From contig NZ_JAJOIL010000001.1 of assembly GCF_021209385.1 (NCBI RefSeq), positions 62,001-126,000 on the forward strand: 64,000 nucleotides of DNA, written 5' to 3'. Under the pieces are notes generated by a model. That model searched no databases. It was not told the DNA's origin and saw only the letters and a list, made by a program, of their open reading frames with translations. This document shows, one piece after another, positions 1-64,000 of this stretch (position 1 is the first letter of the stretch; each line of letters begins with the position of its first letter). This stretch comes from Seleniivibrio sp. GTDB lineage: Bacteria > Chrysiogenota > Deferribacteres > Deferribacterales > Geovibrionaceae. A program made the translations under genes and the position numbers.

Positions 1-1253
1 CTGCGGGTCAATGACAAGTTCGCTGGGTCTCTCTTTGGTTTTTATAACGATTTCTTTGTCTTTGGTGTCGATATACTGCGTGCTAACCGTATCTCCTTTA
101 TCTGTTCTGACAACAATTTCCAGAGGATAGTTAAGGTTTTCATAGTGGTTTTTTATTGTGAACGATGTTTCGTAACCATCCATAACAGCTTTGTAGCCAG
201 CCTTGTCAACGTCAAACTCAGCTATATAATTCTCGGCAAGCCAGCCGCCGAAAAATTTATCAAGTTTCCTGCCGGATGCATCTTCAAAACACTTCTGGAG
301 TTCATCCCAGCCTGCCTGTTCATATTTATATCTGCTGTAGATAAGTTTAAGCCCTTTTCCGAAAGCATCGGAACCTATGACATCCTCCAGCATCGAGAAG
401 AACATCATCCCTTTTGAATAGCCCACCGCCTGCGCGGCTTTCCCGCTGTTATAGCTGAATCCTATCAGCAGCTGCCATCCTCTTTCTGTCTGGCGTTCTG
501 CATAATGTCGATTATCGCCGCCTTGCGGTACTGCACATCCTTTCCTTCCTGCTTTTCGTAAAGTCTGTCTGCAAGGTAAGTTGTCAGCCCTTCCGCCCAG
601 TTTCCGTTGCGGTCGGTTTCAACAGAAACACCAAGCCACTGGTGCAAAAGCTCATGACCCAATGAAGTCTTTGTCATGAAAGGCATGGCAACAATTCTGT
701 CGGAAATGAATGTAAGAGAAACGTGTGCATGACCGATGGGATACGGAACGTCCGCCACTGCAAATCTGCCATAGGGGTACTTTCCGAACATATCTGAATA
801 CATGTTCATAAGTTCCTTTATCCTGTCGAAATAGGTGTCTGCATACTGCATATTCTCTTTTGAGAAGTAGACGGCAAGTTCAACGCCGTTGAATTTCTCC
901 GTGCGCACCTGCCATTTGTCTGATATTCCGAGCATCATGCCGTATTTGGCATGTTTCAGAGTGAATTTATAGCCGTATTTTGTTTTTTCGGCTCTGTCGC
1001 TCTCGGCGATCGCTGTGTAGCTTTCGGGAAGGGTCAGTTCAAGAACATAGCTTGTGTCCTTCGGTTCTCCGAACCAGTCACCGTCAAGAATAAAGGTGCC
1101 GTTCAGATCCGTCATGGCACTCTGGAAGGGTTTTCCGTCCACAGTACCGGAAATGACCTTTGCCGTCATGTCCGCTTTCGCTTTCACCAGCGTTGCGGCG
1201 TTTACAGAAAATACTGATGTGATTAAAAGAAACATGGATAACAGTCTTTTCAT
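1..1253 (-). pseudogene. M1-family zinc metallopeptidase, frameshifted and cut by the window edge
   Basis: The first frame (1253 to about 465) encodes a secreted gluzincin peptidase. It has an N-terminal signal peptide (MKRLLSM...NAA), the zinc site HELLH at residues 200-204 and the third ligand in NWAEG (E221). That frame stops at 465 just after the catalytic domain. The next frame is open from about 485 down to base 1 and reads GWQLLIGFSYNSGKAAQAVG, then SKGMMFFSML, the usual C-terminal continuation of this family. One base missing from a G run near 480-487 would rejoin the two halves. I annotate one gene with a -1-type frameshift that leaves the window at its 3' end. A sequencing error, a recent mutation or real inactivation are all possible. 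It lies 47 bp downstream of the Gate-domain gene on the same strand. Confidence 0.8.
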
Positions 1254-1300
1254 CTGCGCCTCGCAATTATATTGGGAATTTGTTGAAAATATGACTTATC

Positions 1301-2269
1301 TTAACCTTTTTGGTTCAGAAAAAGGAAGCGGTAAAAGTGCACGTCGGAAAGTTTAGCGCTTATGCGCACAGCAAGTGCGATGAAAAGAATTGAAAAAACA
1401 GTTCTTAGCAAAAGAATCCCCGAAAGATGCCCGCCTATGGAGACCATAAGAAGGGTATCTTCTATCATGGAATGACAGATGCCCATGAAGGCTAGGCTGA
1501 AAAATACGTCCCTGTGGCTGATTGTTCCCGAACGTGCTTCGTTTATGATAAGTCCGCCGCCGTATGTAAGCCCCAGCGTAAAGCCTACCATCGTAAGATA
1601 TGCCGCCTCTTTGCCTATTCCCATGAGCTTCATAAGTGGTTCACAGGCTGAGTTTATCAGATTTATCACGCCGATCACTTTCAGCACCTTCATGATGAAC
1701 ACCAGAAGGGTCACGATACAGGCGATATATGCGAGATTCTGCACCTCGCCGAGCGCCCAGCCGATGATGGATGCGTCAACGGGTGACGGTTTCAGCAATA
1801 TTTTTGCAGGCTGGTCAAGCCATCCGCCGTAACTGTATATCAGATTAAGGATGATGCCGAAGATGAGCGCCGAACCTATGCGGAAAGCCGCCATAGCCGC
1901 GAAACGCGTTCCGGCTTTTTTCGCTATCTGCACTTCCACAGGAATTGCGTGCGCCATGAGCATCATTGACGCAAGCACTGTCGCCTGCGCAGCCGTAAGC
2001 TCCAGCTTACCCGCCAGCGAAGCGAACACGATGATACCGCCGTATATGTTGGTAAGCAGCGCGGAAGCCCATGCAAGCCCCATCTCGCCCGGCAGACCCG
2101 TCAGCACCATAAGGGGTGCAAGGATTTTGCCGAGGATGGTCACAAGCCCCAGCATATCCAGTACCTTTATAAGGATCATCATAGGCACAAGTATCCTGAA
2201 CAGAGTGACAAGTATGAAGAAAGACTCTTTAAAAGTGGATACGAATATGTGCCTTATGCTGTATATCAT
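1301..2269 (-). CDS. Nucleoside-recognition (Gate) domain membrane protein
   Basis: A 322-residue polytopic inner-membrane protein with two similar halves. Each contains the Gate/nucleoside-recognition pattern of hydrophobic helices with Gly-rich turns (LLTNIYGGIIVFASL in the first half, GLTYGGGLIINEA in the second). Relatives include the spore maturation SpmA/SpmB proteins and nucleoside transporters, but the substrate of this subgroup is not known. The start codon overlaps the stop of the threonine ammonia-lyase gene by 4 bp, so the two are translationally coupled. That makes a role in moving a metabolite tied to amino-acid turnover possible, which is inference only. Confidence 0.75.
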   Translation of the reverse strand: MIYSIRHIFVSTFKESFFILVTLFRILVPMMILIKVLDMLGLVTILGKILAPLMVLTGLPGEMGLAWASALLTNIYGGIIVFASLAGKLELTAAQATVLASMMLMAHAIPVEVQIAKKAGTRFAAMAAFRIGSALIFGIILNLIYSYGGWLDQPAKILLKPSPVDASIIGWALGEVQNLAYIACIVTLLVFIMKVLKVIGVINLINSACEPLMKLMGIGKEAAYLTMVGFTLGLTYGGGLIINEARSGTISHRDVFFSLAFMGICHSMIEDTLLMVSIGGHLSGILLLRTVFSILFIALAVRISAKLSDVHFYRFLFLNQKG

Positions 2270-3462
2270 ACGAGGCGCTCAATCTCATAAAGGGAGCTTA
2301 AACGCGCCATTATCCTGTCTATGTGATCCTGCCCTCTGGTTTCAAGAGAGACGTTCACGCGGCTCTGGTTCAGAGGCACGCGCTGGTCGTTGCGTATGTG
2401 TGCTATCTGATGAATATTCGCCTGCAGATTGCTTATCTCCTGAGAAAGCGACGTGAGCGCGCCCGGCACATCACGAAGAATGATAGAAACCGTCATAAAT
2501 CTGCCTGTTGCGGTCATACCGCGGCTGATTATCCGGCTGATAGTGGTGACGTCGATGTTTCCGCCGGAAACAACAAGTACAGTGGTCTTGTCCTTAACGT
2601 CCACCTTGCCCGCCAGTACAGCGGCAAGCGGAGCGGCTCCCGCTCCCTCCACAACGAGTTTGGCGCGTTCTATATATTCAAGCACAGCAAGTGCTATCTC
2701 GCTTTCAGAGACAGTAACAAGCTGATCCACACAGTTTTTGCAGGATGCGAAAGTAAGCTCGCCCACCTGTTTGACAGCTATGCCCTCGGCAAAAGTTGCC
2801 GAAGTTGAAAGGCTCACCACCCTGTCCTCTGACAGACTGCTCACCATTCCCGCCGCCTCTTCCGCCTGTACGCCGATCACCTTTATCTTCGGATTGAATT
2901 CTTTGACATATTCCGCTATGCCGGAAATCAGACCTCCGCCGCCAACAGGCACAACTATCTGGTCGATATCCGGTTTCTCCGCCAGAATCTCATATGCTAT
3001 CGTACCCTGTCCGGCTATCACGTCGCGATCGTCGAACGGGTGGATGAAATGCAATCCGCGTTCTTTGCCCACCTGCACAGCATACCTGTAGGCGTCCTCA
3101 AAGGACTGCCCGTAAAGTATAACTTCCGCTCCGTGGCTCTGAGTGTTCGCCACCTTTACCATAGGTGTGAATTCCGGCATTACTATCACTGCTTTAATGC
3201 CCAGTGTCTTCGCGCTGAACGCCACACCCTGTGCGTGGTTGCCCGCTGAAGCGGCTATGATGCCGTCCTTGCACATCTCCTGATTTTTCAGGATGCAGTT
3301 GAGCGCACCGCGTATCTTGAACGAACCTGTGCGCTGCAGATTTTCCAGTTTGAAATAGATATCAGCGCCTGTTATCTCTGAAAAATTGTTGGAGTAATAC
3401 AGAGGCAGATATTTGATATAGTCTTTTATCCTTTCACGGGATTGCGTAACTTCGTTTAACAT
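2266..3462 (-). CDS. ilvA: Threonine ammonia-lyase (ACT-domain form)
   Basis: A 398-residue PLP enzyme that deaminates threonine to 2-oxobutanoate, the entry to isoleucine synthesis. The PLP lysine sits in GSFKIRGAL (K49). The substrate loop reads AASAGNHAQG and the phosphate-binding glycine loop PVGGGGLISG. From about residue 325 an ACT-like regulatory domain follows (RFMTVSIILRDVPGAL), ending at 398. This is the short biosynthetic or catabolic type with one ACT domain, not the E. coli IlvA with a double regulatory domain. It lies between the HEAT-repeat gene (40 bp gap) and the Gate-domain gene (4 bp overlap). Isoleucine feedback through the ACT domain is likely from family knowledge. Confidence 0.93.
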   Translation of the reverse strand: MLNEVTQSRERIKDYIKYLPLYYSNNFSEITGADIYFKLENLQRTGSFKIRGALNCILKNQEMCKDGIIAASAGNHAQGVAFSAKTLGIKAVIVMPEFTPMVKVANTQSHGAEVILYGQSFEDAYRYAVQVGKERGLHFIHPFDDRDVIAGQGTIAYEILAEKPDIDQIVVPVGGGGLISGIAEYVKEFNPKIKVIGVQAEEAAGMVSSLSEDRVVSLSTSATFAEGIAVKQVGELTFASCKNCVDQLVTVSESEIALAVLEYIERAKLVVEGAGAAPLAAVLAGKVDVKDKTTVLVVSGGNIDVTTISRIISRGMTATGRFMTVSIILRDVPGALTSLSQEISNLQANIHQIAHIRNDQRVPLNQSRVNVSLETRGQDHIDRIMARLSSLYEIERLV

Positions 3463-3502
3463 ACGGATATATTAGCCGTTATTGTTACAATTGCAACCAC
3501 AA

Positions 3503-4630
3503 CTATTGTGAAAAACAACTCTCCGCCCATTCGTACATGCCCAAATCGGCAAGGCACTTTGCTGCCGCTGTTCTGGCATCAGTATCCCCATTTATGAAAA
3601 GTTCCTTTACGGTATCAACAGAATCAGGAGTAAGCCTGACCATGGCGTTTGCCGCCGCTGCGCGCACCTTCCATCCCGAATCTGAAAAATGTTTTGCAAT
3701 GACAGGAATATATTCTTTTGAAACCGAAAGTCTGACAATGATATTTGCTCGTACACCCTGCGCTTTTTCCGTTTCCAGCAGCTCAAGAAGATGCGCGGTG
3801 TTGCCTGAATATACCACTGCCGCCGCCCTCACCCGTTCATCATCATGTGAGAGAAGCTTTTCAACAGCCTCCTGAAAAATGCTTGTATCCCTTAGATTTT
3901 TGAGACAGCCAAGAGCGCCTGTCAGAATACCTGCTGCCTCGTTTCCGCTAAGGATGCTTTGAATGAGTATTTCATAACCGGAAGGGGAGTCTTTCAGAAA
4001 CGTATTTAACGCCCACTTTTTAAGCGAAACAGATAATTTCTCCCATCGGGACAAAAACAGGTCATAAGGGCGTTCTTTAAGTTTCAGAAAGCGGGAGCGG
4101 ATGCTTTCGGGATATGCCCCCTGCATTTCAGACAGCCAGTCATCAGCTGTATCCGCGGTAAATGGAGGGATATCGCATTTTCTGTCGGCAATGGCGCTTA
4201 TGCGCAATGCGGTTACGGCGTCGATGGCGCTGTTGCCTGCCAGCAGATTGGCACATAACCGCGTACGGTTTCTGTTGTTATCTGCAAAAAGTATTGGTTT
4301 GATAAAGGTGAATTTCTCTATGTCCGTAAAGAACGACAGACGTCTTGCCGCCATAACGATGAATTTGCTGTCTCTCTCTGATGTGAACACTTTCTTTGCA
4401 AGCTCCGCCGTGCGCTCATCGTTAAACCCCAGAGTGGTGAAAACGTATTCCCATTTTTCGGATGAATCTGAAAATTCATCGCACATCTGCAAGAGCTTAT
4501 CAACAATGTCAAAACCTGTATTGCGGCACGCTTCTTCCGCCGCCTGCATATTCCGGCGTATATATCTTACCGCGCCTATTCTGACAGAGGATTCAGGGCT
4601 GTTCAGTCCAGCGGCGATATCAGCCGCCAT
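3503..4630 (-). CDS. HEAT-repeat protein
   Basis: A 375-residue protein without signal peptide or membrane segment. It is rich in paired amphipathic helices, clearest at the C-terminus (DDERVRAAAVVYSG; SGWKVRAAAANAMVRL; GDTDARTAAAKCLADLG). Those are HEAT/PBS-lyase-type repeats spaced about 30 residues apart. The N-terminus also starts with such a repeat (LNSPESSVRIGAVRYIRRNM). These folds are protein-interaction scaffolds and no catalytic residues are visible. Its ATG overlaps the stop of the upstream 383-residue unknown by one base, so the two are coupled. It probably works with that protein, but the process is unknown. Confidence 0.75.
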   Translation of the reverse strand: MAADIAAGLNSPESSVRIGAVRYIRRNMQAAEEACRNTGFDIVDKLLQMCDEFSDSSEKWEYVFTTLGFNDERTAELAKKVFTSERDSKFIVMAARRLSFFTDIEKFTFIKPILFADNNRNRTRLCANLLAGNSAIDAVTALRISAIADRKCDIPPFTADTADDWLSEMQGAYPESIRSRFLKLKERPYDLFLSRWEKLSVSLKKWALNTFLKDSPSGYEILIQSILSGNEAAGILTGALGCLKNLRDTSIFQEAVEKLLSHDDERVRAAAVVYSGNTAHLLELLETEKAQGVRANIIVRLSVSKEYIPVIAKHFSDSGWKVRAAAANAMVRLTPDSVDTVKELFINGDTDARTAAAKCLADLGMYEWAESCFSQ

Positions 4631-5781
4631 CAGACCACACCTTCAAGGTTACCCTTATCCACAGAAGAATTTGTGAGGTCTGCAGCGCCAACCAGATTAT
4701 AGAAAGTCGAATCTCTTGTGGATTCGGCTTCATCAAGAACCTGCCAGACCTTTCTTGCCTCAGCAGAAAGAATTTTCAGCCAAGATATCTGAACGAAGGC
4801 TCCTGCAAGCAGATAATAGTGAGAATCTGCATGAAACGAAACAGATACGTTCTGACCTGTCAGATCGGCAGGAAGTACGGCGTTGCCTGTTCCTGTGCCT
4901 GTGAAGGTTGAAGAGCCTGTGTCTGTTACGTTGAATTTGCTGTCGCCCACAGAAAAATCCGTGATGCTTATCTCCACAGGGGAAGAAAGACCGAAGCTGG
5001 GACCCAATGCCACCTGAGGAACTATAAAATCCTGAATTGTAAGCACTATATCTCCCAATGCAAAGATAGCCATTACAACGAGTTCAGCAGGAGGTTCAGG
5101 AAGAAAAACCGCTCTTATTATATCTTCGCCAACAGTGGTAAGAAAGTTGACAAGGTCAACGTCACCCACAACTTCCGGAGTTAGTTTCAGTTTTCCACCG
5201 TTTGCCGCAATGCCCTCATTTTTATCATAATACCCGCCTGTCTCAATGTTCTGGGGAAAAAGAGCCACCAGAAGATCACCCAGCGGTATCATATCGCCAA
5301 GGGTTATGAGCTTGCCGATGATAAGCCCCAGAATGGATACTACCGAAAATCTGTAGGGTCCTTTATTAAGCTCCCACACCTTATCCCATGTATGGGACTG
5401 GAAAAGATGATAACGTATATGCGATATTTTGATATCAATACTCGGCATAAGATCAAAACCAATTACCTTTCCCGCTACGAATTTATCATCTGTGATAGTC
5501 AGCGTCGCGCTGTCAGGGTCTGTCTCGTCCACTTGGATGTCAGCCATCATTCTTGCGCCCCACCCTGTTTTGCCAAGCCCGACAAAGATATCCAGCGGCA
5601 TGTCTGCTTCAACTTTCCATGCACCATACAAAGGGTATTGCTTATACTGGATGTGCAACGAGAACGAATGGGTAAAGTTGTCCGGCGCGTCGTCCGTGTC
5701 GTCATAAGGAATGGCTCTGTGGGATTCTATGATATCTGCCGGATCACTTGTCGCCAGCAGTGTTTTGCTTATCTGTCTCAT
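4630..5781 (-). CDS. Uncharacterised 383-residue protein, middle gene of an unknown trio
   Basis: I recognise no family. There is no signal peptide. The N-terminal half is acidic and beta-rich. Two hydrophobic stretches lie mid-protein (VVSILGLIIGKLITLGDMIPLG and a segment containing VVMAIFALGDIVLTI), which could be membrane-associating or buried. A Thr/Gly-rich beta segment follows (TGSSTFTGTGTGNAVL), then a helical tail. Residue 1 follows a good Shine-Dalgarno context in the 16 bp gap after the Tat lipoprotein gene. The gene ends one base into the HEAT-repeat gene. Function is unknown. Confidence 0.6.
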   Translation of the reverse strand: MRQISKTLLATSDPADIIESHRAIPYDDTDDAPDNFTHSFSLHIQYKQYPLYGAWKVEADMPLDIFVGLGKTGWGARMMADIQVDETDPDSATLTITDDKFVAGKVIGFDLMPSIDIKISHIRYHLFQSHTWDKVWELNKGPYRFSVVSILGLIIGKLITLGDMIPLGDLLVALFPQNIETGGYYDKNEGIAANGGKLKLTPEVVGDVDLVNFLTTVGEDIIRAVFLPEPPAELVVMAIFALGDIVLTIQDFIVPQVALGPSFGLSSPVEISITDFSVGDSKFNVTDTGSSTFTGTGTGNAVLPADLTGQNVSVSFHADSHYYLLAGAFVQISWLKILSAEARKVWQVLDEAESTRDSTFYNLVGAADLTNSSVDKGNLEGVV

Positions 5782-5797
5782 GTTATTTCCCCTTTAT

Positions 5798-7165
5798 CTA
5801 TGCCGGTATGCCAAGCACGAGAGATTTTGAGCCGTCTGTAAACGTGCAGTAAAATACCAGTCTGTTCTGACTGTCCACATGCTTTGTTGTACCGCCGAAT
5901 ACGATATTCTCAACCGGCTCGCTTCCGTCGCTCAGCCTTTCTCCGGAAGTGAGCAGAACGGTATGCGCTGACCCGTCGAAATACACGAGTTCCTGCACGA
6001 TCTTTCCGTTTACCTGCGAAGAGGTTATCGTATAAAAAAGCGCATTGTCACCTGCAACCGAACCTGTGCTGAAATAGAGTGCGGTGTTTCCCAGAGGCGA
6101 CACATCACCGGAGGAGATTACCTTATTTTCGTCCAGATAAAGGTGCATATTGTCGTTCGCCTCGTCCCAGCCAATGCTGTATATCTTCCCTGCGGATGTC
6201 ACACGCGGACCGAAAAAACAGGGTGCTTTCACAACGCCGACACTCATGGATTCAGTGGCGCCGAGGACAGAGTTTTCGGATGTGGCAACGTTACCAGAAA
6301 TAAGCAAAGGCTGACTGGCATCATCCGATGACCCGTCTTTGGGGGATGAAAGCGAGGCAGCCTGCCCGCCAATGGCATAATGACCGTTATCGTGCATGTC
6401 AAGTAAGCCGAAAGATTCAAACGCATGGTTTGAGAGTGGCACAAAATCTCCTGTGGAAACAAGCATCTGTGAATCTTCCACAGATGCTCCTGGCAGATAC
6501 ATCACGCCCTGTCCGTGTTCCGAGGAATCATCCACGGATTTAAAGTGACCGGCGAACATTATTTCGTTGTCGTCGTGGAGGTCTATGTCCCCAAGCTGTC
6601 CGGTAGTGAAAACGGAATCGCCGTCAAGCTTCTGTCCGTATGTTAAAACAGGCTGAAAACCTTCATTAATGTCGGTTTGAAGATACAGACCGGACATCTG
6701 ATGGGTGATGCTACCGCCGGAAGGCGTCTTAGCCATAACGTCAACGGCGATATTGCCGTCACTGTTTACATCCATAGCTTTAAAATTCCCGACATAGCGC
6801 CCGTCCGGCAGTGTTTCGTCTGTCATTGCGGCTATGTTTTCCCATTCTATCTTCGGAACGGTGGAATCCATATCCAGCCCAAGCTGAACTATTCCGCACC
6901 TTTTCCCGCTGCTGACGGTGTCAAATGTGATTGTGCTGTTGTCGCTTATATGGACGGAGCCTCTGAAATAAGCAAGATCAATAGACCTGTTTTCAGTTCC
7001 GACGGTATCACCGCCGTTTTTAATACGATAAAAACGATATGCGTTCGGAGAACCCGAACCTGTGTCAAATGGGAGGTCGCATCCTGTGAGTGCTGAAGAG
7101 ACCACAGCGCCGCCTGCAGCTCCACCGAAAAGTTTTATAAATTTTCTTCTGCTGATACCGTCTAT
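5798..7165 (-). CDS. Tat-exported lipoprotein with repeated beta modules; probable AUA start
   Basis: The first standard start is a GTG at 7105, but the frame is open upstream and encodes a textbook Tat lipoprotein leader. It contains SRRKFIKLFGG, a short hydrophobic stretch and the lipobox LTGC. The only codon placed correctly behind the perfect AGGAGG at 7172-7177 (6-nt spacer) is ATA at 7163-7165, giving 455 residues. The mature part has repeated blocks of the form 'L.DIDLHDDNEIMFAGHF' and 'LLDMHDNGHYAIGG', each followed by 'GD..PL'. They resemble propeller-like repeats in secreted proteins. No enzyme motif is visible. It heads a minus-strand operon with the 383-residue unknown and the HEAT protein. 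Confidence 0.65.
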   Translation of the reverse strand: MDGISRRKFIKLFGGAAGGAVVSSALTGCDLPFDTGSGSPNAYRFYRIKNGGDTVGTENRSIDLAYFRGSVHISDNSTITFDTVSSGKRCGIVQLGLDMDSTVPKIEWENIAAMTDETLPDGRYVGNFKAMDVNSDGNIAVDVMAKTPSGGSITHQMSGLYLQTDINEGFQPVLTYGQKLDGDSVFTTGQLGDIDLHDDNEIMFAGHFKSVDDSSEHGQGVMYLPGASVEDSQMLVSTGDFVPLSNHAFESFGLLDMHDNGHYAIGGQAASLSSPKDGSSDDASQPLLISGNVATSENSVLGATESMSVGVVKAPCFFGPRVTSAGKIYSIGWDEANDNMHLYLDENKVISSGDVSPLGNTALYFSTGSVAGDNALFYTITSSQVNGKIVQELVYFDGSAHTVLLTSGERLSDGSEPVENIVFGGTTKHVDSQNRLVFYCTFTDGSKSLVLGIPA

Positions 7166-7413
7166 GGGAAGCCTCCTTCGCGTTAAAAATAATCACTTTC
7201 GCAAAATATGTATATTTAAGGATAAATTATGAATAACTCCATATCAACCCAAATTCAGAATTAATTTGCATACATTCATATTTTAACCTTCAATCTCCGA
7301 TGCATACAATAAATCCTTTATATTAAGAGGTATAAATAATTCATTTACATTTGCCCATTTATTCGGAATAGGCTACAGTGTGGAAGAATCAATTAAACAA
7401 GGAGCCTTTATAT

Positions 7414-8205
7414 ATGAGCGACATTTTACCTGATCTGACCACATACGCATGGCAGATTGTTTTTGCAATATTAATTCTTGTCATCGGCCGATATGCGGCA
7501 AGATACCTGTCTAAATTTTCTGTCAGGCTGATGGAAAAAGGGAAAATGGACAAAACACTGTCCAAATTCCTCTCAGGTATAATCTACTATGTAAGTATGA
7601 TCGTTGTTGTCATAGCTTCACTGAATCAGCTGGGCATTGAAACAACGTCCATCGTAGCTGTACTCGCCACGGCAGGCTTGGCTGTGGGGCTTGCTCTTAA
7701 GGATTCGCTGTCAAACTTTGCGGCTGGCGTTATGATAATAATCTTCCGCCCGTTCGTAATAGATAATTTCATTGAGGCAGGCGGCACAACGGGGGTTGTC
7801 GAACAGATAGGCATCTTTACGACACAGCTTAAGACGCTCGACAACAAAACAATAATAGTACCCAACGCATCCATCATCAATAACACCATAACAAACTACT
7901 CCGCCAAGGACACCAGAAGGGTCGACCTTACCATCGGCGTAAGTTACGGAAGCGATATCAAACAGGTGAAAGCTATTCTGAAAAATATAGTTGATACTGA
8001 CGAACGTATTATGAAAGACCCGGAACCCACTATTGCCGTTGCAGAACTGGCAGACAACAGCGTCAATTTCGCTTACAGGCTCTGGGTGAAATCGGACGAT
8101 TACTGGGATGTATATTTCGACACACTCGAAAGCGTTAAGCTTAAATTCGACGAGAACAAGATAGCTATCCCATTCCCGCAGATGGACGTACACATCACAA
8201 AATAA
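7414..8205 (+). CDS. mscS: Small mechanosensitive channel, MscS family
   Basis: A 263-residue inner-membrane channel of the minimal MscS type that releases solutes under hypo-osmotic stress. It has three transmembrane helices. The pore-lining TM3 carries the Gly/Ala pattern (TAGLAVGLALKDSLSNFAAGV), followed by the conserved beta-domain entry (IIIFRPFVIDNFIEAGGTTGVVEQIG) and the C-terminal alpha/beta domain ending IPFPQMDVHI. I start at ATG 7414 because AAGGAG lies at 7399-7404, nine bases upstream. A GTG at 7378 would add twelve residues without a ribosome site. It stands alone, divergent from the Tat lipoprotein operon. Confidence 0.92.
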   Translation: MSDILPDLTTYAWQIVFAILILVIGRYAARYLSKFSVRLMEKGKMDKTLSKFLSGIIYYVSMIVVVIASLNQLGIETTSIVAVLATAGLAVGLALKDSLSNFAAGVMIIIFRPFVIDNFIEAGGTTGVVEQIGIFTTQLKTLDNKTIIVPNASIINNTITNYSAKDTRRVDLTIGVSYGSDIKQVKAILKNIVDTDERIMKDPEPTIAVAELADNSVNFAYRLWVKSDDYWDVYFDTLESVKLKFDENKIAIPFPQMDVHITK

Positions 8206-8222
8206 CAAAGTCAGGAAAATAC

Positions 8223-8303
8223 GAGATCGCGTCGTCACTTGCGCTCCTCGCGAAGACAAAAAACGTCTCTGCGAGGGTTTTAACCCGAAGCAGTCTAATG
8301 TGA
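8223..8303. repeat. Dispersed intergenic repeat, family A copy 1
   Basis: An imperfect hairpin-forming element after mscS. Its core (8223-8257, with CGTCGTCACTTGCGCTCCTC) recurs at 11576-11609 and 51495-51528. The longer form, including GCGAGGG(T/C)TTTA..CCCGAAGC, recurs at 60920-60999. All four copies are intergenic and lie downstream of genes, as REP-type elements do. Confidence 0.65.
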
Positions 8304-8361
8304 GTCTGTGTAAATTTAGTTTGTCAACAACCTGAGGGAGCCTCGGCTCCCTTTTTTTATT

Positions 8362-8622
8362 TCAATAGTGGTATCTGCATGAAATGATTATCAGTTTTGT
8401 CTCTTCAACCGCATAGACCAGCCTGTTGGTGTCGTCTATGCGCCTTGACCAGAATCCCGAAAGATTCTCTCTCAGCGCCTCCGGCTTTCCTATTCCTTCA
8501 AACGGCATCCTCATGGTCTCTTTTATAAGCAGATTAATTCTTTTCAGAGTTTTTCTATCCTGCGACTGCCAGTAAACGTAATCTCCCCAAGCCGCTTCTG
8601 TAAAGACAAGAAGCCTACTCAT
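8362..8622 (-). CDS. yoeB: YoeB/Txe-type mRNA interferase toxin
   Basis: An 86-residue RelE-superfamily toxin with the YoeB signatures. The N-terminal strand is followed by WGDYVYWQ, the lysine-rich helix by DRKTLKRINLLIKE, then G(I)GKPEALRENLSGFWSRRI and a C-terminal SCRYHY carrying the catalytic His/Tyr. Family members cleave mRNA at the ribosomal A site and full length is 84-86 residues, so this copy looks intact. It overlaps its antitoxin gene by 8 bp and is co-transcribed from the minus strand. Confidence 0.93.
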   Translation of the reverse strand: MSRLLVFTEAAWGDYVYWQSQDRKTLKRINLLIKETMRMPFEGIGKPEALRENLSGFWSRRIDDTNRLVYAVEETKLIIISCRYHY

Positions 8623-8869
8623 CCGCTGTTTCCCGTTCCTTAATGCTGCCCTTTCTGTACTGCTCGATGGATGTCATAAGATGTTTTGCATTTGCAGGTG
8701 TTTTCAGCAGATGGAATGTCTCCATTATGCTATTGAAAGTGTCAAGAGACATTACAACAGTGTCTTCAGCATCGCGGCGTGTGATAACTGCATAGTCCGA
8801 ATCCTCGACCACTTTGTCCAAAACGGATTTCAGGTTGTTTCTCGCTTCGGTGAAATTAACAACTTTCAA
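8615..8869 (-). CDS. yefM: YefM/Phd-family antitoxin
   Basis: An 84-residue antitoxin and autorepressor. Its N-terminal Phd/YefM DNA-binding domain reads VVNFTEARNNLKSVLDKV, then YAVITRRDAEDTVVMSLD. The C-terminal tail (YRKGSIKERE) wraps the YoeB toxin in known complexes. The start is TTG at 8867-8869 behind GGAGGC with a 7-nt spacer, and no ATG is available. A palindromic operator with the TGTACA core lies just upstream. Confidence 0.92.
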   Translation of the reverse strand: MKVVNFTEARNNLKSVLDKVVEDSDYAVITRRDAEDTVVMSLDTFNSIMETFHLLKTPANAKHLMTSIEQYRKGSIKERETADE

Positions 8870-8883
8870 GATATCGCCTCCAA

Positions 8884-8905
8884 TATGTTCAATATAATGT
8901 ACATA
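8884..8905 (-). promoter_or_regulatory. Probable YefM operator
   Basis: On the minus strand the region reads TATGTACA, six bases, TGAACATA: an 8+8 palindrome with one mismatch. It contains TGTACA, the core recognised by YefM in the E. coli yefM-yoeB operator. It lies directly upstream of the antitoxin Shine-Dalgarno and overlaps a TATATT-like -10. Confidence 0.6.
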
Positions 8906-9012
8906 TCAGAGGCGAAAATTTCAATGATTTTATTGTCGAATAGAATTACATCTAAATTCAGTAACCGCCAACAATCTGTCGGTGTTTATATGCAAGCAGT
9001 ACAAGGAAGATC

Positions 9013-9098
9013 ATAAATTCCGCAGGGGAGTGTACGCAGAAGTACATGACCCGAGGAATTGAAGACCTGACGCCGTAATGCGAAGCATAAAACCACCG
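9013..9098. repeat. Dispersed intergenic repeat, family B copy 1
   Basis: Inverted ends AATTCC (9016-9021) and GGAATT (9055-9060) enclose a GTAC-containing stem. They are followed by an arm reading CCTGACGCCGTAATGCGAAGC. A second element of the same plan, with ACTGACGCCGCAAAGCGCAG, sits at 51561-51634. Both are at gene 3' ends (ccsA here, an MCP and a GNAT gene there). Function unknown. Confidence 0.5.
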
Positions 9099-9099
9099 A

Positions 9100-10176
9100 C
9101 TACAGCGCTCCGTAGGAATGGAGACCTGATATAAGTAAATTCACACCGATATATGTAAATATCGTACAGACGAAACCCGCCACAGCAACTGCCGAAGCCT
9201 TTGCTCCTGTCCAGTCTTTAACGTATCTTGCATGCAGATAGAACGCATATATCAACCATGTGATGAGCGCCCACGTCTCTTTCGGATCCCAAGACCAATA
9301 GCGTCCCCATGCCTTGTCCGCCCAGACAGCACCGAATATCAGCCCGCCGACAGTGAAGATGGGAAAGCCCACGGATATCATCTTATATGTAAGTTCCTCC
9401 ATAACTTTTCCGTTTATGGAGAATCTGTCCATGAGGCTGGCAAGTTTTCCGCCGAAAAACCATGATGCTGCACAAAATGAGGCATAGACGGCAAACAACA
9501 GGACAAAACCTCCCGCGCCCATATTTTTGAACGTGAAATAGAGCGGTTTATAAGCACCCTCAACAGCCTTAGCTGAAAGTGCCGCGGTAAAATCGCCTAT
9601 CATAAGCAGTGTAACGAAAACAAACGTACCCAGCGCCACTGTCCAGAAGATATATACGCCGCTTCTGCGCGGAAGTCTCAGCGATGCCAGATGCAGAACC
9701 GCTGCCACAAAAGACATAGAGAAAGCCGCATAAGCTATGAAACTCATGGTTGCGTGCGCCAGAAGCCAGTTACTCTTGAGTGCCGGAACAAGGGGCTGTA
9801 TGCCCTTCGCCGCACCTATGGTGTCGACAAAAGCCACAGCCATTCCTGCGATTGCCGTAAGGAATGCGCCCATAAATTTTGTTTTATATCGTCTTTCTAT
9901 CCAGATATTGCCCGCTATGACGCACCACGCAAAGAACAGGAGCGATTCATAGAGGTTTGTTATCGGGACAGAGTGGAAAAATCCCAGATGATATGTGTTT
10001 GAAAACTCCACCCAGCGCATAAGAAATGCGGCAGTGTGACACACAAAACCGAATATTGTCATCCATGACGCTACCTTGCCTATCATCTCTTTTTTGAGAA
10101 TGAGATAGGCAACATATACCGCCATTGTTACCATGTATGTGATACTCGCGATACCGAATAAAACGGAGCTGTTCAT
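9100..10176 (-). CDS. ccsA: Cytochrome c haem-ligation protein CcsA (CcsB/ResC type)
   Basis: A 358-residue polytopic protein of the system II cytochrome c synthetase. The periplasmic WWD-type haem-handling loop reads WGRYWSWDPKETWALITW, flanked by conserved His residues (FFHSVP, LLAHATMSF, FYLHAR). It exports haem and, with ResB, attaches it to CXXCH cysteines on the periplasmic side. It is 1 bp from resB (10178) and therefore in one operon. The octahaem nitrite reductase gene lies immediately upstream of the pair. That enzyme has a CXXCK motif, for which other bacteria use a dedicated ligase, so this CcsA is a candidate for that role. Confidence 0.93.
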   Translation of the reverse strand: MNSSVLFGIASITYMVTMAVYVAYLILKKEMIGKVASWMTIFGFVCHTAAFLMRWVEFSNTYHLGFFHSVPITNLYESLLFFAWCVIAGNIWIERRYKTKFMGAFLTAIAGMAVAFVDTIGAAKGIQPLVPALKSNWLLAHATMSFIAYAAFSMSFVAAVLHLASLRLPRRSGVYIFWTVALGTFVFVTLLMIGDFTAALSAKAVEGAYKPLYFTFKNMGAGGFVLLFAVYASFCAASWFFGGKLASLMDRFSINGKVMEELTYKMISVGFPIFTVGGLIFGAVWADKAWGRYWSWDPKETWALITWLIYAFYLHARYVKDWTGAKASAVAVAGFVCTIFTYIGVNLLISGLHSYGAL

Positions 10177-10177
10177 A

Positions 10178-11539
10178 TTAGCCCTCTTTTGTTACGGATT
10201 GTTTCAGTTTTTCGAGCAGTTCTGGAATCGCTGACCTGAACTTACTCCTGTCCGCATGAACGGAAACCTCTTTTTTGCCGCCGTTCTCTGCGATGCGCAC
10301 CCAAATGCGTTCGTGGCGGAAATAGAAAGCAATAACGACGCCCAGACCGAGGATAAAGAATCCGATATATACTAGGTAGTCAGCAGGGTCGTATGTCACG
10401 GAGAACACAGAATATTGAGCGCCGATAACATCGACGAACTCTATTTTCATGTCGCCCGCCTGACCGGATTCGGGATAGTTCTGGAACACCCATTTGTAGC
10501 CCAGAGACACGTCATTCTCGTCAAACACCTCTATCTTAGCGGCAGGGTTCATCATAAGAGTGTTGAAATTCACCAGTTCGCCTTTCTGATCCTGACCCAG
10601 CGACGGTGCGAAATCCGTAACCTCTGCGGAGATGTCAGTGCCGGGAACAGTGAATTTTTTGCCGAACTGAACGGCTATCTTTTTAACGCTGCCCTCTTTA
10701 CCTGTGTTCATGATGAAAGAAAGGTCTTTGTTGGGATAAAAACCATGATTTGTCTGGAAGATACGATAGCCCTTATATTCTATTGGCGAGTTGACCATCA
10801 CCTCTTTGGATATCTCTTTTCCGTTTTCGATGATGGCTATTTCAGAGCGGTAAAGCTCCGGTTTGACGGAGTTTTCATAATATTTCACATCGAAATTGTC
10901 CAGACGAACTGAAAACGGCAGTTTCCTTGCGGCATTGTTCGCGTTGACGATTGTGTTGTCACTCTGCCCCTCCACAACGCCGAGATTCCCTTTGAATCCG
11001 ACAGTTATACCCACAAGCGCCGCAATAAGAATGACCATGATGCCAAGGTGTGTTATGTACACCCCGCTTCTTGCAAATCGCCCTTTCTCCGCGGCAAGAT
11101 ACATGGTTTCGCCGTCTTTTTCGTCAACGACCGTGTAGCTTTTTAAAAAATCCCTGACATTCGCTTCGGCATCCTCTCCCGCTTCAAATGTTACGGAATT
11201 ATCGCCGAAAATATTTCTGTTTACCGTGACGGGTGTCTTGAGCTGTCTGTAAACGTGAGACAGTCTGTAAAACGTGCATACGGAGAGGTTCACACCAAAA
11301 AGCACCAGAAGCGCAATGAACCACCACGATGAATACATATCCGCAAGACCTGTCTTCACCAGCCACATGTATATCTGCTCATGTGTCATGCCCAGTTTTT
11401 CGGAAAGCCAGAAGACAGCCTTTGAACCGGAGTCGTTCTGCTGGATAAAAGTACCCAGAGAAGAACTTAACGCTATCATGATAAAGAGAAACATCGCGAG
11501 CTTAACGGAAGCCCAGAAATCGAGTATTTTTTTAAGCAC
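10178..11539 (-). CDS. resB: Cytochrome c biogenesis protein ResB (Ccs1)
   Basis: A 453-residue partner of CcsA in system II cytochrome c maturation. The N-terminal ResB pattern reads FWASVKLAMFLFIMIALSSSLGTFIQQN, with TM2 near ADMYSSWWFIALLVLFGVNLSVCT and TM3 at YITHLGIMVILIAALVG. A large periplasmic beta domain follows (YKGYRIFQTNHGFYP) and a final TM near residue 390 (YLVYIGFFILGLGVVIAF). It is thought to present apocytochrome cysteines to CcsA. It lies 1 bp upstream of ccsA. A terminator and a repeat separate it from the octahaem reductase gene 133 bp upstream. Confidence 0.92.
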   Translation of the reverse strand: MLKKILDFWASVKLAMFLFIMIALSSSLGTFIQQNDSGSKAVFWLSEKLGMTHEQIYMWLVKTGLADMYSSWWFIALLVLFGVNLSVCTFYRLSHVYRQLKTPVTVNRNIFGDNSVTFEAGEDAEANVRDFLKSYTVVDEKDGETMYLAAEKGRFARSGVYITHLGIMVILIAALVGITVGFKGNLGVVEGQSDNTIVNANNAARKLPFSVRLDNFDVKYYENSVKPELYRSEIAIIENGKEISKEVMVNSPIEYKGYRIFQTNHGFYPNKDLSFIMNTGKEGSVKKIAVQFGKKFTVPGTDISAEVTDFAPSLGQDQKGELVNFNTLMMNPAAKIEVFDENDVSLGYKWVFQNYPESGQAGDMKIEFVDVIGAQYSVFSVTYDPADYLVYIGFFILGLGVVIAFYFRHERIWVRIAENGGKKEVSVHADRSKFRSAIPELLEKLKQSVTKEG

Positions 11540-11575
11540 GGATACACCTCAAAGTAAGAATAACAAATAATTAAT

Positions 11576-11609
11576 GAGATTGCTTCGTCACTCCGCTCCT
11601 CGCAAAGAC
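11576..11609. repeat. Dispersed intergenic repeat, family A copy 2
   Basis: A core-only copy of the family A element, between resB and the octahaem reductase gene: GAGATTGCTTCGTCACTCCG, then CTCCTCGCAAAGAC. It differs from copy 1 at only a few positions. Confidence 0.65.
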
Positions 11610-11629
11610 GGCAGACGCGGCAGTCTTTT

Positions 11630-11659
11630 AAAAACGGGGGACTTAAAAAGCCCCCCGCG
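11630..11659 (-). terminator. Rho-independent terminator after the octahaem reductase gene
   Basis: On the minus strand a CGGGGGG / TCCCCCG stem with a CTTTTTAAG loop is followed by TTTTTA. It lies 14 bases beyond the reductase stop codon, so resB-ccsA would need read-through or its own promoter. Confidence 0.8.
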
Positions 11660-11672
11660 AGGTTTATGTCTG

Positions 11673-13325
11673 TTACTTCGCTGCGGCAGCGGGAGCTGCT
11701 TTTGCTGCGAGAGCATCGTCAATCATTTTGATGCCTTTCATGGACTCGTCAACAGACTGAGTGAGAGATTCGCGAGCCATTTCGGGGTTGTGGAAACCGT
11801 CTGAGTTTTCAGCGGTCCAGTATTCCCAAAGGATATGCGCTCTGAGGTGCTGATCCTGAGCCTGTTTGATAACAGCCGCGTCGAGACCTGCTTTTTTACC
11901 CTCAACTATCTTGTCGATAAGTCTGTCTATCCAGAACTCTGCTTTTCTCATTTTGCCTTTTGTATAAGCTTTTACAGAGTCGATGGCGTAAACGGCATCC
12001 TTCTCGTTCCAGCCTTTATGGCATCCGCCGGTGAGACAAGATGATTTGATGTGCTCTTTAGGAGTCACAGCATAGTGAGAAGTGAATGTTTTGCCGTCTT
12101 TTCCTTTAACTTTTTCCATGTGGCAAGTGTCGCAGCCTACGCCCGCTTTCGCGTGAGCAGAGTTATAGTATGTCTCAGATTCGGGGTGCTGTGCTTTCCA
12201 CAGGAGTCCGCCTGTAAGAGCATGTTTGAAGTCCAGCATATGTATCTGGTTTTCATAGTGGTCATACAGTTGGAACACGTCTTTATAGGGGAAGTGGTTC
12301 GTTCTGTCGTCGGCGAAAGTAACTTTTTCACCTGTTTTAGTGTCTGTACCGGGGTTGCAGTTGTATTCAACGTGGCACTGACCGCACTGGAGTCTTGAGT
12401 CGTATTTTTCAAGGATAGCTATTTTTCTTGTATAGCCTCTCATACCCATGTCATACACTTTTATCTTTGTATGATTGGGGTCTTTCGCCCAGAGAGTATC
12501 CGCTTCGGGTCTTGTGAGCGCCTGAATAAGAGCATCTCTTACGATTCTCGGTTTGGCAGAGTGAGGATCATGGCAGTAGAAGCAGTTAAGTCCGTGCTGA
12601 AGTTTTTTTGACTGAACCATAGCAACGGGTTTGCTGGCTCTGGAGAAAGGAGCGCCTGCTTTGGGATCGCCCATGTATGCCCAGTCAAGGATATGGTCCT
12701 GAGTTTTACACTGGAGGCAAACGGGGTTAACCGTTGTTGCAGTCTGTCTCATGAATGCTTTCTGGTCGTCTGTGGAGGGTTCTTTGTCAACAATAGTGTC
12801 CCAAACCTTTCCGGGTTTGTTGTTAACATATTCCCAGCCGTTTTTGGGCTGGAATCTGCCGCCGAAAGCTCTGTCAACAACAAGCTGGTCAAGAAGCATA
12901 AAGGGGTGGCTTCTGGTGAGTCCGTGTTCCTTTGTGAAACCATGTCCCATCATCAGTTTATCCCAATAAGGGTTGGGTGCTCTGTTTGTCAGCTGAGATT
13001 TTTCGTCTCTCGCCGGACGATGCTTGCTCACCTGAAGGAAAGTATCGTGCTGATTTTTGTGACATTGTCCGCACGCTTCCCAGGATGTGTCCACAACGGG
13101 GCGTTTTGAAGAATCTGCAAGGTGATCCTTCAGACCGGAGTGGCAGCTTACACAGTTAACATTCTTGTGCTTTCCGCCGGCGTGCAGTTCTTTAACTACA
13201 TCGTGGCATTCGTAGCAGGTCTTGGGGTTAACAGGTTTTTCCTGTGCGGCCATGGCAGACGACGCGAAGAGCATAAAAAGTGCCGACATCGCTATGACCG
13301 TAATAAAGTTAGCCATTCGTAACAT
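11673..13325 (-). CDS. Octahaem cytochrome c nitrite reductase (ONR type)
   Basis: A 550-residue periplasmic enzyme with a cleaved signal peptide (ends AMA). Eight haem motifs are visible: CYECH 37, CVSCH 58, CGQCH 85, CLQCK 203, CFYCH 248, CGQCH 314, CDTCH 398 and an unusual CX4CH (CLTGGCH) at 430. The lysine-ligated fourth haem is the catalytic one in octahaem nitrite reductases. CHVEYNC places Tyr321 and Cys323 as in the covalently linked Tyr-Cys pair of the Thioalkalivibrio enzyme. KAQHPE (377-382) supplies the active-site Gln/His region shared with NrfA. It should reduce nitrite (or hydroxylamine, sulfite) with six electrons to ammonium. The start follows GGAGG at a 4-nt spacing. Confidence 0.9.
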   Translation of the reverse strand: MLRMANFITVIAMSALFMLFASSAMAAQEKPVNPKTCYECHDVVKELHAGGKHKNVNCVSCHSGLKDHLADSSKRPVVDTSWEACGQCHKNQHDTFLQVSKHRPARDEKSQLTNRAPNPYWDKLMMGHGFTKEHGLTRSHPFMLLDQLVVDRAFGGRFQPKNGWEYVNNKPGKVWDTIVDKEPSTDDQKAFMRQTATTVNPVCLQCKTQDHILDWAYMGDPKAGAPFSRASKPVAMVQSKKLQHGLNCFYCHDPHSAKPRIVRDALIQALTRPEADTLWAKDPNHTKIKVYDMGMRGYTRKIAILEKYDSRLQCGQCHVEYNCNPGTDTKTGEKVTFADDRTNHFPYKDVFQLYDHYENQIHMLDFKHALTGGLLWKAQHPESETYYNSAHAKAGVGCDTCHMEKVKGKDGKTFTSHYAVTPKEHIKSSCLTGGCHKGWNEKDAVYAIDSVKAYTKGKMRKAEFWIDRLIDKIVEGKKAGLDAAVIKQAQDQHLRAHILWEYWTAENSDGFHNPEMARESLTQSVDESMKGIKMIDDALAAKAAPAAAAK

Positions 13326-13453
13326 TGTTCCTCCTTTTAAGGTTAAAAAACGTCAATACCAATATTGCTTAATAAAGTTATAACTGTAATTTTGTCAGGA
13401 TGGTGTTAATGATTTAAATCTGGTGTAAAGATTGTAAAGTAATGATTTTAAAA

Positions 13454-13481
13454 CAAAAAAAGGACGCATAAAGCGTCCCTT
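13454..13481 (-). terminator. Terminator after the response-regulator gene
   Basis: On the minus strand GGGACGC, TTTAT, GCGTCC is followed by seven T. It lies 27 bases after the stop of the minus-strand response regulator and insulates it from the octahaem reductase promoter region. Confidence 0.85.
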
Positions 13482-13507
13482 AAAGAATTATGAAATGGTA
13501 TTTAACC

Positions 13508-13864
13508 TTAACATGCGTATAAGCTTGAGATGCTTGACATCAGCCTTTCAAGGTTAACAGGTTTGCGGATGACATCGTTCACCCGAAGCTCGTCTTTTGT
13601 ATATTCGTATGCGGTAAGCGCAATTATCGGCGTCTCACAGCCTTTCTCACGCAATCTGCGAACCATCTCCCTTCCATCCATAACTGGCATATTGATATCC
13701 GTTATGATGATGTCCGGAGCCGATTCATTTACTTTGTCAAGCCCATCCTGTCCGTCTTTGGCAAGAACAACTTCCTTTACCCTTTTTGACAGCATTTTGG
13801 CAAAGTACATGCGTGTTATAGCTTCATCTTCGACATAAAGGACAGTCATATCATTCACGTCCAT
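13508..13864 (-). CDS. Single-domain CheY-like response regulator
   Basis: A 118-residue receiver domain with no output domain. The acidic pocket is in VLYVEDEA, the phospho-acceptor Asp in IIITDINMPVMDG and the conserved Lys in IRKPVN. The Thr/Ala switch is in IIALTAYEY. It is divergent from the haem-domain histidine kinase (121 bp between starts) and is its most likely partner. Without a DNA-binding domain the signal must pass to another protein or a phosphorelay. Confidence 0.88.
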   Translation of the reverse strand: MDVNDMTVLYVEDEAITRMYFAKMLSKRVKEVVLAKDGQDGLDKVNESAPDIIITDINMPVMDGREMVRRLREKGCETPIIALTAYEYTKDELRVNDVIRKPVNLERLMSSISSLYAC

Positions 13865-13984
13865 ACCTCACCTGTTTAATATCTTATACAATATTATGTA
13901 TCATATTAACATAAACGACAAGATTATATTAATAAATTTACATACTGACACATGAAAATAATGTTATAATTACCAAGGTGACAT

Positions 13985-15757
13985 ATGAAACAGCCCAACA
14001 GCATCAGATTGATTCAGAATTACTTTGTGGTACTGATAGTTGTATGGACAGCCGGTGTCGGCGGTTCACTGATATGGACTATTGACACTGCGAAAAATAA
14101 TACTCTGATAACTGCGCTTGCTCAAGGCAGGATGGCTCTTGAAAAAGACAAGATGTTCCGCCGGTGGGCATCAATACACGGCGGGGTTTATACTTTTACA
14201 TCCACAACGATCCCAAACCCTTATCTGTCTCATATCAAAGACAGGGATATACACCTTCCCGACGGGCGTACACTGACCCTCGTCAATCCGGCGTACATGG
14301 TGCGCCAGATGTACGAGTTCAACAAAGATGCGGACAATGTTAAAACCCGCCTTGTCAGCGACAAACTCCTGAACCCTGTGAACGAACCGGAAGGATGGGA
14401 AATAGAAGCTCTTAAACAGGTCAACAAAACCGGAAAAGAATATTATGAGATGGACAAGCGCGATGCAAAATATGAGTTCCGCATGATGGCTCCGTTCTTC
14501 ATAGAACCGCCATGTATGAAATGCCACTCGTTTCAGGGATATAAGGTCGGCGACATAAGAGGTGCAATCAGCGTTGTAACTGACATATCCGGCGTTATAC
14601 ACGGCGAAAAAGAGATTAAGCGGTCGGCATATGTCGGGCATATCATTCTTTACATACTGGTACTTATTCTGTTTCGTCTGGGTTATCTGAACATAGTACG
14701 CATGCTCACCCGCCTGCACGACCGGGAATCCGTGCTTGATTCCGCCATGAGCCGCAATGAATCAATACTTCAATCCGCATCCGAAGGTATCTTCGGTGTT
14801 GACAGACTTGGAAGCGTTACCTTCATAAACAGCGCCCTCAGCAAAAGCCTGCAATACACGGCAGAAGAGATAGTGGGCAAAAGCCATATCCTGCTTACCC
14901 ACAAAAGGGACGAACAGGGCATGCCTGTAGAATCTTCCGACTGCATCATACTGAAAGCCATCGGCACAAAAAAACCACTCAACTCAGTGGAAACATTTGT
15001 CCGCAAGGACGGAACGGAATTCTTCGGCGAAATGTTCGCATCGCCCATGGTGGTTGACGGTCACTCAACAGGCGCCGTCGTCTCATTTTTTGACATAACA
15101 GACAGGATGGCAAAAGACACTGCGATCAAAAAAGCTTTGCAGGAGAAAGATATACTGCTGAGCGAACTTCACCACAGGGTAAAGAACAACCTTCAGATCG
15201 TTTCAGGGATACTGTCGCTTCAGGCGGAAGCGGCAGAGACAAGCGGACAGTCTCTGGATGATATTTTAAAGAACGCCCAGTCGAGGGTGATGTCAATGGC
15301 GCTCATGCACGACTGTCTTTATAAGTCGGAAGACCTGTCAACTGTGGATATGGCTGACTATTTCTCAAAACTGATAGATTACTATGCGGTCACATTTACT
15401 CACACAGGAAATATGATCCGGTTTGAAACGGACATAGAGAAGATCGACCTGCCGATATCGTCCACAATAACATGCGGACTTCTTATCAACGAGCTGGTCA
15501 CTAACAGTATCAAACACGCATTTGCAGAAACAGAATATCCGGCAATATCCATAAGTCTGAAAAATGATCGGGGGAATGCCGTTCTCACTGTAAGCGACAA
15601 CGGAAAAGGTCTCGACGAGAACGCTCAGGAGAAGGACAGTCTGGGAATGATGCTGATACACAGTCTCACAGATCAGCTTTACGGAAAACTCTCCTTTGAG
15701 AATAAAAACGGACTGACAATCACGATAAGCTTCCCCATAAGGATAAAAAAATCTTAA
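13985..15757 (+). CDS. Histidine kinase with c-type haem (Tll0287/DUF3365) sensor and PAS domain
   Basis: A 590-residue membrane sensor. TM1 (residues 11-33) and TM2 (about 215-235) enclose a periplasmic DUF3365/Tll0287-like domain with PVNEPEGWE and the covalent-haem motif CMKCH (177-181). A PAS domain (about 255-375) and a HisKA_2-type dimerisation box (ELHHRVKNNLQIVSGILSL) follow. The HATPase domain has N-box ELVTNSIKHAF and G-box DNGKGL. The haem domain suggests sensing of redox state or a diatomic ligand such as NO. It has the AAGGTG ribosome site and sits divergent from the CheY-like regulator, beside the nitrite reductase. The same sensor domain occurs in the chemoreceptor at 57226-58944. 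Confidence 0.9.
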   Translation: MKQPNSIRLIQNYFVVLIVVWTAGVGGSLIWTIDTAKNNTLITALAQGRMALEKDKMFRRWASIHGGVYTFTSTTIPNPYLSHIKDRDIHLPDGRTLTLVNPAYMVRQMYEFNKDADNVKTRLVSDKLLNPVNEPEGWEIEALKQVNKTGKEYYEMDKRDAKYEFRMMAPFFIEPPCMKCHSFQGYKVGDIRGAISVVTDISGVIHGEKEIKRSAYVGHIILYILVLILFRLGYLNIVRMLTRLHDRESVLDSAMSRNESILQSASEGIFGVDRLGSVTFINSALSKSLQYTAEEIVGKSHILLTHKRDEQGMPVESSDCIILKAIGTKKPLNSVETFVRKDGTEFFGEMFASPMVVDGHSTGAVVSFFDITDRMAKDTAIKKALQEKDILLSELHHRVKNNLQIVSGILSLQAEAAETSGQSLDDILKNAQSRVMSMALMHDCLYKSEDLSTVDMADYFSKLIDYYAVTFTHTGNMIRFETDIEKIDLPISSTITCGLLINELVTNSIKHAFAETEYPAISISLKNDRGNAVLTVSDNGKGLDENAQEKDSLGMMLIHSLTDQLYGKLSFENKNGLTITISFPIRIKKS

Positions 15758-15786
15758 TTGACACATCCTTTAAACAGGCGTATTTT
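15758..15786 (+). promoter_or_regulatory. Sigma-70-type promoter of kup
   Basis: TTGACA (15758-15763) and TATTTT (15781-15786) are separated by 17 bp, just upstream of the kup start at 15828. The -35 box immediately follows the kinase stop codon. Confidence 0.65.
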
Positions 15787-15827
15787 TTGCAGATGTTTCT
15801 TAAATATAATACAGGAAGCGCCTTTTA

Positions 15828-17642
15828 ATGCTGAACCGAAGCGATTACGCAAAGATAGTCAAATCTTTGGGACTTGTTTTCGGCGACATCGGCACCAGTC
15901 CGATATATACTCTGACGGTCATTTTTCTGCTCCTTGAACCCACAAAACTTAATATCATGGGTGTTGTATCACTCATCTTCTGGACAATGTTCCTTCTGGT
16001 GACAGTGGAATATGCATGGCTCTCCATGAGCCTGAGCAAACGCGGCGAAGGCGGCACCATAGTCCTGATGGAGATACTCAACCCGCTTCTGAAGTCCGGA
16101 CGGAAAACTGCGTTCTTCACCCTTCTGACATATGTAGGCGTTTCCCTTCTCGTGGGCGACGGCGTTATAACCCCTGCAATCAGTATCCTTTCCGCTGTGG
16201 AAGGTTTGAGACTTATTCCCTCTTTCTCGGGAGTTGCTCAGGGTGTTCTGATACTTATAGCTGCTCTGATAGCAATAGCGCTCTTCTCGGTGCAGAGCAA
16301 GGGAACGGAAAAAGTTGCGGTATTCTTCGGTCCTGTCATGCTGGTCTGGTTCTCGGCACTGCTTATAACAGGTCTGGCGTCCCTTTTTCATCATCCGGAG
16401 GTTCTTCTTGCGGTTAACCCTATTTATGCTGTCGAGTTTCTGGCAACCCACGGTGTTGTTGGATTTTTCGTGCTTTCAGAGGTTATACTCTGCGCCACCG
16501 GCGGCGAAGCTCTGTATGCAGACATGGGACATTTCGGCAGAGCGCCGATAATCCGCGCATGGTCGATGGTCTTCTTTGTGCTGGTATTCAGTTATATGGG
16601 ACAGGCGGCGTTCCTTCTCGGACATACGAATGCAAAAAACATCCTTTTTGAAATGGTTTACAGTTTTGCTCCGTTCCTTTACATCCCGTTCCTGATACTT
16701 TCGGTAATGGCGACAATAATAGCTTCACAGGCGATGATAAGCGGTATGTTCTCCGTTATCTATCAGGCAATAACTACACGCATCCTCCCTTTGTTAAAAG
16801 TGGATTACACATCCGATGAGATACGCTCACAGATATACATTCCATCGGTCAACTGGTTCCTTCTCGTATGCGTGCTGATAGCCATGTTCGTGTTCCAGAA
16901 CTCCGAACATATGGCAGCGGCATACGGTCTGGCGGTTACTGGTTCAATGACCATCACAGGTATAATGATTTCCTTTATCTTCTTCATAAGAAAAGACTTC
17001 CTTAAAGGCTACGTCTCTGTTTTTATAACGGTTGTGGATATCCTGTTTTTATCGTCAAATATGCTGAAAATACCCCATGGCGGCTACTGGTCGCTTCTGA
17101 TAGCCTCTGTTCCGTTTCTGGTGATACTTGTTTACACGAAGGGCGGCAGAAGGATGTATAAGGCAATTAAACCGGTGATCATCGGAGATTTCCTTTTAAA
17201 ATATAACGAAAAGTATCACACGTCATCGAAACTGGACGGCACAGGAATTTTCTTTATCAGAGATGTTAATTTCATACCGCCTTACATAGCGAAGACAATG
17301 TTCGTTAATAAAATAATATACTTAGACAACATTTTCATATCCATTAACATAACCGATGAACCGTTCGGCATAAGCTGGATGTTCAAAGACGACCTTGCAG
17401 ACGGACTCCGTGTTTTCGACATCCGTATGGGATACATGGAATCCGCAGTGGATATCGACAAAATATTCAGAAACGCCGTTATCAATGAGGCGGCTGTATT
17501 TTATGGCGTAGAGGATATAATGACTGACAACCCTGTATGGAAATTTTATTCTCTTATACGCAAAGTCACCCCCACATTCGTCCAATTCTACAGACTGCCC
17601 GCCGAAAAACTCCATGGTGTGGTCACCCGTGTAAACTTATAA
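15828..17642 (+). CDS. kup: Low-affinity potassium uptake protein Kup
   Basis: A 604-residue K+/H+ symporter of the KUP/HAK/KT family. The N-terminal signature reads LVFGDIGTSPIYTL, and about twelve transmembrane helices follow (GDGVITPAISILSAVEG; CATGGEALYADMGHFG, the conserved GGEALYADMGHFG block). A cytoplasmic C-terminal domain begins around residue 460 (GTGIFF, then PFGISWMFK). Length is close to the usual 620-630 residues. It appears monocistronic with its own promoter. Confidence 0.96.
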   Translation: MLNRSDYAKIVKSLGLVFGDIGTSPIYTLTVIFLLLEPTKLNIMGVVSLIFWTMFLLVTVEYAWLSMSLSKRGEGGTIVLMEILNPLLKSGRKTAFFTLLTYVGVSLLVGDGVITPAISILSAVEGLRLIPSFSGVAQGVLILIAALIAIALFSVQSKGTEKVAVFFGPVMLVWFSALLITGLASLFHHPEVLLAVNPIYAVEFLATHGVVGFFVLSEVILCATGGEALYADMGHFGRAPIIRAWSMVFFVLVFSYMGQAAFLLGHTNAKNILFEMVYSFAPFLYIPFLILSVMATIIASQAMISGMFSVIYQAITTRILPLLKVDYTSDEIRSQIYIPSVNWFLLVCVLIAMFVFQNSEHMAAAYGLAVTGSMTITGIMISFIFFIRKDFLKGYVSVFITVVDILFLSSNMLKIPHGGYWSLLIASVPFLVILVYTKGGRRMYKAIKPVIIGDFLLKYNEKYHTSSKLDGTGIFFIRDVNFIPPYIAKTMFVNKIIYLDNIFISINITDEPFGISWMFKDDLADGLRVFDIRMGYMESAVDIDKIFRNAVINEAAVFYGVEDIMTDNPVWKFYSLIRKVTPTFVQFYRLPAEKLHGVVTRVNL

Positions 17643-17813
17643 TTCATATTTTATAAGTATCTCCTCACAATTAAGAGCTTTTGCTTATTATCTGTTTCCT
17701 TTCCAAAATATTGGTTATTTTTCACTTTAAATATGGTTTTCTGGGCTTTATAATCAAATAAAGATATATATGTAAAAATACAAAAAATTTAAAATGATTA
17801 CGGAGCGCCGTCT

Positions 17814-19460
17814 ATGAATATCTTAAATAACCTGTCTATCAGGACAAAAATCAACCTTGGACTAGGCACCTTAATGCTCATGCTTTTAGTCTGCGGAGTA
17901 ATAGGTCATTTCGGTCTTACCAAGATCAACAATACGCAGGCGTCAATTTTCTCCGTACGTCTTCCATCTATGGACTATCTCATAGAGGCAGACAGAGACC
18001 TGCACCAGCTTCTGCTTGCGGAACGCGCACTGACAATAACACCGTTGGATTCACCCGACTATAAAGACTTCCTTGATTCATACAACGAAAATATGGAACA
18101 GGTCGTCACACGTTTCAGAAAATATGAGGCACTGAGCAGAACAGACAAAACTGCTGCAATAATTGACAAGTTCCACTCGGACTATGATCAATGGAAAGAA
18201 TCCTCGCAAAAAGTACTGATGCTGGTTTCCGAGAATACTGATGAATCCAGAAAGCAGGCTTCCGATCTTTCATACGGCGAAACAAGCAAACTTTTCGACA
18301 CTATGAGAGATAATATCAACACCCTCACGGAGATAAACCTTAAAGATGCGGAAGAGGAACACAACACCGCAAACGCCACTTTCTCATCTACTAAATTTTC
18401 CTTCATCGGAGTTATCATCTTCGGTATGGTTGTGGGCGCTGCAGTGGCGTTTAAACTCGGATCAGTTATCGTGAAAAGCATAAAGCAGACAGTAACCATG
18501 CTGAAAGATATATCAGAGGGCGAAGGCGACCTTACCAAAAAACTTCCTGTAACATCTCAGGATGAGGTTGGCGACCTTGCAAGACACTTCAATGCGTTTG
18601 TCAACAAACTCAGAGATATCATAAATACAGTTAAACAGAACTCCGAAAGCATAGCATCGGGAAACGCGGAGCTTGCGTCTACCTCAGACAAACTTGCGCA
18701 GAACTTTCAGGAACAGACCATGCAGCTGACAGCCGTTGCATCGGCAACCGAGGAGATGAGCACATCCGCAGCGGAAGTGGTTCATTCAGTACAGGATGTT
18801 ACGGAAAAAGCCGAGCAGGCAAACAGCTTCATACACGACGGCAGAGAGATGCTTCTTGACGCCGTTTCCAGCGTGATGTCAATCAAAGGCGAAGTGGAAA
18901 ACCTCGGTACGACTATCGGACAGCTTTCTAACTCTTCCGAGGAAATAGGAAACATACTCAACGTCATCAACGATATAGCTGATCAGACAAACCTTCTGGC
19001 TCTTAATGCAGCTATCGAAGCGGCAAGAGCAGGTGAACACGGACGCGGTTTCGCAGTTGTTGCCGACGAAGTCAGAAAGCTTGCAGAACGTTCGCAAAAG
19101 GCAATCAAAGAGATTGAAGGAATCATCGTAAACCTGCAGAAGGAATCCGCTGTCGCATCAGACAATATGCAGGAGGCGAGTAAAAAGGTTGAAGCGGGCG
19201 TTGTGGTCATCAGAAACACTGAAAGCATGTTTGAGAACATCGTCAGCTCTGTGGATACCATAACAAACGCTAGCAGACACATTGAAACAGCCGTTTCCGA
19301 ACAGGTTCAGGCTATCCATAACATAAACGGAAACACGCAGGTGCTTTCAAACGGTATTGAACAGAGCAACCTGTCGGTTACAGAGGTTTCAAACACAGTG
19401 GGCGACCTGCAAAAGCAGACGGAAGACCTTTCAATGCTCGTAAGACGTTTCAGAACATAA
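17814..19460 (+). CDS. Methyl-accepting chemotaxis protein, 4HB sensor type
   Basis: A 548-residue chemoreceptor. TM1 is near residues 15-32. A periplasmic four-helix-bundle (4HB_MCP) domain runs to about 195, then TM2, HAMP (about 215-270) and the cytoplasmic signalling coiled coil. The hairpin tip reads [40 protein letters not shown]. It should signal to CheA/CheW, but the ligand cannot be predicted. It is monocistronic: a TATAAT box lies at 17749-17754 and a strong terminator follows the stop. Confidence 0.93.
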
Positions 19461-19470
19461 AAAAGAAAAA

Positions 19471-19500
19471 GGGCGATCGACTGATCGCCCTTGTTTTATT
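19471..19500. terminator. Bidirectional terminator between the MCP and the dihaem lipoprotein
   Basis: GGGCGATC, GACT, GATCGCCC is followed by TTGTTTTATT on the plus strand and CTTTTTCTTTTTT on the minus strand. It serves both convergent genes. Confidence 0.9.
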
Positions 19501-21222
19501 TCAGAAGATAAGTGAAGTCGCCGTCGAAAGGATGAAATCGGTCAGTCCGGTTGGCTTGTCCTGCGGCGATATGGTTTTATGCACGTTTGTAACAGGCTTC
19601 ACATTGGCATCCCTGCCGTATACAAAACTCTGTTCCTTAACAATGCTTCTGTATGCTTTGTTCAGCGTCAGCGCCCTTTCTGAAGACGGGAACAGCAGAA
19701 CCGAAACGTCGGAATGAAGCGCCGTCACCATATCAGTCTTCAAAGAACCGTCAGAGTTGAAGAACTTGGCTTTAACCTCGTCGTTATCCCTGAACTCATC
19801 TCCCGCAATGTTTTGCTGAAGATACATTGTATACTCATACTGTTCGCCTTTGCCTTCGTATGCAACTTTATGCTCCGGCGTACCCTTTATGCTCTTCTGA
19901 GTCCAGTGGTACCATCCGCGCTTGTTGGATGCATCCTCGTATTTACGGCTGTAGGTGAAAACAGTGTCGGCTGTCGCTCCAAGCCTTGAATGGCATCCCA
20001 TACAGAATACGGTCTCCTCGTATGTCTGCGGGCGCAGGTCGCCCTTTGCATCCTCTATGAATGCCTGAAATACCCAGCCCTGCGGATTGCCAAGTCCGTT
20101 CTCAATGTCACCGTAATAAACGGAGAGCCTGTCAGGAAAGTCGTATTCCTCTTTGACCTCATCGTAAGTCTCGTACTCGAGGTCGCTGTATGTCATCCAT
20201 ATGAGCTTCTTTGAATATCTCAGTTCTTTCATTCTGGGTGCCATGGCGATATCGCCGCCGTCAGTCACATTGATATATCTCACAGAGTGAAGAAATTCAG
20301 TTCCTTCGGGAAAAAGCCCTGCCGCAAGATGCACTTCTCCGGCGGCAAGTTTTGTCTTTGCCATACCGACATAATACATATATCTGCCTGCGGTGGGCAG
20401 CCAGTCATATTCTATTACTGATGCAGTGCCGAGACTGCCGTTTTTATCGAGATCAACGCCATATGTCGTTTCGTTTACAGTGTCGATGGCGATATCCTTT
20501 TTCTTTATGAGCGCTTCCACGATGGCGAGGTTTATTTTATATACTTCAAGGCTGAAATTGCCGTTTTCGTCCTTCATAAATACATCGCTGAGACGGATTA
20601 GCACGTCGTCTGTGGAACCGTTCGTCGGCCAGAAGGTGCCGAGAAACGGAGCGTACGCATATGCTCTCCATCCGGTGTAGTCGCCTCCCGACGTACGGTC
20701 GAAGCCTTCGCTGTCAAAATTAAAATAGCAGTCGGGCGTATAGCCGTTCCATGTCCCGTCGCCGTTATAATCCCACTCTTTAGGAACGCTTTTCAGCTTT
20801 TCGGCAAGAATTATCTTTCCGTCGGAACTCTTATAGTTGTCCTGACGGACATATGAAAGTATCTCGCTGTCACTCTGCGCGGCAACAGCCTCAGTGCGAT
20901 CCACAAACAGATTTGTCCAGTGGTTCGTGTTCGCGTATGAAGCGAACGTATATGTTTCCTGAAGATCGTCGTCGTTGGTATAGTTCGGTTCAACGGAATT
21001 TTTGTGACAACTGTAGCAGGGGTTGTACTTTGCGCCGTTTTCCCCTTCCGTCACTGTGTAGCACTGTGAAGGGATAAACGCCGCCTCGTTCTTCATGGAC
21101 TTTGAAAGCAGAGGATATGTAACGGAGCTTTCCGCCGATGCGGAACCTCCGCCGCCTCCGCATGCCGCCGTGACAAAAAGCGCGGCAGCGCACAGCAGGG
21201 AGAACACGCCTAATTTTTTCAT
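19501..21222 (-). CDS. Dihaem cytochrome-like lipoprotein of unknown function
   Basis: A 573-residue lipoprotein: signal MKKLGVFSLL...VTAAC with acylated Cys21, then a Gly-rich linker. There are two c-haem motifs, CYSCH (69-73) and CMGCH near residue 415. Much of the rest is aromatic- and Asp-rich (WDYNGDGTWNGYTPDC) and could be a calcium-binding beta fold. I do not recognise a named family. It lies 84 bp downstream of a PhoX-like lipoprotein gene on the same strand, with a terminator between. An envelope redox role is likely because both haem sites are conserved motifs, but substrate and partners are unknown. Confidence 0.75.
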   Translation of the reverse strand: MKKLGVFSLLCAAALFVTAACGGGGGSASAESSVTYPLLSKSMKNEAAFIPSQCYTVTEGENGAKYNPCYSCHKNSVEPNYTNDDDLQETYTFASYANTNHWTNLFVDRTEAVAAQSDSEILSYVRQDNYKSSDGKIILAEKLKSVPKEWDYNGDGTWNGYTPDCYFNFDSEGFDRTSGGDYTGWRAYAYAPFLGTFWPTNGSTDDVLIRLSDVFMKDENGNFSLEVYKINLAIVEALIKKKDIAIDTVNETTYGVDLDKNGSLGTASVIEYDWLPTAGRYMYYVGMAKTKLAAGEVHLAAGLFPEGTEFLHSVRYINVTDGGDIAMAPRMKELRYSKKLIWMTYSDLEYETYDEVKEEYDFPDRLSVYYGDIENGLGNPQGWVFQAFIEDAKGDLRPQTYEETVFCMGCHSRLGATADTVFTYSRKYEDASNKRGWYHWTQKSIKGTPEHKVAYEGKGEQYEYTMYLQQNIAGDEFRDNDEVKAKFFNSDGSLKTDMVTALHSDVSVLLFPSSERALTLNKAYRSIVKEQSFVYGRDANVKPVTNVHKTISPQDKPTGLTDFILSTATSLIF

Positions 21223-21251
21223 AAGACCAACTCCTTAACATTAAATCAAAA

Positions 21252-21281
21252 GTCCCCGTGAGACCATTGCCTCACGGGGAA
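21252..21281 (-). terminator. Terminator after the PhoX-like gene
   Basis: TCCCCGTGAG and CTCACGGGGA form a 10-bp perfect stem with an 8-10 nt loop. On the minus strand it is followed by CTTTTGATTT. It separates the PhoX-like gene from the dihaem lipoprotein gene. Confidence 0.85.
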
Positions 21282-21306
21282 CTCATTCAAAGATAAAGCC
21301 TGAACC

Positions 21307-23151
21307 TTAGTCCATCGCGGGGAAAGGTCCGATGAAGCCTGTGTATGCTCTCTTCTCGGCTGTGGTGTTAGCCGCGGGCATACCTGTGGTGGCTTCGCCG
21401 TAGGGGTGCTGTATAACGCTCATCAGGTATCCGAAACCGTGATAGTTGGGATAGAAGTAGGGAGATGTTGTTTCGGAACCGTAGGGCGTTGTCTGGATAC
21501 GGGTGAGAGTTTTTGTCTCAACATTGTATGACCAGATCATGTCGTTTTCGTGTCCGGCGCCTGAATCCTCACCGATTATAAGCGTTTTGTAACCGGGCAT
21601 AAATGTCAGGTTGTCGGGGTTGGCTATACTGTCCAGAGAGCATTTGTTGTTGGCAAATGCACCGGAAGAGGAATATGCGTTGGAATCGTCAGCCGCGCCG
21701 TAGTCAGTTGTAACGGGTACGCCTGTAACTATGGGATACATCTTTGTTGCGGCATAGTCTGAATCGAGGTCAAGAGCGTAAACTGCACCGCAGGTGTTCT
21801 TGGCAACCTTGATGTCGTTGTAGCCGCCTGTATCGTTTGAGCCGCCGTCAAGCATACCGTTGCCTATTTCGGAAAGGGCAAGGTACATGGTCTTCGTTTC
21901 AGCGTTAAAGGTTATGCCTTCCATCTTGCGGAACTCTGTAGTACCGCCGAGCATAGCGGCATAGCGGCGTGTTTCAAGCCTTGATGCGGCTTTTTCCATG
22001 CCTGTTTTAACCTGAAGACATTCATGTCCGTATGTCGTGTTTATCTCTTTATGAGTTGTGGGGCAGGTCGCTCCGCCTGATATATCAACTTCATCAAATA
22101 TATCAGTGTAAGCAGTGTGAGCGTCGAGCATAGTTTTCACTTCTGCATCTGTTGCATGTCCGAGGCTTATCCAGCTTATGTTTGCAGAACCGCCGTCAGC
22201 AGCGTCTGTCTGCGCCCATTTTGCAACATAAAGCGTACCGGAGGAAAGATCAGCCGCACTGTCAGCAACAAATCTGAACAGACCTACGTTTGTACCGTCG
22301 TCAGAGATGTAAGCCGTTTTTTTGTCGGGCATAACATAGCCGAGCTCGTGGGCAACGCGTCCCATGCTGTAGTGTTTTGTAACTGTAACAGAGTTAAAGT
22401 TCTGAACAGCAAGCTCTGTCTGCCATCCGTAGTTATAGATGTTCATGGAGCTGTATGCGCCTGCTGTTGTAAGGTTCGTGGCAAGACCGAAGTACAGAGC
22501 CATTCTGTTTCCGTATGTATCGTTGAACTTGCCTGTTACAGCATCAACACCCTTTGCATTGGGTTCATACTCTTCGGAACCAAGATGTGTTCCCCAGGGG
22601 GTAACGCTGCCCGCACAGTGTACCCAGCCTCCTGCAACGCCGGAGAAGTCGATGTGGCGTGTTTTTTCCGCTGTAAGAACGCCTGTTGAACTCTGCGCCA
22701 GCTTTGTGATGTACATTGCGGCAGGAACTGACTCAAAATGCGAAACCATATACATGTTGCCGTCAAGACCTGTCAGAAGAGACGAAAAGTCGTTGTCGGA
22801 TGAAATGTAGTCTGAAGCATCAGAAGGGTTGAGAACCTTGTTTCCGTTTTCGTCATAAAGCTGACCGAAAGGTTCTGAATCTGTTGAGGGCTGATCACCG
22901 CTTCTGAGAATTGTGTGATAACCTATGGAATATTCTTTTCCGTCGATTGTCACAGTGTCGGAAGCAAGGATGCTTCTTTTTTCTGTGTCTGATTCGGGAG
23001 CCTTAACCCCGTCGAAAGAGATGCTCTTTCCTGCGGGAGTTTCAGGCGCTGGTGTTGCGGCATCGCTGTCACTGTCGCTGCATGCCACGATAGAGACTGT
23101 CATAACAATGGCAACAAACACCATTGACGCTAACTTTTTGAACTTGCTCAT
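21307..23151 (-). CDS. PhoX-like (DUF839) secreted phosphatase-type lipoprotein
   Basis: A 614-residue protein with a lipoprotein signal (MSKFKKLASM...SIVAC). The DUF839/PhoX hallmark is present: TPWGTHLGSEEYEPNAKG, in which the Glu residues bind iron or calcium in PhoX. Further pieces are GRVAHELGYV, FRKMEGITFN and DNLTFMPGYKTLIIGEDS. PhoX enzymes are Ca/Fe-dependent phosphomonoesterases and normally Tat-exported. This one carries a Sec-type lipoprotein leader, so its metallation and activity are open. It has a GGAGG ribosome site 8 nt from the ATG. Confidence 0.82.
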   Translation of the reverse strand: MSKFKKLASMVFVAIVMTVSIVACSDSDSDAATPAPETPAGKSISFDGVKAPESDTEKRSILASDTVTIDGKEYSIGYHTILRSGDQPSTDSEPFGQLYDENGNKVLNPSDASDYISSDNDFSSLLTGLDGNMYMVSHFESVPAAMYITKLAQSSTGVLTAEKTRHIDFSGVAGGWVHCAGSVTPWGTHLGSEEYEPNAKGVDAVTGKFNDTYGNRMALYFGLATNLTTAGAYSSMNIYNYGWQTELAVQNFNSVTVTKHYSMGRVAHELGYVMPDKKTAYISDDGTNVGLFRFVADSAADLSSGTLYVAKWAQTDAADGGSANISWISLGHATDAEVKTMLDAHTAYTDIFDEVDISGGATCPTTHKEINTTYGHECLQVKTGMEKAASRLETRRYAAMLGGTTEFRKMEGITFNAETKTMYLALSEIGNGMLDGGSNDTGGYNDIKVAKNTCGAVYALDLDSDYAATKMYPIVTGVPVTTDYGAADDSNAYSSSGAFANNKCSLDSIANPDNLTFMPGYKTLIIGEDSGAGHENDMIWSYNVETKTLTRIQTTPYGSETTSPYFYPNYHGFGYLMSVIQHPYGEATTGMPAANTTAEKRAYTGFIGPFPAMD

Positions 23152-23339
23152 TCGGCAAACCTCCGAGATTTTGAACGAGTGTAGCCGATAGGTGTTATAA
23201 GATTATGCAGAAAATGTGATATATAATTTAGAAAATTTATCCGAAGACTTTGATTGTATTTTCATCATAATTATCATAGCAACAGAGGCTTTGCAGTTTT
23301 TAACGGTTTGGTATATCATCCTGAAAGAAAGGAAAACAT

Positions 23340-24608
23340 ATGTTTAAAGAGACTTTTCGCTCCCTGGCGGTGCGGAATTACAGAATATGGGCTGCCGGTG
23401 CCATCGTTTCAAATACCGGAACGTGGATGCAAAGGACAGCACAGGACTGGCTTGTTCTGACAGTGCTGACCCACAATAATGCCACAGCGGTGGGCATAGT
23501 TCTGGCGCTTCAGTTCGGTCCGCAGTTCTTTCTTCTGCCTGTGAACGGTTTTGCGGCGGATTATTTCAACAGACGCAAACTGCTCATAGCCACACAGGCA
23601 TCCATGGGGCTTCTTTCTCTGGGGCTTGGTCTTCTGACGGTTTTCGAGGTGGTCGAGCTTTGGCATGTGTATATCTTCGCCCTGATATTCGGCTGTGTGA
23701 CAGCCTTTGACACACCCACCCGCCAGACGTTCGTTTCCGAGCTGGTCACTGAAAAAGATATCTCGAATGCCATTGCGCTGAACTCCACCTCTTTTAATGC
23801 CGCAAGGATGATAGGTCCTGCCGTTGCGGGTGTGATGATAGCAATCGTCGGAACCGGATGGGTCTTTCTCATCAACGCCGCATCGTTCGGCGCTGTTCTT
23901 ATTTCGCTCGTGACGATTAAAAAAAGCGAACTGCATCTTCGCGAAAAAGTCAAATTCTCCAAAAGCGGGCTTGCGGACGGCTTCCGTTATATATCCAACA
24001 GACCCGACCTTAAAACCATACTTTTAATGTTCTTCCTGATAGGCACTTTCGGGCTGAATTTCCCGATATACATATCGACAATGGCTGTTTCAGTGTTCCA
24101 TTCGGGCGCACACGAATACGGAATTCTTACCTCCATAATGGCGATAGGCTCCGTTGTGGGAGCTCTGCTTTCGGCAAGCCGCGACAAGCCGAGGGTCTCA
24201 CTCATTTTTCTGGGTGCGTTCGTCTTCGGTTCCGGATTTGTTCTGGCGGCAATGATGCCGACATATCTGCTTTTCGGTCTGTCGCTCGCCGTCATAGGAA
24301 TATCTGCTCAGACGTTCACAACAACCGCTCTGGGCGCTGTTCAGCTTCTCACAGAGGCTCATATGCGCGGGCGGGTGCTGGCTATCCTCTTTGCCATTTC
24401 ATGGGGCGGAACCATCATAGGCGCACCGATTGTCGGCAGGATCGCCGATATATTCGGGGCGCGCTGGGCTTTGTCTGTGGGTGCGGCATCGGGTCTGCTT
24501 GCGGCGGCGGTGGGGCTTTACTATCTTTTTAAATACAGAAACATGCGCGTCCGGTTTGAAGCTGGACACATACGCGTTTCAATTGATACAATAGAAAATG
24601 ACAATTAA
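23340..24608 (+). CDS. MFS exporter (DHA3/EntS-like family)
   Basis: A 422-residue major facilitator with twelve predicted helices. Its start (FRSLAVRNYRIWAAGAIVSNTGTWMQRTAQDWLV) is typical of the MFS_3 drug or siderophore exporter group. The loop motif A region reads GFAADYFNRRKLLI, and DTPTRQTFVSELV is another family block. The last codons overlap the start of mprF by 11 bp, so the two are translationally coupled. The substrate is unknown. Coupling to MprF suggests a shared role in envelope or antimicrobial-peptide defence, but this is inference. Confidence 0.85.
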   Translation: MFKETFRSLAVRNYRIWAAGAIVSNTGTWMQRTAQDWLVLTVLTHNNATAVGIVLALQFGPQFFLLPVNGFAADYFNRRKLLIATQASMGLLSLGLGLLTVFEVVELWHVYIFALIFGCVTAFDTPTRQTFVSELVTEKDISNAIALNSTSFNAARMIGPAVAGVMIAIVGTGWVFLINAASFGAVLISLVTIKKSELHLREKVKFSKSGLADGFRYISNRPDLKTILLMFFLIGTFGLNFPIYISTMAVSVFHSGAHEYGILTSIMAIGSVVGALLSASRDKPRVSLIFLGAFVFGSGFVLAAMMPTYLLFGLSLAVIGISAQTFTTTALGAVQLLTEAHMRGRVLAILFAISWGGTIIGAPIVGRIADIFGARWALSVGAASGLLAAAVGLYYLFKYRNMRVRFEAGHIRVSIDTIENDN

Positions 24609-27153
24609 CCGCAGAACCAGACAGATATTATCTTTCGGTTTCATAATCGTTATGATCTTTCTGACAGGTGCATTTGTCGATAGGTTTCTGGACAAATACA
24701 GCCTGCACCAGATAATGAAGGATCTGAACAATATACCTCTCAGTAACAAGCTTTATGCTGTCCTGCTTATGGCGGCGAGCTATCTTTTTCTCACGGTTTA
24801 CGACTTTCTTGGTCTGCGGTATCTGGGGAAAAAGCTTCAGGCGCACAAAGTCGTTCTGGCTTCGTTTCTAAGCTACGGGTTCAGTAATTCAATAGGACTT
24901 TCAGTGCTTGCATCCGGTTCGCTGAGGTACAGATATTACTCGTCATGGGGGCTCACCTTTTCAGAGATAAGCCGCATGGTGATCTTCACATCAGCAACCC
25001 TCTGGCTTGGCATACTTACGGCGGGCGGAGCAGCGTTCACCCTTGCTCCTGTGGCGGAGATGCCTCTGAAACTACATACATTTATAAACATCCGTCTCGT
25101 GGGTATCCTGTTTCTCATTGCTGTTTCTGCATACTATTTCCTTCTGGTCTTCTTCCGCAGACCGTTCACATTCTTCGGTCAGCAGATGACCCTGCCATCT
25201 CCCGCCATCGGCATGGCACAGATAATCACAGGGGCAGTTGACTGGGTTCTCGCCGGCGCAGTGCTTTACGTTCTTATGCCTGACAGCGCACCTATAGGCT
25301 TCATGCAGTTCATGGGAATATACATTCTGGCGCAGACCATAGGTCTCATAAGCCACGTTCCCGGCGGAGCTGTGGTATTTGAAACCGTCCTGCTGTCGTT
25401 TTTCCCTGCGGAAGCTATCCCATCAATGATAGGCTCTCTGCTTGTATACAGGGTGGTTTACTACATCCTGCCACTGTTGAGCGCCGCACTAATTCTGGGC
25501 ATAACGGAGGGCGCGAGACAGAAACAGCGCGTGCTCTCATATGCAGGATACCTCAATAGGATTTACAGAGCCGTAACACCCAATCTGCTGTCAGTGATCG
25601 TATTTATTATAGGAGCATATATGCTTTTCGCGGGTGCAACACCTGTCAATCCCGCAAGATTCGACTTCATAAAACAGATACTGCCTCTGGCTGTTGTGGA
25701 GACTTCTCACTTTCTCGCAAGCATCACAGGAATGGGTCTCATTATTCTTTCCGGCGGTCTAAGAAAACGTATCGACCTTGCATACCAGCTCACAATGGCA
25801 CTTCTTGCCGCAGGAACGGTTTTCGGACTGCTTAAGGGTGCGGAGGTGGAAACCGCACTGTTTGCCGTCGCCATTGCCGCGGCGATGCTCCCTGCAAGAA
25901 AGCTTTTTGACAAACGCAGCCCGTTTTTTGACGAAGTGCTTACAAAAGAGTGGGCGGCGGCTGTGTTCGCCATACTGCTTGTATACGTTTGGCTGGGCTT
26001 CTTCTCATATAAACATGTGGAATACAGAAGCAGTCTGTGGTGGACGTTCACATTCAACGATCAGGCACCCAGATTTCTCCGGACACTTGTCGGTGTTTTC
26101 AGTTTCATGTCAGCACTCCTGCTGTATAAGTTCATGCAGCCGTCAAAAAAAGTCCGGCATTATGAGCCGCTTGGCATCGACGAAATAGAAAGAATCGTAA
26201 GCAACAGCAGCGACACTTCTTCATATCTGGCGCTTCTGCACGATAAAAAGTTCATAACAAACGATGAACACTCCGCTTTTATTATGTACGGAATAGACGG
26301 GCGGTGCTTTGTCAGCATGGGAGACCCTGTTTCGGCGGCGGACGAAGACACGGCGGCGGAACTTATCATAAATTTCCGCAGACTGGCAAAGAACCACGGA
26401 TGCACTGCCGTTTTTTACGAGGTTGGTACCGAGTATATCCCGCAATACATAGACGCAGGATTCAGAATTTATAAGATCGGTGAAGAGGCGCGGGTTCCTC
26501 TCGGCAGTTTCACCCTTGATGGAAGCCACTGGAGCGGCACACGCAACACACTGAAAAAGATGGAAAAAGAGAACTGCCGCTTTGAAATCATACACGACAC
26601 CGAGAACCTTCTGCCTCAACTGCAAAAAATATCAGACGACTGGCTGACAGGTAAAAATACACGCGAGAAACGCTTTTCACTTGGCTGTTTCGACGGGGAA
26701 TATCTGAAGAAGACACCTGTTGCAGTGGTATTTAAGGAAGATGTTCCCGTTGCATTTGCTAACCTTTGGGCGGCAGCGGACAAGGATGAACTCTCCATCG
26801 ACCTGATGCGCTACGGCGACGATGCACCAAAGGGAGTGATGGAATACCTCTTTGTTAAACTGATGCTCTACGGCAAAGAGAACGGATACGGATTTTTCAA
26901 TCTGGGAATGGCGCCGCTTTCAGGCATAGACACCCACTCCTTTTCACCCCTGTGGAACAGGGTTGCAAGCGCACTTTTCAATCACGGAGAAAGATTCTAT
27001 AATTTTAAAGGTCTCAGAAGCTACAAAGATAAGTTCAACCCTCAGTGGAAACCTAAGTACATCGCAGTTCAAAGCTTTTTCTCATTACCATCAGCGCTGC
27101 GCAGTGTTGCGTCACTGATAAGCGGCGGCACAGCCGGTATCTTCGGAAAATGA
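24598..27153 (+). CDS. mprF: Bifunctional phosphatidylglycerol lysyltransferase/flippase MprF
   Basis: An 851-residue protein of full MprF architecture. The N-terminal half has about fourteen transmembrane helices, with the UPF0104/flippase block GLISHVPGGAVVFETVLL. A C-terminal cytosolic DUF2156 aminoacyltransferase domain starts near residue 530 (FITNDEHSAFIMYGIDGRCFVSMGDP). Conserved pieces include RNTLKKMEKENCRFEI, DLMRYGDDAPKGVMEYLF and FFNLGMAPLSGID. It transfers an amino acid, usually lysine or alanine, from tRNA to phosphatidylglycerol and moves the product to the outer leaflet. That lowers negative surface charge. The aminoacyl specificity cannot be read from the sequence. Confidence 0.93.
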   Translation: MTINRRTRQILSFGFIIVMIFLTGAFVDRFLDKYSLHQIMKDLNNIPLSNKLYAVLLMAASYLFLTVYDFLGLRYLGKKLQAHKVVLASFLSYGFSNSIGLSVLASGSLRYRYYSSWGLTFSEISRMVIFTSATLWLGILTAGGAAFTLAPVAEMPLKLHTFINIRLVGILFLIAVSAYYFLLVFFRRPFTFFGQQMTLPSPAIGMAQIITGAVDWVLAGAVLYVLMPDSAPIGFMQFMGIYILAQTIGLISHVPGGAVVFETVLLSFFPAEAIPSMIGSLLVYRVVYYILPLLSAALILGITEGARQKQRVLSYAGYLNRIYRAVTPNLLSVIVFIIGAYMLFAGATPVNPARFDFIKQILPLAVVETSHFLASITGMGLIILSGGLRKRIDLAYQLTMALLAAGTVFGLLKGAEVETALFAVAIAAAMLPARKLFDKRSPFFDEVLTKEWAAAVFAILLVYVWLGFFSYKHVEYRSSLWWTFTFNDQAPRFLRTLVGVFSFMSALLLYKFMQPSKKVRHYEPLGIDEIERIVSNSSDTSSYLALLHDKKFITNDEHSAFIMYGIDGRCFVSMGDPVSAADEDTAAELIINFRRLAKNHGCTAVFYEVGTEYIPQYIDAGFRIYKIGEEARVPLGSFTLDGSHWSGTRNTLKKMEKENCRFEIIHDTENLLPQLQKISDDWLTGKNTREKRFSLGCFDGEYLKKTPVAVVFKEDVPVAFANLWAAADKDELSIDLMRYGDDAPKGVMEYLFVKLMLYGKENGYGFFNLGMAPLSGIDTHSFSPLWNRVASALFNHGERFYNFKGLRSYKDKFNPQWKPKYIAVQSFFSLPSALRSVASLISGGTAGIFGK

Positions 27154-27200
27154 CTACCTGCCAAAAGTGAGGAATGACATATAGATAAACTAAATATATA

Positions 27201-27229
27201 TTGACCGGATGCTATCTTTTTACTATAAG
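27201..27229 (+). promoter_or_regulatory. Sigma-70-type promoter of the HD-GYP gene
   Basis: TTGACC (27201-27206) and TATAAG (27224-27229) are separated by exactly 17 bp, about 58 bp before the start codon. Confidence 0.65.
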
Positions 27230-27287
27230 TAAACTGTGTTATAAATTTGGATATATCTGAATAAAATACATATTTTCGGGATTGTGC

Positions 27288-28496
27288 ATGGAAAAAATTT
27301 TCCTGAATGATTTAAAGATCGGCGACGAAATTATCAAATTTGACCGGGGTTGGATGGAAACTGATTTTCTGTCGCACAAAGTCAGAGTTGATAATACCTC
27401 TGTTATAGATCGTCTGCGCAGAAACGGAATCGAATATGTTTATATCAAACCCCGTAACGAGGAAATCCGCAAACTTGATGATCTCCTTGAAGGGAAATCC
27501 AGTGAAATAATCAACGAATTAAAAGAACAGGCGCCCGCATTTCAGCTTAATCTGAAAGACCTGAGCCATGCATCGGAAGTATACAGCGAATCGGTGTTCA
27601 TTGTCGGAAGTATTCTTGACGGAATCAGAAACGGCGGAGCAATAAATACAGAAGCCGTAAAACATGTGTCCCAGAGTATCACTGAAATGACGCTGAAAAA
27701 ACGCGGCGTTCTGACAAGCATCACAAAACTTAAGCAATATGATAATTATACTTTTCACCACTCCATAAACGTCAGTATCTTCGCAGCCAGCCTTGCGACA
27801 CATCTGGGGATGAGCAAAAAGGAGATAGAAATAGCCGCAAACTCAGGACTTATACACGACATAGGCAAGATGCTGGTACCCGAATCGATTTTGAACAAAC
27901 CTGGGAAACTCAGCGAAGAAGAATATAAGGTGATGAAGACACACGTTATACGCGGATATGAATATGCTAAAAAATGCGGCACTCCGGCAGAAGAGCTGAA
28001 AATGATCATTGAACACCACGAACGCCACGACGGCTCCGGATATCCTTACGGACTGAAAGACGAACAGATAAGCATATTCGGCAAAATAGGCGCAGTGGTG
28101 GATATTTACGACGCAATGACCAGCGACAGGGTTTACCACAAGGGAATTGCGGCAACTTCCGCGTTAAAATTGATGTTCCAGTGGACAGACAAGCATATCA
28201 ATAAATCCATTTTTGAATTTTTCATAAAAAATGTCGGTATCTATCCGGTGGGTTCCCTTGTAATCATGGCAACACACGAGATAGGCATAGTAGGCAAGAT
28301 GAACCCCGCAAACCCTATGAGCCCTGTGGTTGTGGTTTTTCTGAGCAAGAATGGCAGCAGGATGCCTATCAAGGTGGTAGACCTGTCCAAAAGCGGCATT
28401 GATGCGCAAAAAATAATCGGTCTTATAAATCCTGAGAACGTCTCAGTTCCGCCGGAAGTCTATAAATACATAGACAACATGAACACCCTCGCATAA
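27288..28496 (+). CDS. HD-GYP c-di-GMP phosphodiesterase with DUF3391 domain
   Basis: About 402 residues. An N-terminal DUF3391-type domain (KIGDEIIKFDRGWMETDFLSH) is followed by an HD-GYP domain from about residue 150. The catalytic elements are intact: HHSINVSIFAASLATHLG, HDIGKMLVP (HD pair), HVIRGYEYAK and HHERHDGSGYPYGL (the GYP motif). It should hydrolyse c-di-GMP to pGpG or GMP. I start at the ATG at 27288; a TTG two codons upstream is the only other option. A small EF-hand protein gene follows after 111 bp. Confidence 0.92.
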   Translation: MEKIFLNDLKIGDEIIKFDRGWMETDFLSHKVRVDNTSVIDRLRRNGIEYVYIKPRNEEIRKLDDLLEGKSSEIINELKEQAPAFQLNLKDLSHASEVYSESVFIVGSILDGIRNGGAINTEAVKHVSQSITEMTLKKRGVLTSITKLKQYDNYTFHHSINVSIFAASLATHLGMSKKEIEIAANSGLIHDIGKMLVPESILNKPGKLSEEEYKVMKTHVIRGYEYAKKCGTPAEELKMIIEHHERHDGSGYPYGLKDEQISIFGKIGAVVDIYDAMTSDRVYHKGIAATSALKLMFQWTDKHINKSIFEFFIKNVGIYPVGSLVIMATHEIGIVGKMNPANPMSPVVVVFLSKNGSRMPIKVVDLSKSGIDAQKIIGLINPENVSVPPEVYKYIDNMNTLA

Positions 28497-28607
28497 TTTC
28501 CCGATTACATTCCATTCTGAAAATACTATCTGCATGACTGCTCAAAGTTATCAAATATCTCATTTGTCCGATACTTATTGATATAAATATACACTGAGGC
28601 AACAGCC

Positions 28608-28934
28608 ATGAGCGTATCAAGCGTAAACCCTTCGGTTCAGAGCGGTGCCGAATACAACGGAATAAAAAACAGGAACAACGCACAGGAGAACCCCGCTCCG
28701 AAGTCATCTGAGAAAGACAGCAGTTCCGGTTCTGCAACTTCATACAGTATAGGTTACGACAGGGTAAGCAAAGACGTTTACGACAGATATGACACTGATG
28801 GCGACGGCAGGATAAACAAGAAAGAACTCGACGAATATAAAGCTGAAAAAAGCGGGGTAAAATCGGTAAATGCGAACTCCGGAAATTATGCTCCTTTAAC
28901 CAATCTCGGAAATAATGTAGACATTATCGCCTGA
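28608..28934 (+). CDS. Small EF-hand protein
   Basis: A 108-residue hydrophilic protein without signal peptide. The N-terminal half is Ser/Asn-rich and probably disordered. The C-terminal half has one EF-hand loop, YDTDGDGRINKKELDEY, with Asp at positions 1, 3 and 5 and Glu at 12 of the loop. That predicts calcium binding. The single hand suggests dimerisation or a calcium sensor attached to another partner. Its end overlaps the convergent MFS gene by 11 bp. Function is unknown. Confidence 0.75.
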   Translation: MSVSSVNPSVQSGAEYNGIKNRNNAQENPAPKSSEKDSSSGSATSYSIGYDRVSKDVYDRYDTDGDGRINKKELDEYKAEKSGVKSVNANSGNYAPLTNLGNNVDIIA

Positions 28935-30159
28935 CATCACAGGAAAGCTCTGCGCAACCGCTGAAATCATTACAGGTTCTGGATACTATTATGAATGCTA
29001 TCCATGAAAACACGCCTATGCCGCCCGCAAAATAAAAAACATATTTAATATCAATTGACTCCATAAGGTATGTTCCAAACAATGGTCCTGCAACGAACCC
29101 CAGATTCATGAAAAAGTTAAAAATGCCGCTTGCAAAACCGAAACCTACTTTTCTTCCTTCATAAGCCAAAATAGCGGAACTGGCAGGCTGTGACATTGCG
29201 CTGAAAATTCCTATGAGAGCAAAAACTATTGCAATACCGACAACATTAACACTGGGGATAATAAAAAAGAGAGCCGACACAACCAGACTGCCAACACTGA
29301 TAATAGGATATATGCCGATGAAACCAGAAAGCCTTACTGCGGGTTTTATAAACAGGATCATGGAAATAGATAACAATGAGATGATAAATCCGATTCCTGA
29401 TATTGAAATATCGTAATGCGGCAGCATTATAGGCGCGATGGTAAGCAATAAAGACAGCATACACCCTTTACCCATGATAAAAATGCATAAGCCGCAAAGC
29501 TTAGGTGTAAAAATGTTCAAACCGGACTCGTCCGGGGATGTTCGCTCCTTCACCTCATCAATACGTTTCATATTTCCGGTGGTTATGATGAAGAAAACAA
29601 ATGAAATTCCCGTTAACAGCACTAAAAAACTTAAAAGCCCGTAATATCCGAAAATCTCTCTGATGAAACCGCCAAGCAAAGGACCTGCACATGTGGCGAT
29701 ATAAAAAGAAAGGTCAAGGCTGCTGATCATTTTTGCAGACTGCTCAATGCTTATATTCTCACATAGAATTGAAAATATGAGAGGTCTGAACAATGCAAAA
29801 AAAATGCCCTGAAATATTCTTACAGCTATGACCGTGTAAAAATTGTCTATTCTGAAACAAAGAAAAGACAAAACCGTAAACATGGATAAAAGAATCAGCA
29901 TTAGCTTCTTTTTATTAATTTTATCAACCAGAACACCCATAAAAACGCTGGAAAAAAGCTTTGATATGGAATAGGTCGATACGATTATCCCGATGATAGT
30001 ACCGCTGAAATTGACCTCTTTCAGAAATAAAGGCAAAAAAGTATTAAAAGAAGTAAAACCTATTGTGATAAGCAAATTAATAACGAACAGAGTTCCCAAT
30101 ACTCTGTTGCTTCCATCATTACTGCATCCAAGGAGTTTCAGCGGTACATTATATAACAT
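28924..30159 (-). CDS. MFS transporter of the flavoprotein-reductase operon
   Basis: A 411-residue, twelve-helix MFS protein (LGTLFVINLLITIGFTSFNTFLPLFLKEV; motif A region MGVLVDKINKKKLML). It resembles the YwfA/arabinose-efflux-like general MFS group. It starts 26 bp after the tetrahaem cytochrome gene, so it is the third gene of the operon after the FAD reductase. Since the reductase is periplasmic, the carrier may take up or expel the reduced product, or import a carbon skeleton released from it. Direction and substrate cannot be read from the sequence. Confidence 0.85.
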   Translation of the reverse strand: MLYNVPLKLLGCSNDGSNRVLGTLFVINLLITIGFTSFNTFLPLFLKEVNFSGTIIGIIVSTYSISKLFSSVFMGVLVDKINKKKLMLILLSMFTVLSFLCFRIDNFYTVIAVRIFQGIFFALFRPLIFSILCENISIEQSAKMISSLDLSFYIATCAGPLLGGFIREIFGYYGLLSFLVLLTGISFVFFIITTGNMKRIDEVKERTSPDESGLNIFTPKLCGLCIFIMGKGCMLSLLLTIAPIMLPHYDISISGIGFIISLLSISMILFIKPAVRLSGFIGIYPIISVGSLVVSALFFIIPSVNVVGIAIVFALIGIFSAMSQPASSAILAYEGRKVGFGFASGIFNFFMNLGFVAGPLFGTYLMESIDIKYVFYFAGGIGVFSWIAFIIVSRTCNDFSGCAELSCDVRR

Positions 30160-30185
30160 AGATCAGAGGCCCTCCCCCCTCTATA

Positions 30186-30554
30186 TTAAGGAACCTTTAT
30201 CTCAAAAGTATGGTGACAAGCCTTATTGCAATATAATTGAGACTCATCATGTACAGAATGGCAAAGAGTACATCTCAAAGTTCCGGGGTGAGCATTGTGA
30301 ACGTTTATTGTAATCGTTTTCGTAGGTCCGGCTTTGAAAGTGCTTTCCGCTGCGTCCTTCATATCACCGTGGCATTGTATGCATGATTTTGCAGACGCCT
30401 TATTTTCCGGTGAATTTGTTCCATGACAATCAATGCAGGCGATGCTGTTCTCGCCGTGTTTTCCTTTTATCTGTCTTTCAGCAGCAAAAGCAACGATTGA
30501 AATACCTAATATAAACACAATTAAAAGGGATATAATTTTCATATCAAATTTCAT
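30186..30554 (-). CDS. Small periplasmic tetrahaem cytochrome c
   Basis: A 122-residue protein with a signal peptide (ends AFA near residue 24) and four haem motifs: CIDCH 40, CIQCH 58, CTLCH 95 and CX3CH (CNKACH) 109. Size and spacing match the tetrahaem electron-donor module fused to flavocytochrome c3 fumarate reductases or carried as a separate subunit. It is 56 bp downstream of the flavoprotein gene and should deliver electrons to its FAD. A perfect 12-bp hairpin lies in that gap. The start ATG has a modest AAGG ribosome site; a second ATG four codons in would still leave a signal peptide. Confidence 0.9.
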   Translation of the reverse strand: MKFDMKIISLLIVFILGISIVAFAAERQIKGKHGENSIACIDCHGTNSPENKASAKSCIQCHGDMKDAAESTFKAGPTKTITINVHNAHPGTLRCTLCHSVHDESQLYCNKACHHTFEIKVP

Positions 30555-30571
30555 TTACAAAACCTTTTGAT

Positions 30572-30604
30572 ACCGCAGTACAGACAGAGTGCCTGTACTG
30601 CGGT
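30572..30604. promoter_or_regulatory. Intercistronic hairpin between reductase and cytochrome genes
   Basis: ACCGCAGTACAG and CTGTACTGCGGT form a 12-bp perfect stem with a 9-nt loop, six bases after the reductase stop codon. On the coding (minus) strand no T run follows, so it looks more like an mRNA-stabilising or partial-attenuation element than a full terminator. Confidence 0.7.
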
Positions 30605-30610
30605 GTTTTA

Positions 30611-32146
30611 TTATTGAATTTTCTTATGGAGGACTTTTTCAACTACGTCTTTCACTGCAAATATGCCGGTGTTCATTGCTGTTGCGCTGGCAAAGCCGGG
30701 CATAATGTAAGGATAGCTGTCTCCGTACATTCCGCCGCTGGTTGCGCCTGCTGCGTAAAGTCCGGGGATCGGTTTACCATCAACGGAAATAACCTGAGCA
30801 TTTCTATTGATCTTCAAGCCGCCGCCAACATCGCATATTGTGTTTTCACCTCTGAACGCATAGAAAGGAGCTTTAATGAGAGGTTTCATCCATTTGGCTG
30901 ATTTGCCGAAATCATCATCATTACCTTTTTTTGAAAGCTCATTGTATCTGTCCACTGTCTGCTGAAGCATTTCAGGGTCGATATTAAGCTGTTTTGCAAG
31001 TTCTCTGACAGAATTGGCTTTGAATGCATATCCTCTTTTCAGACCATCAGCCAGAACCTGATCAAAAAGTGTAATTTTCTGTCCGGCACCAAAGAGAGTG
31101 AAATAGTTTGTATGGGCTCCTGTTTCTTCCATAAGGTCTTTTCTGTAGTCGGCATCCATAATAACTATTTCGGTGCTTCCGTTGGGGAGAAGAGCGTTCT
31201 GTACGATAGTAAAGTCGCCCGAGTGTTCTTCATCCATAAATCTGGCGCCTGCTTTATTGACCCAAAGGGATTTGGTCTTAAGAACCATATACGCCTGAAG
31301 CATTTTTTCATCTGTGTAAAGTTCATCATAAAGAGTGTTTGTAGGAACAGCACCTTCTGAAAATGAGAGGTGCATATTTGCAAGCTGAGCGCCTACTTTC
31401 TGTCCCATGATTATACCGTCACCCATATTGCCTTTCAGACCGTTTGCACGAACTGTCGGGGGAAATTCAGGGTTATACTTAAGCAGTATCTCTTTGTTCT
31501 GAGCATAAGAACCTGTTGCAACAAGGACAGCTTTTGCATTAACGCGTACAGTTTCACCTGTATCAAGATCTTCACCGATAACGCCTGTAACTTCGCCTGC
31601 TTTGTTCTGGATCAGGGATTTTGCGGGAGTTTCTGTCAGGAATATACCGCCGCCTTTTTTGACAATGTTTGCCATGGTATCAATGTATTGTTTGCCGGGG
31701 TTGTGATCTTCATATGTATGATACACTCTGTTGCCGTCGGGCGTATCAGTTATAAGTCCCTGCATCTTAACACCATTGTCTGTCACCCATTTAAGAGTGC
31801 CTGCTGACTCATCAATAATCCGTTTAACCAGAGACGCATCAGCTTTCCATTGAGAATAGTTCATGGTCTGCTCAAATGCCTTTTCTTTTGTCAAACCGAC
31901 CATTTCCTGACGCTGCAAATCCGTTTCAACAGCAAAAGTTCCTTCAATAAGAACCAGCTGACCGCCTATTGTGGCAAGTTTTTCAAGAACAACAACTTTA
32001 AGTCCATTCTGAGCTGCATAGGCAGCTGCAGTAAGCCCTGCAACACCTGAACCAAGTATTGCAAGATCAGCCTGATAGACTTTCTCGGCAAATGCCGTGC
32101 TGAAAGTCATTACAATAAATAACAAAACAGAAAATAATTTTTTCAT
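30611..32146 (-). CDS. Secreted FAD-dependent enoate/fumarate-reductase-like flavoprotein
   Basis: A 511-residue protein: Sec signal (MKKLFSVLLF...AFA), then the FAD Rossmann motif LGSGVAGLTAA (31-41), then the FAD_binding_2 fold. ARFMDEE keeps the Arg (R302) that donates a proton in flavocytochrome c3 fumarate reductases. The substrate-carboxylate region differs. Where fumarate reductases have NRLGGN, this protein has GDSYPYIMPGFAS, and the TMGG histidine region reads ICDVGGG. A fumarate specificity is therefore unlikely; another unsaturated acid such as acrylate, methacrylate or an aryl enoate is possible. The ATG at 32146 has AGGAGG; the upstream frame extension lacks a site. It heads the operon with the tetrahaem cytochrome and MFS genes. 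Confidence 0.88.
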   Translation of the reverse strand: MKKLFSVLLFIVMTFSTAFAEKVYQADLAILGSGVAGLTAAAYAAQNGLKVVVLEKLATIGGQLVLIEGTFAVETDLQRQEMVGLTKEKAFEQTMNYSQWKADASLVKRIIDESAGTLKWVTDNGVKMQGLITDTPDGNRVYHTYEDHNPGKQYIDTMANIVKKGGGIFLTETPAKSLIQNKAGEVTGVIGEDLDTGETVRVNAKAVLVATGSYAQNKEILLKYNPEFPPTVRANGLKGNMGDGIIMGQKVGAQLANMHLSFSEGAVPTNTLYDELYTDEKMLQAYMVLKTKSLWVNKAGARFMDEEHSGDFTIVQNALLPNGSTEIVIMDADYRKDLMEETGAHTNYFTLFGAGQKITLFDQVLADGLKRGYAFKANSVRELAKQLNIDPEMLQQTVDRYNELSKKGNDDDFGKSAKWMKPLIKAPFYAFRGENTICDVGGGLKINRNAQVISVDGKPIPGLYAAGATSGGMYGDSYPYIMPGFASATAMNTGIFAVKDVVEKVLHKKIQ

Positions 32147-32190
32147 GTTTACCTCCTGCTTATAGATAATGTTTTCCAACCTAAAAAAAC

Positions 32191-32208
32191 CACGTACATA
32201 TGTATGTG
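32191..32208. promoter_or_regulatory. ACATATG operator 1, reductase promoter
   Basis: CACGTACATATGTATGTG is an 18-bp palindrome with one mismatched pair. Its centre lies 53-54 nt upstream of the reductase ATG. A TSS at about 32158, with CATTAT as -10, would put the centre near -41.5, the class II position used by Crp/Fnr activators. Confidence 0.6.
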
Positions 32209-32232
32209 ACTTACATGATAGGAACCGATATT

Positions 32233-32248
32233 ACCGACATATGTGGGT
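32233..32248. promoter_or_regulatory. ACATATG operator 2, divergent reductase/regulator region
   Basis: ACCGACATATGTGGGT is a near-palindrome sharing the ACATATGT core. Its centre is 41 bp (about four helical turns) from operator 1. It lies upstream of both the reductase and the regulator gene and could serve autoregulation. Confidence 0.5.
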
Positions 32249-32286
32249 GAATTTTTTCACAATTACATTTTTGCAAGGATAAAACA

Positions 32287-32314
32287 TTGATTGGCGTCAC
32301 ACTCACGGTATAAT
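32287..32314 (+). promoter_or_regulatory. Candidate promoter of the Crp/Fnr-type regulator, possibly leaderless
   Basis: TTGATT (32287-32292), 16 bp, then a perfect TATAAT (32309-32314) that ends six bases before the ATG at 32321. A TSS seven bases after the -10 would coincide with the start codon. No Shine-Dalgarno precedes this ATG, which supports leaderless translation. Confidence 0.45.
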
Positions 32315-32320
32315 TACCTC

Positions 32321-33031
32321 ATGGGAAAATACTACAAATCGACACCATGGATCGTACCGGCGGCACCGAATGAACTCGCCAGAATTTTTTATAAATACGG
32401 CGATTTTGTTAATTATCCTAAAAATTCTGTTATTGCCGATGGAGAAACACTGCTCACTGACATTATTTTTCTGAAATCAGGACTTCTCTCCCAGGTATAC
32501 AGAACTTATGACGTTAACAAACCGAAAGCGATCAGTATTGTTCTTCCGAAACGTATTATTAACTATGCATTTTATCTGCGAATTGAGAATGACAAAGAAG
32601 CAGTTGAGGTTCTCCGGAAATCTGATGTTTTAAAAATACCTGCGGACAAATACCGTAGTCTGGTGAAGCAATATAATCTGGAAGAGGCTATGCTTAACCA
32701 CTGCATCGGATGCATAGCTTCTGATTACGACGCTTTCACCTGTATGTTTACATGCTGTGCCGAAATAAGACTTGTGTACTTTATAAAATCTCTGGTTCAG
32801 TCGTTATTGCCCGAATACGAGATACCCGCACAGCAGTCAGAATGGATCGAAATACCGCTGAAACTTACATATCAGGAACTCAGCTATGTCATGTTCACTA
32901 CTCTTAAAACTATCGAAAGAATAATGCACGAATGGCACAAATCCGACTTCATCCGCTATGGACATGGAAAAATCATAGTCAATTGTAAACTATTCGATCT
33001 GACCTGTGATGAAACAAGCGGGCAGCAATAA
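32321..33031 (+). CDS. Crp/Fnr-superfamily transcription regulator, cysteine-rich
   Basis: A 236-residue regulator with a cyclic-nucleotide-binding-type beta barrel (about 25-110), a dimerisation helix and a winged helix-turn-helix (LTYQELSYVMFTTLKTIERIMHEW, then a wing ending HGKIIVN). Five cysteines (128, 131, 141, 145, 146) cluster at the barrel-to-helix junction, which is unusual and could bind a metal, an iron-sulfur cluster or haem, or form disulfides. It is divergent from the reductase operon, whose promoter holds two ACATATG palindromes. The porin downstream has a third. I start at ATG 32321; a TTG at 32291 would add ten residues. Confidence 0.87.
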   Translation: MGKYYKSTPWIVPAAPNELARIFYKYGDFVNYPKNSVIADGETLLTDIIFLKSGLLSQVYRTYDVNKPKAISIVLPKRIINYAFYLRIENDKEAVEVLRKSDVLKIPADKYRSLVKQYNLEEAMLNHCIGCIASDYDAFTCMFTCCAEIRLVYFIKSLVQSLLPEYEIPAQQSEWIEIPLKLTYQELSYVMFTTLKTIERIMHEWHKSDFIRYGHGKIIVNCKLFDLTCDETSGQQ

Positions 33032-33042
33032 AAGCTGCCCGC
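33018..33042. terminator. Hairpin between the convergent regulator and porin genes
   Basis: GCGGGCAGC, seven bases, GCTGCCCGC: a perfect 9-bp stem overlapping the regulator stop codon, 12 bp from the porin stop. There is no T run, so it may act as a bidirectional 3' end stabiliser rather than a classic terminator. Confidence 0.6.
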
Positions 33043-33053
33043 CGATCCTGACA

Positions 33054-34406
33054 TTAGAAATTATATGTCAGCTGACACTGAGCAAAAGTTCCGTCTGCAT
33101 CGTCACCGTATAAATCTTCTGCGGCTTTACCGGGCATTGCATACCCAAAACCGACATGCAGATATACCCCCTCGGCTATAAAATAATCAACGAGCAGATC
33201 TATCTCATTTGCCCAGTGCTTGTTGCCTTGAGCGTTCTTTTCTGCAAGATTATCTGTGATATACATAAGAGCTACATTAAGAGATTCAGTGGGCGACATG
33301 CCTACCTCATATACAAATGCCTCTTTATTTGAATTGCCAAGCTGATTTTCACCTACAAACTCGCCTATAAAAAACCTGTTCCAGCCGGACATACCGGAAA
33401 ACATCGGATCATAAGCCTCTATGTCGCTGCTGTCGTCATCGTCACCTGAATAGTAAAAATATGATCCGCGAACATAAGGATTAAGATTGGCCTCAAACCT
33501 GTATGTTACAGCACCCCAATAAGCGTATGCGTCTCTGTCAAACTTGTCTGATGCGGTAATAACGTCACCTGTCTGGTACGCTCCCTCAAGCTCAAACTGG
33601 AACTTCCCGTATTTAATATCAGCACCGAGATCGTAACTTGTTGTGTTGTTCTCCTGAGTGTCAATGTCAGATGATGTGTCATCAAGAGAAGGTTCGTCCT
33701 TTCTGAAAACTGAACCGTAAATATAGGCATCTTCATTGAAGTCATAATGCATGTTGATACCGTAAAGCTTAACATCGTTTTCAAACGCATCTTTGTCGTA
33801 TCTTTCAGCCTGCGCCCAGAGCGCTGTTGTGGAAAGATTACCGAATTTGTTATCAACCCTCACTGCGAAAGGAAAGCTCTGTTGGAAATTGATCCATGCT
33901 GCGGTTTCAAGCCTTGGGTTTCCCCAGACAATAAACCCCTTTTCAAGCGCTATATCCTGACGACCGACTGTAATATCAAAAGACGAACCGAAAGCTTCGC
34001 TGAGTTTTAACCATGCCTGATTCAGAAGCACATTTTCTGATTCGGAATCATATCCGGCAGCATCCCATGCTGTGTTCGTTTCGTTTTTGATCAACCCGTA
34101 AAAATCATCTCCGATGGTTTGAGCCATGTAAACGCCAAGCTGACCTGTCAAAAGACCTATGTCAGTATTCTGTTTTGCGGTAACGGCAACTGTCGCTGCG
34201 ATTTCACCGTAAAGATCGTCAGGTTTTGAGCCTTTGTAATTGATCTCTCCGCCGAAATATGGATTATCAGTGTATCTGCTGAATATACTCAGCTTTCCGC
34301 TGACAGTCACCGGTGAGGATTTTTCAACATCCTCCGCAAAACCAAAAATCGGAACAAGAAACAAAAAAACAACAAAATTAATAATAGAACAACGTAATCT
34401 GTACAT
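33054..34406 (-). CDS. Outer-membrane porin, alginate-export-like beta barrel
   Basis: A 450-residue protein with a signal peptide (ends FAE near 25). Alternating amphipathic strands run throughout and the chain ends in aromatic Phe (CQLTYNF), the outer-membrane insertion signal. Tyr/Trp-rich acidic loops (SGDDDDSSDIEAYDP) and VTVGRQDIALEKGFIVWGNP point to the alginate_exp/OprD-like porin group with a constricted pore. GGAGGT precedes the ATG. Its promoter carries the same ACATATG site at the same distance from the start codon as the reductase operon. Uptake of the reductase substrate is a good inference. Confidence 0.82.
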   Translation of the reverse strand: MYRLRCSIINFVVFLFLVPIFGFAEDVEKSSPVTVSGKLSIFSRYTDNPYFGGEINYKGSKPDDLYGEIAATVAVTAKQNTDIGLLTGQLGVYMAQTIGDDFYGLIKNETNTAWDAAGYDSESENVLLNQAWLKLSEAFGSSFDITVGRQDIALEKGFIVWGNPRLETAAWINFQQSFPFAVRVDNKFGNLSTTALWAQAERYDKDAFENDVKLYGINMHYDFNEDAYIYGSVFRKDEPSLDDTSSDIDTQENNTTSYDLGADIKYGKFQFELEGAYQTGDVITASDKFDRDAYAYWGAVTYRFEANLNPYVRGSYFYYSGDDDDSSDIEAYDPMFSGMSGWNRFFIGEFVGENQLGNSNKEAFVYEVGMSPTESLNVALMYITDNLAEKNAQGNKHWANEIDLLVDYFIAEGVYLHVGFGYAMPGKAAEDLYGDDADGTFAQCQLTYNF

Positions 34407-34726
34407 AAGATACCTCCGTTGTTCATTATTATTGATTTTTATTTTTCAAAACTACGGACATATGAGGCAGGTTCTTAAAATTATTTCAGTATTTTTCTGT
34501 TTTTTTGGAAGAAAACCAGAAAATAAAGAGCTGGAAAGATATGGAAAGAATATAAGAAATCGTGTAGTCAATTTTCAAATTCTATAATAGCAGATACAGA
34601 TACCAAACAGCCCTCAAAATAACAGTACGCAACAAATTAACCATTTTTTGAGAAATTTTCACAAATTTATTGATTTTTATAAAATTACTATTACACTACT
34701 TATATAAGAACACAGTGGAGAATATT
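34407..34726. other. Divergent porin/rloA intergenic region
   Basis: 320 bases without a gene and very AT-rich. The porin-proximal part holds operator 3 and -10-like AATAAT sequences near 34425-34433. Beyond about 34500 I see only AT-rich sequence, including TTGATT at 34670-34675 and no convincing -10 for rloA. Composition changes here from genome-typical to AT-rich. Confidence 0.6.
34454..34469. promoter_or_regulatory. ACATATG operator 3, porin promoter
   Basis: ACGGACATATGAGGCA shares the ACATATG core. Its centre is about 55 nt upstream of the porin ATG, matching operator 1 at the reductase gene (53-54 nt). Confidence 0.5.
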
Positions 34727-35977
34727 ATGTTAGTGGAATTTAGGGTCAAAAATTTCCGTTCAATCATGGATGAACAGGTTTTCAGCATGGTTGCATCAAC
34801 TGATAAAGATTTACCACAAAACACAACCAAAAAGAAAAAATTTAACCTTCTCAAATCAGCTTCAATTTATGGAGCTAATGCTAGCGGTAAAAGCAATCTG
34901 CTTCAGGCTATTAATTTTATGAAATTTTTTATCAAAGCTTCTGTGGCACATTTTCAGGAGGGAGAAGCAATTCCTGTCGAACCTTTTCTGCTAAATTCAT
35001 CTACGGGAGATAGTCCTTCATTATTTGAAATGACATTCTTCGTTGAAGAAACTCGTTATCGATACGGCTTTGAGATTTCAAAAGATAAAATTATAAACGA
35101 ATGGCTGTTCTATGTACCAGCAGTACAGGAAAAAGAACTTTTTTGGCGAAATGGCAATGAAATTAAAACACATTCTGATATTAATAAAGAAGCCAAAGGA
35201 TTAAAAGAAAAGACAAGAAATAACGCTCTTTTTCTATCCGTACTGTCTCAGTTCAACAGCCAAATAGCAAAAGATGTAATGAAATTTTTCAATAACCTCG
35301 TTGTTATCAGCGGAGATATAAGTTTCTTTGCTAAACAATTATCTGACTTAATTAAAGATAAAGCTATCCATAACGCCGTAAAAGCAATTATTAAAGGTAC
35401 AGACCTTCAGATTAAGGATTTTAGGTGTGAGGAAGAAGAGCTTAACTTAGATGAAGCTCCTGACGAGTTAAAACAAATTGTTGGTTTGATGAAAGAAAAA
35501 CCTAAACGATACGAATTTTATACAAGACATCAAAAACTTAATAAAGATGGAGAAAATATTGGCGAAGTCGAGTTAATGCTTAACACCCATGAATCAGAAG
35601 GGACTAAACAGGTTTTCTGGCTGGTAGGTCCTCTGATTGATGTTCTATCAAAAGGCGGTACTCTGGTTGTTGATGAATTGGATAACAGTTTACACCCACT
35701 TATTCTCGAAATGATTGTAGGGCTGTTCAACAGTGAAAAAAATACAAAAGCGCAACTTATTTTCAGCACTCATAACACGAGAATGCTGACCAACAAATAT
35801 TTCAGAAGAGACCAAATCTGGTTTGCTGAAAAAAATAGATTCTATGCTACAGAACTTTCTTCTCTTTACGATTTTTCAGTCAGAAAAGATGCTTCTTATG
35901 ACAAGGATTATCTAAGCGGCAAATATGGAGCTATTCCATATCTTCAGGATATTACGGAGAGCTTCTATGGCAAATGA
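34727..35977 (+). CDS. rloA: RloA/AbiLi-type AAA ATPase, phage defence
   Basis: A 416-residue ATPase of the AAA_15/OLD-like ABC class. The opening strand reads VEFRVKNFRSI. Walker A is GANASGKSN (49-57) and Walker B LVVDELDNSLHP; the H-loop-type IFSTHNTRML follows. RloA proteins pair with RloB and, as AbiLi/AbiLii, form an abortive-infection system. The ATG at 34727 has GTGGAG six bases upstream; an earlier start lacks one. It overlaps rloB by 11 bp. The gene is markedly AT-rich compared with its neighbours, a sign of transfer. Confidence 0.87.
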   Translation: MLVEFRVKNFRSIMDEQVFSMVASTDKDLPQNTTKKKKFNLLKSASIYGANASGKSNLLQAINFMKFFIKASVAHFQEGEAIPVEPFLLNSSTGDSPSLFEMTFFVEETRYRYGFEISKDKIINEWLFYVPAVQEKELFWRNGNEIKTHSDINKEAKGLKEKTRNNALFLSVLSQFNSQIAKDVMKFFNNLVVISGDISFFAKQLSDLIKDKAIHNAVKAIIKGTDLQIKDFRCEEEELNLDEAPDELKQIVGLMKEKPKRYEFYTRHQKLNKDGENIGEVELMLNTHESEGTKQVFWLVGPLIDVLSKGGTLVVDELDNSLHPLILEMIVGLFNSEKNTKAQLIFSTHNTRMLTNKYFRRDQIWFAEKNRFYATELSSLYDFSVRKDASYDKDYLSGKYGAIPYLQDITESFYGK

Positions 35978-36605
35978 TAAAATATACAAACGAAGACGCT
36001 CAGCTGCTGAATATGCAAGAACATCACGAAACAAAGACACACGTAAAAGAATTTTGATTGTCTGTGAAGGGGAAAAAACTGAACCTAACTATTTTGAATC
36101 TTTTCCACAGCGGGGAGATTTGGTAAAAGTGTATGTTCATGGCGAAGGAAAAAACTGTTTAAGCCTTGTAGAAAAAGCAGATACTCTTATAAAAGAATAT
36201 AAAGCTAAAAATGAGCCTATCGATGAAACATGGTGTGTATTCGACAGAGATTCTTTTTCTGCTGATAAGTTTAATGGAGCAATAGAAAAATGCCGAACAA
36301 AAAAATATCATGCGGTTTATTCGAATGAGGCATTTGAAATATGGTATCTTCTTCATTTTGAAAAACACGACACCGCTTATAGTAGAAAACGATATGAGGA
36401 AATGCTCTCAAGAAGACTCGGCGAGCCTTATAAAAAGAATTCTAAAGAAATGTACACAAAGCTAATTGATAAGCAAAATACAGCAATTAAAAACGCAAAG
36501 AGTCTACGTGAATTTTACGGTGAAAAACACAACCCATGTCTCGATAATCCATGCACATTGGTCTATCAGCTAGTCGAGGCATTAAACAAAAATTTTATAG
36601 GCTAA
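35967..36605 (+). CDS. rloB: RloB/AbiLii-type effector partner
   Basis: A 212-residue RloB-family protein. It has a basic N-terminus (KRRRSAAEYARTSRNKDTRKR), then ILIVCEGEKTEPNYFESF with the conserved Glu, and VFDRDSF with a DXD. Those are the acidic residues of the TOPRIM-like nuclease fold proposed for the family. EIWYLLHFE and the C-terminal helix are also typical. It is translationally coupled to rloA and is presumably the toxic effector released or activated by the ATPase on phage sensing. GGAG sits 7 nt before the ATG. Confidence 0.88.
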   Translation: MANDKIYKRRRSAAEYARTSRNKDTRKRILIVCEGEKTEPNYFESFPQRGDLVKVYVHGEGKNCLSLVEKADTLIKEYKAKNEPIDETWCVFDRDSFSADKFNGAIEKCRTKKYHAVYSNEAFEIWYLLHFEKHDTAYSRKRYEEMLSRRLGEPYKKNSKEMYTKLIDKQNTAIKNAKSLREFYGEKHNPCLDNPCTLVYQLVEALNKNFIG

Positions 36606-36660
36606 GAACACCCTGTTCCATGTTTCGGAACACGGAACAACAAAACAAGAGATTAATATT

Positions 36661-36957
36661 TTAAACGACTTGCAGCGAATAACCAAGATTTGAAAGGATT
36701 TTTCTGAATATTTCTAAAGAGATGTCTTCTTTACCTGTCAGAATACTGCAAAGAACATCTTCAGAAATTCCAATTTTTGCTGCCAACGCAGATAGTCCAA
36801 CTCCTGCAATAGCTACTTGTCTGATCGCAAGCAAAAGTTCCATTTCATCGCCGTTTTCAAAAAAGTCTTCAACAGCACACCTGATATATTCATTTCTACT
36901 GTCTTCATCTTTAAGCTCGTCCTGAATAATTTCATCAAGCGTTCTGGCTCGCCTCAC
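36661..36957 (-). CDS. Orphan HTH antitoxin (HI1420/DNA-binding addiction-module type)
   Basis: A 98-residue protein with the addiction-module antidote layout. Helices up to ELLLAIRQVAIAGVGL are followed by an HTH (LSALAAKIGISEDVLCSIL) and the closing FRKILSNLGYSLQVV. In the usual arrangement a RelE/HI1419-like toxin gene precedes it, but 36958-37152 holds no such gene. The start is a GTG behind GGGAG with a 6-nt spacer. It faces the rloA-rloB pair (convergent, 55 bp). It may be a leftover of a toxin-antitoxin system or a regulator of the island. Confidence 0.75.
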   Translation of the reverse strand: MRRARTLDEIIQDELKDEDSRNEYIRCAVEDFFENGDEMELLLAIRQVAIAGVGLSALAAKIGISEDVLCSILTGKEDISLEIFRKILSNLGYSLQVV

Positions 36958-37078
36958 TTTTCACTCCCATAAATTCATTGAACTTCATTATAGAAAATGA
37001 CTCAATAACAAGTCAACGTATTCAATTTTTCAGGATAAAAACAGAAACGAATAATGAACTATAGTCAGAAACACAAAC

Positions 37079-37108
37079 TCAAAAGTGTGCCAAATTTGTG
37101 CCAAATTG
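37079..37108 (-). other. Possible last codons of a lost tyrosine recombinase
   Basis: The minus strand reads Gln-Phe-Gly-Thr-Asn-Leu-Ala-His-Phe-stop. The DNA repeats GTGCCAAATTT twice, a pattern often seen at the end of phage-type integrase genes beside tRNA loci. The rest of any integrase is absent. Confidence 0.25.
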
Positions 37109-37138
37109 AAAAAGCCAACCGCTAAACGATTGGCTTTA
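37109..37138 (-). terminator. Terminator of the tRNA-Pro gene
   Basis: On the minus strand AAAGCCAA, an 11-nt loop, TTGGCTTT is followed by TTC, about 15 bases after the tRNA 3' end. Confidence 0.75.
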
Positions 37139-37152
37139 AAGAAGAAATTATA

Positions 37153-37226
37153 TCGGGATGAGAAGATTTGAACTTCCGACCCCTGGAACCCGAAACCAGT
37201 GCGCTACCAAGCTGCGCTACATCCCG
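37153..37226 (-). tRNA. tRNA-Pro (anticodon CGG)
   Basis: The 74-nt minus-strand cloverleaf starts CGGGATG and ends CATCCCG plus A73. The D arm is GCGC-AGCTTGGTA-GCGC, the anticodon loop TTCGGGT and the T arm GGAAG-TTCAAAT-CTTCT. One T-T mismatch closes the anticodon stem (31-39). The CCA end is not encoded. Confidence 0.9.
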
Positions 37227-37246
37227 TTATGCAATTTTACAGGAAA

Positions 37247-37279
37247 AATCCACCCTAACCCTCCTTTGCCAAAGGAGGG
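37247..37279. repeat. Palindromic repeat, copy 1
   Basis: AATCCACCCTAACC is followed by CCTCCTTTGCCAAAGGAGG, a 9-bp inverted repeat. A near-identical copy lies at 37397-37428. Confidence 0.7.
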
Positions 37280-37396
37280 AAAAGAAAGGGCAATTCCTGA
37301 TTCCGCAGTTCGGATTTATCTGCGGAAGAGTAAAAAAGAATACTCCATCCTGTTTATTTTGCAAGCGTTTTTTGCTTATTCATAAGCAGCAATATA

Positions 37397-37428
37397 AATC
37401 CACCCCAACCCTCCTTTGCCAAAGGAGG
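37397..37428. repeat. Palindromic repeat, copy 2
   Basis: Differs from copy 1 by one base (CACCCC for CACCCT) over 32 bp. The pair sits between the tRNA and the multihaem cytochrome, in a 273-bp region with no gene. Confidence 0.7.
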
Positions 37429-37443
37429 AAGCAAAGCAGAGAT

Positions 37444-37477
37444 AAAAAAAGGGTCTTTCTAAGTGAAAGACCCTTTA
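37444..37477 (-). terminator. Terminator after the ten-haem cytochrome gene
   Basis: On the minus strand AAAGGGTCTTTC, five bases, GAAAGACCC is followed by seven T, 23 bases beyond the cytochrome stop. Confidence 0.9.
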
Positions 37478-37499
37478 AAGGCATGAGGCTAACTATGCC

Positions 37500-39416
37500 T
37501 TATTTCATATTTTTCAGCATCTCTGCCGCGTATGCCACGTTGTGGGGCAGAACTGCTTTGATCTTTTTAAGCTGCGCAAGTTTCGCAGGGTCTTTCTCGC
37601 TGGAAATTCTGTTGTGCAGCTCTGCATAAAGGTTCTGATAGTCACCGAAACCTTTTGCATATTTTTTGTCGTCAAATTTGATCTCAAAGTCGATACCTTT
37701 AACGTTCCATGCTTCGGGGTTTTTAAGGAAAGGAGCAAAGTCCTCAACATCAACACCGTCTGCGGGAACTATTTCGGTATTTGTCATGTTCTCAAATCTG
37801 ATGCCTTTTTTACCTGCAACCATTGTGTAAGAGCCGCTGAACGGTTTCTTAACAGCGTTTGCAAGGTCGAATGTGTACCATGAGGTTGCTTTCTGCTCGT
37901 GTGAAGCGTGGCAGCTTGCGCAGTCTCTCGCTTCGCCGACAGAGTGGGACATTTTGTCCATCTGAATCCATGCAAGCATCTTATCGTTGGTTTTGTAACC
38001 GCCGTAAAGACCTGTGATGATGTACATATCATTCACTTCGTCTGCACTTCTTTCAACTTCAAAAGTTTCGGGCTGACCTATAGAGGTATTGCCTTTAACG
38101 GTTGTTTTGGGGATATCGCGAAGCAGAAGCTTGTTAGTGATCTTCGGTTTTTTCGCGATGTTCATTGTGCCCATGGGATAGGGTTTCAGAGGTATCCAAA
38201 GTCCTGTTTTGGGCTGTTTAACGATAGTGGGAAGGTCTCTTGTGCCGTAGTATTCTTTATATTTTGTATAAAGATTGGGCATACCTTCGGATTTGCCGGG
38301 ACCCCAGAAGGTATACTGATACGCGCCCACAGCCTTAACGTGGCAAGATGAACAGTCAACGTTGCCGTGTTCGCTTTTCTGAGCGGCATCATATATTTCC
38401 GTGTGGCATTTCTGACATGATTTTCTTGCGTCGGCGGAGCCGATGTGACCGTATGAGTGGTTTTTCGACTCGTGGCAATCTGTACACTGGATACCTTTTG
38501 CGAAGTGAACGTCGTCATGCAGTTCGTTCACGGGGAACGCAAATTCCTGACGCATATATCCTGCACCGCGTCTTCTGTCCATGGGACCTGCGTGGCATAT
38601 TGTGCCGCGTCCGCCGCCATAGCATGAAAGGGTTTCAGGTTTCTTGGTGAATGTGTGACGTGCTTTTGACTGTTTAAAGCCTTCATAGTGGCAGTCGTTA
38701 CAGCTTGCGTGGCATTTGTTGCATCCTCTGTCGCTGCCTGCTGCCATAGCCTTAGTATAGCCCTCCCCCCTCGCACATTCGCCTTTCAGCTCTTCGTAGT
38801 TGTCACCGAACCAAGGACCGCAGTTCTGGGGTCCGGGTTTGTCCGATGACCAGTGGGTGAAGCCTCTCTGGGTTTTCTGGAGACCCATTCCGGCTTTGTT
38901 ATAATCTTTGACCTCGTTTTCGTGGCACTGTCCGCAGGTTTTCATAGCAACTTCGGGGCTGTATGCCATTGTTTTTGGGTCACGGTCGTGCCAGTTGAGC
39001 ATGGGAAGCATTTTAACGCCCATCTCATCTGCCTTTTTAGGGTCGGGTTTAGCGCCGAGCAGTTTTGTTCTGTCCGTGCCTTTGGGCGAGATGGGAGCAA
39101 AGTTTGTTATCTCTCTGCCCACAGCCTGATATTTGTATTTTGCGCCCACAGCTGCATAGAAAGGTCTGGGCATGTCTTTGTGTGCCTCGTCCTTGTCCAT
39201 TGCGGCGGGGTTGCCGAGGTGGCAGGATTCGCAGGCTATTCCGCCCATGTTAACCTCTTTGTCCACTTCTGTGGGGTCAAGGTACATCTGGGGGAAGCCG
39301 AGTTTGGTTATCATCTCTTTGTTTCCGTGACATTTGACGCAGGAAGAATCGGCATCAAAGGCGAACGCTGGAACGGCAAAGAGAACCGCTAAAATAAAGA
39401 TAAATGCAAAACGCAT
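37500..39416 (-). CDS. Periplasmic multihaem cytochrome c with a CX8CH motif
   Basis: A 638-residue protein with signal peptide (MRFAFIFILA...AFA). Nine CXXCH motifs lie at 26, 62, 161, 232, 239, 311, 334, 355 and 499. A tenth motif, C265-YGGGRGTI-CH275, has eight residues between the cysteines. CX(n)CH insertions of this kind in other cytochromes mark special, often catalytic, haems. I do not recognise a named enzyme. The C-terminal part after 510 lacks haem. The start at ATG 39416 has GGAGGT five bases upstream; the longer frame to 39521 adds residues that break the signal peptide. A terminator follows, so it is monocistronic. Confidence 0.85.
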   Translation of the reverse strand: MRFAFIFILAVLFAVPAFAFDADSSCVKCHGNKEMITKLGFPQMYLDPTEVDKEVNMGGIACESCHLGNPAAMDKDEAHKDMPRPFYAAVGAKYKYQAVGREITNFAPISPKGTDRTKLLGAKPDPKKADEMGVKMLPMLNWHDRDPKTMAYSPEVAMKTCGQCHENEVKDYNKAGMGLQKTQRGFTHWSSDKPGPQNCGPWFGDNYEELKGECARGEGYTKAMAAGSDRGCNKCHASCNDCHYEGFKQSKARHTFTKKPETLSCYGGGRGTICHAGPMDRRRGAGYMRQEFAFPVNELHDDVHFAKGIQCTDCHESKNHSYGHIGSADARKSCQKCHTEIYDAAQKSEHGNVDCSSCHVKAVGAYQYTFWGPGKSEGMPNLYTKYKEYYGTRDLPTIVKQPKTGLWIPLKPYPMGTMNIAKKPKITNKLLLRDIPKTTVKGNTSIGQPETFEVERSADEVNDMYIITGLYGGYKTNDKMLAWIQMDKMSHSVGEARDCASCHASHEQKATSWYTFDLANAVKKPFSGSYTMVAGKKGIRFENMTNTEIVPADGVDVEDFAPFLKNPEAWNVKGIDFEIKFDDKKYAKGFGDYQNLYAELHNRISSEKDPAKLAQLKKIKAVLPHNVAYAAEMLKNMK

Positions 39417-39542
39417 TGTACACCTCCATAGTTGAATGTTTAATTGCAACATATGTGCCGAAAAACAGCTATTGAAATCCGCAGTTTTCGTCACGGTTTT
39501 TGCAAATTGCAAAAAACTCAATCAACTAATGTGTAAAATGCG

Positions 39543-39574
39543 AAAATGGCGGCACGGAACTGATCCGCACCGCC
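39543..39574 (-). terminator. Terminator after the Ig-like lipoprotein gene
   Basis: GGCGG-CA-CGGA, five bases, TCCG-CA-CCGCC forms a stem with one internal bulge pair. On the minus strand ATTTTCG follows. It lies 15 bases past the lipoprotein stop. Confidence 0.6.
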
Positions 39575-39588
39575 TGATTTCCGATAAT

Positions 39589-42570
39589 TTATTCCGGATA
39601 ACCACCACGAACACATTTGATGTTCTGATTGCCTGTTTTTGCGGTGGTTGCCACTGTTCCAGCGCTGATATTAAAATACCATGCCTTGTCCGTGTCCTCG
39701 GCGTCTGTCGTAGAAGTCCAATAAGCAACGGCGGCGTAATTAACGAATTCGCTGTTCAGCTCATTGGGATATTCGAAAAGCGATATCATCTCTTTTATAT
39801 TCGGAAGCCGCCAGTCCGTCAGTCCGTTAAGAGTCTTGTTCTCGCAATAAGCCACTGCATTGCTCCATGTTGCAACCTGTGCGCTGGTGGTGTCGTCGTC
39901 CCACTGGAGCATAGTACCCTTCGCGTCCACTATTCTTGTATTATGGTCACGTTTATAAATCGGTGCTGTATACCCAGTTTGCGAATATCTAGAGCACTTT
40001 ACGTTATTTAAGGGGAAAGGTAATGAATATGCATCATTAACATTTAAAAACATTCCGCTCCCCGTAACAACACTTGCGAAAAGTGTCCAGTATCTTCCCG
40101 AAACATCAAAATTCTGAAATATGCTGTTAACCGCAGGAGATCTGCTGTAGTCCATAATTGTACTAAAAGGCACAATATCGGGCAGGAACCAGTCGTCATA
40201 ACCGCCCAGCACAAGATTGCTGCAATAGGAATTGGCATCAAAGATTGTAAAGTTATTAACCTCCGCATCATCCTGCCACATAATACCGTTCAGATTATCG
40301 GTAACGATACCTGTTGAGTCGTCTCTTGTGTAATCAGGTTCAAAACCTTTATCGTAATACTTATCGTCAAAGTCGAGATAGGAAACTGCCGCACCTGTTT
40401 TGGTGTATGCCCATTTAAGCACGTCTACAGTAAACGGACCGATGGTGGCAACTCCGCCCGTTCTGCCATCGGAAACCGTAACCATTATGTTCTCAAACGT
40501 TCCTGGCGCAGAACCGTAAAATGAAAGCTGACCAGTTGTGGAGTTAATCACCATGCCGGAAGGTTGATTCTGCAAGCTGAACGTGAGAGTATCCCCATCG
40601 GCATCGGAAGCTGTGAAGACAGATGTGAACGGCAGATAGAGGTTCCATCTATACCTCGGCATAGTGCCGCTTATTGTCGGCGCATGGTTCAAACCTGTTA
40701 TACCGAACGATTCGAGGAAAGTCGTAGACTTCCCATCGGAAACATAGATGACTATGCCGTCATAAAGTATATTATCTGTCGGAGCACCTGAAAGCTCTCC
40801 CGTAGATGTATCAAAGGATGCCCAGTCGGGTTTGTTCAACACGCCGAATGTCAGTGTGTCGCCGTCGGCATCGTCTGCCGTCGGCGTGAAGCTGTAGGCT
40901 GTTTTGACATAAAGCGAAGCTGTCGGCGTTCCGGTTATGGTGGGTGCATGATTCGTACTCGCTATGGATATGCTGAATGAAGCCAGAGAAACAGTTTCTA
41001 TTCCGTCTGAAACGCTTATCACTATGTCCGTGTATATGCCCGCTGTGGTCGTTCCCGAAAGCTCACCTGTTGTCTCGTCAAAGTTTGCCCAGCCGGGGCG
41101 GTTTGTGATGCTGTAGCTGAGGGTCTGACCGTCAAGGTCATATGCCGCAGGTTTAAAACTGTATGCACTGCCGAGGCTCGCAGATGTCTGGGGTGTGCCG
41201 CTAATCACAGGCGCACGGTTTGAAACCGTAATTGTAAAAGATGAAAGAGATGCTGATGTCTGACCGTCGGAAACGGAGATAACTATATTGCTGAACGTTC
41301 CAACTGCGGCAGTTCCTGAAAGCCTGCCCGTGGTCTGGTTAAAAACAGCCCACGAGGGTTTGTTCTGGATTGTGAAATTCAGGTCATCACCGTCCGCATC
41401 CGTTGCCGAAGGGGTGAAGTCGTACGTCTGGTTGACATACAGCCCCGTTGACGGCGTGCCGGATATTTTAGGTGCATTGTTTACAACAGATTCCACCGTT
41501 ATGGTGAACGCAGTAAGGCTGGCTGTATCCGTTCCGTCCGTAACGCTTATGACAATGTTAGAAAACACTCCGGCAGTGGTTGTTCCTGTGAGCGCTCCGG
41601 TTGACGTATCAAAATCTGCCCATGACGGCTTGTTGGAAATTGAATATGTGAGCGTGTCCCCGTCTGCGTCCGCCGCCGAAGGGGTAAAGCTGTAGCTTGT
41701 ACCTGCCGCTGCAGTGGTGGAAGGTGTGCCGTTTATCACAGGTGCCGTGTTGGTTTCATCGCCGCCGGGAGTTGTCTGGCAGACGTCGTTGCTTTTGGTT
41801 ATCTCACATACCGCACCTACTCCGCCTATACCGCCGTCAGGGGCATAGCAGGTAATCTGATAACTTGCCAGAAACGCATTTGAAAACGACATGCCGAAGA
41901 CTTTCCCAAGTTTCTGCGTAATTGCGGCAGTGAGTGCATCTCCGCTCCATGTACTGCCTGTTTTCATGTATAAGCTGCTGTCAGCTGTCAGACCGCTGAA
42001 AAGGAGTATTTTTGAACCGCCTGTGGATGAAAGAGTATCCGATATTTGAGATGATGTCGCGCAGACTGTTGACCAGCCTGTACCTGTGCGTTCAGACGTA
42101 CCTAAAAAACTGCTGTTAAGATTCTCCGCATCTGCGGTAAATCCGGTCGGTGATCCGTCGCTCTGTTTCAGGGTCACGCCTAAGTTATACGATGTAGCTC
42201 TTTCTGAGCGGTATGATGTTTTTTTGCTTCGCGGAAACTGTGCAGACAATTCGGATGGTATGCCTATCATCATAACGTCGGCATACTCGCCGCTGCTGTC
42301 TGTTATATAGACCACAGACTTGCCGCCGCTTTCGCTGTATGTCAGTTCTATGCCGCTGACAGGCTGTCCGTCCCCGTTCAATATTGCTATCTCGTAGACG
42401 ATGCCAAGCACAGCGCTGGTTACTGTAATTTTTCCTCTGCTGTCAGTCACGGCGGAAACATCTGCTCCGCTGTATGTCACCTCAGAGCTTAATTGATTAT
42501 CTGATGATGAGCCGCCTCCGCACCCTGCCAACAGAAAAAGAGCTATCAAAACCGTAAGTATATTACGCAA
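39589..42570 (-). CDS. Large lipoprotein with He_PIG Ig-like repeats and two DUF1566 domains
   Basis: A 993-residue surface lipoprotein: signal MRNILTVLIALFLLAGC with acylated Cys17 and a Gly/Ser linker. The N-terminal 280 residues form a Ser-rich unknown domain. Five to six tandem Ig-like (He_PIG) modules of about 90 residues follow, each with 'SFTPSAADADGDTLTYSISNKPSWA' type cores (up to about 730). Two DUF1566/Lcl C-terminal modules close the chain (GIMWQDD, then WFLPDI; LQWDDD, then WRLPNIKEM). Such proteins are carbohydrate-binding or adhesive at the cell surface. The DNA repeats of the Ig modules are diverged, so they are not recent duplications. The upstream NtrC-type pair (86 bp away, same strand) may control it. 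Confidence 0.85.
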   Translation of the reverse strand: MRNILTVLIALFLLAGCGGGSSSDNQLSSEVTYSGADVSAVTDSRGKITVTSAVLGIVYEIAILNGDGQPVSGIELTYSESGGKSVVYITDSSGEYADVMMIGIPSELSAQFPRSKKTSYRSERATSYNLGVTLKQSDGSPTGFTADAENLNSSFLGTSERTGTGWSTVCATSSQISDTLSSTGGSKILLFSGLTADSSLYMKTGSTWSGDALTAAITQKLGKVFGMSFSNAFLASYQITCYAPDGGIGGVGAVCEITKSNDVCQTTPGGDETNTAPVINGTPSTTAAAGTSYSFTPSAADADGDTLTYSISNKPSWADFDTSTGALTGTTTAGVFSNIVISVTDGTDTASLTAFTITVESVVNNAPKISGTPSTGLYVNQTYDFTPSATDADGDDLNFTIQNKPSWAVFNQTTGRLSGTAAVGTFSNIVISVSDGQTSASLSSFTITVSNRAPVISGTPQTSASLGSAYSFKPAAYDLDGQTLSYSITNRPGWANFDETTGELSGTTTAGIYTDIVISVSDGIETVSLASFSISIASTNHAPTITGTPTASLYVKTAYSFTPTADDADGDTLTFGVLNKPDWASFDTSTGELSGAPTDNILYDGIVIYVSDGKSTTFLESFGITGLNHAPTISGTMPRYRWNLYLPFTSVFTASDADGDTLTFSLQNQPSGMVINSTTGQLSFYGSAPGTFENIMVTVSDGRTGGVATIGPFTVDVLKWAYTKTGAAVSYLDFDDKYYDKGFEPDYTRDDSTGIVTDNLNGIMWQDDAEVNNFTIFDANSYCSNLVLGGYDDWFLPDIVPFSTIMDYSRSPAVNSIFQNFDVSGRYWTLFASVVTGSGMFLNVNDAYSLPFPLNNVKCSRYSQTGYTAPIYKRDHNTRIVDAKGTMLQWDDDTTSAQVATWSNAVAYCENKTLNGLTDWRLPNIKEMISLFEYPNELNSEFVNYAAVAYWTSTTDAEDTDKAWYFNISAGTVATTAKTGNQNIKCVRGGYPE

Positions 42571-42633
42571 AGGAACCTCCGAAATTTAAAAAGATAATTT
42601 TTTTAATTATCTCTTTAAAACGGAGAAAAAGAA

Positions 42634-42651
42634 CCTACACGGAAGTGTGGG
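42634..42651 (-). terminator. Terminator after the NtrC-type regulator gene
   Basis: On the minus strand CCCACAC, TTCC, GTGTAGG is followed by TTCTTTTTC, six bases past the regulator stop. An AT-rich inverted repeat (AGATAATT/AATTATCT) follows at 42589-42609. Confidence 0.6.
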
Positions 42652-42656
42652 AAGTT

Positions 42657-43946
42657 TTAGCCTATGCCGTAGTCCTTCAGCTTGCGGTACACTGTCGAAG
42701 TATCCACACCCAGAATTTCTGCTGCCTTCTGGCGGTTACCTCCGGCTATGTCCAGAACCTTAAGGATATGACGCTTCATAACAGCGTCGAGACTCAGCGT
42801 ATCCGCCTCTATGGGGCATCCGAGATTCAGGGATTCACACCCCAGAAGTTCTCCCTGTTCCAGTATCATGGCGCGTTCGATGATGTTCGACAGCTCCCTT
42901 ATGTTGCCCGGATAGTCGTAGCTTTGCAGGCACTGCACAGCCGACTCCTCTATTCCTTTGATATGGGTGTTGATGTGTCTGTATTTTCCCATAAAGTGAT
43001 GGGCAAGTGGCATGATGTCCTCGCGGCGTTCGCGAAGCGGTGGAAGTTCTATATTTATAACGTTAAGCCTGTAGAAAAGATCCTGTCTGAACTCTCCTTT
43101 CTCGGACATAACGGAAAGATCGCGGTTTGTGGCGGCAATAATGCGAACGTCTGCCTGTTCCTGAACGGGACATCCGACCGGATAAAAACTTTTAGTTTCC
43201 AGAAACCGCAGGAATTTCGGCTGGAGATCAAGTGGCATTTCGCCTATTTCGTCCAGAAAAAGAGAGCCGCCGTATGCCGACTGGATTATCCCTTTTCTGT
43301 CGCTGTCAGCACCTGTATAGGCTCCGCGTTTATGCCCGAAAAGCTCGCTCTCAAAAAGATGATGCTGTAAATTACAACAGTTTATTGCGGCAAAAGGTCT
43401 CTTGCTGCGTTCGCTGTTTTCGTGAATAAACCTCGCCAGAACCTCTTTGCCGGTTCCGGTTTCGCCTGTGATGAGGACGTTTGAATCGGTCTTTGCGACA
43501 CGCGCCGCTGTGTTGAGCACTGCTTCCATCTTTGCGGAAACGCCGACTATACCGCTCTTTCTGGCGGCTGTATCGGCAAGCGCCTTAAGCGCCAGCTTCT
43601 CGTTCACGAGGTCAAGTTTATAGATAAGAAGTTCTGTATCCACAGGTTTCGGAATATAGTCGAAAGCGCCTGACTTTATAGCTTTCACCGATTCATCTAT
43701 ACTGCTCTGTCCTGTCATAAGTATAAGCACAGTCTCGGGGCTGACGGTTTTAAGCTTTTCCAGCACTTCAAAGCCCGTCATTTCAGGCATCCGTATATCA
43801 GACACAACAACGTCCGCACCGCTCTGGGCAACGTATTCAACAGCCATCTGCGGCGAAACGAACGACATCACCGTATAATTTTTTTCTATCACACGTTTCA
43901 GCGTGCGGTTAAGAACCGCATCGTCTTCAATCAGAACTACTTTCAT
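42657..43946 (-). CDS. NtrC-family sigma-54-dependent response regulator
   Basis: A 429-residue regulator. The receiver domain has phospho-Asp in VVVSDIRMPEMTG and Lys in YIPKPVD. The AAA+ domain carries Walker A GETGTGKEV, the sigma-54 contact loop in the GAYTGA form and Walker B GGSLFLDEIGEMP. The C-terminal Fis-type HTH reads AAEILGVDTSTVYRKL. It activates sigma-54 promoters when phosphorylated by the adjacent kinase, whose gene it overlaps by 20 bp. No clear -24/-12 promoter was found nearby, so its targets are probably elsewhere. Confidence 0.93.
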   Translation of the reverse strand: MKVVLIEDDAVLNRTLKRVIEKNYTVMSFVSPQMAVEYVAQSGADVVVSDIRMPEMTGFEVLEKLKTVSPETVLILMTGQSSIDESVKAIKSGAFDYIPKPVDTELLIYKLDLVNEKLALKALADTAARKSGIVGVSAKMEAVLNTAARVAKTDSNVLITGETGTGKEVLARFIHENSERSKRPFAAINCCNLQHHLFESELFGHKRGAYTGADSDRKGIIQSAYGGSLFLDEIGEMPLDLQPKFLRFLETKSFYPVGCPVQEQADVRIIAATNRDLSVMSEKGEFRQDLFYRLNVINIELPPLRERREDIMPLAHHFMGKYRHINTHIKGIEESAVQCLQSYDYPGNIRELSNIIERAMILEQGELLGCESLNLGCPIEADTLSLDAVMKRHILKVLDIAGGNRQKAAEILGVDTSTVYRKLKDYGIG

Positions 43947-45756
43947 CCCTTAACTCCAGTCTGATATTGAATTCTGTTCCTTCGCCCTCTTCGCTCTCAA
44001 CGGTTATCTGCCCGCCGTGCTTCTTCACTATCTTATGTACCAGCGACAGCCCCAGCCCCATGCCCTTGTTCGGAGCTTTCGTGGTGTGGAACGGATCGAA
44101 TATCCTGTCTATCTCGTTCTTCGGGATACCGCATCCGTTGTCGGAAACGGAAAGAAGGGCATACCCGTCCGAACGTTCCAGCTTAACGCGTATTCTGCCG
44201 TTATCACCAAGGGAATCCAGCCCGTTCTGAACCAGATTAAGCACCATCTGCTGTAAAAGCGTGGGGAAACCGGACACCACAACATCATCCAGATCGGTTT
44301 CGATAAGCGCATCGGTATTTATATATTTCAGTGTTTTTTCAATCACATCTTTCAAATGCACAGGCAAAGGCTCTGAATTTCCCTCTTTGTCCGGCGCAAG
44401 CTTTTTAAGGTTTTCTATTATGTCCACACATCTTTTCGCTTCATGCTCGATGGTGGCGAGATCCTCGTTATCGCCAGTCTCCTGTTTCAACAGTTTCGTC
44501 AGTATTATTATGGAGTTAAGAGGGGTGTTCAGTTCATGCGCTATGCCGCCCGCCATGACTCCAAGCGCCGAAAGACGGTTCATCAGCTCCATGCGCATCT
44601 GGGTGTTTTTCAGATCCTCTATATAAACCTTAAGGCTGTCCGCCATGGAGCGGATGCTCTTTGCTATCTCATCTATCTCACCTGTATATCTGCCGTCCAG
44701 CGGATAATCAAAATCACCGCAGCTGTAAGCAGTCACCGCCTTCTTTATCTCCGCAAAAGGACGCATGAAATATTTGCTGAAAACCGCCGCAGTAAGGATG
44801 CTCAGGATAATACAGAACAGCATTACACCTATGAATTCATGCCGCAAAGCTGTAAGCGACTGAAAGAAATAGTCTTTATACATAACAGTGCATATTTTCC
44901 ATGCCTGCCGTTTATCCTCATACGGGTAATAGGTCGAATAGAACATAAAACCGTCTTTCAGCGGGATCATATTCTGCTCGCCGGAGAGAAGAGTTTTGAA
45001 ATTCTCTTTACCGTAAACAGTATCGAAGAAATATTCAGTGCCGAACTGGTTTGCAAATTCGTATTTGTGATCAGGATGGAAGATGAAAACCCCGTTGCGT
45101 TCAGGCACTCTGCCGTTTATCTCCACGATGAATGAATAGCCTCTTTTCGTATCGAGCTGGCTGGCGGTCTCGCCCAGTTTCTTGCCCCATAGATTCACTA
45201 TCAGATAGCCGATGACCTTGTCCCCCTCGAAGATGGGGAGCATACTGCGTATCATCGAAGGGCAGAAAGATACCGCATCGGGCAGGTGTCCGCGCTCGAA
45301 ATCGGAAAACGTAGGTTCGTGTCTGGGCTTACGGCTCACGAGCTGGAAAAAATCTTTATCGCCTATGTAGATAGGCTTATAATCCGGCTTTGCCGACACA
45401 AGTTCGCCTTCACGCCAGAATACGACAATATTACCCTTAAGGTCTATGAGCCGCATCGCCTGTATGTCTGACATCTTTCCGGCATATATGGTGAACAGTT
45501 TTTCAATGGACTGCCTGTCTGTCTTCCCCTCGAAATACTCCTTAAGGGCGCTGTTCTCTGAAAGAGCAAGCATCAGATAACGTATACGGATGAGGAAATC
45601 GTCGATACCGTTCTTTTTAAGGCGGAGAATGATATCCGCCTGAGCGTTCATGTCTTCCGTGATCAGGCTTTTTGACTGTGCAAAGTAGATGCCCGTTGTG
45701 ATGAGCAGAACGAGAGCCACAAGGGTACTGATGAAGAGTGCCAGACGTTTTATCAT
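43927..45756 (-). CDS. Sensor histidine kinase, partner of the NtrC-type regulator
   Basis: A 609-residue membrane kinase. TM1 is at residues 5-27. A large periplasmic Cache-like domain (about 30-295) includes FQLVSRKPRHEPTFSD and VIGYLIVNLWG. TM2 lies near 305-325, then HAMP, HisKA (GGIAHELNTPLNSIIILTKLL) and HATPase (VLNLVQNGLDSL; VSDNGCGIP; GLGLSLVHKIV). It is translationally coupled to the regulator. The Cache domain suggests an extracellular small-molecule signal, unidentified. Confidence 0.92.
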   Translation of the reverse strand: MIKRLALFISTLVALVLLITTGIYFAQSKSLITEDMNAQADIILRLKKNGIDDFLIRIRYLMLALSENSALKEYFEGKTDRQSIEKLFTIYAGKMSDIQAMRLIDLKGNIVVFWREGELVSAKPDYKPIYIGDKDFFQLVSRKPRHEPTFSDFERGHLPDAVSFCPSMIRSMLPIFEGDKVIGYLIVNLWGKKLGETASQLDTKRGYSFIVEINGRVPERNGVFIFHPDHKYEFANQFGTEYFFDTVYGKENFKTLLSGEQNMIPLKDGFMFYSTYYPYEDKRQAWKICTVMYKDYFFQSLTALRHEFIGVMLFCIILSILTAAVFSKYFMRPFAEIKKAVTAYSCGDFDYPLDGRYTGEIDEIAKSIRSMADSLKVYIEDLKNTQMRMELMNRLSALGVMAGGIAHELNTPLNSIIILTKLLKQETGDNEDLATIEHEAKRCVDIIENLKKLAPDKEGNSEPLPVHLKDVIEKTLKYINTDALIETDLDDVVVSGFPTLLQQMVLNLVQNGLDSLGDNGRIRVKLERSDGYALLSVSDNGCGIPKNEIDRIFDPFHTTKAPNKGMGLGLSLVHKIVKKHGGQITVESEEGEGTEFNIRLELRDESSSD

Positions 45757-45795
45757 AAGGGGATATTACATTCTAAACAGAATTACCGCAAGTGG

Positions 45796-46158
45796 TCAGA
45801 AATCAGGCTGTTCCATGCGGGGACTTTTCGGGTTTCTGCCGTACTGATTGTCCTCTCTGCTGTCCTGACAGTAAAAAACAAGCAGCACTATAAAACCTAT
45901 AACAGGCACAAGCATAATAAGCAGCCACCATGCGGAACGGTTAGTATCGTGCAGTCTGCGGATGCTGACGGCAAAGGCGGGAATAATCACTGCCAGAGAA
46001 TAGAGTAAATCTATCAGGTCGGTATCTATAAAATAACCGATGAAAGATATCAGAGCCATGATCACCACGTTGAAAAGAGTGAACATCCAGTATTCGGTTC
46101 TTGTGGCTCTGCCTTTGAAATCAAGCCAGTCTCTCCACACCTTCAGATACCATTCCAT
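45796..46158 (-). CDS. DUF805 membrane protein
   Basis: A 120-residue protein of the DUF805 (YhaH) family. The N-terminal block (LKVWRDWLDFKGRATRTEYW) is the family signature, followed by four short helices and VSIRRLHDTNRSAWW. Function in the family is unknown. It lies between the two-component operon and another small membrane protein gene on the same strand (15 bp gap). Confidence 0.88.
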   Translation of the reverse strand: MEWYLKVWRDWLDFKGRATRTEYWMFTLFNVVIMALISFIGYFIDTDLIDLLYSLAVIIPAFAVSIRRLHDTNRSAWWLLIMLVPVIGFIVLLVFYCQDSREDNQYGRNPKSPRMEQPDF

Positions 46159-46173
46159 GGAACCTCCAGAGAT

Positions 46174-46515
46174 TTATGCGGGAAAATAAAAACCCACGGA
46201 TTTTATGACCAGTTTCCCGATAAAAAGACATGAACCGAAAAGCACCAGATATATGCCTACATAAGCAGTTGTGTTGTCTTTGCTGAAATCAAAGAGGAAC
46301 CTGTCTAATTTCGCTATTGAGTCTAAAGCGCAAAGCTCCGGTTCGTCCCCTCTGTTCAGCAGAGAAAGAGTACCGAGAACAATAATATAAACACCCATAA
46401 CGATGTAATACGCCAGCCTCATTCTGGGTTCGTTCATAAAAAGTACGTCGCCAAGAAGAATGAAAACCAGAACGTGAACAAACTCAAAAACGGCTACAGT
46501 TGTAAAGGATATCAT
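46174..46515 (-). CDS. Small uncharacterised membrane protein
   Basis: About 113 residues with three to four hydrophobic helices (VAVFEFVHVLVFILLGDVLF; YYIVMGVYIIVLGTLSLL; YVGIYLVLFGSCLFIGKLVI). I recognise no family. I start at the ATG at 46515, behind AGGGGG with a 7-nt spacer; a TTG at 46572 would add 19 residues but has no site. It is in one unit with the DUF805 gene. Confidence 0.65.
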   Translation of the reverse strand: MISFTTVAVFEFVHVLVFILLGDVLFMNEPRMRLAYYIVMGVYIIVLGTLSLLNRGDEPELCALDSIAKLDRFLFDFSKDNTTAYVGIYLVLFGSCLFIGKLVIKSVGFYFPA

Positions 46516-46933
46516 CGACCGTCCCCCTGCATCTATTGAAATTTCCACAGCATAATAAATACTGCCGACCAAAACACAGGTTAATAGAAAACGTCCTCAC
46601 CGGAAAACCGGAGCGCCTCCCCCTGCTTCAATCGACTAATATCAAATAAATATTTGTTACCACATTTTAGCGCTGTGGCAAATGATTGTCAAAGCAATCA
46701 CGCCCTCCGTAAAAATTAACGGAGAATTGACAACCCATCTCTGCAAAAGTCATAATTCCAAAATCTGCCAATATGTGAAAACCAGCCTTGTGTTTACAGA
46801 TTTTAACAATAGCAGACCTTTTACCGCAACCTCCCAAAAATGGCAGGTATGCTATTTGATAGTAAATATCATTATCAAAAGACGATGTCAAACGATTCAA
46901 TATGTTAGATAAAATTTTATGCGAATAATTGAA
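46516..46933. other. Intergenic region upstream of the small membrane protein
   Basis: About 420 bases with no convincing gene; short frames here have no ribosome sites or family resemblance. A GC-rich patch at 46588-46625 holds a CCGG-AAAA-CCGG stem upstream of the minus-strand gene. It could be a leader structure, but it matches no riboswitch consensus I know. Confidence 0.5.
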
Positions 46934-46962
46934 GCAAAAAAGCCTGCACAAAGGCAGGCTTT
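46934..46962 (-). terminator. Terminator after rpmB
   Basis: On the minus strand GAAAGCCTGC, six bases, GCAGGCTTTTTTGC: an AGCCTGC/GCAGGCT stem with a T run, 45 bases after the rpmB stop. Confidence 0.9.
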
Positions 46963-47006
46963 CGTGAATTTTTTCTGATTTGAAGACCGCAGAGGCAGGA
47001 CAGAAA

Positions 47007-47195
47007 TTAAGCTTTCTGAACTTTGCCCGCTTTCATGCATTTCGTGCAGACAGTTTTGCGCACGACTTCACCGTCCACAACGACTCTGATTTTATGTACA
47101 TTGGGATAGAAAACCCTTCTTGTTACATTATGAGCGTGGCTGATCTGGTGACCAAACATGGGGCCTTTACCGCAGATTTCACATCTTCTGGCCAT
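47007..47195 (-). CDS. rpmB: 50S ribosomal protein L28
   Basis: A 62-residue L28 (ARRCEICGKGPMFGHQISHAHN; TRRVFYPNVHKIRV; TKCMKAGKV). It has two CXXC pairs (CEIC, CTKC), the zinc-binding form. Length is normal. It is transcribed alone with its own terminator, divergent from trmB. Confidence 0.97.
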   Translation of the reverse strand: MARRCEICGKGPMFGHQISHAHNVTRRVFYPNVHKIRVVVDGEVVRKTVCTKCMKAGKVQKA

Positions 47196-47294
47196 CGTAC
47201 CTACCTCCTTGATTTCGAGAGCTTAAAATGTTAGCATAACTTCTGTATTCAAACAAGCATTATTTTGCATGTATTTTTACAAAGGAAGAACACA

Positions 47295-47984
47295 ATGACA
47301 GAAGACAGGATTAAAATCCAGCTAAATTTTCAGAACGACCTATTTATTTATTCGGAAAGTCTCTATCCGCAGATTGAAAAGATTCAGAAGTTCAGCCACG
47401 GCGGGGAGTATGCAGCTTATGAAAGACTTTCCCCAAAGGACTTTTTCGACACAGACAGACCCTTTAACGTTGAGATAGGCATAGGAAACGGCGAATTTCT
47501 GAGTGAATATGCAAAAGCTAATCCCGACCAGAACTATCTCGGGTTTGAAGTTATGAAACGCATATTCAACCGAGCGGTTACAAAATCACGTCAGATAAAG
47601 AACAATAACATCAGGCTAATACATTTCGACGCAACTTTCATCGTATCCATTCTTGAGGATGGAAGCGTGGACAACTTCTATGTAAATTTTCCCGATCCGT
47701 GGCCCAAGAAAAAACATCTGAAACGCAGACTGCTCAAAACAGAGTTCATCGAACTGCTCACCAGAAAACTTAAAACAGGCGGCACTCTCTGCATGGCAAC
47801 AGATCAGATAGATTACGCACAGGAGATCGCTGAGAATCTCAAGCCTGTTAAAGAATTAAAAAGCGTATATAATACTATGTATATTGACAGGCTGGACGAC
47901 TACCTGCCGACAAAATATTACAGGAAGTTCGTCCCCGAGCTGGGGGTCAGCTTCTTCCGCCTTAAAAAAACCGACGGGAAGTGA
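47295..47984 (+). CDS. trmB: tRNA (guanine-N7-)-methyltransferase
   Basis: A 229-residue SAM-dependent enzyme that makes m7G46 in tRNA. The SAM site reads VEIGIGNGEFL, then NYLGFEVMKR. The catalytic block is VNFPDPWPKKKHLKRRL. It begins at ATG 47295 with AAGGAAG upstream. Its stop is one base from the nfeD start, so the genes are co-transcribed. Confidence 0.95.
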   Translation: MTEDRIKIQLNFQNDLFIYSESLYPQIEKIQKFSHGGEYAAYERLSPKDFFDTDRPFNVEIGIGNGEFLSEYAKANPDQNYLGFEVMKRIFNRAVTKSRQIKNNNIRLIHFDATFIVSILEDGSVDNFYVNFPDPWPKKKHLKRRLLKTEFIELLTRKLKTGGTLCMATDQIDYAQEIAENLKPVKELKSVYNTMYIDRLDDYLPTKYYRKFVPELGVSFFRLKKTDGK

Positions 47985-47985
47985 C

Positions 47986-49230
47986 ATGAAAAGACTTTTC
48001 ATATTTTTTGCCATGGTGTTGACATTCTCCTTTGCGCAGGCGAAAGAGGTGCTTGTCTGCGAAGTGAACGGTATAATCAGCGGATATACCCACAATTATC
48101 TGAAACAAGCACTTAAAAAGGCTACGGATGAGGACGCCGTTCTCCTTGTAAGACTTGACACACCAGGCGGACTTCTGGATTCCACCAGAAAAATTGTCCA
48201 GATGTTCCTTGAATCGGAAACCACTGTGATAGTGTTCGTCGCCCCGCAGGGAGCGCGGGCAGGTTCGGCAGGAACGTTTATAACACTTTCAGCAAACTAT
48301 GCAGCAATGGCGGAGGGCAGCAACATAGGCGCCGCCCATCCTGTGGATATATCCGGCAAGGATATTCAGGGAGAAATGGCGCAAAAAATTGAAAACGACA
48401 CCGTGGCGTTTATGAAATCCATAGCGGAAAAACGGGGCAGAAACGCGGAAGCGGCGGTTGAAACCGTGGCAAACTCCGTAAGCTACACATCAAAAGAAGC
48501 ACTTGAAAAAGGACTCATAGACGGTATCGCAAATACTGACGCCGAAGTTGTAAAGCTTGCGGCGGTGAAACTGGGCTTTGAGGCTGGCGGTATAACTGCG
48601 CTCAACCCTTCGGCAATGCAAAAGACGGCATTCTTTCTGAGCGACCCCAATATACTGATACTTCTCCTGTTTGTGGGAATAGCGGCAATATTTCTTGAAT
48701 TCAAAATGCCCGGCACATTCATTTTTGCCGGCATAGGCATAGCCGCGCTGGTGCTGTTTCTGGCGGGAATAAACATAATCCCCGTTAATTCTCTCGCCCT
48801 TCTGCTGATACTGGCGGGATTCGGTCTGCTGATCGCAGAGATTTTCGTCCCCAGCTTCGGGCTTCTGACACTGGCTGCTGTGGTATGTATGGGGTTCGGA
48901 ATGTATCTTATGTTCTCAAGGGAGGGCAACATGGGTATTGGAGTCTCCTTCTGGCTCATCTTCGGCGTTATCGGAACAATAGCCGCAGTTTTCATTTTTT
49001 TGGGGAGGCTTTTGATTAAAGACTTCAGAAAAAAGACAGTTACCGGTAAAGAGGGGATGAAAGGAGAAACAGGAATAATAACCGATTGGGAGAACGGCAA
49101 GGGTCATATTTTTATCCATGGTGAACTTTGGAGGGCTAAAAGTTCGTTTAATTTCAATAAAAACGATTCCGCAACGGTGACAGCTGTCGAGGGGATGGTT
49201 CTGATACTGGAGGCTAGTAATAATGAGTGA
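47986..49230 (+). CDS. nfeD: NfeD-type membrane serine protease (long form)
   Basis: A 414-residue protein with signal sequence (MKRLFIFFAMVLTFSFAQA), then a ClpP-like domain with the catalytic Ser in ARAGSAGTFITLSA. Family enzymes also use a Lys; K168-K175 in the AEKRGRNA region is the likely area. Four transmembrane helices (about 225-345) and a C-terminal NfeD OB-fold (GETGIITDW; HIFIHGELWRA) follow. Homologues cleave stomatin-like partners; no stomatin gene is next to it here. It overlaps the DUF493 gene by 8 bp. Confidence 0.92.
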   Translation: MKRLFIFFAMVLTFSFAQAKEVLVCEVNGIISGYTHNYLKQALKKATDEDAVLLVRLDTPGGLLDSTRKIVQMFLESETTVIVFVAPQGARAGSAGTFITLSANYAAMAEGSNIGAAHPVDISGKDIQGEMAQKIENDTVAFMKSIAEKRGRNAEAAVETVANSVSYTSKEALEKGLIDGIANTDAEVVKLAAVKLGFEAGGITALNPSAMQKTAFFLSDPNILILLLFVGIAAIFLEFKMPGTFIFAGIGIAALVLFLAGINIIPVNSLALLLILAGFGLLIAEIFVPSFGLLTLAAVVCMGFGMYLMFSREGNMGIGVSFWLIFGVIGTIAAVFIFLGRLLIKDFRKKTVTGKEGMKGETGIITDWENGKGHIFIHGELWRAKSSFNFNKNDSATVTAVEGMVLILEASNNE

Positions 49231-49480
49231 TACAATGAAAGAAATTATGGAATTTCCGACTATTTTTACCTTTAAGGCGATGGGGGAAAATACTGAAATT
49301 TTTAGAAACGATATAAAAAATATCTTTGTCAGACACGAGTCTGCATTAATAACAGAAAAAGCAAGTACAAAAGGCACTTACACATCAATATCCATCACTG
49401 TGGAAGTTGAGAGTTTCGATGAACTGCAAAATATATATACAAAAATAAAGGAAACAAACGGCTTAAAATTCCATTTATAG
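49223..49480 (+). CDS. DUF493 (YbeD-like) protein
   Basis: An 85-residue protein with the ferredoxin-like YbeD fold: IMEFPTIFTFKAMGE at the start and YTSISITVEVESFDELQNIYTKIK. Its role is unknown, though YbeD sits with lipoate genes in other bacteria. It overlaps the end of nfeD by 8 bp, so it is the third gene of trmB-nfeD-DUF493. Confidence 0.85.
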   Translation: MSDTMKEIMEFPTIFTFKAMGENTEIFRNDIKNIFVRHESALITEKASTKGTYTSISITVEVESFDELQNIYTKIKETNGLKFHL

Positions 49481-49602
49481 CAGAATCTTACGATATTATT
49501 TTATTTTACCTGGCCGGTCTTTTTATGTTTGCAAAAGTTAACTAATGTGCTAAATTATGTCCAGGTTTTGCAAAAACTGTTCATTATTTTGTGGGGTTAT
49601 AC

Positions 49603-51423
49603 ATGTTTATGCAAATATACAAATCATTGGAAAAATCATTTTTTAACACGCTTGCCAGAAAATTGCTCGGAAATATCCTGTTCGTGACATCCATTCAGGC
49701 GATAGCCATCTTTTCTTTCATGAGGTATAAGAACAACATAATAGAAAAGATAACCCTGATGGATATGGAACCCGCTCTGAAGCAGCAGATTCTTGATGCC
49801 TGCTCCCACGGGTTCGGCACCGCCCTGTTTCTTATGGTGCTCACGATCGTTGCGCTATTCTTCATACTCGGTTTTTTTTATATTCTGATAGTTCATCCTA
49901 TAAGAAGAATGGCACAGCTTTTCAAAGAAATGGGCATGGGGGGTAACGATCTTTCGACGGACATGCCTCTTCTGACATACGACGAAATGCGCGATCTTGC
50001 GGAAGGCTACAACCTTTTCATGATGAAACTGCGCAAACTCATTCTTAAGATAAGAATGATAAGCATCAGCATCGGCGTTGAATCTGCACAGGTGGTTCAC
50101 AACACCGACAGAACCTTTGTCGAAGTTAACAACCAGACGGAGCTTTCCGAAAGGATATACGAAGTAAGCTCACGCTCCACGGATGCCGTTGAAACCGTAC
50201 GCGGTCACTCATCCAGCATCAGCCAGGCAGCAGAGGACAACATCGCCAAGGCAGTAAGCTCCAAAAATGAGATGGAAGCGCTGACCTGCAACATGGACGC
50301 CATAAGCGGTATGCTGGGCGAGTTCCAGCAGACGGTTGGCAACCTTACGAAAAACTCTGAAACCATCAGGGAGATAGTCTCGCTCATCGAAGATATCTCC
50401 GACCAGACAAACCTGCTGGCACTTAATGCCGCCATCGAAGCGGCGAGAGCAGGAGAAGCAGGACGCGGTTTCGCAGTTGTTGCCGACGAGGTGAGAAAGC
50501 TTGCCGAAAGGGTCAAATCCGCTACCGAAGAAATATCGTCCAACATCAACCAGATGATCGGCGAAGTCCGCCATACCTCCGACCAGACCAACAAAATTAA
50601 CCAGTACATAAACGAAACAAAGAGTGTTGTGGACAAAACGTCCTCTAACTTCGCGACAATGGTACAGGATTTTGAACAGACAGGTCACGGTATTCAGGAG
50701 ATAACCGCTTCTCTGGACAGCTTCACCGACAACAACGTGGAGATCCACACCAACATAACCGCTATCAAAGATGCAGCTTATCTTGTTGACCACATGATGC
50801 ACGAATCCCATAAGAATACTCTGACGCTGAACTCCCACATCGAGGACATTCAGGATAACGTCGCTAAATTTAAGATAGGTATGGGCGAGATGGAAAAGAT
50901 ACTCCACCTCGGCGAAACATACAAAGCTAAGTTTGAAGCAATTCTTAAGGAGCTTGCCGACAAGAGCGTCGACATCTTCGACAGGCAGTACAAACAAATT
51001 CCCAATGTTTTCCCTGCGAAATATACCACCAAGTACGACAACAAAGTGGAATCTCTGTTTCAGCCCCTTTATGACAAAGTGCTTACGGAACAATCAGGAA
51101 TCATCTTCGCACTGTGTGTTGACGTGAACGGCTATGCGCCCACTCACAACAGGAAATATTCTGCTAAACCCACAGGCAACAAGGAAGCGGACACAGCACA
51201 CAGCAGAGATAAACGCATATTCAACGACCACACAGGTCTTCGCGCTGCCCAGAGCACCCAGTCGTTCCTTATCCAGACATACTCCAGAGACACCGGAGAG
51301 GTCATAAACGACATAAGCATGCCGATAATAGTCAACGGCAAACACTGGGGCGCATTCAGAATAGGCTTCGATCCAAGAGCCATCATCGAATCAGCAAAGA
51401 AAGTATTAAGCGAACAAGCTTAG
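49603..51423 (+). CDS. Chemoreceptor with a C-terminal sensor domain
   Basis: About 606 residues. Two TM helices near the N-terminus (about 20-40 and 70-95) enclose only a short periplasmic loop. HAMP (100-150) and the MCP signalling domain follow (tip [20 protein letters not shown]). After the signalling helices, from about residue 445, there is an extra domain: [38 protein letters not shown], and [20 protein letters not shown] at the end. Its HNRKYS/GAFRIG pattern resembles Cache-like cytosolic sensors. The receptor thus senses in the cytoplasm, downstream of its signalling tip. It lies after the DUF493 gene and has a strong terminator. Confidence 0.9.
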
Positions 51424-51444
51424 TACAAAAGCAGATAAACAGAA

Positions 51445-51475
51445 AATCCCCCGCTATAAACGGGGGATTTTTTTG
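51445..51475 (+). terminator. Terminator after the MCP
   Basis: CCCCCG, seven bases, CGGGGG is followed by ATTTTTTT. Confidence 0.92.
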
Positions 51476-51494
51476 TGTTATTGAAAGATAAAAT

Positions 51495-51528
51495 CAGATC
51501 GCGTTGTCGCTTCGCTCCTCGCGAAGAC
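51495..51528. repeat. Dispersed intergenic repeat, family A copy 3
   Basis: Reads CAGATCGCGTTGTCGCTTCG, then CTCCTCGCGAAGAC, close to the core at 8223-8257. It lies between the MCP terminator and the family B element. Confidence 0.65.
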
Positions 51529-51560
51529 AGAAAAAGCACTAGTGATGGTCAGATGCGAAC

Positions 51561-51634
51561 AATTACAGGTCAGGCGCAAGCTATGCGAGCAAGTTTAAAC
51601 TGACGCCGCAAAGCGCAGTGCATCACCTGTAATT
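51561..51634. repeat. Dispersed intergenic repeat, family B copy 2
   Basis: Perfect 10-bp inverted ends AATTACAGGT (51561-51570) and ACCTGTAATT (51625-51634) enclose ACTGACGCCGCAAAGCGCAG, the arm shared with 9013-9098. Confidence 0.55.
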
Positions 51635-52424
51635 ATATGAAGAGGAGCATAAGAACAACAAGTATAAGCGCAATAATAACATTAGTAAGGAATTTGATAG
51701 CCTGATCTTTCTCAAACCTGTTCATGAACGTGTTGTTCTTCTTATATTCCGCTTTTATCCTGCCGAGTTCCTGACGAAATTCGTCCCGCTCCCTGAAAAG
51801 CGTGCGGATGAAAGGAGCAAGCTCTATCTCCGCGCATTTGTCCTTTTTCGGGTTTATGCGCAGAAGCTCCGCTTTTTCCATATTCAGAAGACCTTTGTTG
51901 TTATTTTCATCGTCAAAGCTGAATGTGAAGCCGAATTTCTCCATGAATGAGAAAAAAGCGCCTCTGTCGTCGTCTTCGCGTTTCGAATCGAAATAGAAGA
52001 AGACCGGCTCAACTGCGAAATCAGGGAAACTGCCTTTCAGAAGTCCCGAAAGTTCGTTCATGGCATAGGTGCCAAGACCATACCCTCTGTATGTCGGTGC
52101 AAGTCTGAATTTATTGATATGAGGGAATCTTATTGTACGCGTAAGCAGGTCGGCAACAGCCGAAAGTCTGTTGTCTTTTTTAAATTCATTCTCCAGTCCG
52201 CTCATGATCTCCGAAGGCTGTTCGTTTTCGGGCAGATTTTCCGCCTCGCCCTCGGGGCTCGTTTTTGCGATGGGTACGAATGTGATGCTGTATGTGACCT
52301 CTGTGTTTGTGCGCACCACCTCAAGGGTATAGAGCATATACCCCATAGTGATCTTTCTGGTCTCCGTGATTTTGTTGACCAGCTTAAGAAGTCTGATATC
52401 GCTGTTTTTTTCTTTCGCCATCAT
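51633..52424 (-). CDS. GNAT-like protein with a C-terminal membrane anchor
   Basis: A 263-residue protein. Its centre (about 98-190) has the GNAT acetyl-CoA loop pattern (NKFRLAPTYRGYGLGTYAMNEL), followed by an acceptor-site-like region. The last 25 residues are a single hydrophobic helix (FLTNVIIALILVVLMLLFI) after a basic coiled segment. That makes it a tail-anchored protein facing the cytoplasm. The acetyl acceptor is unknown. The start overlaps the upstream gene's stop (ATGA), so the two are coupled. Confidence 0.65.
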   Translation of the reverse strand: MMAKEKNSDIRLLKLVNKITETRKITMGYMLYTLEVVRTNTEVTYSITFVPIAKTSPEGEAENLPENEQPSEIMSGLENEFKKDNRLSAVADLLTRTIRFPHINKFRLAPTYRGYGLGTYAMNELSGLLKGSFPDFAVEPVFFYFDSKREDDDRGAFFSFMEKFGFTFSFDDENNNKGLLNMEKAELLRINPKKDKCAEIELAPFIRTLFRERDEFRQELGRIKAEYKKNNTFMNRFEKDQAIKFLTNVIIALILVVLMLLFI

Positions 52425-52987
52425 CCACCTATGGGAAGTTTAAAGAGACTCTTGAGGCTCCCGAAAAAGCTGTTGTGAAACTCTATGCGCACAAGCATTT
52501 TTCTCGCTTTTTCATTTTTCATGATGCTGGGAATGATGGAGGAGAAAGAGTTAAGCTGCTGCATATAGATCATCTGCGGCAGCCTGTTGGTGCTGACGCC
52601 CGCCTCAATGAGGTCGGAAACGAATCTTTTCAGCACAGCTTTAAAAATATCCACGGTCTCCTTCTGTTCCTCCGCCAGCAGGATAAGATACTTTTTATCT
52701 GTGAATCTCTTTTTAATATCCTGATCTATTATCAGGCGCTTCGTGTGGGATACAAATCCCCAGCGCGACCTGTCTGTAGCCAGACAGAGCATGTAATTAT
52801 AAAAACAAACGTAATACTGAACAAAATAATTTTCAAGGGGTTCGGCCAGATTTTCTGCGTCCGCGGGCGCAGTTTCAGACTGACGAACCTCGAAGCTGAC
52901 CATCTTAAACATCTTATTAGTGAATTCGGTAAGGCTGAAAGTCAGCTCACCTTCATTAATCTGGTCTGCCGTAATATCCCATTCCAT
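52421..52987 (-). CDS. Uncharacterised 188-residue protein coupled to the GNAT-like gene
   Basis: A mostly helical cytoplasmic protein with no recognised family. It is rich in aromatic residues around YFVQYYVCFYNYMLC and has an acidic-basic tail (NEKARKMLVRIEFHNSFF). Its stop overlaps the ATG of the GNAT-like gene. A YcgR-like flagellar gene is divergent on the other side (193 bp). Confidence 0.6.
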   Translation of the reverse strand: MEWDITADQINEGELTFSLTEFTNKMFKMVSFEVRQSETAPADAENLAEPLENYFVQYYVCFYNYMLCLATDRSRWGFVSHTKRLIIDQDIKKRFTDKKYLILLAEEQKETVDIFKAVLKRFVSDLIEAGVSTNRLPQMIYMQQLNSFSSIIPSIMKNEKARKMLVRIEFHNSFFGSLKSLFKLPIGG

Positions 52988-53114
52988 TCATAACTCCTGA
53001 AATAACCTAAAATACCATATAAAGTATAATCATTATCGGAACAAGGACAATATAACTCAATCACTCATTTTAGAAAAGGTTTTTAAATACTATAATTTCC
53101 TCATAATTTTCCGC

Positions 53115-53141
53115 TAAATTTTTGCGCGCGGTTTTCGATTT
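53115..53141 (+). promoter_or_regulatory. Candidate sigma-28 (FliA) promoter of the YcgR-like gene
   Basis: TAAATTTT (53115-53122), an 11-nt spacer and TTCGATTT (53134-53141) resemble TAAAGTTT-N11-GCCGATAA. A competing TATAAT lies at about 53089. Confidence 0.4.
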
Positions 53142-53179
53142 ATATTGTATATCAGGAAATTTCCACATAGGTGTAAAAT

Positions 53180-53960
53180 ATGTTTAGCCTTGTGCTCAAT
53201 AAGATGTCAGACTATATAAATACACATAAAAGCCATGACGAAAACGGTTTGGATTTTGTTTTTGCGGAGAGTGACGGCGTGCAGAAAGAAGATATAAAAA
53301 ACATCGAAGAACACATGTCTGTGAACACCAGAGTTTCGGTCGCAATAAAAAAATGCGAACTATCAGGGTGTGTACGACTCCCGCGTGGAAGACTTTGACG
53401 ACAATAATATTTATATCTCACAGCCCTCATCGGAAGGAGTACCCGTTCCGATGGTGCCGGGAACCATAGCCCACATTGAATTTGTAAACAACAAGGGACG
53501 TTTCCGGTTTGAGACAACAGTGACAGGAAGAACGTCACAGGGCAGGGTTACTCTGGTTGCGATCGAAAAACCCAAAACATTGGTAAGAAACCAGCTCCGC
53601 GAGTTTTACAGGGTTGAAACGCGCATCAAAGGAAAAGTGAAAATATTCTACTCCGCAGTTCCCGATAAGAACATGAAGATACCCCACAAAAGCATAGACT
53701 GTATGGTGATGGATGTTTCAGGCGGCGGAGGAAAGCTCATAACATCCTCGTGGATAGAGAACAAGCAGTCGTTTCTTCTGGACATGTCCGAAGCCATACC
53801 GGAACTGGACAACGCTCCATGCACGGCAATACGCGTTAAGAGGATTCAGGAGCGCACTGAGGTAAGCTTCCGTTTTGACTTCACGAAGGAATCCGACAGA
53901 AATCTTATCATAAAGTACGTTTTCAGAAGACAGATAGAACTGAAACAGACTTTAGGATAA
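53180..53960 (+). pseudogene. YcgR-type PilZ protein interrupted by a frameshift in an A7 run
   Basis: The first frame (53180-53398) encodes the start of a flagellar-brake-type protein (LVLNKMSDYINTH...VSVAIKK). After the A7 run at 53346-53352 the true frame shifts by +1 and reads NANYQGVYDSRVEDFD, the YcgR N-terminal domain. It then continues to a PilZ domain (RNQLREFYRVETRIKGKVKI; DVSGGGGKL). Six A instead of seven would give one continuous protein of about 259 residues. The RXXXR motif that binds c-di-GMP in PilZ domains lies in REFYR. Sequencing error, phase variation or transcriptional slippage at A7 are all possible. It lies downstream of a sigma-28-like promoter. Confidence 0.75.
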
Positions 53961-54065
53961 GAGATTTATCCTTAATTAACAAAAACTTGCATTATTATTT
54001 AAATGTATTTCTTGCAAACATTACAAGAGCGCGGTATTTTATAGCAAAATTCTGAGGTGAAAAGG

Positions 54066-54686
54066 TTGATAGCTAAAGAGGGATTTCCTTTTGTTCTTGG
54101 CGCGCTTGCTGTTTTTCTTGTACTGGTGATATTTCCGGTCAAACTGATAATATTTATAGTGGGGCTTTTCTGTGCCTTCTGCATATGGTTCTTCCGCGAT
54201 CCGGAGCGCAGCATACCGCCGTTTAAAGACGTTCTGGTTTCCCCTGCCGACGGCAAGGTCATCGAGGTGTTCCAGTCCGAACACAACGGACAAACCGTCA
54301 CAAAAATAAGTATATTCATGAACGTGTTCAATGTGCACGTTAACCGTATGCCCATCACCGGAAAGATCCTTTCCGTTAAACATATCGATGGCAAGTTCCT
54401 CCCCGCGGACAGACCCGACGCATCATATGAAAACGAACAGAACGTAATCGAAATAGAGAGCGAATACGGTAATATTACCGTAAAGCAGATAGCAGGGCTC
54501 ATCGCCCGCAGAACGGTCTGCTATGCCAAAGAGGGCGAAACACTGCCCATCGGCGACAGGCTCGGTATCATCAAATTCTCTTCACGCCTTGAAGTGTTCG
54601 TTCCGAAAGGATTTGACATTTCACTTAAAAACGGCGATATTGTCAAAGCAGGCGAGTCAGTTCTCGCCAAATATACAGGTGCATAA
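54066..54686 (+). CDS. psd: Phosphatidylserine decarboxylase (short form)
   Basis: A 206-residue proenzyme that converts phosphatidylserine to phosphatidylethanolamine. It has an N-terminal membrane stretch (FVLGALAVFLVLVIFPVKLIIFIV), then RDPERSIPPFKDVLVSPADGKV and MNVFNVHVNRMPITG. The maturation site usually reads FGS, with the serine becoming pyruvoyl; here it is KFSSRLEVFVP, so Ser replaces Gly. I start at TTG 54066 because GAGGTG ends six bases upstream; a GTG at 54057 would add three residues. pssA follows after 3 bp. Confidence 0.92.
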   Translation: MIAKEGFPFVLGALAVFLVLVIFPVKLIIFIVGLFCAFCIWFFRDPERSIPPFKDVLVSPADGKVIEVFQSEHNGQTVTKISIFMNVFNVHVNRMPITGKILSVKHIDGKFLPADRPDASYENEQNVIEIESEYGNITVKQIAGLIARRTVCYAKEGETLPIGDRLGIIKFSSRLEVFVPKGFDISLKNGDIVKAGESVLAKYTGA

Positions 54687-54689
54687 TCA

Positions 54690-55439
54690 ATGAACAGTGC
54701 TGTTCAGAACAAAAATTATGTTCTGCCGAACCTCGTGACCATCATGGGGCTTTTCTGTGGTTTTTACTCTATCATCGCTTCCCTGAAAGGACAGTATACC
54801 CTTGCGGCCAGTGCAACCCTTGTTGCATTCGTTTTTGACGGTATTGACGGAAAGATAGCGAGATTAATGAACGCCACAAGCGATTTCGGTATTCAGCTCG
54901 ACTCACTGAGCGATCTTGTTTCGTTCGGCGTTGCGCCGGCAATCCTTGTCTATAAATGGGCGCTTGAACCCTACGGCAGACTTGGCTGGATGGCGGCGTT
55001 CCTTTTCATTGCCTGCGGGGCGCTGCGTCTTGCACGTTTCAACGTAATGACCAAAAAAATAGACCCCAGATACTTCATCGGACTGCCTATTCCTGCTGCT
55101 GCGGGTGTGGTTGCGTCCAGTGTCCTTTTCGTAAAAGAATATATCGGCAACCCCGAAGATATAACACTCCCCGTCTGGTTCACATTCACAATATACATCC
55201 TTGCTTTCCTGATGGTCAGCAACGTTAAATATTACAGCGGGAAGTCACTGTTTCAGCAGAAATCATACAATGTACTTGTTATGTTCGTTCTGGCTATCTT
55301 CGTTATCGGGCTTATCCCCGAGCTATCTCTATTCGTTCTATCTGTCGGCTATGCGTTCAGCGGACTGCTGCTATTCGCTTATAAACGGCTAAGACACCCT
55401 GCGGGGAACTCTGAGGAACCTTTCGGAACGGAAGTGTGA
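54690..55439 (+). CDS. pssA: CDP-diacylglycerol-serine O-phosphatidyltransferase
   Basis: A 249-residue membrane enzyme making phosphatidylserine from CDP-diacylglycerol and serine. The CDP-alcohol phosphotransferase motif is complete: FDGIDGKIARLMNATSDFG, then QLDSLSDL. Six or more TM helices follow. It is placed directly after psd, the next enzyme of the pathway, so the pair makes phosphatidylethanolamine. Confidence 0.95.
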   Translation: MNSAVQNKNYVLPNLVTIMGLFCGFYSIIASLKGQYTLAASATLVAFVFDGIDGKIARLMNATSDFGIQLDSLSDLVSFGVAPAILVYKWALEPYGRLGWMAAFLFIACGALRLARFNVMTKKIDPRYFIGLPIPAAAGVVASSVLFVKEYIGNPEDITLPVWFTFTIYILAFLMVSNVKYYSGKSLFQQKSYNVLVMFVLAIFVIGLIPELSLFVLSVGYAFSGLLLFAYKRLRHPAGNSEEPFGTEV

Positions 55440-55460
55440 TTTCACATCTATGTTAAACCG

Positions 55461-55495
55461 AAGCCTCAGCCCTAACGGGTTGGGGCTTTTTTTTT
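55461..55495 (+). terminator. Terminator after pssA
   Basis: AGCCTCAGCCC, TAAC, GGGTTGGGGCT is followed by nine T. Confidence 0.92.
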
Positions 55496-55591
55496 CGATT
55501 TTGTGAGGAAGGAGGAAACAGCGATGCTATCAGGACTAAAAAATAAATAGAAACCTAAAGAAATAAACACTAAAAATAAGGAGAAGGAACA

Positions 55592-57151
55592 ATGTCAAAA
55601 AGAAAGATCATAGTATTCGACACAACACTGAGAGACGGAGAACAGGCACCCGGTTTCTCCATGAACACGGAAGAAAAGATTCAGATGGCAATTCAGCTTG
55701 AAAAAATGGGCGTGGATGTTATGGAAGCAGGCTTCCCCATCTCTTCACCCGGCGACTTTGAAGCTGTCAGCCGCGTTGCCGCCGTTATAAAGAACTGCGG
55801 TGTGGCTGGTCTCTGCCGCGCAAACAAAAAAGACATCGAAGTGGGCTGGGACGCTCTGAAAGGCGCTGTCCGCCCCCGCATCCATACATTCATAGCAACA
55901 AGCGACATCCACCTTCAGTACAAACTGAAAAAGAGCAGAGAAGAAGCTCTCCAGATAGCCGTGGACGCAGTTAAATTCGCCAGAAACCTTTGCGGAGACG
56001 TTGAATTCAGCGCAGAGGACGCAACAAGAAGCGATCTGGATTACCTGTGCCGCGTTGTTGAAGCTGTAATCGCGGCCGGCGCAAGCACTGTTAACATCCC
56101 CGACACTGTAGGGTATACTGTACCTATGGAGTTTGACAAAATAATCAGCACCATCATGAACAAGGTTCCCAACGTGGACAAGGCGCGCATAAGCGTACAC
56201 TGCCACAACGACCTCGGTCTGGGCGCTGCAAACTCTCTGGCAGCCATAAAGGCGGGCGCAACACAGGTTGAATGTACCGTCAACGGTATCGGCGAGCGGG
56301 CAGGCAACACATCTCTGGAAGAAGTCGTCATGGCTATGACAGTCAGAAAGGACATCTTTGACGATGTTGAGTTCGGGCTGAACACAAAAGAGATTTACCG
56401 CTCAAGCAAAATGCTGACAGCCATCACAGGCGTACACGTTCAGCCCAACAAAGCCATCGTAGGCAAGAACGCGTTCGCACATGAAGCCGGAATCCATCAG
56501 GACGGCGTGCTGAAAAACAGAATAACTTACGAAATAATGACCCCCGAAAGTGTGGGATACCCCGAAAACAGCCTTGTTCTGGGTAAGCACTCCGGTCGTC
56601 ACGCTTTCGTACAGAGACTGCAGGCTCTCGGTTTAGAAATAGCGGAAGAAGCTATGCAGACAGCATTTGACACTTTCAAGATTTTAGCCGATAAGAAGAA
56701 AGAGGTCTTTGATGAAGACATCGAGAACATAGTTCTCAACCAGTCTGCCCAGACAACTAAACACTTTGATCTGGACAGGGTGAACATGTTCAGCGGCAAC
56801 ACAGCGATCCCCACAGCAACCGTAAGACTTAAAACGGCAACAAACGAATTCATTACTGATGCATCAATCGGCGACGGTCCCGTTGACGCTGTTATGAAAG
56901 CCATTGAAAGGATCGCCGGTATCCCCGGCAGACTGAAAAGCTACAACATCAAAGCCCTTACCGAAGGAAAGGATGCTCAGGGTGAAGTTACCATAGCGGC
57001 TGAGTTTGAAAAATGCGGTTACTCCATCAAAGGACGGGGAACTGACACGGATGTAGTTGTTGCAAGTGCAAAAGCATATCTTGACGCACTTAACAAATAC
57101 ATAACCAGAAAAGAGTCAAAACTCGCCCCAAGGTTACCCGAAGGGATATAA
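55592..57151 (+). CDS. leuA: 2-isopropylmalate synthase
   Basis: A 519-residue enzyme, the first committed step of leucine synthesis from 2-oxoisovalerate and acetyl-CoA. Motifs: DTTLRDGEQAPGFSM at the N-terminus, metal-binding HCHND in ISVHCHNDLGLG, HEAGIHQDGVL, GKHSGRHAF. The C-terminal LeuA dimer/allosteric domain (about 390-510) is present, so leucine feedback inhibition is expected. AAGGAG lies before the start. It stands alone, unlike leuABCD operons; ilvA is at the other end of the window. Confidence 0.97.
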   Translation: MSKRKIIVFDTTLRDGEQAPGFSMNTEEKIQMAIQLEKMGVDVMEAGFPISSPGDFEAVSRVAAVIKNCGVAGLCRANKKDIEVGWDALKGAVRPRIHTFIATSDIHLQYKLKKSREEALQIAVDAVKFARNLCGDVEFSAEDATRSDLDYLCRVVEAVIAAGASTVNIPDTVGYTVPMEFDKIISTIMNKVPNVDKARISVHCHNDLGLGAANSLAAIKAGATQVECTVNGIGERAGNTSLEEVVMAMTVRKDIFDDVEFGLNTKEIYRSSKMLTAITGVHVQPNKAIVGKNAFAHEAGIHQDGVLKNRITYEIMTPESVGYPENSLVLGKHSGRHAFVQRLQALGLEIAEEAMQTAFDTFKILADKKKEVFDEDIENIVLNQSAQTTKHFDLDRVNMFSGNTAIPTATVRLKTATNEFITDASIGDGPVDAVMKAIERIAGIPGRLKSYNIKALTEGKDAQGEVTIAAEFEKCGYSIKGRGTDTDVVVASAKAYLDALNKYITRKESKLAPRLPEGI

Positions 57152-57225
57152 AATGCTTGATAAATACAAATAAAAGCATATAATAATATCACCCAAGTAA
57201 AAAAGTTTCAATTTATGGTGAATTA

Positions 57226-58944
57226 ATGAAACTAAAAGTCAAGATTCTATTATATGTTGCCATTACGGTTTTTGCCGGAATGACCGTGCTGTTTACGATT
57301 AACTTCTTCATGCTTAAAAGCAATATGTTCAAGGACGAGGTTGCAAAGGCAAGAAGTTTCGTACTGGCGGCGGAGGGTGTCAGAGAGTTCATGGGGCTTG
57401 CTTCGGCAGCCGACGTTTACAAAACCGATGAACTCAAAGACGATATCAACAGGCTTTTACTGACGGTTCCCATAGTTGGCTCCATGAAGGCTATGGAACT
57501 GAAATCGGAAGAAGCGGGGCTGAAATTTAAAGTCCCGAAAATCTCACCGAGAAATCCCGTCAACGAACCTGACGATATAGACCTTATCGCCCTTAAGGAA
57601 CTTGACAAGATGGACAGCGGTTCAGGCGTAAGCCCTGAATATGTCTATCACGACAAAGAAAACCACCAGTTAAGATATTACAAGGCCATCAGGCTTACGG
57701 AAGTTTGTTTAAAATGCCACGGAGACCCTGCGACATCGCAGGCTCTCTGGGGCAATTCCAACGGTCTCGACCCCACCGGCGTTAAAATGGAAAACTGGAA
57801 AGCAGGAGAACTCCACGGAGCTTTCGAGGTTTATCTCCCCACAGAACCGGTTTATGCCGCAATATACAGAAACCTCACCGTATCGTTCCTTGTTTTTCTT
57901 CCGGTTACGATTGTAATTTTAATAATACTTTACCTCATCAACTCCAGATATATATTTAACAGATTACAGGAAGTGGGTTCTGCACTCACGAAGATAGCGG
58001 CAGGCGACTTCACCGTACGCATGAAGGTTTCAAACGATGACGAGGTCGGCGATCTTGAAAAAGCTACCAATAAAATGACTGCTGACGTTAACAACGCACT
58101 CATGGTGGTGACAGATTCAATAGCCTCCATAGCGTCAACATCAGCGGAACTCTCAAGCAACGCGGAAACCATAGCCAGAGGAGCAATCGAACAGTCCGAA
58201 CAGGTTGCAGCCACAGCATCCGCCGTTGAAGAGGTAAGCTCGACCGTTGTCGAAGTTGCCCACAACGCGGCGAACGTTTCAAAAAGTGCCGAAGAGGCAA
58301 GTAATTCAGTTTCAAAAGGTCACTCGCTTGTGCAGGAGACCAGAAACATGATGGAACAGATAGCCCAGACAGTTTCTGAATCCGCTGTCACTGTGCGCAA
58401 ACTCGGTGAAAACAGCGAACAGATCGGTCAGATAATTCAGGTTATCGACGACATCGCAGACCAGACAAACCTTCTGGCGCTCAACGCAGCCATTGAAGCG
58501 GCAAGAGCCGGAGAACACGGACGCGGTTTCGCAGTTGTTGCCGACGAAGTACGCAAACTTGCAGAAAAAACTGTGAAGGCTACTCAGGAAATAGCCGACA
58601 TGATCCAAACCATTCAGGCGGATACGGGCGGCGCGGTTGCAGGAATGCACGAAGGCGTTCAGCAGGTGGAAAGCGGTACCAAAAAAGCGGAAGAAGCAAA
58701 AGAAGCTCTCGATGTCATTATGAAAAACGTGGACAACGTATCCAACGAGGTCACCATGATCGCCCGTGCAACGGACGAACAGGCTTCGGCGACGGAAATG
58801 ATGGCACGAAGCATAGAGAATATCTCACACGTTACAGGTGAGAACTCCAACGCTTCACAGGAAACAGCAAGAGCCGTTGAACAGCTCAGCCAGTTGGCTT
58901 CGGAACTTCAGGGACTCATCCACAGGTTCAAAACAACGAAATAA
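57226..58944 (+). CDS. Chemoreceptor with periplasmic c-type haem domain
   Basis: A 572-residue MCP. TM1 (6-30) is followed by a Tll0287/DUF3365-like domain (about 35-205) with RNPVNEPDD and the haem motif CLKCH (161-165). TM2 (about 213-236), HAMP and the signalling domain follow (tip [20 protein letters not shown]). Haem in the sensor implies chemotaxis to redox conditions or to a gas such as NO or oxygen. The kinase at 13985 carries the same domain. The final terminator is adjacent. Confidence 0.93.
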
Positions 58945-58953
58945 ATTCTTTGA

Positions 58954-58985
58954 GGCGGAAATCTTCGGGTTTCCGCCTTTTTCTT
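58954..58985 (+). terminator. Terminator after the haem chemoreceptor
   Basis: GGCGGAAA, eight bases, TTTCCGCC is followed by TTTTTCTT. Confidence 0.9.
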
Positions 58986-59092
58986 GCTTTCTATCTCATT
59001 TTCAAATATACTTATCCGCACTTTTTCGGTTATAGTTCTTTTTCCAATAATCAAATGAACAAAATTTAAATGATATATCGGAGGATTTTCAG

Positions 59093-59842
59093 ATGTCAGG
59101 ACATAGCAAGTGGGCAAACATAAAGCACCGCAAAGCGGCTCAGGATGCCAAGAAAGGTAAGGCTTTCACAAAAGTTGCAAAAGAGATAGTTGTTGCAGTT
59201 AAGGAGGGCGGTGCAGATCCGGATATGAACTCGCGTCTGCGTCTGGCGCTTGACAAAGCTAAAGAATGTAACCTCCCCAAAGACAACATTGACCGCGCCA
59301 TAAAAAAAGGTTCCGGCGAAGGCAACGAAAACACGTTTGAAGAGATCACATACGAAGGCTACGGACCAGGCGGCGTCGCCATCCTTATCAAAGCGCTCAC
59401 CGACAACAGAAACCGTACCGTTGCAGAAGTGCGCAGCACAATGAACAAAAAAGGCGGGAACATGGGCGAGGCAGGATGCGTCGCATGGATGTTCGAGTCT
59501 AAAGGCATAATAGAGATACCCAAGGATAAAGCGGACGAGGAGACACTCCTTGAGCTTGCTCTGGAACTTGGCGCAGAGGATGTTAAAGACGAAGGCGACG
59601 TTTTTCAGGTTGTTACAGAAGTCGGCACATACTTCTCCGTGAAAACCGCTCTCGAAGAACAAAAATATGAAATAAACTACTCCGAAGTCACTATGAAGCC
59701 GAAGAACACCATCACAATCGGCGAAGACGACCTCAGAAAACTTTTCAATATAACCGACGCACTGGAAGACCTTGACGACGTTCAGGAAGTATTCTCCAAC
59801 TTCGACGCTGACGAGGCAACAATGGCGGCTATGGAAGAATAA
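59093..59842 (+). CDS. yebC: YebC/PmpR family protein
   Basis: A 249-residue protein of the YebC/TACO1 family (SGHSKWANIKHRKAAQDAKKGKAF at the N-terminus; GYGPGGVAI). Members have been described as transcription regulators and, more recently, as translation factors relieving proline stalling. It overlaps ruvC by one base (TAATG), the usual yebC-ruvC order. Confidence 0.95.
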   Translation: MSGHSKWANIKHRKAAQDAKKGKAFTKVAKEIVVAVKEGGADPDMNSRLRLALDKAKECNLPKDNIDRAIKKGSGEGNENTFEEITYEGYGPGGVAILIKALTDNRNRTVAEVRSTMNKKGGNMGEAGCVAWMFESKGIIEIPKDKADEETLLELALELGAEDVKDEGDVFQVVTEVGTYFSVKTALEEQKYEINYSEVTMKPKNTITIGEDDLRKLFNITDALEDLDDVQEVFSNFDADEATMAAMEE

Positions 59843-60333
59843 TGCCTGAAATAGTAATGGGGGTTGACCCGGGGCTTAACTGCACAGGCATCGGCATAGT
59901 TCAGGTCTGGCCCGGCAAGGTCGAATATGTTGCCCACAGAGTTGTCAGAACCGACGCAAAGGAGACACTGCCCCAAAGGCTGGCTGTCATATGCGCCGGA
60001 GTCCGCGACGCTGTGGACGAGTTCAAACCCTCATATTCTGCCGTTGAGGACGTGTTTTATTCAGTAAACGTTAAAAGCGCCATGCTTCTGGGACAGACGC
60101 GCGGCGCGATAATCGCCACCCTGCTTTCAAGCGGACTGGAAGTGCGCGAGTTTACCGCATTACAGATAAAAAAGGCGGTTGTCGGCTATGGAAAAGCTGA
60201 TAAATCTCAGGTTAAACACATGGTCGAGATACTTTTGGGACGTAAGATAGGCAACGTGCCTATGGACGCAACGGACGCCCTCGCCTGCGGTATCTGTCTC
60301 GGTCTCAATCTTACGGGGAGGTTAGTATCATGA
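59842..60333 (+). CDS. ruvC: Holliday-junction resolvase RuvC
   Basis: A 163-residue endonuclease resolving Holliday junctions. Acidic catalytic residues are in MGVDPGLNCTGIGI (Asp8), VEDVFYSVN (Glu) and the C-terminal DATDALACGICL (Asp pair). The gene overlaps ruvA by 4 bp (ATGA). Confidence 0.96.
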   Translation: MPEIVMGVDPGLNCTGIGIVQVWPGKVEYVAHRVVRTDAKETLPQRLAVICAGVRDAVDEFKPSYSAVEDVFYSVNVKSAMLLGQTRGAIIATLLSSGLEVREFTALQIKKAVVGYGKADKSQVKHMVEILLGRKIGNVPMDATDALACGICLGLNLTGRLVS

Positions 60334-60908
60334 TATACAGCGTGAAAGGCATACTTGTTGAAAAACTCCCTACTACTGCGGTTATAGACACGGGAACAGT
60401 GGCGTTTGAAATATCCATCTCCGCCGCAACCTACCGCACTCTGCCCCAGACAGGCGAGAAGGCGGGACTTTACACCCATTTCGTAATGCGCGAGGATGCG
60501 GTCGCCCTTTACGGGTTCGCCACCATCGAAGAGAAAAAACTCTTCCTCCTGCTGAACACTATTTCAAAGATAGGTCCGAAGATAGCTCTTGGCATACTGT
60601 CAGCCATGGAAGCCAAAAAATTCATGAATGCAGTGGTGCAGAACGATATAACACTCATTGCCACCATCCCAGGAATAGGCAGAAAATCAGCGGAAAGGAT
60701 AATAGTTGAGCTTAAGGATAAGTTCGGTCAGCTTGCCATACAGCCGGAAGGCTCACAGGCGGCGGGCGGCACCGAAGATCTGGTCAGTGCGCTGACAAAC
60801 CTCGGCTATTCGGTCAACGACTGCCGCAAGGCTGTTACGAAGGTGTATAAGACCGATGCGGCGTTCGACGAACTCTTCCGCCTCGCCCTGAAAGAGCTTT
60901 CACAGTAA
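60330..60908 (+). CDS. ruvA: Holliday-junction branch-migration protein RuvA
   Basis: A 192-residue DNA-binding subunit of the RuvAB motor. It has an N-terminal OB fold (MIYSVKGILVEKLPTTAVIDTG), two helix-hairpin-helix motifs (ISKIGPKIALGIL; IPGIGRKSAERIIVEL) and a C-terminal domain III (DLVSALTNLGYSVNDCRKAV). It completes yebC-ruvC-ruvA. No ruvB follows: the next 90 bases hold a repeat and the neighbouring gene is on the other strand. Confidence 0.96.
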   Translation: MIYSVKGILVEKLPTTAVIDTGTVAFEISISAATYRTLPQTGEKAGLYTHFVMREDAVALYGFATIEEKKLFLLLNTISKIGPKIALGILSAMEAKKFMNAVVQNDITLIATIPGIGRKSAERIIVELKDKFGQLAIQPEGSQAAGGTEDLVSALTNLGYSVNDCRKAVTKVYKTDAAFDELFRLALKELSQ

Positions 60909-60919
60909 AACACAGACTG

Positions 60920-60999
60920 CCGCGTCATTCCATTCCTCGCAGTGACATCTGTTCGTCTTCGCGAGGGCTTTATGCCCGAAGCTGCCTGAATCTCAATAC
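60920..60999. repeat. Dispersed intergenic repeat, family A copy 4
   Basis: Aligns over about 75 bases with 8223-8303, including CGTCTTCGCGAGGGCTTTA and CCCGAAGC. It lies downstream of ruvA and of the convergent nitroreductase gene. Confidence 0.6.
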
Positions 61000-61003
61000 A
61001 GCA

Positions 61004-61576
61004 TCAAAAACTTGCTAAATGCACGTCTTTTGCAGTGTATTTCGGCACAAAATGATCCCCTTCGGCATCGCGATAGTAAGCAACGTCGCCCGTACAGTCC
61101 GTCAGCACAACGTTCTCGACGGGATACCCGAAAGCGACTATCCAGAGCAGATTATATCTTTCACCAACACCCAGAAGAGCGTTTATCTCTTTTTTCATAC
61201 AGTTTCCTATCATACAGCTCCCAACACCTTTTGCCATGGCGTAAAGGCACATATTCTGCATAGCTATGCCCGAATCCACCTGCGGCATCGCCACTGAGGG
61301 CGCTTCGGTATCTGCATACACAGCAACGTATGCAACGGGACGTTCCGCCTCTACAGGTCCATCCCAGTCTTTAAGCCTGCCCGCCCAGCGAAGTTCAGGA
61401 TAAATCTTTGAACACATCTCCTCGCTGCTGATGGTGACATATCTCAAAGGCTGTGCATTTGCTCCGCTCTGAGAAAGTCTCGCCGCGTCCACAAGCCCCG
61501 ACATAAACTCTGCGTCGAGCTTGCGCGAATTATTAAAGCGCCTGTAAGACCTTGTCTTCTTTATTAAATCCAGCAT
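61004..61576 (-). CDS. Nitroreductase-family FMN protein
   Basis: A 190-residue FMN-dependent oxidoreductase. Family features: RSYRRF near the N-terminus (FMN phosphate), AARLSQSGANAQPLRYVTI, and DSGIAMQNMCLYAMAKGVGSCMIG in the middle. A few extra cysteines are present. The ATG at 61576 has AGGAGG five bases upstream; the longer frame to 61918 has none and would run across the DUF2325 promoter. The physiological substrate is unknown. It is divergent from the DUF2325/DUF2023 pair, with a Fur-like box between them. Confidence 0.85.
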   Translation of the reverse strand: MLDLIKKTRSYRRFNNSRKLDAEFMSGLVDAARLSQSGANAQPLRYVTISSEEMCSKIYPELRWAGRLKDWDGPVEAERPVAYVAVYADTEAPSVAMPQVDSGIAMQNMCLYAMAKGVGSCMIGNCMKKEINALLGVGERYNLLWIVAFGYPVENVVLTDCTGDVAYYRDAEGDHFVPKYTAKDVHLASF

Positions 61577-61666
61577 TTCTGCCTCCTCTGAAATTGTTAT
61601 AAAATATACTAATCTGCAAAACGGACAAAATAAATAGAAAATACCTGTTGACTTTTGCCTCTTATT

Positions 61667-61685
61667 GATATTAAGTATCAATATC
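61667..61685. promoter_or_regulatory. Fur-like box before the DUF2325/DUF2023 pair
   Basis: GATATTAAGTATCAATATC matches the classic 19-bp Fur box at 14 positions and is itself a near-palindrome. A TTGACT -35 lies at 61648-61653, so the box would cover the -10 region. Confidence 0.55.
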
Positions 61686-61711
61686 ATTAACTGCCAAACG
61701 AGGAGATATTT

Positions 61712-62047
61712 ATGAAAGTCTGTATAATAGGTGGTCTGCAAAGAAGAGAGAATGAATATCTTACAGCATGTAAAGAGATAGGAGTAAAAGCGAAAGTGTT
61801 CAACGAAATGAGCAACTCTTTTGAGAACAGCATCAAATGCACAAACTGCGTGGTCTTTCTCACTACTCTTTCCAGTCACAACATGATAAATAAAGCGAAA
61901 AACATCTGCCGCAGACACGATATCCCGTTCATCTGCATAGACAGAACAAGCCCCGAATCCGTAAGCTGCGCCATAAAAGAAGCAATGGGATGCAAAGACA
62001 ACTGTAAAGGATGCCTATTCCACGCCGAATCCAAGAGAGCAAACTGA
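61712..62047 (+). CDS. DUF2325 protein
   Basis: A 111-residue protein with the DUF2325 signature: KVCIIGGLQRRENEY at the start and a central TNCVVFLTTLSSHNMINKAK. The C-terminus is cysteine-rich (GCKDNCKGCLFH), which suggests metal or cluster binding. A Fur-like box precedes it and its stop overlaps the next start (TGATG). A role in iron or redox stress is inferred from that box. Confidence 0.82.
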   Translation: MKVCIIGGLQRRENEYLTACKEIGVKAKVFNEMSNSFENSIKCTNCVVFLTTLSSHNMINKAKNICRRHDIPFICIDRTSPESVSCAIKEAMGCKDNCKGCLFHAESKRAN

Positions 62048-62403
62048 TGAGCAACGGGGAGAACAGGCTCTTTTCACACCTTCTTTATGAATACAAAAAG
62101 GGCATACGCCGCCTGGTGCTTTACACAGCGCGGATTGAAGAGGCGGACGTATGCCGTATTAAACTGAAAAAAAGCAATATAAGCTGGCACGAAACCCCCG
62201 CAAAAGAGGGACGTATAAACTTCTTTTTCGGCGACTGCCCGTGCATCAGCATAATAAAAAGCTTTGGCGATAAGCCGCTTAACGGATTCGACGAAAAAGA
62301 GGATTTCATATTGGGAGTTCTGCTCGGATACGACGTTACAAAACAGTGTGAGCGTTACCTCGGCAACGTAGAGAAGCAGTATTGCGCCGCCTGCTGCAGT
62401 TAA
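62047..62403 (+). CDS. DUF2023 protein
   Basis: A 118-residue protein of the DUF2023 family (HLLYEYKKGIRRLVLYTAR; INFFFGDCPCISII; YCAACCS at the end). Members often lie near flavodoxin and iron-regulated genes. It is coupled to DUF2325 by TGATG and overlaps cobA convergently by 4 bp. Function is unknown. Confidence 0.82.
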   Translation: MSNGENRLFSHLLYEYKKGIRRLVLYTARIEEADVCRIKLKKSNISWHETPAKEGRINFFFGDCPCISIIKSFGDKPLNGFDEKEDFILGVLLGYDVTKQCERYLGNVEKQYCAACCS

Positions 62404-63110
62404 CCGGAAACGTCGCCTATTATTATGGTTGCCGGGTGGTCATACTCGCCCGTTGCCAGCACTTCGCCAAGAGAGGCGAGTGTCGTTATGCACAATTTTT
62501 CATCGGCTGATTCCAGTCTGCTTCCGATAACTGTCTGAGTGTTGCCGCTCATTCCGTATTTCATGAGCTGTTCGGCTATATAGCCGCCGTTTTTCACACC
62601 CATATAAACAACAATGGTAAGCCCAAGCTCTGCGAGTGCCTTAAAGCTGTAAGGACAGTCACCGTTCTTCGAGTGACCTGTGATGAACACACAGCCGGAT
62701 ACTTTGCGCCTGTCGGTGAGTGCTTTTGATATCTTCGCCGCCAGAGTGGATGCTGATGTCACGCCTGGAATTATCCTCGCGGACGCTCCGCAGGATTCGG
62801 CTGTTTCAGTTTCCTCAAGCGAACGGGCAAATAGTGTGCTGTCTCCGCCTTTCAGCCTTACAACCCGTTTGTGCCGTTTCAGATGTTCGCAAATTGCGCC
62901 GTTTATGTCTTCCTGCCTGATGCAGTGCTTGTTATAAGGGTCTTTGCCGACGCTGACGCGCTCGGCAGTTTCAGGTATCATGTCCAGAACGGCAGGATGC
63001 AGAAGTCTGTCATAAAGAACGCTGTCTGCACTTTTAAGAGCCTCAACACCTTCCAGTGTGATGGATTTAGCTCCCAGCCCCGCTCCGATTATAATAAGTT
63101 CTCTTTTCAT
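62400..63110 (-). CDS. cobA: Uroporphyrinogen-III C-methyltransferase
   Basis: A 236-residue SAM enzyme that makes precorrin-2, the branch point to sirohaem and cobalamin. It has the SUMT signature VRLKGGDSTLFARSLEE, the N-terminal IIGAGLGAKSITLEG and the YMGVKNGGYI block. It lies 65 bp downstream of cbiK on the same strand, across a strong hairpin. Sirohaem or cobalamin demand is consistent with the respiratory lifestyle. Confidence 0.92.
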   Translation of the reverse strand: MKRELIIIGAGLGAKSITLEGVEALKSADSVLYDRLLHPAVLDMIPETAERVSVGKDPYNKHCIRQEDINGAICEHLKRHKRVVRLKGGDSTLFARSLEETETAESCGASARIIPGVTSASTLAAKISKALTDRRKVSGCVFITGHSKNGDCPYSFKALAELGLTIVVYMGVKNGGYIAEQLMKYGMSGNTQTVIGSRLESADEKLCITTLASLGEVLATGEYDHPATIIIGDVSG

Positions 63111-63128
63111 TTACGTCTCTTTTTTAAA

Positions 63129-63154
63129 CGCCGGAGTGTGAGGGCACTCCGGCG
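63129..63154. terminator. Strong hairpin between cbiK and cobA
   Basis: CGCCGGAGTG, six bases, CACTCCGGCG: a perfect 10-bp stem. On the minus strand TTTAAAAAAG follows, a weak T run. It may attenuate or end the cbiK message. Confidence 0.65.
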
Positions 63155-63175
63155 CAATGTCTGCAAAACAGGCTG

Positions 63176-64000
63176 TTATTTCAGCTTTATATCTGCTTCA
63201 GCAGCAGCTTTCAGCATATTGTCCACAATTATCCTTCTGACTTCCGGGTTTTCCCCCAGACCTTCCAGAACAGGTGTGACTTTTATTCCCGCTTTAACAA
63301 AAACGGTTTTCCATGAATCCTCTTCATCTCCAGCCATATCGTTGTTGGCATGGTCGCCCGCAACGATCATAAGCGGTTTCAGGGTTATCTTTTTAACCTT
63401 GTCAGCTTTCAGTTTACCGACCACTTCATCCAGATCAGGATGCCCTTCTACAGTTCCCACATATATTTTAGTTTTGGGATACGTTTTGTTCAGAAGTTTT
63501 TCCAGTTCGTAATATATCCCTGTTGAAAGGTGTTCGTTGCCGTGTCCCATGTAAACCAGAGCAGATGAGGATGCCGCCGCAAGGTCAACGTCTTTTTCAA
63601 GGGCTTTTGCAAAGGTCTCAAGCTCTTCATGATAATCATAGTTTCCTGTAATAGGGTTGCCGGTCGCAAGTTTATTGAAGGGCTTCCATTTGTCTTTCAG
63701 CGTTTTTATGCTGTCCAGACCATCAACATAGGCTTTGAGGTCACTGAATTCCTCTCCTGATGTCAGATATGTCGGCTGAACCACTATATTGCGATATCCG
63801 GCGTTCTGAAGATCCGCCATTGTACCCAGAACGTTTTTGACTTCATAAAGATACGCAGGCACGTTCTTATGCTCCGCTTTGTAAGCGGCGTCATTTTGTC
63901 TTTCGTGCCAGACTTTTCTGATGATATTTGATGTGAACGCCATGCGGACGGGAACATCTTTTCCCACCGCGGCTCTGATATCCTGTTCAATTTTAAGAAG
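63176..64000 (-). CDS. cbiK: Sirohydrochlorin cobaltochelatase CbiK, N-terminus beyond the window
   Basis: At least 275 residues, open to the right edge. This is the class II chelatase that inserts cobalt (or iron) into sirohydrochlorin. The two metal-binding histidines are in VYMGHGNEH and AGDHANND, and the family blocks VQPTYLTSGEEFSDL and VEGHPDLDEVV are present. It belongs with cobA. Its start and any signal peptide are outside the window; some family members are periplasmic. Confidence 0.9.
   Translation of the reverse strand, partial: LLKIEQDIRAAVGKDVPVRMAFTSNIIRKVWHERQNDAAYKAEHKNVPAYLYEVKNVLGTMADLQNAGYRNIVVQPTYLTSGEEFSDLKAYVDGLDSIKTLKDKWKPFNKLATGNPITGNYDYHEELETFAKALEKDVDLAAASSSALVYMGHGNEHLSTGIYYELEKLLNKTYPKTKIYVGTVEGHPDLDEVVGKLKADKVKKITLKPLMIVAGDHANNDMAGDEEDSWKTVFVKAGIKVTPVLEGLGENPEVRRIIVDNMLKAAAEADIKLK

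Follow-up and report, generated by a model that had tools for sequence, protein, structure and literature searches.

Why should a bacterium keep a cytochrome c synthase directly beside a single nitrite reductase? The question is raised by a locus of Seleniivibrio sp., in a stretch of 64,000 nucleotides (the window), where the gene for an octahaem nitrite reductase (ONR) is followed by those for ResB and CcsA. The first-pass annotation of the window had placed this arrangement at positions 9100–13325, for which both coordinates and content proved right, and had proposed that the pair may be a system specific for the CXXCK haem of the reductase. The features on which the argument turns are the following:

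11673..13325, minus strand: ONR of the TvNiR type, 550 aa with signal peptide (PDB 8rv0 and 2zo5, PF02335)
12705..12719, minus strand: CLQCK, attachment site of catalytic haem 4, aa 203–207, aligned with CLNCK of TvNiR
12357..12365, minus strand: Tyr321-Asn-Cys323, cross-link residues in TvNiR, aligned with VEYNC of 2zo5
12018..12038, minus strand: CLTGGCH, haem 8 motif of the CX4CH type, two residues longer than in TvNiR and 8rv0
10178..11539, minus strand: ResB (CcsB), subunit of a System II cytochrome c synthase, 453 aa (PF05140, E 2e-85; PDB CcsBA 25vk, 7s9y)
11048..11050, minus strand: ResB His164, aligned with the transmembrane haem-channel His of CcsBA, invariant in 36/36
9100..10176, minus strand: CcsA (ResC; NCBIfam name CcsB), haem-handling subunit, 358 aa (PF01578, E 2e-44; TIGR03144; PDB 25vk)
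9754..9756, minus strand: CcsA His141, aligned with the first periplasmic haem-ligand His, invariant in 36/36
9271..9309, minus strand: CcsA WWD domain, W290–W302 (WGRYWSWDPKETW), W and D invariant in 36/36
9118..9120, minus strand: CcsA His353 (GLHSYG), aligned with the second periplasmic haem-ligand His, invariant in 36/36

The product of the first gene matches PDB 8rv0 and TvNiR (2zo5) over its full length (E about 1e-151, identity about 48–49%) and carries seven CXnCH motifs, one of them of the CX4CH type, plus one CXXCK: CYECH37, CVSCH58, CGQCH85 and CLQCK203 for haems 1–4, then CFYCH248, CGQCH314, CDTCH398 and CLTGGCH430 for haems 5–8. Together with R152, Y321, C323 and H380, which are invariant in a 9-sequence alignment, these features confirm at the sequence level that the protein is a TvNiR-type octahaem nitrite reductase, with a predicted activity from nitrite to ammonia. 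CLQCK and VEYNC had already been singled out by the first-pass annotation, the former as the motif of the catalytic haem and the latter for the Tyr-X-Cys spacing of the Thioalkalivibrio enzyme; both identifications hold, VEYNC aligning exactly with its TvNiR counterpart. By analogy with TvNiR, a thioether cross-link probably joins Tyr321 and Cys323 in the Seleniivibrio enzyme as well. The eight haem motifs, CXXCK (present in every full-length ONR examined) and Tyr-X-Cys are common to this enzyme, TvNiR and 8rv0, whereas CX4CH at haem 8, on which the first-pass annotation is silent, sets it apart. The latter motif is kept throughout the phylum with one exception (G027; L051, 7044–8714, minus strand), which reads CLTGKCY, with Tyr in the place of the axial His; the completeness of this genome is given as 100%. 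When CXXCK was sought within the PF02335 family of the Seleniivibrio genome, the only other member was a weakly related multihaem protein devoid of this motif. G022 and G032 each encode a further octahaem CXXCK protein (CLKCK; L080, 7250–8914, minus strand; L081, 149–1921, plus strand), which is divergent from the ONR (about 31% identity) and has no ResB/CcsA next to it.

The three genes follow one another on the minus strand in the order ONR, ResB, CcsA, with gaps of 133 nt and 1 nt, respectively, and this order is not due to chance, because it is kept in 23 genomes. A scan of the locus for promoters and terminators returned only weak consensus matches. The adjacent ResB and CcsA domains, the latter scoring 246 bits against NCBIfam TIGR03144 (cut-off 187.6), possess the haem-channel His, the periplasmic His and the WWD motif of a System II synthase. 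These residues, as well as CcsA His315, are invariant in a set of 36 sequences, 24 linked to an ONR and 12 unlinked; judging from its catalytic residues, the pair looks intact and functional. ResB and CcsA are two genes, and not the fused CcsBA polypeptide of the NrfI family. Upstream of the ONR lie a response regulator (13508–13864, minus strand) and a sensor kinase (13985–15757, plus strand), both of which adjoin the ONR in three of the four other genomes of the genus. The Tll0287-like sensor domain of the kinase bears a CXXCH motif (CMKCH), and a role as c-haem redox sensor for the ONR is possible.

How, then, are the other cytochromes c of the organism matured? In the Seleniivibrio genome (2.9 Mb, 42 contigs, 96.6% complete), contig C17 carries ccdA and a ccmE-ccmF-ccmA-ccmB-ccmC operon, in which the C-terminus of CcmE reads CPSKY, with Cys in place of His, while a search of the genome for CcmH found none. 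Such a CcmE defines System I*, a variant known in Desulfovibrio and archaea, many members of which are devoid of CcmH (PMC3601427). By these marks, general cytochrome c maturation is here the task of a separate System I*, and the ONR-linked pair is therefore the only System II synthase of the genome. A genome-wide search of the same assembly returned no second ResB and no other lyase-type CcsA, the remaining PF01578 matches being CcmF, CcmC (contig C17) and HemX; the latter, encoded beside hemA, was rejected as a lyase-type CcsA for want of a WWD motif and a C-terminal His. The first-pass annotation had called for a search for a second ResB/CcsA set and considered that a lone pair would refute its proposal. 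The pair is indeed alone, yet this loses its refuting force, because the general machinery is System I*, i.e., of another kind. As would be expected of a dedicated lyase, the pair is encoded alongside a CXXCK enzyme in a genome that has a different system for general use.

The same coupling recurs across the phylum. Among 51 genomes of Deferribacterota (including Seleniivibrio, Calditerrivibrio and others), CcmE was found in 47 and a clear ResB (E below 1e-40) in 24, which in 23 cases lies directly downstream of the ONR on the same strand; in the 24th (G007), the ResB contig ends where the ONR would sit. In G048, ResB was not found and the ONR contig ends at that point. The ONR-adjacent pair spans three families, between which ResB identity is just 25–40%, with invariant catalytic residues. 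At the genus level, the pair occurs in six of the ten ONR-positive genera, and ResB in none of the seven ONR-negative System I genera (Fisher p 0.03); this association is modest on its own, and the adjacency (23/23) is the stronger signal. The part of the first-pass proposal that made the pair a dedicated system is thereby upheld, since the pair tracks the presence and location of the ONR phylum-wide, next to a separate System I*. Genomes of genus g15 (L073–L075) have, in addition to System I and the pair next to the ONR, a third set, a fused CcsBA of about 950–970 aa, which in L074 lies near Sco- and copper-chaperone-like genes. L074 (719–3580; G040) also contains a multihaem cytochrome c gene seemingly split by an inserted two-ORF transposase element.

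One family departs from the rule. Family f6 (G029–G033; five MAGs, 76–95% complete) seems to consist of gut symbionts from the termite-associated lineage reported in PMC12887300; its genomes have the ONR, and neither ResB nor CcsA was found in them. These ONRs carry CXXCK, except for the G033 copy, a fragment without that region; a CXXCK enzyme thus does occur in this lineage without the lyase. The contig of G029 (L044) is a near-perfect inverted duplication bearing the ONR twice, probably an assembly artefact. Could the pair, then, be redundant, or a broader synthase merely lying beside the ONR, with System I* able to mature the enzyme alone, as in f6? Shewanella offers a parallel, as it matures NrfA with a CcmF that seems to attach the CXXCK haem without a dedicated lyase (PMC6976685). 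Nevertheless, the adjacency wherever it is visible, in three families, the lack of the pair in every ONR-negative System I genus and the invariance of the catalytic residues in spite of such a divergence of ResB make redundancy improbable. It is more improbable still that the pair is needed for the CX4CH of haem 8 and not for CXXCK, a reading that we hardly credit: CX4CH is found in all pair-bearing genomes except G027 (CX4CY), but the latter retains its pair though the motif has lost its His, while CX4CH ONRs exist without the pair in f6 and have no adjoining pair in other phyla. Moreover, the Seleniivibrio genome encodes another multihaem cytochrome with CX4CH (L013), distant from the pair.

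In the ONR tree, the sequences of the phylum fall together on one side of a branch (79/80), f6 being placed next to f7 (94/99), and a grouping of the pair-bearing ONRs to the exclusion of f6 is disfavoured (AU p 0.023). All 24 linked CcsAs fall in a single clade (100/99), of which the nearest relatives are general CcsAs of Nitrospirota, while the fused CcsBA proteins of the phylum form a clade apart from it. The simplest story compatible with these trees would be a single origin of the ONR with its pair, followed by the loss of the pair in f6. In G025 (L049), the ONR groups with that of the window's species (100/99) but the CcsA branches apart from those of the other members of the genus (97/94), which may point to the replacement of one part of the cluster. 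A faster divergence of the linked pair was considered and set aside: we make no claim about its rate, because ResB identity is also low relative to that of the ONR in unlinked genomes.

Outside the phylum, the situation is different. Among the best 80 ONR loci from 84,980 species genomes, ResB/CcsA adjoins the ONR only in Deferribacterota, and plasmid searches returned no ONR and no informative CcsA neighbour. The 42 ONR genomes of other phyla have either ResB without CcmE (36, often with a single ResB) or CcmE without a true ResB (6), never both; a ResB match in G092 was discarded, as it falls in a CcmF-like frame next to CcmE. One general system evidently serves the CXXCK haem as well as the CXXCH haems in these organisms. 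The CXXCK selectivity of the linked pair is therefore not a given, and the pair might mature all eight haems alike, the ONR having been imported with the general synthase of a System II-only donor. The affinity of the linked CcsA with the general CcsAs of Nitrospirota is in line with such an origin, as is the fact that Ala148 is the sole residue distinguishing linked from unlinked CcsA. In E. coli, however, Ccm needs no NrfEFG to attach the CXXCH haems of NrfA (PMC3601427), and System I* could therefore handle the seven CXXCH/CX4CH sites of the ONR. A pair indifferent to the motif thus seems unlikely to us, though less so than a redundant one. The System II-only phyla, in which a general ResB/CcsA serves both motifs, and f6, which lacks the pair, nonetheless fail to bear out the specificity part of the first-pass proposal; the special point may instead be a poor handling of CXXCK by System I*.

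Altogether, we consider it reasonably probable that ONR, ResB and CcsA constitute a unit of three genes, with a System II synthase dedicated to the ONR alone and above all to its CXXCK haem. In favour of this dedication are the sole pair lying beside the ONR, the separate System I*, the coupling across the phylum, the presence of one system only and of no adjoining pair in the ONR genomes of other phyla, the invariant His and WWD residues and the single CcsA clade, as well as the NrfA clusters of Desulfobacterota and the precedent of NrfI and NrfEFG (see below). Against it are the CXXCK ONR of f6 without a pair, the six System I genomes of other phyla with an ONR and no ResB, the CcmF of Shewanella (PMC6976685) and the modest genus-level association; given f6 and these System I-only genomes, the pair is not universally required. 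The best reading is that the ONR was imported or inherited together with its System II synthase, and that the pair was kept because the resident System I* presumably handles the CXXCK haem poorly, which suggests that the ONR carries along an assembly tool of its own for the unusual haem of its active site.

Export of haem through the His channel and its presentation at the WWD domain are established for CcsBA and NrfI. By extension, haem b would be exported through the His channel of the Seleniivibrio ResB/CcsA, presented at the WWD face and joined by the pair to apo-ONR, at least at CLQCK (haem 4), while System I* (CcmABC, CcmE*, CcmF), presumed poor at this site, would mature the general cytochromes c. 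We infer that the three genes are co-expressed, that the pair attaches haem to the ONR and that CXXCK, and not the full set of eight sites, is where it is needed. The locus offers a clean two-system background for such questions, with System I* for the bulk of the cytochromes c and the ONR as the only evident client of the pair, the loss of which is thus expected to show on one protein; family f6, which keeps the ONR and has no pair, is a natural test of System I* handling CXXCK alone.

Dedicated CXXCK lyases are known from hosts of both kinds, i.e., NrfEFG with System I and NrfI with System II (PMC12285233, PMC6976685). A 2025 review names NrfI as the sole System II protein confirmed to recognise CXXCK and describes the mode in other such organisms as unknown (PMC12285233). 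Our search of the freely accessible literature found nothing on ResB/CcsA with an ONR in this phylum, nor any precedent for a System I* host that keeps a System II pair for a single enzyme. NrfI of Wolinella succinogenes (nrfHAIJ; PMC12285233) likewise belongs to System II, is encoded next to a CXXCK nitrite reductase and is dedicated to the active-site haem of that enzyme. It is, however, one fused CcsBA serving a pentahaem NrfA, and its host relies on System II for general maturation as well, whereas Seleniivibrio combines unfused ResB and CcsA, an octahaem ONR and System I*. The general ResB/CcsA of Nitrospirota (G084, G061) and G056 are the closest CcsA relatives in the tree and have the same domain layout, but they do not lie beside an ONR, and their genomes have no CcmE, so that System II is their cytochrome c system.

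A parallel in gene order comes from Desulfobacterota (a sample of 394 genomes), in which we read the neighbourhoods of 59 CXXCK NrfA and 21 ONR genes. Six of the 59 NrfA loci (L190, L191, L192, L196, L201, L203) show nrfH-nrfA-resB-ccsA in that order, while ResB/CcsA was found beside none of the 21 ONRs. As in Seleniivibrio, an unfused ResB/CcsA lies directly downstream of a CXXCK nitrite reductase; unlike there, the enzyme is a pentahaem NrfA with NrfH, and the very divergent ResB/CcsA, of separate derivation, include a CcsA belonging to a separate, very distant clade. We are evenly divided on the broader generalisation that a portable module of a reductase and its private System II synthase is inherited as a unit in System I* bacteria, that the need for CXXCK attachment can retain a second, unrelated system, and that the pairing of an unfused System II with a CXXCK reductase arose at least twice (with ONR in Deferribacterota and with NrfA in some Desulfobacterota), besides NrfI.

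Candidates for NrfE were also considered within the phylum. A second CcmF in G010 and G015–G017 was rejected, as it adjoins CcmH, a CcmI-like protein and ABC transporter genes, with no CXXCK cytochrome, and so was that of G033, which has no NrfF or NrfG beside it; in G010, G015 and G016 (L169–L171), the former set includes a small protein with the motifs MAMCEPCRS and CETCGTRW. NrfEFG of E. coli (PMC12285233, PMC3601427) resembles the Seleniivibrio arrangement in being a dedicated CXXCK lyase beside its reductase in a System I organism, but NrfE is a paralogue of the CcmF of the resident System I, whereas the putative Seleniivibrio lyase belongs to System II.
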